14,934 nt of DNA, from contig JAFPLG010000028.1 of assembly GCA_017402895.1 (NCBI GenBank), forward strand, positions 1 through 14,934, in the 5' to 3' direction. Positions 1 through 14,934 of this stretch are shown here, in pieces. Positions within the stretch are counted from its first letter, which is position 1, and the number at the start of each line of letters is the position of its first letter. The DNA is from Paludibacteraceae bacterium (lineage in GTDB: Bacteria > Bacteroidota > Bacteroidia > Bacteroidales > Paludibacteraceae). The translations under genes were made by a program, and so were the position numbers. Under the pieces are notes generated by a model. The model did no database searches. It was not told the origin of the DNA and saw only the letters and a list, made by a program, of their open reading frames with translations.

Positions 1-822
1 CGTCTGGCAAAACGTTTGATTTCGGGTGTTGATATCTGGCTGAACACCCCGACCCGTCCTCTCGAGGCATCGGGTACATCGGGTGAGAAAGCGCAGATGA
101 ACGGCGTGCTCAACTTCTCCGTGAAAGACGGATGGTGGTACGAGGGTTACGTAGAAGGCGCAGGTTGGGCACTGACCGACAAGCGTACGTACGAGAATCA
201 AGCTCACCAAGACCAATTGGATGCCGCTACGATCTACCAGATGCTGGAGAACGAGATTATCCCGATGTACTATGCAAAGAATGCCAAGGGATACTCGCCA
301 CAGTGGATTCAGACGATCAAGAACTCGGTAACCAAGATTACGCCGCGCTTCACCATGAAGCGTATGCTCGACGACTACTTCGATCGTTTCTACAACAAAC
401 TACAGAAACGTCATGCCCTGCTCATCAAAGACAACTACAAAGTTGCCCGCGAGATTGCAGCATGGAAAGAGAATATGGTTGAGCACTGGGACGGCATCGA
501 GGTATGCAACGTAGAAATGCCTGATTTCAACGAACTGAACGTAGGTGACAACGTACGTATTGCCGTAGAACTGGACACCCACGATCTGAACGACAAGGGC
601 CTGGGTATTGAGTTGGTTGCAATCCGCACCTCTACCCACAACAACGACAAGCTCTACGACCACAAGAACCTGGAGCTGAAGAAAGTCGAAGGCAGTCACC
701 TCTTCTACGAGATCAACTACAAGCTCAACTATGCCGGTGGTATGAAGTTCGGTCTGCGACTCTATCCGAAGAACGATCTCCTGCCCCACCGCATGGACTT
801 CTGTTATGTTCGTTGGATTTAA
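1..822 (+). CDS. glgP: Alpha-glucan (glycogen/maltodextrin) phosphorylase, C-terminal part, 5'-truncated by window edge
   Basis: The frame is open from base 1 and ends at TAA 820-822, giving 273 codons. The family (TIGR02094-type alpha-glucan phosphorylase) is usually about 850 residues, so roughly two thirds lies outside the window. The enzyme releases glucose-1-phosphate from alpha-1,4-glucans in the cytoplasm, using pyridoxal phosphate. The core motif is visible at residues 21-44 of the fragment (LEASGTSGEK, then MNG and DGWWYEGY). By alignment with the SGTxxMK motif of classical phosphorylases, Lys30 (bases 88-90) should be the PLP-bearing lysine. The last 110 or so residues (from about NVEMPDFNEL) are a beta-rich extension ending MDFCYVRWI, which I know from Bacteroidota members of the family. 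A strong terminator follows 18 bp after the stop. Identification is confident; the N-terminus and promoter are not visible. Confidence 0.93.
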   Translation, partial: RLAKRLISGVDIWLNTPTRPLEASGTSGEKAQMNGVLNFSVKDGWWYEGYVEGAGWALTDKRTYENQAHQDQLDAATIYQMLENEIIPMYYAKNAKGYSPQWIQTIKNSVTKITPRFTMKRMLDDYFDRFYNKLQKRHALLIKDNYKVAREIAAWKENMVEHWDGIEVCNVEMPDFNELNVGDNVRIAVELDTHDLNDKGLGIELVAIRTSTHNNDKLYDHKNLELKKVEGSHLFYEINYKLNYAGGMKFGLRLYPKNDLLPHRMDFCYVRWI

Positions 823-839
823 TCCGATGAAACCGAAAG

Positions 840-874
840 AAAAAGAGTACTCACGCCGAGTACTCTTTTTTTTT
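840..874. terminator. Bidirectional intrinsic terminator between convergent genes
   Basis: A perfect 13-bp inverted repeat (arms 840-852 and 858-870, core AGAGTACTC / GAGTACTCT) encloses a 5-nt loop ACGCC. Rightward it is followed by a T run to 874. Leftward the transcript reads a T-rich tail (TTTTTCTTTC). It sits between the glgP stop (822) and the stop of the minus-strand DUF5686 gene (877), so it can end both convergent transcripts. Confidence 0.9.
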
Positions 875-876
875 GC

Positions 877-3228
877 TTATAGCCCAAGATGAATGCGGAA
901 TCGCATCGCCCATCTGGGATTAGGCACCTCCGAATGAATGTCGGGCGTCAGTCGCCATACGGAATACAGATCACACACGCGCAAGATATTACCTATACCT
1001 ACACCCAATTCCGCATAGAGCTGATGCGGTTGACTGCTAATAGCCGATTGCTGACTGCTTCTATAACCGTAGGCGATTTTCGTTTCTACCAGTTCCCGCA
1101 GCCGGAGATAACGCACGCCGGGAATCAGATTAAATAAGACACCCTGGCCATTCCATTCGGCATGCAAAGCCACGTAACGATCTGCCACGATCTCTCCATT
1201 ATGCAGCAACGTGAATCGGTAGGGATCATAGGCATATCCCTGGTTGCCGGAAGCCTGCCAAAGCATCGGCGACGGCACACGGCCAAAGATCCAACCGGCC
1301 TGAAGCGCATAACTCAGCGTTCCACCCATACCCAGCGATGCATGCTGGGTCAACATCATTCGCAGATGGGCATAGAGTTGATGTCCCTCGTCTGGACGCT
1401 TATACGAACCAAACTCTGTTCCCAGATAGAGTACGGGGTAACGCGGGCTATAACTATACTTTCTGCGGAAATAACCGTCATGTTTCTTCTCGCCCCACCC
1501 CAAACGGGCAATAAAACTGAGCGACTCGTAGCGATAGTCGTCCATCCACCCCACACGCACATAGGTCTGTGTCTCCAGCATATCAGTCCAATCAGCCTCC
1601 CAGTGCAACTGAGCCTGACGCTGCCGCATAGCAGTATTCACACAGAAACTATCACGTCGCAGTGCCTCGAAAGCATACGAGGTAAAGTCCATTAATCGCA
1701 GACCCGCACTATTCTCTCGCATCAGCCGCGAGAAGTCATCTACTTCGGTCCATACGTAGTGGTCCTGATATTCCAGACGCATGATATTCCGGCGCGGTGT
1801 AGGCAGTTGCCAACTCACTCTACCGAGCCCTTTGAATCGTCTATCTCGCCAACCATATCCCACAGCCGCTTCAAGCGACACGTTGCGCCATAGTTTCTCG
1901 TTGGTTCGGAACGGCAACCCCACATGTACACCTTCCTGTTGATTCACCTGAAGGATCTCCTGCACATGGCCTATATCCACGCATGTGCCAGTAGGGATAT
2001 AACCCGTCATCGCTATCGTAGCAAACCATGTCGCCGTTCGCACGAGAGGCGTCTGAAGCAACGAATCCATCGGAGAATTCACAATAGAGTCCGCTTCTAC
2101 AGAAAGCGATGTTTCTGATGCTACAGATGCCGTCTGTCGTAGCGAGTGTTCGATGAGCACCGTAGGAAACACATGCGTCGTGTCCGTCTTTACCGCAAAG
2201 TCCAGCAAGGTGGATATTTGTTCTTCTTGCAAGGTATGGTCACTGGCAAACGTCTGACGGATATGCAGGTTGCTCAGGTAGTTCACATTCGTCTGAGCTG
2301 GAACCGATGCTTCCAGTTCCGAAATGGCGCAAGTGGCAGAGTCGATATGTAGAGAACCATCGAACGTAGCATAGTACGGATTGCGGGTTCGGAAATGCAC
2401 AATATATTCTTTCCCGCGATCCGTCAGCAGGGAGTCGGCCAGATAGTACTTGTAATAAGTCGTGCCATTCGATGCCAACGGAGAGATAAAGGGGTGGTCC
2501 AATATATAGATTGTCGTAGCATAGAAATTCAGGTTACCCTGGATTGATAGCAACGACGAATAATCTGTTTCACTGAGTATCAGGGCTTGACACATCTGAT
2601 CGTTAGCCGGAATCATCTGCTGGCCCTGCAAGCGGAAGGATTGCGTCTCGCGATACAGAGGCATCAGATACGTACTGTCAGCCTGCATCACCAAACCGGG
2701 CTCAAGATTTCGCCAAAAAGATTTCTCCAAGTGGCGACGACGAATATGCGAGACATACAATTCCCGCGTCCGCTGACCGGCAACCACCTCGCTCCGCAAC
2801 ATTCGATCGTTTTCCGCTCGTCGTGACCTCACTTGAGCCAGTAGCGGCAGAGCGGGGTTTTCTCCGGGAATAGCCAGCACCTCTTCCAGCATCGACACTT
2901 TCTCCTTGAGCACCACCTGAATACCCGCCATAGCGCCTGGCTCTATTTCATAACGCTGGGTGTGATAGCCCACTGCAGAAAAGACCAACTGCATCTTGGC
3001 TCGCAAGTCCACGCGCAACGCAAAAGCGCCGGTTTCATCGGTAGAAGTTCCTATCTTCGTTCCTCGAAAATGAATATTGACACCTCCGACAGGCGCACCC
3101 GTCAGTTCGGAAAAGACTTCTCCCACAATAATCGTCTCTTCGGCTCGCAGAGACGAAAACGCAAACGTGAAAACAACAAGCAGAAGCCATAGTCCCCACC
3201 GAAAGGCGTATGTCCGTTCATTTCTCAT
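877..3228 (-). CDS. DUF5686-type outer-membrane protein with N-terminal carboxypeptidase-regulatory-like domain
   Basis: A protein of 783 residues. Residues 1-29 form a signal peptide (basic MRNER, hydrophobic WLLLVVFTFAF, likely cleavage after SLRA). Residues about 33-110 form a CarboxypepD_reg-like beta-sandwich (IVGEVFSELTGAPVGGVNI, STDETGAF, VVLKEK). The rest matches the DUF5686 pattern, with many alternating aromatic/polar strands toward the C-terminus and a terminal strand ending RFRIHLGL, as expected for an outer-membrane beta-barrel. Function of the family is unknown. The ATG (3226-3228) overlaps the xerD stop by 4 bp (ATGA), so translation is probably coupled. Residues 724-733 (SSQQSAISSQ) come from a 7-bp DNA repeat, described separately. 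Family call confident, role unknown. Confidence 0.85.
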   Translation of the reverse strand: MRNERTYAFRWGLWLLLVVFTFAFSSLRAEETIIVGEVFSELTGAPVGGVNIHFRGTKIGTSTDETGAFALRVDLRAKMQLVFSAVGYHTQRYEIEPGAMAGIQVVLKEKVSMLEEVLAIPGENPALPLLAQVRSRRAENDRMLRSEVVAGQRTRELYVSHIRRRHLEKSFWRNLEPGLVMQADSTYLMPLYRETQSFRLQGQQMIPANDQMCQALILSETDYSSLLSIQGNLNFYATTIYILDHPFISPLASNGTTYYKYYLADSLLTDRGKEYIVHFRTRNPYYATFDGSLHIDSATCAISELEASVPAQTNVNYLSNLHIRQTFASDHTLQEEQISTLLDFAVKTDTTHVFPTVLIEHSLRQTASVASETSLSVEADSIVNSPMDSLLQTPLVRTATWFATIAMTGYIPTGTCVDIGHVQEILQVNQQEGVHVGLPFRTNEKLWRNVSLEAAVGYGWRDRRFKGLGRVSWQLPTPRRNIMRLEYQDHYVWTEVDDFSRLMRENSAGLRLMDFTSYAFEALRRDSFCVNTAMRQRQAQLHWEADWTDMLETQTYVRVGWMDDYRYESLSFIARLGWGEKKHDGYFRRKYSYSPRYPVLYLGTEFGSYKRPDEGHQLYAHLRMMLTQHASLGMGGTLSYALQAGWIFGRVPSPMLWQASGNQGYAYDPYRFTLLHNGEIVADRYVALHAEWNGQGVLFNLIPGVRYLRLRELVETKIAYGYRSSQQSAISSQPHQLYAELGVGIGNILRVCDLYSVWRLTPDIHSEVPNPRWAMRFRIHLGL
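1032..1059. repeat. In-gene heptamer array (unit GACTGCT on + strand)
   Basis: Four contiguous 7-mers on the + strand: GACTGCT, AATAGCC, GATTGCT, GACTGCT. It lies inside the DUF5686 gene near its C-terminus. Read on the minus strand the unit AGCAGTC has no stop codon in any frame; the diverged third copy (GGCTATT) creates one TAG out of frame. Three units make seven codons, which gives the 7-residue protein periodicity SSQQSAI / SSQPHQL. Confidence 0.7.
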
Positions 3229-4121
3229 CTCTCTTTCTGGTTGGCCGGGTGATAAGCAAGAATAGCACGTCTGAGGTCCTGGACTTCGACATGGGTATAT
3301 ATCTCGGTAGTTGTGATGTCTTCATGACCGAGCAATTGCTGTATGATGCGCAGGTCTGCTCCATTCTGAAGCATATGGGTAGCAAACGAATGACGCAAAG
3401 TGTGCGGAGAGATATTCTTCCGTATACCTGCCGCTTGGCATAGCCGCTTGATAATCGTGAAAACCATAACGCGCGTCAAGGGAGCACCCCTACGATTCAA
3501 AAACGCATAGTCTTCCGAACCGGGAGATATAGGCCACAACGCTCTATCTTGGAGCCAATACTGAAACCACTTTTCCGCTACAGGCGAGATAGGTACCAGT
3601 CGTTGTTTGGAGCCCTTACCCTCGATGAGCATATAGTGTTCCGAACGATAAATATTGCTCAGTTTCAGAGCCGTCAGTTCGCTCACGCGCAGACCACTAC
3701 CATAGAGCATTTCGATGATGGCGCGATTTCGATGGCCTTCGTGTGAACTAAGATCAATTGCACCAACGAGTTGGTCTATCTCCTCAACAGAGAGCACTTC
3801 GGGCAGATGTACTTCCTTACGCGGTCCCTCAAGCAACTCGGAAGGATCTTGGTCAATATAGTTATGATAGAGCAAAAAGCGATAGAACGAACGAACTCCG
3901 GACAAGATACGTGCCTGGGAACGTGCATTCGTGTCCGTCGAGAAGGTATCTCGAACGAAATCATGCAATTGGTCAAGCGTGGCGTGTACGGGATCGACAG
4001 ACTGTCGAATGAAATAGGAGAAGAGCTTGTCTATATCGCGTTCGTATGCCTGAACGGTGTTTTCCGACAATCCCCGTTCCATCCTTAGATACATCCGATA
4101 TGTCTTCCGGATATCACTCAT
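3225..4121 (-). CDS. xerD: Site-specific tyrosine recombinase XerD
   Basis: A protein of 298 residues, the normal length for XerC/XerD, which resolve chromosome dimers at dif near the division septum. Residues about 4-90 form the SAM-like core-binding domain (YLRMERGLSENTVQAYERDI). The catalytic domain shows all expected residues: Arg145 (SGLRVSEL), Lys172 (GKGSKQR), His240 and Arg243 (HTLRHSFATH), His266 (LLGHEDITTT) and nucleophile Tyr275 (EIYTH). The start at ATG 4119-4121 is chosen because the frame upstream overlaps the preceding gene and has no recombinase similarity. This start overlaps the lipoprotein stop by 8 bp (ATGAGTGA). The stop TGA 3225-3227 overlaps the next ATG. XerD rather than XerC is inferred from overall pattern; XerC remains possible. 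Confidence 0.9.
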   Translation of the reverse strand: MSDIRKTYRMYLRMERGLSENTVQAYERDIDKLFSYFIRQSVDPVHATLDQLHDFVRDTFSTDTNARSQARILSGVRSFYRFLLYHNYIDQDPSELLEGPRKEVHLPEVLSVEEIDQLVGAIDLSSHEGHRNRAIIEMLYGSGLRVSELTALKLSNIYRSEHYMLIEGKGSKQRLVPISPVAEKWFQYWLQDRALWPISPGSEDYAFLNRRGAPLTRVMVFTIIKRLCQAAGIRKNISPHTLRHSFATHMLQNGADLRIIQQLLGHEDITTTEIYTHVEVQDLRRAILAYHPANQKER

Positions 4122-4650
4122 CCTGTTTCGTTGAGAGAGGTCCTTGAAAATGCGCATCATACGTCTCGCGCCCGTGATAAAGCGTAAAACGAATATCCAC
4201 GATTCCATCGGCCGTATCGCGCACTTCCATCCTGCCGGAATCCATCAGCGTGATACTCGTCAGAGCACCATCGGCGACCTGTAGTAGATACGTACCCGTT
4301 GGCAGGCCTTCATAGTTCTTGCCGGGCAAGAAGCTGAATTGTTCACCCGTAGTTCCCGTTGTGTAACTGCCCGGGCTCAGCAGGGAATCCGTCACAAAGA
4401 TATCCGATAGATACAAGTTGTAGCCCGAACCCCGCATACGATATGCAGAATCCAGTTCCAGACCGGCAGAATAGAGGTCGAGCGACAGAACGGAAGCCTG
4501 TATGGAATCGTAGCACTGGCCATGAGCCTCCACATAGGCTTTAGCATATTCCTTGGGCGCCACAGGTTGCGGAGAGGGATTATACGGATTGCAAGACGCG
4601 ACCAGTAAACCCCAAACAGTATTCAATATAAGAAGGTAACCTTTTTTCAC
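4114..4650 (-). CDS. Small lipoprotein of unknown function, GTG start
   Basis: A protein of 178 residues with a lipoprotein signal peptide: KK, a hydrophobic stretch, and lipobox LVASC with Cys20 as the lipidated residue. The mature part is about 158 residues. It looks beta-rich and contains the segments YNLYLSD, LPTGTYLLQVADG and VDIRFTLYHGRETYDAHFQGPL, which resembles the alternating strand pattern of small Bacteroidota lipoproteins; I do not recognise a named family. No acidic surface-export signal follows the cysteine (NPYNPS). The start is GTG 4648-4650, in the same frame as the upstream permease and one codon after its TGA; no better start exists before the signal peptide. It lies in the rbfA-permease-xerD cluster. 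Confidence 0.75.
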   Translation of the reverse strand: MKKGYLLILNTVWGLLVASCNPYNPSPQPVAPKEYAKAYVEAHGQCYDSIQASVLSLDLYSAGLELDSAYRMRGSGYNLYLSDIFVTDSLLSPGSYTTGTTGEQFSFLPGKNYEGLPTGTYLLQVADGALTSITLMDSGRMEVRDTADGIVDIRFTLYHGRETYDAHFQGPLSTKQDE

Positions 4651-4673
4651 TTTTCACCTTTCAACTTTCAATT
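4646..4673. repeat. Heptamer array at permease/lipoprotein junction (unit TTCAATT family)
   Basis: Four contiguous 7-mers. On the minus strand they read AATTGAA, AGTTGAA, AGGTGAA, AAGTGAA. The array encodes the last residues of the permease (LKVER), supplies its TGA stop (4654-4656), and supplies the GTG start of the lipoprotein (4648-4650). Confidence 0.75.
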
Positions 4674-5877
4674 TATAGGAGGGATACCACGCTGCCACAA
4701 ATCCAAGCAACAACACAACAGCCATCACCAGCAGCACGTCACCCCACTGGAGCAGAACGGGATAGGCAGACAGGATATAGTCGTCACCTGATCCCAACTT
4801 GATAAATCCGAAATGTTGCTGGAGCAGACATAGTGTCACACCTAAGACAACACCCACTAACGCACCCAGTATACTGATCAGCCATCCCTCCACGAGGAAA
4901 ATGCGGCGGATCTGGCCGGGCGTAGCACCCAGGTTGCTAAGTATGCGAATATCCTCGGTTTTATCGATGATAAGCATCGTGAGCGATGATATGATATTAA
5001 AACTGGCTACGATCAAGATAAACACCATCAAAAGAATGGTCAGTAGCTTCTCTACGCCAAACATCCGAAAGAAATCCTCCTGCTGTTCGTAGCGATTGAG
5101 TACGCGATAGTCGGAGCCCAGAAGTTGCTGTATCTCACGCTGCGTACGATCAATCGCCAATGGCGTCTTCAGACTCAGATTGAGCGAAGTAACAGTTAGG
5201 CTGTCATAATCATAGAGCCGGCGCACCAATGGCAAGGAAACCAGCATAACATGATCGTCATACTGAATCTGATTGACAGCAAATATACCGGAAATATAGG
5301 TATGTTCCCGACGCAGGCTCTTGTCAGGGCGCATCATATTGATACGCCCGATACGTTTAGGGGCGAAAATATAGAGAGGTTCTACGAAGTGGGCGCCCAC
5401 GCCCATAGTACTAGCCAACCCACGGCCCATAACCGTTCGCTCAAACCCACCTTCGTCCTGCACACAAAAGACACCGTCCGTAATAATCGAGTCAATATGC
5501 GTTGCACGGGCAAACACCGAGTCAACCCCCATCAATTGGGCGGGCGTCTGCTTGTCGTTGTAGCGCACCATAGCCGTATTCTCGACCACTTCGGCCAGAC
5601 AATCGATCTCAGAATAACTGCGAAGTTGCTGTATCTCCTTTGCATCGGTCCGAAAGGTCTTCCCGCTTGCGGCCACCACCTGTAGTTGAGGGTCAAACTG
5701 CGAGAACATATGCTCTATTACGCTACCGAAGCCGTTCATCACCGAGAGCACACATATCATAGCAGCAGCTACCACGGCTACCGCAGCAGCCGAGACACCC
5801 GATACGATATTGATCGCATTTACTCGTTTGCGCGAGAACAAGTAGCGCCAGGCGATATGCAACTCCAGTTTTGCCAT
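4654..5877 (-). CDS. FtsX/LolC-LolE-type ABC transporter permease
   Basis: A protein of 407 residues with the MacB/LolE topology: TM1 about 21-47, a large periplasmic domain about 50-270, then TM2 about 277-303, TM3 about 332-354 and TM4 about 378-398. The opening (LELHIAWRYLFSRKRVNAINIVSGVS) and the cytoplasmic coupling segment (DKTEDIRILSNLGATPGQIRRIFLVEG, residues 305-331) are characteristic of LolC/E lipoprotein-release permeases. Release of outer-membrane lipoproteins is therefore a reasonable guess, but no LolD ATPase is in the window, so the substrate is inferred. The gene starts 5 bp after rbfA ends. The C-terminal residues LKVER are encoded by the 7-bp array and may not be ancestral. 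Confidence 0.85.
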   Translation of the reverse strand: MAKLELHIAWRYLFSRKRVNAINIVSGVSAAAVAVVAAAMICVLSVMNGFGSVIEHMFSQFDPQLQVVAASGKTFRTDAKEIQQLRSYSEIDCLAEVVENTAMVRYNDKQTPAQLMGVDSVFARATHIDSIITDGVFCVQDEGGFERTVMGRGLASTMGVGAHFVEPLYIFAPKRIGRINMMRPDKSLRREHTYISGIFAVNQIQYDDHVMLVSLPLVRRLYDYDSLTVTSLNLSLKTPLAIDRTQREIQQLLGSDYRVLNRYEQQEDFFRMFGVEKLLTILLMVFILIVASFNIISSLTMLIIDKTEDIRILSNLGATPGQIRRIFLVEGWLISILGALVGVVLGVTLCLLQQHFGFIKLGSGDDYILSAYPVLLQWGDVLLVMAVVLLLGFVAAWYPSYKLKVER

Positions 5878-5882
5878 TAGCT

Positions 5883-6218
5883 CTATGCCTTTAGCAACTC
5901 ATCAATATGCTCAAGTCGGTCTATCGTCTCATCCAGATGGAAACGCAGCTCCGGTATGATGCGCAACTGATGACGCTCGAGTTGTCCGAGTTCGCCGCGC
6001 AACTTATGCGCATTCTCCTCGATGAGCTGCATCGTCTCGCTCACTTTGTCCTGCGGGAAGACCGACACGTAGATTTGTGCTATCGACAAGTCGGGCGACA
6101 CACGCACCTCGCTCACCGAGATAAGGGTGCTGTGAAGCGTGCGCGCAAAGCGAAGCAGGATATCACTCATATCCTTCTGGATCAGGCGCGCGATTTTATG
6201 TTGACGTGTAGATTCCAT
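5883..6218 (-). CDS. rbfA: Ribosome-binding factor A
   Basis: A protein of 111 residues, standard length. RbfA is a KH-fold factor that binds the 16S rRNA 5' region and helps mature the 30S subunit. Recognisable segments are the N-terminal helix (RQHKIARLIQKDMSDIL), SVSEVRVSPDLSIAQIYVSVF in the centre, and LRIIPELRFHLDETIDRLEHIDELL at the C-terminus. It is followed at 5 bp by the FtsX-type permease and preceded by rpmH at 89 bp. No clear TAnnTTTG box lies directly upstream, so transcription may come from rpmH read-through. Confidence 0.93.
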   Translation of the reverse strand: MESTRQHKIARLIQKDMSDILLRFARTLHSTLISVSEVRVSPDLSIAQIYVSVFPQDKVSETMQLIEENAHKLRGELGQLERHQLRIIPELRFHLDETIDRLEHIDELLKA

Positions 6219-6246
6219 ACGTAATCGTTATTTATTAACAAAATTC

Positions 6247-6274
6247 GGGAAAGGAGACCACGGTCTCTTTTCCC
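6247..6274. terminator. Hairpin between rpmH and rbfA, possible partial terminator/attenuator
   Basis: A 13-bp inverted repeat with arms 6247-6259 and 6262-6274. In minus-strand RNA, the direction of the flanking genes, one A.C mismatch interrupts the stem, followed by GAATTTTGTTAATAAATAA, a weak U-rich tail. In plus-strand RNA the same position is a G.U pair. It may limit read-through from rpmH into rbfA. Termination strength cannot be judged by eye. Confidence 0.45.
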
Positions 6275-6307
6275 TATTTCATTACTTACTAATAAGAAGG
6301 CTGTGCC

Positions 6308-6466
6308 TTAAAATTTGTGGCGACCCTCGTCAGCCACGGTCAGTTTCTTACGTCCTTTAGCACGACGAGCTGCGAGCACGCGGCGACCGTTTGCAGTTGC
6401 CATACGCTCCAGGAAGCCGTGTTTGTTACGACGCTTGCGCTGCGATGGTTGAAATGTACGTTTCAT
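6308..6466 (-). CDS. rpmH: 50S ribosomal protein L34
   Basis: A 52-residue very basic protein, [18 protein letters not shown] onward, ending DEGRHKF. This is the full-length L34 signature ([32 protein letters not shown]). Start ATG 6464-6466, stop TAA 6308-6310. It has a good Bacteroidota promoter about 90 bp upstream (6553-6584) and is probably the first gene of the leftward rbfA cluster. Confidence 0.97.
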
Positions 6467-6518
6467 AGTGTTGTTTATTTAGTGCCCCCTCACGAGGACG
6501 ATTTTAGCTATAAAAATC

Positions 6519-6541
6519 CGCCCTCAAATCGAGCAAGGGCG
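6519..6541 (-). promoter_or_regulatory. Possible leader hairpin in the rpmH 5' UTR
   Basis: In the rpmH leader the arms CGCCCT and AGGGCG (6 bp) enclose an 11-nt loop and are followed by GGATTTTTA. This could be an attenuator-like or autoregulatory element of the ribosomal protein gene, or a chance stem; the evidence is only the inverted repeat and its position. Confidence 0.3.
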
Positions 6542-6552
6542 AAAAGCGGGTG

Positions 6553-6584
6553 CAAAGGTACTGCTTTTTTTTGGAATACACAAA
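6553..6584 (-). promoter_or_regulatory. Bacteroidota-type promoter of rpmH
   Basis: On the minus strand, -33 box TTTG (6581-6584), 20-nt spacer, -7 box TACCTTTG (6553-6560), matching the primary sigma-factor consensus TTTG-N19-21-TAnnTTTG. Transcription would start near 6546, giving a leader of about 80 nt. Confidence 0.85.
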
Positions 6585-6606
6585 TTTTTTGTACATTTTT
6601 TGATTA

Positions 6607-6634
6607 TTTTCAAATTCCATTTTCGATTTTCAAT
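6607..6634. repeat. Degenerate heptamer array upstream of recO
   Basis: Four consecutive 7-mers on the + strand: TTTTCAA, ATTCCAT, TTTCGAT, TTTCAAT. They share the spacing of a central TTC/TTTC core. The array spans the position expected for the recO -33 box (6620-6623). It is more diverged than the arrays at 8666 and 4646. Confidence 0.45.
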
Positions 6635-6651
6635 ATTTTTTTGTACTTTTG
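6620..6651 (+). promoter_or_regulatory. Promoter of recO
   Basis: The -7 box TACTTTTG (6644-6651) matches TAnnTTTG exactly. At 20-nt spacing the -33 box is TTTT (6620-6623), three of four bases of TTTG. The start codon is at 6677, giving a leader of about 20 nt. Confidence 0.7.
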
Positions 6652-6676
6652 TACCCGCAATTTATCCAATATTCGC

Positions 6677-7270
6677 ATGTATACCACTACGGCTATCGTT
6701 CTGCAACTACGTGCGCACTCGGATAGAGCGCGCATACTGCATGCCTATACGCGTGCAGGCGGGCGCGGCGCGTATATAGTATATGGTATAGGCAGTCACA
6801 AGAAGGGAACCGGGGTGTATACTCCACTCTCGCTGGTTGAGCTCTCGGTTCGCGAAGGCAAGAACGGCAGCATGCCCGTTGTCGAACAAGCCACCCTCAT
6901 CTATACGCCCACACACATTACGACGGATATCCGACGCCAGACCGTTGCGATGTTTCTGAGCGAACTACTCTCGCACACACTCTACCAGCCCATGCAAGAC
7001 GAACCGTTATTCGACTACCTGATGACTGTCGTAGAAGACCTGGATCGCTGTGACGACCCCGAGAACGTGCATCTACGCACTATGCAGGGGCTGGCCGAGC
7101 GGCTGGGCTTCGCCATTAACGAAGAAGAGCACCCGTGGCTGACTCACCAACCCGTCAACAGGACACAGCGACAAGAGCAACTACGCCAATTATGCAGTTA
7201 CTATGCCGACCATGTAGATGGCTGGCAAGAGATGAAGTCGCTGGATATACTTACAGAAGTTTTTGACTAA
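6677..7270 (+). CDS. recO: DNA repair protein RecO, short form
   Basis: A protein of 197 residues. RecO helps RecF and RecR load RecA on SSB-coated single-stranded DNA and anneals strands. Residues about 1-78 form the N-terminal OB-fold (TTAIVLQLRAHSDRARILHAYTRAGGRGAYIVYG). The C-terminal part is helical and ends MKSLDILTEVFD, which matches the end of Bacteroidota RecO proteins. Those are normally about 240 residues; here the stretch between LGFAINEEE (about 143-151) and KSLDIL (187-192) appears shortened. Start ATG 6677 is supported by the TAnnTTTG box just upstream; the open frame further left only runs antisense to rpmH. The stop overlaps the convergent metallophosphoesterase stop by 4 bp. 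Confidence 0.85.
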   Translation: MYTTTAIVLQLRAHSDRARILHAYTRAGGRGAYIVYGIGSHKKGTGVYTPLSLVELSVREGKNGSMPVVEQATLIYTPTHITTDIRRQTVAMFLSELLSHTLYQPMQDEPLFDYLMTVVEDLDRCDDPENVHLRTMQGLAERLGFAINEEEHPWLTHQPVNRTQRQEQLRQLCSYYADHVDGWQEMKSLDILTEVFD

Positions 7271-8247
7271 TGCGTGATCGTACACTCGTCGTATAGTTCG
7301 CCTGTCGCCAGTCGGTAGGTGAACATACGGAGCGTGTCATGATAGAGCATAATACGCTCGTAGTAGATATCTCCCACACCCTGACGCTCGTGATAATGGT
7401 CGAACTTTGGCTCGTGATGCGTATTGCACGACGTAGTCGCTACGAAGGGCAACTGGCGTGCGTACTGATGGTCATGCCCCGAGAAGACCAAGTCGGCCTG
7501 ACGAAGCGGAGAGAGACACGATAGGTAAACGCCCACGTTGGCACGTCCACGCGTATTGCTATACACCGGATGGTGCATCATCACCACGACATAGCGATTG
7601 CCAGCCCCCTGTATCACCCGCGTGAGCCACTCGTTGATACGGGTAAAGTGACGCAAGAGACGAAGTCCCTGGGTGTCTATCACAATAAAGCGTAGTCCGG
7701 GGAAGTCTACATAATAATTCGCACCCTTCATGCCGACAGGTCCGTTTTTGGGATGGCGGAACATAGCCTCCCATACCGGAGAGAGCGAACGATGCAGATT
7801 TTTCTGATACTCATGATTACCCGGACAGGTCAGCACGGGGATAGAATCCAGACGTGTACCCTGTAGTTCTCTATAGAGCTGCTGCTCGTAGTAGAAATAG
7901 CCCCTTTCGAGCCAGTCGCCCAACTGGGCATAACAGTCGATATGCGGCAACCGCGTAGCCAGCGTGTCGTAGTCAGCATGCTTCAACCCACTATGGACAT
8001 CGCCCAGCAGGAGGATATCCAGCGTGTCACTATAGAGTGTATCTTTCCATTCGCCATCGGCGGCAACAAATCCGGGAACCGAGTCATCACCGAAGCAGTG
8101 GAAGCGATAGGCGATTGTGTCGCCTGTCCACTCGGGTTCGTCCGGCATGCCGAACCACGCCTGCCAGCGGAGGGCGCAAACTGTTGCACCACCCGCCAGC
8201 AAGACGAGAATCAGCACGATCCACCAGTATCTACGCAAGCGTGCCAT
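7267..8247 (-). CDS. Membrane-anchored metallophosphoesterase (calcineurin-like)
   Basis: A protein of 326 residues. Residues about 8-27 (WWIVLILVLLAGGATVCAL) form one N-terminal membrane anchor after a basic start (MARLRR), so the catalytic domain is probably periplasmic. The five metallophosphatase blocks are present: GDVH (Asp83, His85), GDW (Asp111), GNHE (Asn144, His145), MMHHPVY (His225/226) and SGHDH (His258, His260). These bind a dinuclear metal centre; the substrate cannot be told. The ATG overlaps the stop of the upstream DUF3127 gene by one base (TAATG), so it is the last gene of the pgk transcript. It meets recO tail to tail. Confidence 0.88.
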   Translation of the reverse strand: MARLRRYWWIVLILVLLAGGATVCALRWQAWFGMPDEPEWTGDTIAYRFHCFGDDSVPGFVAADGEWKDTLYSDTLDILLLGDVHSGLKHADYDTLATRLPHIDCYAQLGDWLERGYFYYEQQLYRELQGTRLDSIPVLTCPGNHEYQKNLHRSLSPVWEAMFRHPKNGPVGMKGANYYVDFPGLRFIVIDTQGLRLLRHFTRINEWLTRVIQGAGNRYVVVMMHHPVYSNTRGRANVGVYLSCLSPLRQADLVFSGHDHQYARQLPFVATTSCNTHHEPKFDHYHERQGVGDIYYERIMLYHDTLRMFTYRLATGELYDECTITH

Positions 8248-8660
8248 TAGAAGGGCAGGTCAGTCGTGTTATCATCCACGGTGGGATCAAAAGGAGCCGG
8301 TGCCTCTACGGGCATCGAAGCCTCGGGCGCCGGAGCAGGAGCAGCAGTCTCTGCAGTTGGAGCAGCTTGCTCAGCAGCAGGTTCTACGATACCTTGCTGA
8401 ACGCGCCAAGCGCGAACAGAGGTGTACCAACGGCCGTTGAACTCACGGCTCTCTATATCGAACGATACCGTCACGATATCGTCCAATTGGCATGCGTTGT
8501 CTTTTATACGCTGCTCACCAAATACTTCGAAGCATACTTTCTTCGGGAACTGCTCCTGAGTCTCGAGTACGTACGACTGAGACTGCCAGGGGTTACCACT
8601 ATTTTTTGCCACACCCGTCTGGAGGGGAAGGACCTGAATAATCTTACCAGAAATTTCCAT
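8247..8660 (-). CDS. DUF3127 family protein, OB-fold/SSB-like
   Basis: A protein of 137 residues. Residues 1-88 match the Bacteroidota DUF3127 family (MEISGKIIQVL, GNPWQSQSYVLETQEQFPKKVCFEVFGEQRI, VSFDIESREFNGRWYTSVRAW), a predicted OB-fold. Residues about 93-125 are a low-complexity Ala/Pro/Glu linker. The C-terminus is DDNTTDLPF, resembling the acidic tip ending in Pro-Phe by which SSB recruits partners. A single-stranded nucleic-acid binding role is inferred from fold and tail. It follows pgk after 39 bp that carry a 7-bp repeat array. Confidence 0.85.
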   Translation of the reverse strand: MEISGKIIQVLPLQTGVAKNSGNPWQSQSYVLETQEQFPKKVCFEVFGEQRIKDNACQLDDIVTVSFDIESREFNGRWYTSVRAWRVQQGIVEPAAEQAAPTAETAAPAPAPEASMPVEAPAPFDPTVDDNTTDLPF

Positions 8661-8665
8661 AAATT

Positions 8666-8693
8666 TTCAATTTTCAATTATCAATTTTCAATT
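8666..8693. repeat. Heptamer array between pgk and the DUF3127 gene
   Basis: Four contiguous 7-mers; on the minus strand they read AATTGAA, AATTGAT, AATTGAA, AATTGAA. It fills almost the whole spacer and ends 5 bp before the DUF3127 start codon. Each unit holds TGA, so the array closes all three frames after pgk. Confidence 0.85.
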
Positions 8694-8699
8694 CGCCGC

Positions 8700-9947
8700 T
8701 TAGCCCTTAATAGCTGCTACGCCCGGCAGAACCTTACCCTCGATAGCCTCGAGCAAAGCACCACCACCGGTAGAGATATACGATACCTTATCAGCCAGAC
8801 CGAACTTGTTGACACATGCTACCGAGTCACCACCACCGATGAGCGAGAAAGCGCCATTAGCTGTTGCTTCGGCAATGGCATTACCGATAGCACGGCTACC
8901 GTCGCAGAAGTTATCGAACTCGAACACACCTGCAGGACCGTTCCACAGAATCGTCTTTGCACCGCGGATAGCCTCAGCGAACTTCTTCTGAGCCTCAGGA
9001 CCTGCATCCAAGCCTTCCCAACCGGCCGGAATAGCGTTGGCAGGACAAACCTGCTGCTTTGCATCGTTGCTGAAACTGTCTGCACAGATAGCATCTGGAG
9101 CCAGCACGAGTTCTACACCATTCTTCTTAGCCAGTTCCTCAACGCCCAGAGCAACGTCGAGTTTGTCGAGCTCTACGATCGAGTTACCAATCTCGCCGCC
9201 GTGTGCCTTAGCAAACGTATAGGTCATACCACCGCATAGGATGAGTTTATCCACCTTGCCCAGCAGGTTCTCGATGATACCAATCTTCGAGCTTACCTTC
9301 GAGCCACCCATGATAGCCACAAACGGACGCTTGATATCGCCCAGCACTGCATCAACTGCAGCCACCTCTTTCTCCATAAGGAAACCGAGCATCTTGTTGT
9401 CTGCATCAAAATAGTCGGCAATAACAGCCGTCGAAGCATGCTTGCGGTGTGCGGTCCCGAAGGCATCCATCACATAGCAGTCAGCATACGATGCAAGTAC
9501 CTTAGCAAACTCTTTCTGACGGGTCTTCATCTCCTTCTTAGCCTCCTCGTAAGCCGGATCTTCCTTGTCGATACCTACGGGCTTACCTTCCTCTTCGGGA
9601 TAGAAGCGGAGGTTCTCGAGCATCAGCACCTCGCCGGGTTTCAGAGTAGCTGCCTTATCTTGCGCCTTAGCACAATCCTCTGCAAACTGAACAGGACGAC
9701 CGAGAGCTGCACTAACAGCGTCAACAATCTGGCTCAGGCTGAACTTGGCCTGTACCTTACCCTTCGGCTTACCCATATGGCTCATGATGATAAGCGCACC
9801 ACCCTCGTCCAGGATGTGCTTGAGCGTAGGCAGTGCACCGCGGATACGGGTATCATCGGTGATCTTACCATTCTCATCGAGTGGCACATTAAAGTCCACA
9901 CGTACGATTGCCTTCTTGCCGGCAAACTTAAAATCTTTAATCGTCAT
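8700..9947 (-). CDS. pgk: Phosphoglycerate kinase
   Basis: A protein of 415 residues, within the usual size. It catalyses 1,3-bisphosphoglycerate + ADP to 3-phosphoglycerate + ATP in glycolysis. Visible motifs: substrate loop [13 protein letters not shown] (residues 15-27), SHMGKPKG (about 56-63), hinge region [22 protein letters not shown], and the nucleotide-binding [13 protein letters not shown] followed by STGGGALLE near the C-terminus. Start ATG 9945-9947. The gene lies 30 bp downstream of the DUF6242 lipoprotein in the same direction, with no convincing separate promoter between them. Confidence 0.97.
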
Positions 9948-9977
9948 AATTCAAAAATATTTAGTTTATTTTATTGT

Positions 9978-11318
9978 TTACCAATCAATTGAGTTCAGTC
10001 GACCTCGATAGACATCCGAATAGGTCGTCGTCTTGTCCTGCCCGCCAAAGAGGTAGATATAGTTGTCACGCACGATAGCGGTTTGTTTCCGACGTGCCTG
10101 GTACACCTCGGGCAGTTGGTTCTTAGCCGTATCTGCCTGGGTCCAGTTGAGTCCCTCGTCATCAGAGATGAGTATGTCGCGACCAAAATACGTCATATCC
10201 TGGTCCACGCCGCCAAAGAGCATCAACTGACCGTTGTACCAGATAACAGATATACCCGTCAGCGTCGTAAAATGCGGACGATCGATCGAGAACTCACTGA
10301 GGCGATAACCTTTGTTCTCGCGAATCTGCTCGGAGTACTCCAGATTCCAACGGGTATTCAGACTCCGTCCGTTCTCGGCATAGCCACCGATAATCATAGC
10401 CCGAGCACGTTCACTCGCACTCTGGAACTGCACGGCCGCAAAATCGCTCACCGGGAAGTCTCCGTCCGGTCGAATACCAGTCAACACTAGACTGTTTCCC
10501 TCCAGATAGGCCAGTTCCAATCCTCCATTATCCACCAGCGCCCACACACGACCGTTCCAGCACATGAGCATCGTCTTCATCACAAGGCTCATCGGCTGCG
10601 CAGTCCAGGTCGTAGCATCAGTCGAAGTATACATCGTAGTACCATCAGCATAATAGAGCGTTGTGCCGTCCGAGATGATCTGACGAACACGTGCGCCGGC
10701 AGGCAGTCCGCTCGGAGCACTCAGTACCGACCACGCTGCGCCGTCGGTCGACGAATAGGCTGTGTTCTGGAAGCCGTTATTGGCAATCATCACAAATTGT
10801 CCACCAAGTTCCACCACCGTCTGTTCACTCTCATCGGCGGGATAAATCTGCGGCGTCAGCTGGTTCCAGACGAACAGGTCGGGGTCGGCCTGATGCACCG
10901 TAGGACGTATCTCATAGACTTTGGTAGTCGTACCGTCGGACGAACGCAGGGTCAGGTAGATAGGTTGGTGCGCAAAATTAAGCGTATCATAACCCGTCAG
11001 CACAAGGGTCGTGTCGGGGGTCTGAAGTTGCGCCATACCCACGGCCACTTGGAACACAAAACGCGGCACCACCCGCTCGAGTGAGGTGCCATATAGAATC
11101 GAGTCTTTGTTATACACCAGTCCGGTGTCCAGACGTTCCTCCACGGTAAACACCGCAGCAGCCAGTCCGGGCATGGAGTCATTGCTAGCAAATGAGAAAC
11201 CGGTCAACTTAGCTACCGACGAGGTAGTTACGGTACTCGTGCTGGAACTGCTACACCCGGCTATTCCCATAGCCAGAAGCGCCATCACAATAGGCAGTAT
11301 ATGCTTCGTTATCTTCAT
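9978..11318 (-). CDS. DUF6242-type lipoprotein with C-terminal kelch/BNR-like repeats
   Basis: A protein of 446 residues from ATG 11316-11318. This start gives a clean lipoprotein signal: MKITK, a hydrophobic run, and GIAGC with Cys22 lipidated. The longer upstream frame adds 33 residues unlike a signal peptide. Residues about 30-150 form a beta-rich N-terminal domain (SFASNDSMPG, DSILYGTSLERVVPRF). The rest shows beta-propeller-like repeats: YSSTDGAAWSVL, YTSTDATTWTA, LMLFGGVDQ, ISDDEGLNWTQ and YLFGGQDKTTTYSDVY, mixing BNR Asp-box-like and kelch GG elements. This matches my recollection of the DUF6242 family; function unknown. The tail after Cys (SSSSTST) is not acidic, so surface export is not indicated. 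Confidence 0.8.
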   Translation of the reverse strand: MKITKHILPIVMALLAMGIAGCSSSSTSTVTTSSVAKLTGFSFASNDSMPGLAAAVFTVEERLDTGLVYNKDSILYGTSLERVVPRFVFQVAVGMAQLQTPDTTLVLTGYDTLNFAHQPIYLTLRSSDGTTTKVYEIRPTVHQADPDLFVWNQLTPQIYPADESEQTVVELGGQFVMIANNGFQNTAYSSTDGAAWSVLSAPSGLPAGARVRQIISDGTTLYYADGTTMYTSTDATTWTAQPMSLVMKTMLMCWNGRVWALVDNGGLELAYLEGNSLVLTGIRPDGDFPVSDFAAVQFQSASERARAMIIGGYAENGRSLNTRWNLEYSEQIRENKGYRLSEFSIDRPHFTTLTGISVIWYNGQLMLFGGVDQDMTYFGRDILISDDEGLNWTQADTAKNQLPEVYQARRKQTAIVRDNYIYLFGGQDKTTTYSDVYRGRLNSIDW

Positions 11319-11349
11319 TTTTGTCAAGAAAACAGTATTTTTTAACAAA

Positions 11350-11377
11350 TTTTCAACGTTCAATTTTCTATTTCCAA
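11350..11377. repeat. Heptamer array in the divergent DUF6242 / cyclo-ligase intergenic region
   Basis: Four consecutive 7-mers on the + strand: TTTTCAA, CGTTCAA, TTTTCTA, TTTCCAA. It is the same TTTTCAA family as at 8666 and 4646. It covers the expected -33 position (11364-11367) of the rightward promoter whose -7 box is at 11388. Confidence 0.6.
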
Positions 11378-11395
11378 TTATTTTTTGTACCTTTG
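11364..11395 (+). promoter_or_regulatory. Promoter of the cyclo-ligase gene
   Basis: The -7 box TACCTTTG (11388-11395) is a perfect TAnnTTTG. At 20-nt spacing the -33 box is TTTT (11364-11367). The start codon at 11416 leaves a leader of about 14 nt. Confidence 0.72.
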
Positions 11396-11415
11396 CAGCC
11401 AAATTTTGTAGCATC

Positions 11416-12021
11416 ATGTTATTCGAAGGCCAAATTCATGATTTCCGTGCATGGCTCCCGTGGAACCGTGAGAAGAAGGAAAAACGTGCCTTGCGTGCCA
11501 TTATTGAGCAGCGTCGTCGCGTGCTGAGCAAGGAACAAGTCGCTAAGGACTCGGCTGCTATTCTTGAGCAGATTGAGCAGTCTCCCCGTTTCCAGTCCGC
11601 TAAGGTGGTACTGCTCTACTATCCCGTCCACAACGAGGTAGACCTGCGTCCGCTGCTGGAGAAGTACTACCACGAGAAGACGATGCTTCTACCTGTCACC
11701 CATCGCCGCTATATCGAGGTACGTCCGTACGACGGCGAGGATATGATGCGTCGTGGTCATTTCGGCATTCCCGAACCCCAGACCGAGCGTTATCGCGGAC
11801 GTATCGACATGATCTTCGTGCCGGGTGTGGCCTTCGACCACCATCGCAATCGTATCGGTCGCGGAGGAGGTTACTACGATAAGTTCCTTCGTCACCATAA
11901 TAGTTCTTTCCAAGTAGGCGTCTGCTATGATTTCCAACTCAAGAAAACCGAGATACCTCACAGCTGGCTGGACCACAAAGTAGATCGTGTCATCACGCCT
12001 ACTCGCAAGATCAGCCGCTAA
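11416..12021 (+). CDS. 5-formyltetrahydrofolate cyclo-ligase family protein (5,10-methenyl-THF synthetase)
   Basis: A protein of 201 residues. The family converts 5-formyl-THF to 5,10-methenyl-THF using ATP. Key segments: KEKRALRAIIEQRRRVLS (helix 1, about 21-38), VVLLYYPVHNEVDLRPLL (64-81), LLPV (91-94), HFGIPEP (115-121) and the signature FVPGVAFDHHRNRIGRGGGYYDKFL (134-158). Start ATG 11416 is supported by the promoter immediately upstream; the open frame further left runs antisense to the DUF6242 gene's 5' region. About 20 N-terminal residues (MLFEGQIHDFRAWLPW and following) precede the usual family start. It converges on the 218-residue gene to its right. Confidence 0.88.
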   Translation: MLFEGQIHDFRAWLPWNREKKEKRALRAIIEQRRRVLSKEQVAKDSAAILEQIEQSPRFQSAKVVLLYYPVHNEVDLRPLLEKYYHEKTMLLPVTHRRYIEVRPYDGEDMMRRGHFGIPEPQTERYRGRIDMIFVPGVAFDHHRNRIGRGGGYYDKFLRHHNSSFQVGVCYDFQLKKTEIPHSWLDHKVDRVITPTRKISR

Positions 12022-12027
12022 CCCGCC

Positions 12028-12126
12028 TTACCAGAGCGTCTGCTCGCGGGCACGTTGGCGTTTCAGTTCCAAGTCGGTCAGTGCCGTCAGTTCCTTCTCT
12101 CCTTTACGGTAGTAGTAGATCAGTCA
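12028..12126 (-). other. Coding-like continuation of the 218-residue gene beyond an in-frame TGA
   Basis: Directly after the TGA at 12124-12126 the same frame continues for 31 sense codons to TAA 12028-12030. The translation starts LIYYYRKGEKEL and goes on TALTDLELKRQRAREQ, ending TLW. It has the charged, helix-like composition and codon choice of the gene body. It ends 6 bp from the cyclo-ligase stop, which would make the gap as tight as others here. Changing TGA to GGA (Gly) is a single base. It may be a premature stop, a leaky stop or a sequencing error. Confidence 0.6.
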
Positions 12127-12780
12127 GTACTCCTTGCAGCGACACAGCCGCTCGTAGGGCAGTAGTTCGCGGAAGTGTTCCTCCACTTCGTTCCAGATTT
12201 GCAGAATCAATTCATCGGCTTCCTTGCGGAATCCCTCCAAGTCTCCCTGTACGCGAATCGTGTTCTGCTTATGGAGCGTATGGTTCACCTGATGCTCCTT
12301 AAATATGTCATAGTACACTTGCACCTTCGTGATCGGCGGGTTGTATATAGCAAATCCACCCATCGAGGTGCGCTTTTTTTCTCCATCAATGATTCGTTGT
12401 CCCCACTCCAGGATGTCGGCTTCGGTCGTTAGATCCGGCACCACACGATTCTCTAGATCCAGACCATACAGCGCTATCTGCTCCTTCTTGATCTCTCCGC
12501 GGATAATGGCCAGGTTCAGCACCTGGATAAAATGTGAGATATACATGCGGGCATTCTGCACGATATGGCGGTATTTCTTATTCGCATTAACCTTCGAGCG
12601 GAAATTGTCCTGGTACTGGGTCACCATAGTCTCAAAATGCATCAGACAGCGTTGCGCTTCGTTGAGCGTTCGATACGAGAGTGCCTGATTGGTATAATCG
12701 GCATCTGCGGCACGTTTTACGGCCGTCTGCAGGGCATACAATCGCGCCTGGTCCGTATTGGGTAAACGACGATAAGGCAT
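12124..12780 (-). CDS. Conserved-looking hypothetical protein, possibly C-terminally truncated
   Basis: A protein of 218 residues that I do not assign to a named family. It is soluble, with no signal peptide or membrane segment, mostly helical and charged. Distinct segments are LPNTDQARLYALQTAV (6-21), ARMYISHFIQVLNLAIIRGEI (77-97), VPDLTTEADILEWGQRIIDGE (113-133) and ADELILQIWNEVEEHF (about 187-202). It ends YERLCRCKEY at TGA 12124-12126, after which the frame continues (see the entry at 12028-12126). The start ATG 12778-12780 follows the polyprenyl synthase stop by 23 bp containing a 7-bp array. It is the third gene of the ddl operon. Confidence 0.75.
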   Translation of the reverse strand: MPYRRLPNTDQARLYALQTAVKRAADADYTNQALSYRTLNEAQRCLMHFETMVTQYQDNFRSKVNANKKYRHIVQNARMYISHFIQVLNLAIIRGEIKKEQIALYGLDLENRVVPDLTTEADILEWGQRIIDGEKKRTSMGGFAIYNPPITKVQVYYDIFKEHQVNHTLHKQNTIRVQGDLEGFRKEADELILQIWNEVEEHFRELLPYERLCRCKEY

Positions 12781-12789
12781 CTTAATATT

Positions 12790-12818
12790 TACGATTTAAT
12801 CATTTACGATTTACGATT
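12790..12818. repeat. Heptamer array at the polyprenyl synthase / hypothetical gene junction (unit TACGATT)
   Basis: The + strand holds TACGATT (12790-12796), one extra base, AATCATT (12798-12804), then TACGATT (12805-12811) and TACGATT (12812-12818). On the minus strand the unit is AATCGTA. It encodes the final residues of the polyprenyl synthase (NRKS) and its TAA stop at 12804-12806, then fills most of the spacer. Confidence 0.75.
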
Positions 12819-13748
12819 TTCTAATTTATTAGCAAGCTGGCGCAAGGCATTAGTCGCTTCGTTTTGCGGCAGGGTGTCCATTAGTCGCAGCGCTTCGCGA
12901 GTGTGACGCTCGATAGCCTCTTCTGCCATAGCACGAACACCTATCTCGTTATATAGCGCAGTCACGCCAGCTATCTTTTCCTGGCCGGGCAACTGACTCA
13001 ACCAGTGATGCAAGCGCTCGGTCTGCGACACATTGGCATGGTCTCGTGCCGAGAGCAGCAGATAGGTCTTCTTGTTGCAGCATATATCACCACCAATAGC
13101 TTTCCCAAAAGTGGTCGGATTGCCATATACGTCCAGCAGGTCGTCCTGGATCTGGAAAGCCAGTCCCAGATGGATGCCGCAGTCGTATAGCGCTTGTTGA
13201 GCTTCCTCCGATGCATTGGCAATATAGGCACCCGTGCGCAACGCGTTGGCCAACAGCACCGAGGTCTTCAGGCGAATCATCTCGATATACTCATCCAACC
13301 GCACATCCTCACGTTGCTCAAAATCCACGTCATACTGCTGCCCCTCGCATATCTCTGTAGCCATCTCGTTGAACCACCGAAGCGTCTGCGCCAACTTGTC
13401 TTCTCGCACCTGCGAGAGCAAGCGGTAGGCCTCGATCAGCATCTGGTCGCCCGAGAGGATAGCGGTATTCTCGTTCCAGCGCACATGCACCGTCTCGCGT
13501 CCGCGACGCACCTCGGCATGGTCCATCACATCATCGTGCAGCAACGTGAAGTTATGAAACACCTCCAACGCCAGCGCTGCCGGCAGCACGTCTTCATCCC
13601 TTCCACCGAACATCCGGCAAGCCGTCAGAGCCAACTGCGGGCGCAGACGTTTGCCTCCCGCGCTCAGGGTATAGCCTATCGGTTCGTACAGTCCCTTCGG
13701 CTCCTTGCTCCAATCCAGCGATTCTATGGCCTGGTTGATATCGATCAT
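12804..13748 (-). CDS. Polyprenyl (short-chain isoprenyl) diphosphate synthase
   Basis: A protein of 314 residues of the trans-isoprenyl diphosphate synthase family, which condenses isopentenyl diphosphate onto allylic diphosphates. Motifs: GGKRLRP (31-37), first Asp-rich motif HDDVMDHAEVRRGRETVH (Asp72, 73, 76), Lys161-Thr162, second Asp-rich motif QDDLLDVYG (Asp202, 203, 206) and NKKTYLL (225-231). The first motif is DDxxD without the two-residue insertion, and Phe67 lies five residues before it. By the known chain-length rules this favours a short product (C15-C20), but the product is not certain. The last residues and stop come from a 7-bp array. The gene lies 38 bp after ddl. Confidence 0.92.
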   Translation of the reverse strand: MIDINQAIESLDWSKEPKGLYEPIGYTLSAGGKRLRPQLALTACRMFGGRDEDVLPAALALEVFHNFTLLHDDVMDHAEVRRGRETVHVRWNENTAILSGDQMLIEAYRLLSQVREDKLAQTLRWFNEMATEICEGQQYDVDFEQREDVRLDEYIEMIRLKTSVLLANALRTGAYIANASEEAQQALYDCGIHLGLAFQIQDDLLDVYGNPTTFGKAIGGDICCNKKTYLLLSARDHANVSQTERLHHWLSQLPGQEKIAGVTALYNEIGVRAMAEEAIERHTREALRLMDTLPQNEATNALRQLANKLENRKS

Positions 13749-13753
13749 TTTTG

Positions 13754-13795
13754 TCTTTATTCCTTATTCCTTCAGCGAAGCGGTCCTTACTCCTT
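13754..13795. repeat. Heptamer-phased array at the ddl / polyprenyl synthase junction (unit TCCTTAT)
   Basis: Six successive 7-bp frames on the minus strand: AAGGAGT, AAGGACC, GCTTCGC, TGAAGGA, ATAAGGA, ATAAAGA. The unit family is (N)AAGGA(N), with one unrelated heptamer in the middle. On the + strand TTATTCC occurs twice in direct tandem (13757-13763, 13764-13770). The first unit encodes the end of Ddl (KE) and starts its TAA stop (13787-13789). Confidence 0.6.
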
Positions 13796-14809
13796 TGAGA
13801 ATTTATTCTCAATTATATCCGTCATCACTTCCTTAATATCCAGCCCGGCAGCGCGTACCTGTTGCGGGATGAAACTCGTCGGCGTCATACCCGGCGTGGT
13901 ATTAACCTCCAGAAGGTTGATATGGGGCATGTCACCTACCCATTTCCCATTTTCCAGTTTCCATTCGCCGTTCGCCGTGATGATCCAATCCACGCGGATG
14001 ATACCGTTGGCACCAATGATGTCGTATAGTCGCATGGTCTCTGCCTGAATCTTGTCGCGTACCTCATCGGGAATACGGGCCGGAGTGATCTCGTCCACCT
14101 CGCCTTTGTACTTTGCGTCGTAGTCAAAGAACTCATTGTGGGTCACCACTTCTGTAACAGGGAAGGCAACGGCTTTGTTGCGGGTCTTATACACGCCGCA
14201 GGTCACTTCCGTACCTTTCATATACGACTCGCAGATCACCTCATCGCCCTCATGGAAAGCACGCTCAATAGCGGGATAAATCTCCTCGACCGTCTTCACT
14301 TTGGTGCAACCGAAAGAGCTGCCGCCTACGTTTGATTTGATGAAACACGGCAGACCCAGCGTCTCAGCAATCTTCGGTGCGTTGGGCAATTTCTGTCCCG
14401 CACGCAGAATCATGCTATTGGCGATATGAAAACCGAAATACGACAAGTAGTGGTTGCAAGCATACTTGTTGAACGTCAACGCTGCAGCCAGCACGTCACA
14501 ACAGCTGTATGGTATGCCCATCATGTCCAGATAGCCTTGGAGCAATCCGTTCTCACCCGGCGTACCGTGAATCGTGATATACGCGAAATCAAACGTGTAG
14601 CGCACGCCCTCGCGCGTAAAAGAAAAGTCATTCTTATCTATCGGACAACCATCCTCGGTATGCCAATCCTTACCACGCAGCACCACAATCGTGGTGTTGT
14701 ACCGTTCCGGGTCGATAAAGCTCTTCAATCCGGCCGCCGAACGCAGACTCACCTCATGTTCCGAGCTGTCTCCGCCGGCAATAATTGCTACGTTTTTTCT
14801 ATCTTGCAT
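13787..14809 (-). CDS. ddl: D-alanine--D-alanine ligase
   Basis: A protein of 340 residues from ATG 14807-14809. It joins two D-Ala with ATP for peptidoglycan precursors in the cytoplasm. Motifs: GGDSSEHEVSL (12-22), HGTPGENGLLQG (81-92), ATP-grasp lysine Lys158 (FIKSNVGGSSFG), FFDYDAKY (227-234), Mg2+ ligands Asp274 (RVDW), Glu301 and Asn303 (LLEVNTTPGMT). The start is chosen because the protein begins MQDRKNVAIIAGG and a promoter lies 25 bp upstream; 27 further in-frame codons run into that promoter. Between Asp274 and Glu301 there are 27 positions versus 13 in E. coli DdlB, and the extra segment NGEWKLENGKWVGD coincides with a 7-bp repeat. First gene of a three-gene operon. Confidence 0.95.
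   Translation of the reverse strand: MQDRKNVAIIAGGDSSEHEVSLRSAAGLKSFIDPERYNTTIVVLRGKDWHTEDGCPIDKNDFSFTREGVRYTFDFAYITIHGTPGENGLLQGYLDMMGIPYSCCDVLAAALTFNKYACNHYLSYFGFHIANSMILRAGQKLPNAPKIAETLGLPCFIKSNVGGSSFGCTKVKTVEEIYPAIERAFHEGDEVICESYMKGTEVTCGVYKTRNKAVAFPVTEVVTHNEFFDYDAKYKGEVDEITPARIPDEVRDKIQAETMRLYDIIGANGIIRVDWIITANGEWKLENGKWVGDMPHINLLEVNTTPGMTPTSFIPQQVRAAGLDIKEVMTDIIENKFSKE
13941..13975. repeat. In-gene heptamer array inside ddl (unit CATTTTC family)
   Basis: Five contiguous 7-mers on the + strand: CATTTCC, CATTTTC, CAGTTTC, CATTCGC, CGTTCGC. On the minus strand the unit resembles GAAAATG and has no stop in any frame. Three units equal seven codons, giving the protein repeat NGEWKLE / NGKWVGD at residues 280-293 of Ddl. 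Confidence 0.75.
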
Positions 14810-14833
14810 TTTTAATGTACATAAAATCGGGTG

Positions 14834-14864
14834 CAAAGTTACGAAAAAATTTGCACATAGCAAA
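14834..14864 (-). promoter_or_regulatory. Promoter of the ddl operon
   Basis: On the minus strand, -33 box TTTG (14861-14864), 19-nt spacer, -7 box TAACTTTG (14834-14841). Both boxes match the Bacteroidota consensus exactly. The start codon at 14809 leaves a leader of about 18 nt. Confidence 0.85.
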
Positions 14865-14881
14865 CAAAAAACAAAGTTTTT

Positions 14882-14913
14882 TTTGCGCATTCCGTTTTTT
14901 TATTGTAACTTTG
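14882..14913 (+). promoter_or_regulatory. Rightward promoter for a gene beyond the window
   Basis: On the + strand, -33 box TTTG (14882-14885), 20-nt spacer, -7 box TAACTTTG (14906-14913). It is divergent from the ddl promoter, with 17 bp between the two -33 boxes. The remaining 21 bases hold no start codon, so the controlled gene lies outside. Confidence 0.82.
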
Positions 14914-14934
14914 CAGCAAATTAACCGATCGGAA

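Follow-up and report, generated by a model that had tools for sequence, protein, structure and literature searches.

Tandem arrays of 7-bp units are dispersed through the genomes of the genus studied here, and in one window, a stretch of 14,934 nucleotides from a Paludibacteraceae bacterium, such an array lies in frame within a loop of D-alanine-D-alanine ligase (Ddl). We read the ddl array as an old, partly decayed copy of a dispersed AATGGAN word, held in frame in a length-tolerant loop, and give this reading a probability of about 0.6. Arrays of this kind recur at many positions, stay in frame inside genes, draw on a vocabulary shared with non-coding DNA, carry a genome-specific variant letter and are patchily distributed among Ddl homologs. 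In these uncultured gut bacteria, repeat DNA has been taken into conserved proteins many times over.

A heptamer array in the ddl gene

The window is contig 126 in an incomplete genome bin (1.25 Mb, 59% complete). Both Ddl domains, N-terminal (PF01820) and C-terminal (PF07478), score above the Pfam cutoff in its ddl product, and an Rfam scan of the window gave no match. Inside the gene, five degenerate units of AATGGAN type follow one another on the minus strand (Table 1); in the best register, read along the coding strand from 13972 to 13938, they are AACGGCG AATGGAA ACTGGAA AATGGGA AATGGGT, encoding N280-GEWKLENGKW and the first base or bases of V291. At lag 7, 17 of 21 positions match in the best 21-position stretch, and the remaining lags tested (4–6 and 8–15) reach 13 matches at most. 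This score was attained by none of 5000 codon-order shuffles and by 0.94% of 5000 synonymous-codon permutations; the latter figure indicates that the repeat exists at the level of the DNA and not merely of the peptide. Tandem 7-bp units beyond chance are thus found in ddl, as they are genus-wide. The array is real and lies where the first-pass annotation had placed it, so that the observation made there is confirmed; its interpretation is partly supported, as set out below. Because the five units are only 0.67 alike (mean pairwise identity), this copy appears old or decayed.

The array sits in a loop, here called loop C, that comes after RVDWII and between D274 and E301. These two residues and N303, which we take to be the Mg2+ ligands, are invariant in an alignment of 36 Ddl sequences, and the 27-residue spacing from D274 to E301 that the annotation had noted is correct. 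The equivalents of D274 and E301 in E. coli DdlB are presumably Asp257 and Glu270, 13 residues apart. In all three of the PDB Ddl alignments shown (7u56, 3q1k and 3i12; 37 sequences matched), a 14-residue stretch is missing at loop C. An excess of 14 residues had been claimed; this figure stands against relatives with a 22-residue empty loop, but becomes 15 against those with 21 residues. Equating it with exactly six heptamers fails, since the periodic part of the insert covers about five units (35 nt) and its GDMP tail is non-periodic. Six units had also been held to explain why the insert is tolerated, by keeping the frame. This argument does not hold, because any total divisible by three keeps the frame, and length differences in multiples of 7 residues are uncommon among the filled loops.

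A predicted structure of Ddl, computed from 36 sequences (mean pLDDT 87, pTM 0.87), agrees with the proposal that the insert occupies a beta-hairpin turn, with modelled strands 270–278 and 296–303 flanking it. Between these two catalytic strands the model shows the array folding as a small additional hairpin (strands 284–286 and 289–291) around an N287-G288 turn; average pLDDT over residues 281–290 is 75. The predicted hairpin presumably resembles the ENGKW hairpins of tryptophan zippers.

Table 1. Features of the window, with positions numbered from its first nucleotide
Feature	Position	Strand	Evidence
ddl, D-alanine-D-alanine ligase, 340 aa	13787..14809	-	Pfam PF07478, PF01820; PDB matches
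Heptamer array, five AATGGAN-type units, ddl loop C, NGEWKLENGKW	13938..13972	-	Periodicity and register
Insert E282-P295, 14 residues lacking in solved Ddl; holds most of the array and GDMP	13925..13966	-	PDB alignments, predicted hairpin
Ddl loop A, residues about 50-55, near 51; no insert in the window, a second hotspot for inserts among relatives	14645..14662	-	
Ddl loop B, residues about 138-143, near 139; short form in the window, a third hotspot for inserts among relatives	14381..14398	-	
TTATTCC array, 2.3 copies, just upstream of polyprenyl synthetase start (13748)	13757..13772	.	
ATTTACG array between genes 12124-12780 and 12804-13748, running into the end of the second	12787..12819	.	
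AATTTTC array inside ORF 9978-11417 when the first start codon is taken as its start	11348..11379	.	
AATTTTC array in the gap separating pgk (8700-9947) from the DUF3127 gene, 2 bp before the latter's start (8660)	8662..8693	.	
TTTTCAC/TTTCAAC arrays where the FtsX-like permease gene (4654-5877) meets the next gene (4114-4650)	4644..4671	.	

Ddl loops in relatives

Ddl was found in 112 of 121 genomes of the genus, and the 110 loci fetched (G065 and G072 were left out), together with 80 loci from named records, gave 157 distinct proteins. The records are titled Paludibacteraceae bacterium, uncultured Bacteroidales bacterium and the like, many of them from rumen and gut. Loops were counted from an ORF search, an initial regular expression having read 80 of the 110. 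Loop C is short in 108 of the 157 proteins and long in 49, with fillers of many kinds, which bears out the claim that the segment is an insertion. The annotation had predicted that close relatives would lack the segment or vary in it by multiples of 7 residues. Its first part stood, as loop C is empty in 39 and filled in 81 of the 120 nearest homologs listed; multiples of 7 are not the rule, accounting for 5 of the 81 filled loops against a 21-residue reference or 23 against a 22-residue one. Conservation of the same segment in distant Bacteroidota would have spoken against an expansion, and distant Bacteroidales have a short loop C: the short form is present in 24 of 26 members of the distant set (L165–L190), L175 being longer and not periodic and L185 not read there.

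Heptamers are only one kind of filler, because 35 of the 49 long forms miss the lag-7 threshold of at least 16 of 21 matches that the other 14 reach. AATGGAN words occupy loop C in the window, L002, L004 and L034, GGTTACN words in L007, L009, L013, L028 and L031, and ACAAAGN/GTACAAA words in L010, L022 and L025; a palindromic PLPEG element is found there in L026 and L121, and a non-repeat GMRNTEDYVDPVED type in some other relatives. These types are scattered patchily over a tree of conserved Ddl columns. Lag-7 runs are also present in loop A (six distinct proteins) and loop B (four), and AATGGAN-type arrays are seen in loops A, B and C, each in different species. A 36-residue NG class keeps a constant length with a changing unit, and most of its members retain a GDMP-type tail. 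Within this class, the L002 and L004 arrays differ at 4 of 35 positions, every one at unit position 7, and those of L004 and L034 are identical. P0026, with five NGQ-type heptads, exceeds the 36-residue class by 21 residues (3 x 7).

The PLPEG palindromes, GC-rich, of the CCCTCCCTGAAGGGAAGGG type and read in frame as PLPEGKG, lie in loop A of L025, L038 and L045 as well as in loop C of L026 and L121, and a few similar palindromes occur elsewhere in the genomes at 0–3 per stretch. A non-periodic loop-C insert, GMRNTED(Y/F)(V/I)DPVxD, is common to one clade (L037, L042–L046 and L058).

Period-7 arrays across the genus

In 536 kb of near-relative DNA, period-7 tandem repeats number 82, against 20 for the runner-up, period 11, and one shuffle of this DNA contained none. 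Array density ranges from 61 to 270 per Mb across stretches of seven genomes; more distant sets are poorer, at 73 (mid) and 43 (far) per Mb. The vocabulary is restricted, 292 arrays comprising 103 unit types where 292 random genomic 7-mers comprise 249. AAT is present in 59 of the 103 distinct units against 42 expected, and other trends are weaker; one motif common to all units was considered and rejected on these grounds. We also rejected a general lag-7 mutational smear, as substitutions outside the arrays match the base at +7 or -7 no more often than bases at adjacent lags (0.500 and 0.501 for identities of 78–85%). Periods 11 and 22 are in excess in the near relatives as well, in intergenic DNA.

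Ninety-nine of the 292 arrays lie in ORFs with a homolog elsewhere, part of them on the basis of a single homolog, and 193 lie outside. The cyclic unit contains a stop on the coding strand in 14 of the 99, compared with 62 of 99 on the opposite strand. Coding and non-coding arrays use overlapping words: 29 of the 52 distinct coding units also occur outside ORFs, where 7.0 are expected and 300 shuffles gave a maximum of 13. This supports the earlier suggestion that the ddl array is of the kind seen at gene ends.

Among 824 ORFs with homologs, lag-7 runs are present in 26 of 209 insert regions (same-ORF controls, 3.9), and other lags yield 0–2 except for lag 14, with 19. The mid set has such runs in 2 of 49 insert regions (lag 8: 5) and the far set in 0 of 15. 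Of 43 interior arrays in 39 ORFs, each with at least 5 homologs, 56% coincide with an indel in half or more of the homologs, versus 10% of random positions in the same ORFs. Array-bearing genes encode an FtsX-like permease (near residue 240), a metallophosphatase, RecO, the exonuclease VII large subunit, a SufB/D family protein, a polyprenyl synthetase and a DUF3127 protein, and the word at one site differs from species to species. The FtsX-like permease breaks the insert pattern: lag-7 runs of at least 16 occur in 9 of 24 sequences, with lengths within one residue of the rest. Its word AAATCTC encodes an ISNLKSQ heptad with I and L three apart, which, judged from the sequence, would fit a helix. 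Separately, an AAAGGTG array combined with GGACATATAAGG and a TTTCAAT array close by is seen more than once, both inside a single genome and in different ones (at 11388 and 12858 of the G015 stretch and 33725 of the G102 stretch).

Two dispersed words and their genome-specific spelling

The words found in Ddl are widely dispersed in part of the genus. AATGGANAATGGANAATGGANAATGG is present in 18 of 121 genomes (reversed control, 5), with up to 44 matches per genome, and four tandem copies of GGTTACN in 24 of 121 (reversed control, 3), with up to 68. Forty-one of the 60 AATGGAN/GGTTACN loci fetched are interior to long open frames, that is, frames of at least 150 aa with at least 25 aa on both sides of the array; when overlapping matches are merged, this becomes 37 of 54 distinct sites, one of which is Ddl. 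Pfam matches were obtained for 19 of the 20 interior ORFs scanned (L329 had none), representing 18 gene types: S66 LD-carboxypeptidase, Mfd, SufS-like aminotransferase, IleRS-like synthetase, KsgA, AroB, RecQ, LuxR-type regulator, endonuclease/phosphatase, UvrA-like, Mur ligase, APH-like kinase, leucine-rich repeat protein, MurF-alanine racemase, Dxs, RluD-like synthase, DUF1015 (twice) and M24 peptidase. The array falls within the matched domain in 8 of the 20 and in linkers or ends in the rest. Aligned relatives have AATGGAN or a GAATGGC-type filler in one loop of the SufS-like gene, an 8-bp repeat in place of the word in the KsgA loop, and nothing at the array loop of the endonuclease/phosphatase. 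In the L316 endonuclease/phosphatase gene, 7-bp words that drift from GGTTAGN to GGTTACN are inserted in a row where a relative has none.

Among the matches listed, the variable letter of AATGGAN is concordant within genomes (mean 0.75 versus 0.39 under permutation, 0 of 2000 permutations reaching it), being G throughout in G114 and A throughout in G102, and mixed in G035 and G078. Since one word with one letter variant recurs at unlinked loci of a genome, expansion purely in place, as the first-pass annotation had it, is doubtful. The dispersed words also coincide with the Ddl fillers. All five genomes with a clean GGTTAC loop in Ddl have GGTTACN elsewhere, against 24 of 121 overall (P=2e-4), or 5 of 7 when two degenerate GGTTAC loops are counted; for AATGGAN, 6 of 9 Ddl carriers have the word elsewhere, against 18 of 121 (P=3e-4). 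Both P values overstate independence, because related genomes share both words and Ddl alleles. Exact AATGGAN x4 was not found in the window's own genome (59% complete), and G079 and G119, with AATGGAN in Ddl, gave no dispersed exact copies.

In other families of the phylum, AATGGAN is present in 14 of 296 genomes, and 6 of the 20 loci fetched are interior to long open frames, versus 41 of 60 in the genus. One of these families (f18; L281–L290 and others) has AATGGAT arrays, some longer than 100 bp, whose word has a stop on that strand.

Possible origins of the arrays

We envision that arrays are laid down widely over the genome in this genus and would persist where the DNA is free (gene ends) or the protein is free (surface loops and linkers). 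A coding array would need a word with no stop on the coding strand and an insert total that is a multiple of three. Words may be copied between genome sites, for example by template switching or conversion between arrays, and units may be homogenised within a genome; the copies would then be lengthened or shortened by slippage and retained where selection permits. Filled loops probably also move between species through ordinary recombination. The peptide could be near-neutral, with a 7-nt word giving a 7-residue repeat able to fold locally, here as an NG-turn hairpin. That an active process copies 7-bp words from array to array, homogenises the dialect of each genome and so writes new loops into housekeeping enzymes over and over, its machinery setting the 7-nt length, is a possibility that we hold tentatively and well below even odds. 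Local spread of a unit is weak: pairs sharing a unit within 2 kb are in excess in G003 (7 vs 1.7 permuted, p=0.003) and G102 (4 vs 1.2, p=0.031), but not in G015, G054, G002 or G043.

The main alternative is in-place slippage that prefers 7 nt, in which arrays grew from local chance duplications and composition together with slippage favours certain words. Slippage has been put forward as the cause of the bacterial heptanucleotide excess (Mrazek 2007, cited in the relevant parts of PMC4679880 and PMC4692102). In line with this, array indels between L133 and L134 measure 7, 7, 7, 7, 21 and 4 among those listed, P0026 is longer by 21 residues, and AAT is enriched (59 of 103 units vs 42). At identities of at least 80%, however, indels in multiples of 7 are no commoner at arrays (16 of 128) than elsewhere (19 of 138), probably in part because filled sites are often compared with empty ones, and substitutions outside arrays have no lag-7 bias. 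Two words recur in 18 gene types besides Ddl, and slippage alone is insufficient because the AATGGAN letter is specific to the genome across unlinked loci. We consider slippage as the whole explanation doubtful, though a reading to be reckoned with.

A single functional hairpin, inherited or recombined, whose DNA is periodic as a side effect of its repetitive peptide, would account for the constant length and mostly retained GDMP-type tail of the 36-residue NG class and for the identical arrays of L004 and L034. The DNA periodicity is, however, reached by only 0.94% of synonymous permutations, loop C elsewhere holds unrelated words (GGTTACN, ACAAAGN), the PLPEG palindrome or nothing, and AATGGAN and GGTTACN words are found in many unrelated proteins, which makes this origin improbable. 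Carriage by a small mobile element with conserved ends (MITE or RPE-like) is largely contradicted, and we regard it as very improbable. The arrays are dispersed and in frame in conserved genes, as described for the Rickettsia RPE in the cited part of PMC2229807, and the PLPEG palindrome occupies Ddl loops A and C; against this, there are more than 100 different words, and of 151 same-unit pairs within genomes just 3 have flanks at least 0.7 identical (none of 202 different-unit pairs), so that no vehicle is visible and one with fixed ends was rejected. Assembly artefact has a negligible chance of explaining the arrays: nearly all genomes are MAGs, but Ddl loci with arrays are spread over many independently titled projects, with homologs in several sources, and their reading frames stay open.

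Relation to known repeat systems

Cyanobacterial heptamers occur in rnpB and in the tRNA-Leu intron. The arrays described here resemble the LSSRs of Mrazek, the cyanobacterial STRR, the GGGAATC repeats of Xanthomonas and Nostoc and the TAACTGA repeats of Beggiatoaceae in being dispersed tandem 7-bp units. Those systems, as the cited portions of their accounts present them, use one or few words and are mainly intergenic, whereas here more than 100 words, genome-specific variants and in-frame enzyme loops are involved. Bacterial heptanucleotide repeats are described in these portions as tandem 7-bp units of several copies, dispersed and mostly near ORF ends, and heptamers as the most abundant repeat class in most genomes (PMC4679880, PMC4692102). 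In Geobacter metallireducens, four tandem GGGACCG-type heptamers are reported in the cited section at 49 intergenic and intragenic places (PMC2700814), a single family with a proposed regulatory role, in contrast to the many words and in-frame loop insertions seen here.

Rickettsia RPE are fused in frame in 19 reading frames, and a guanylate kinase product is still active, according to the cited part of PMC2229807. Like RPE, the present repeats are found between genes and also in frame inside conserved protein genes. RPE are described there as palindromes of 105–146 bp with terminal inverted repeats; the arrays here are bare 7-bp repeats, and, as their flanks are not shared, they show no sign of belonging to a conserved unit of roughly 100 bp or longer that has ends of its own. 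Dispersed protein-coding tandem repeats (PARCEL), in the cited part of PMC2996958, have a 25-residue amphipathic motif and lie in ORFs of unassigned function; like our arrays they are dispersed and protein-coding, but the unit here is 7 bp or 7 residues. We found no account of in-frame heptamer arrays in housekeeping-gene loops among the open-licence papers that our literature searches listed. Heptamer repeats and protein-coding repeats are each known, and their combination here looks new.

The genus offers a dense natural experiment, in which one word can be traced through intergenic, 5' and coding settings and through empty and filled loops in many genes and species. Why bacterial repeats favour 7 bp is now testable, because genome-specific words at unlinked loci point beyond simple slippage. 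If copying between arrays is real, it would steadily turn non-coding repeats into fresh coding sequence. Some caution is also called for, as loops of essential enzymes in these uncultured bacteria may pass for adaptation while being repeat DNA.

Arrays between and beside genes

Arrays in gaps lie within 12 bp of a called start in 64% of 33 cases, versus 30% by random placement, and near stops in 43% of 35, versus 30%; these proportions are approximate, because all ORF starts were called mechanically. The start-adjacent arrays recall the TAACTGA repeats of Beggiatoaceae. The true start of ORF 9978-11417 may lie downstream of its AATTTTC array. Four other arrays of the window (8662-8693, 12787-12819, 13757-13772 and 4644-4671) have differing words and lie directly before start codons or across gene junctions.
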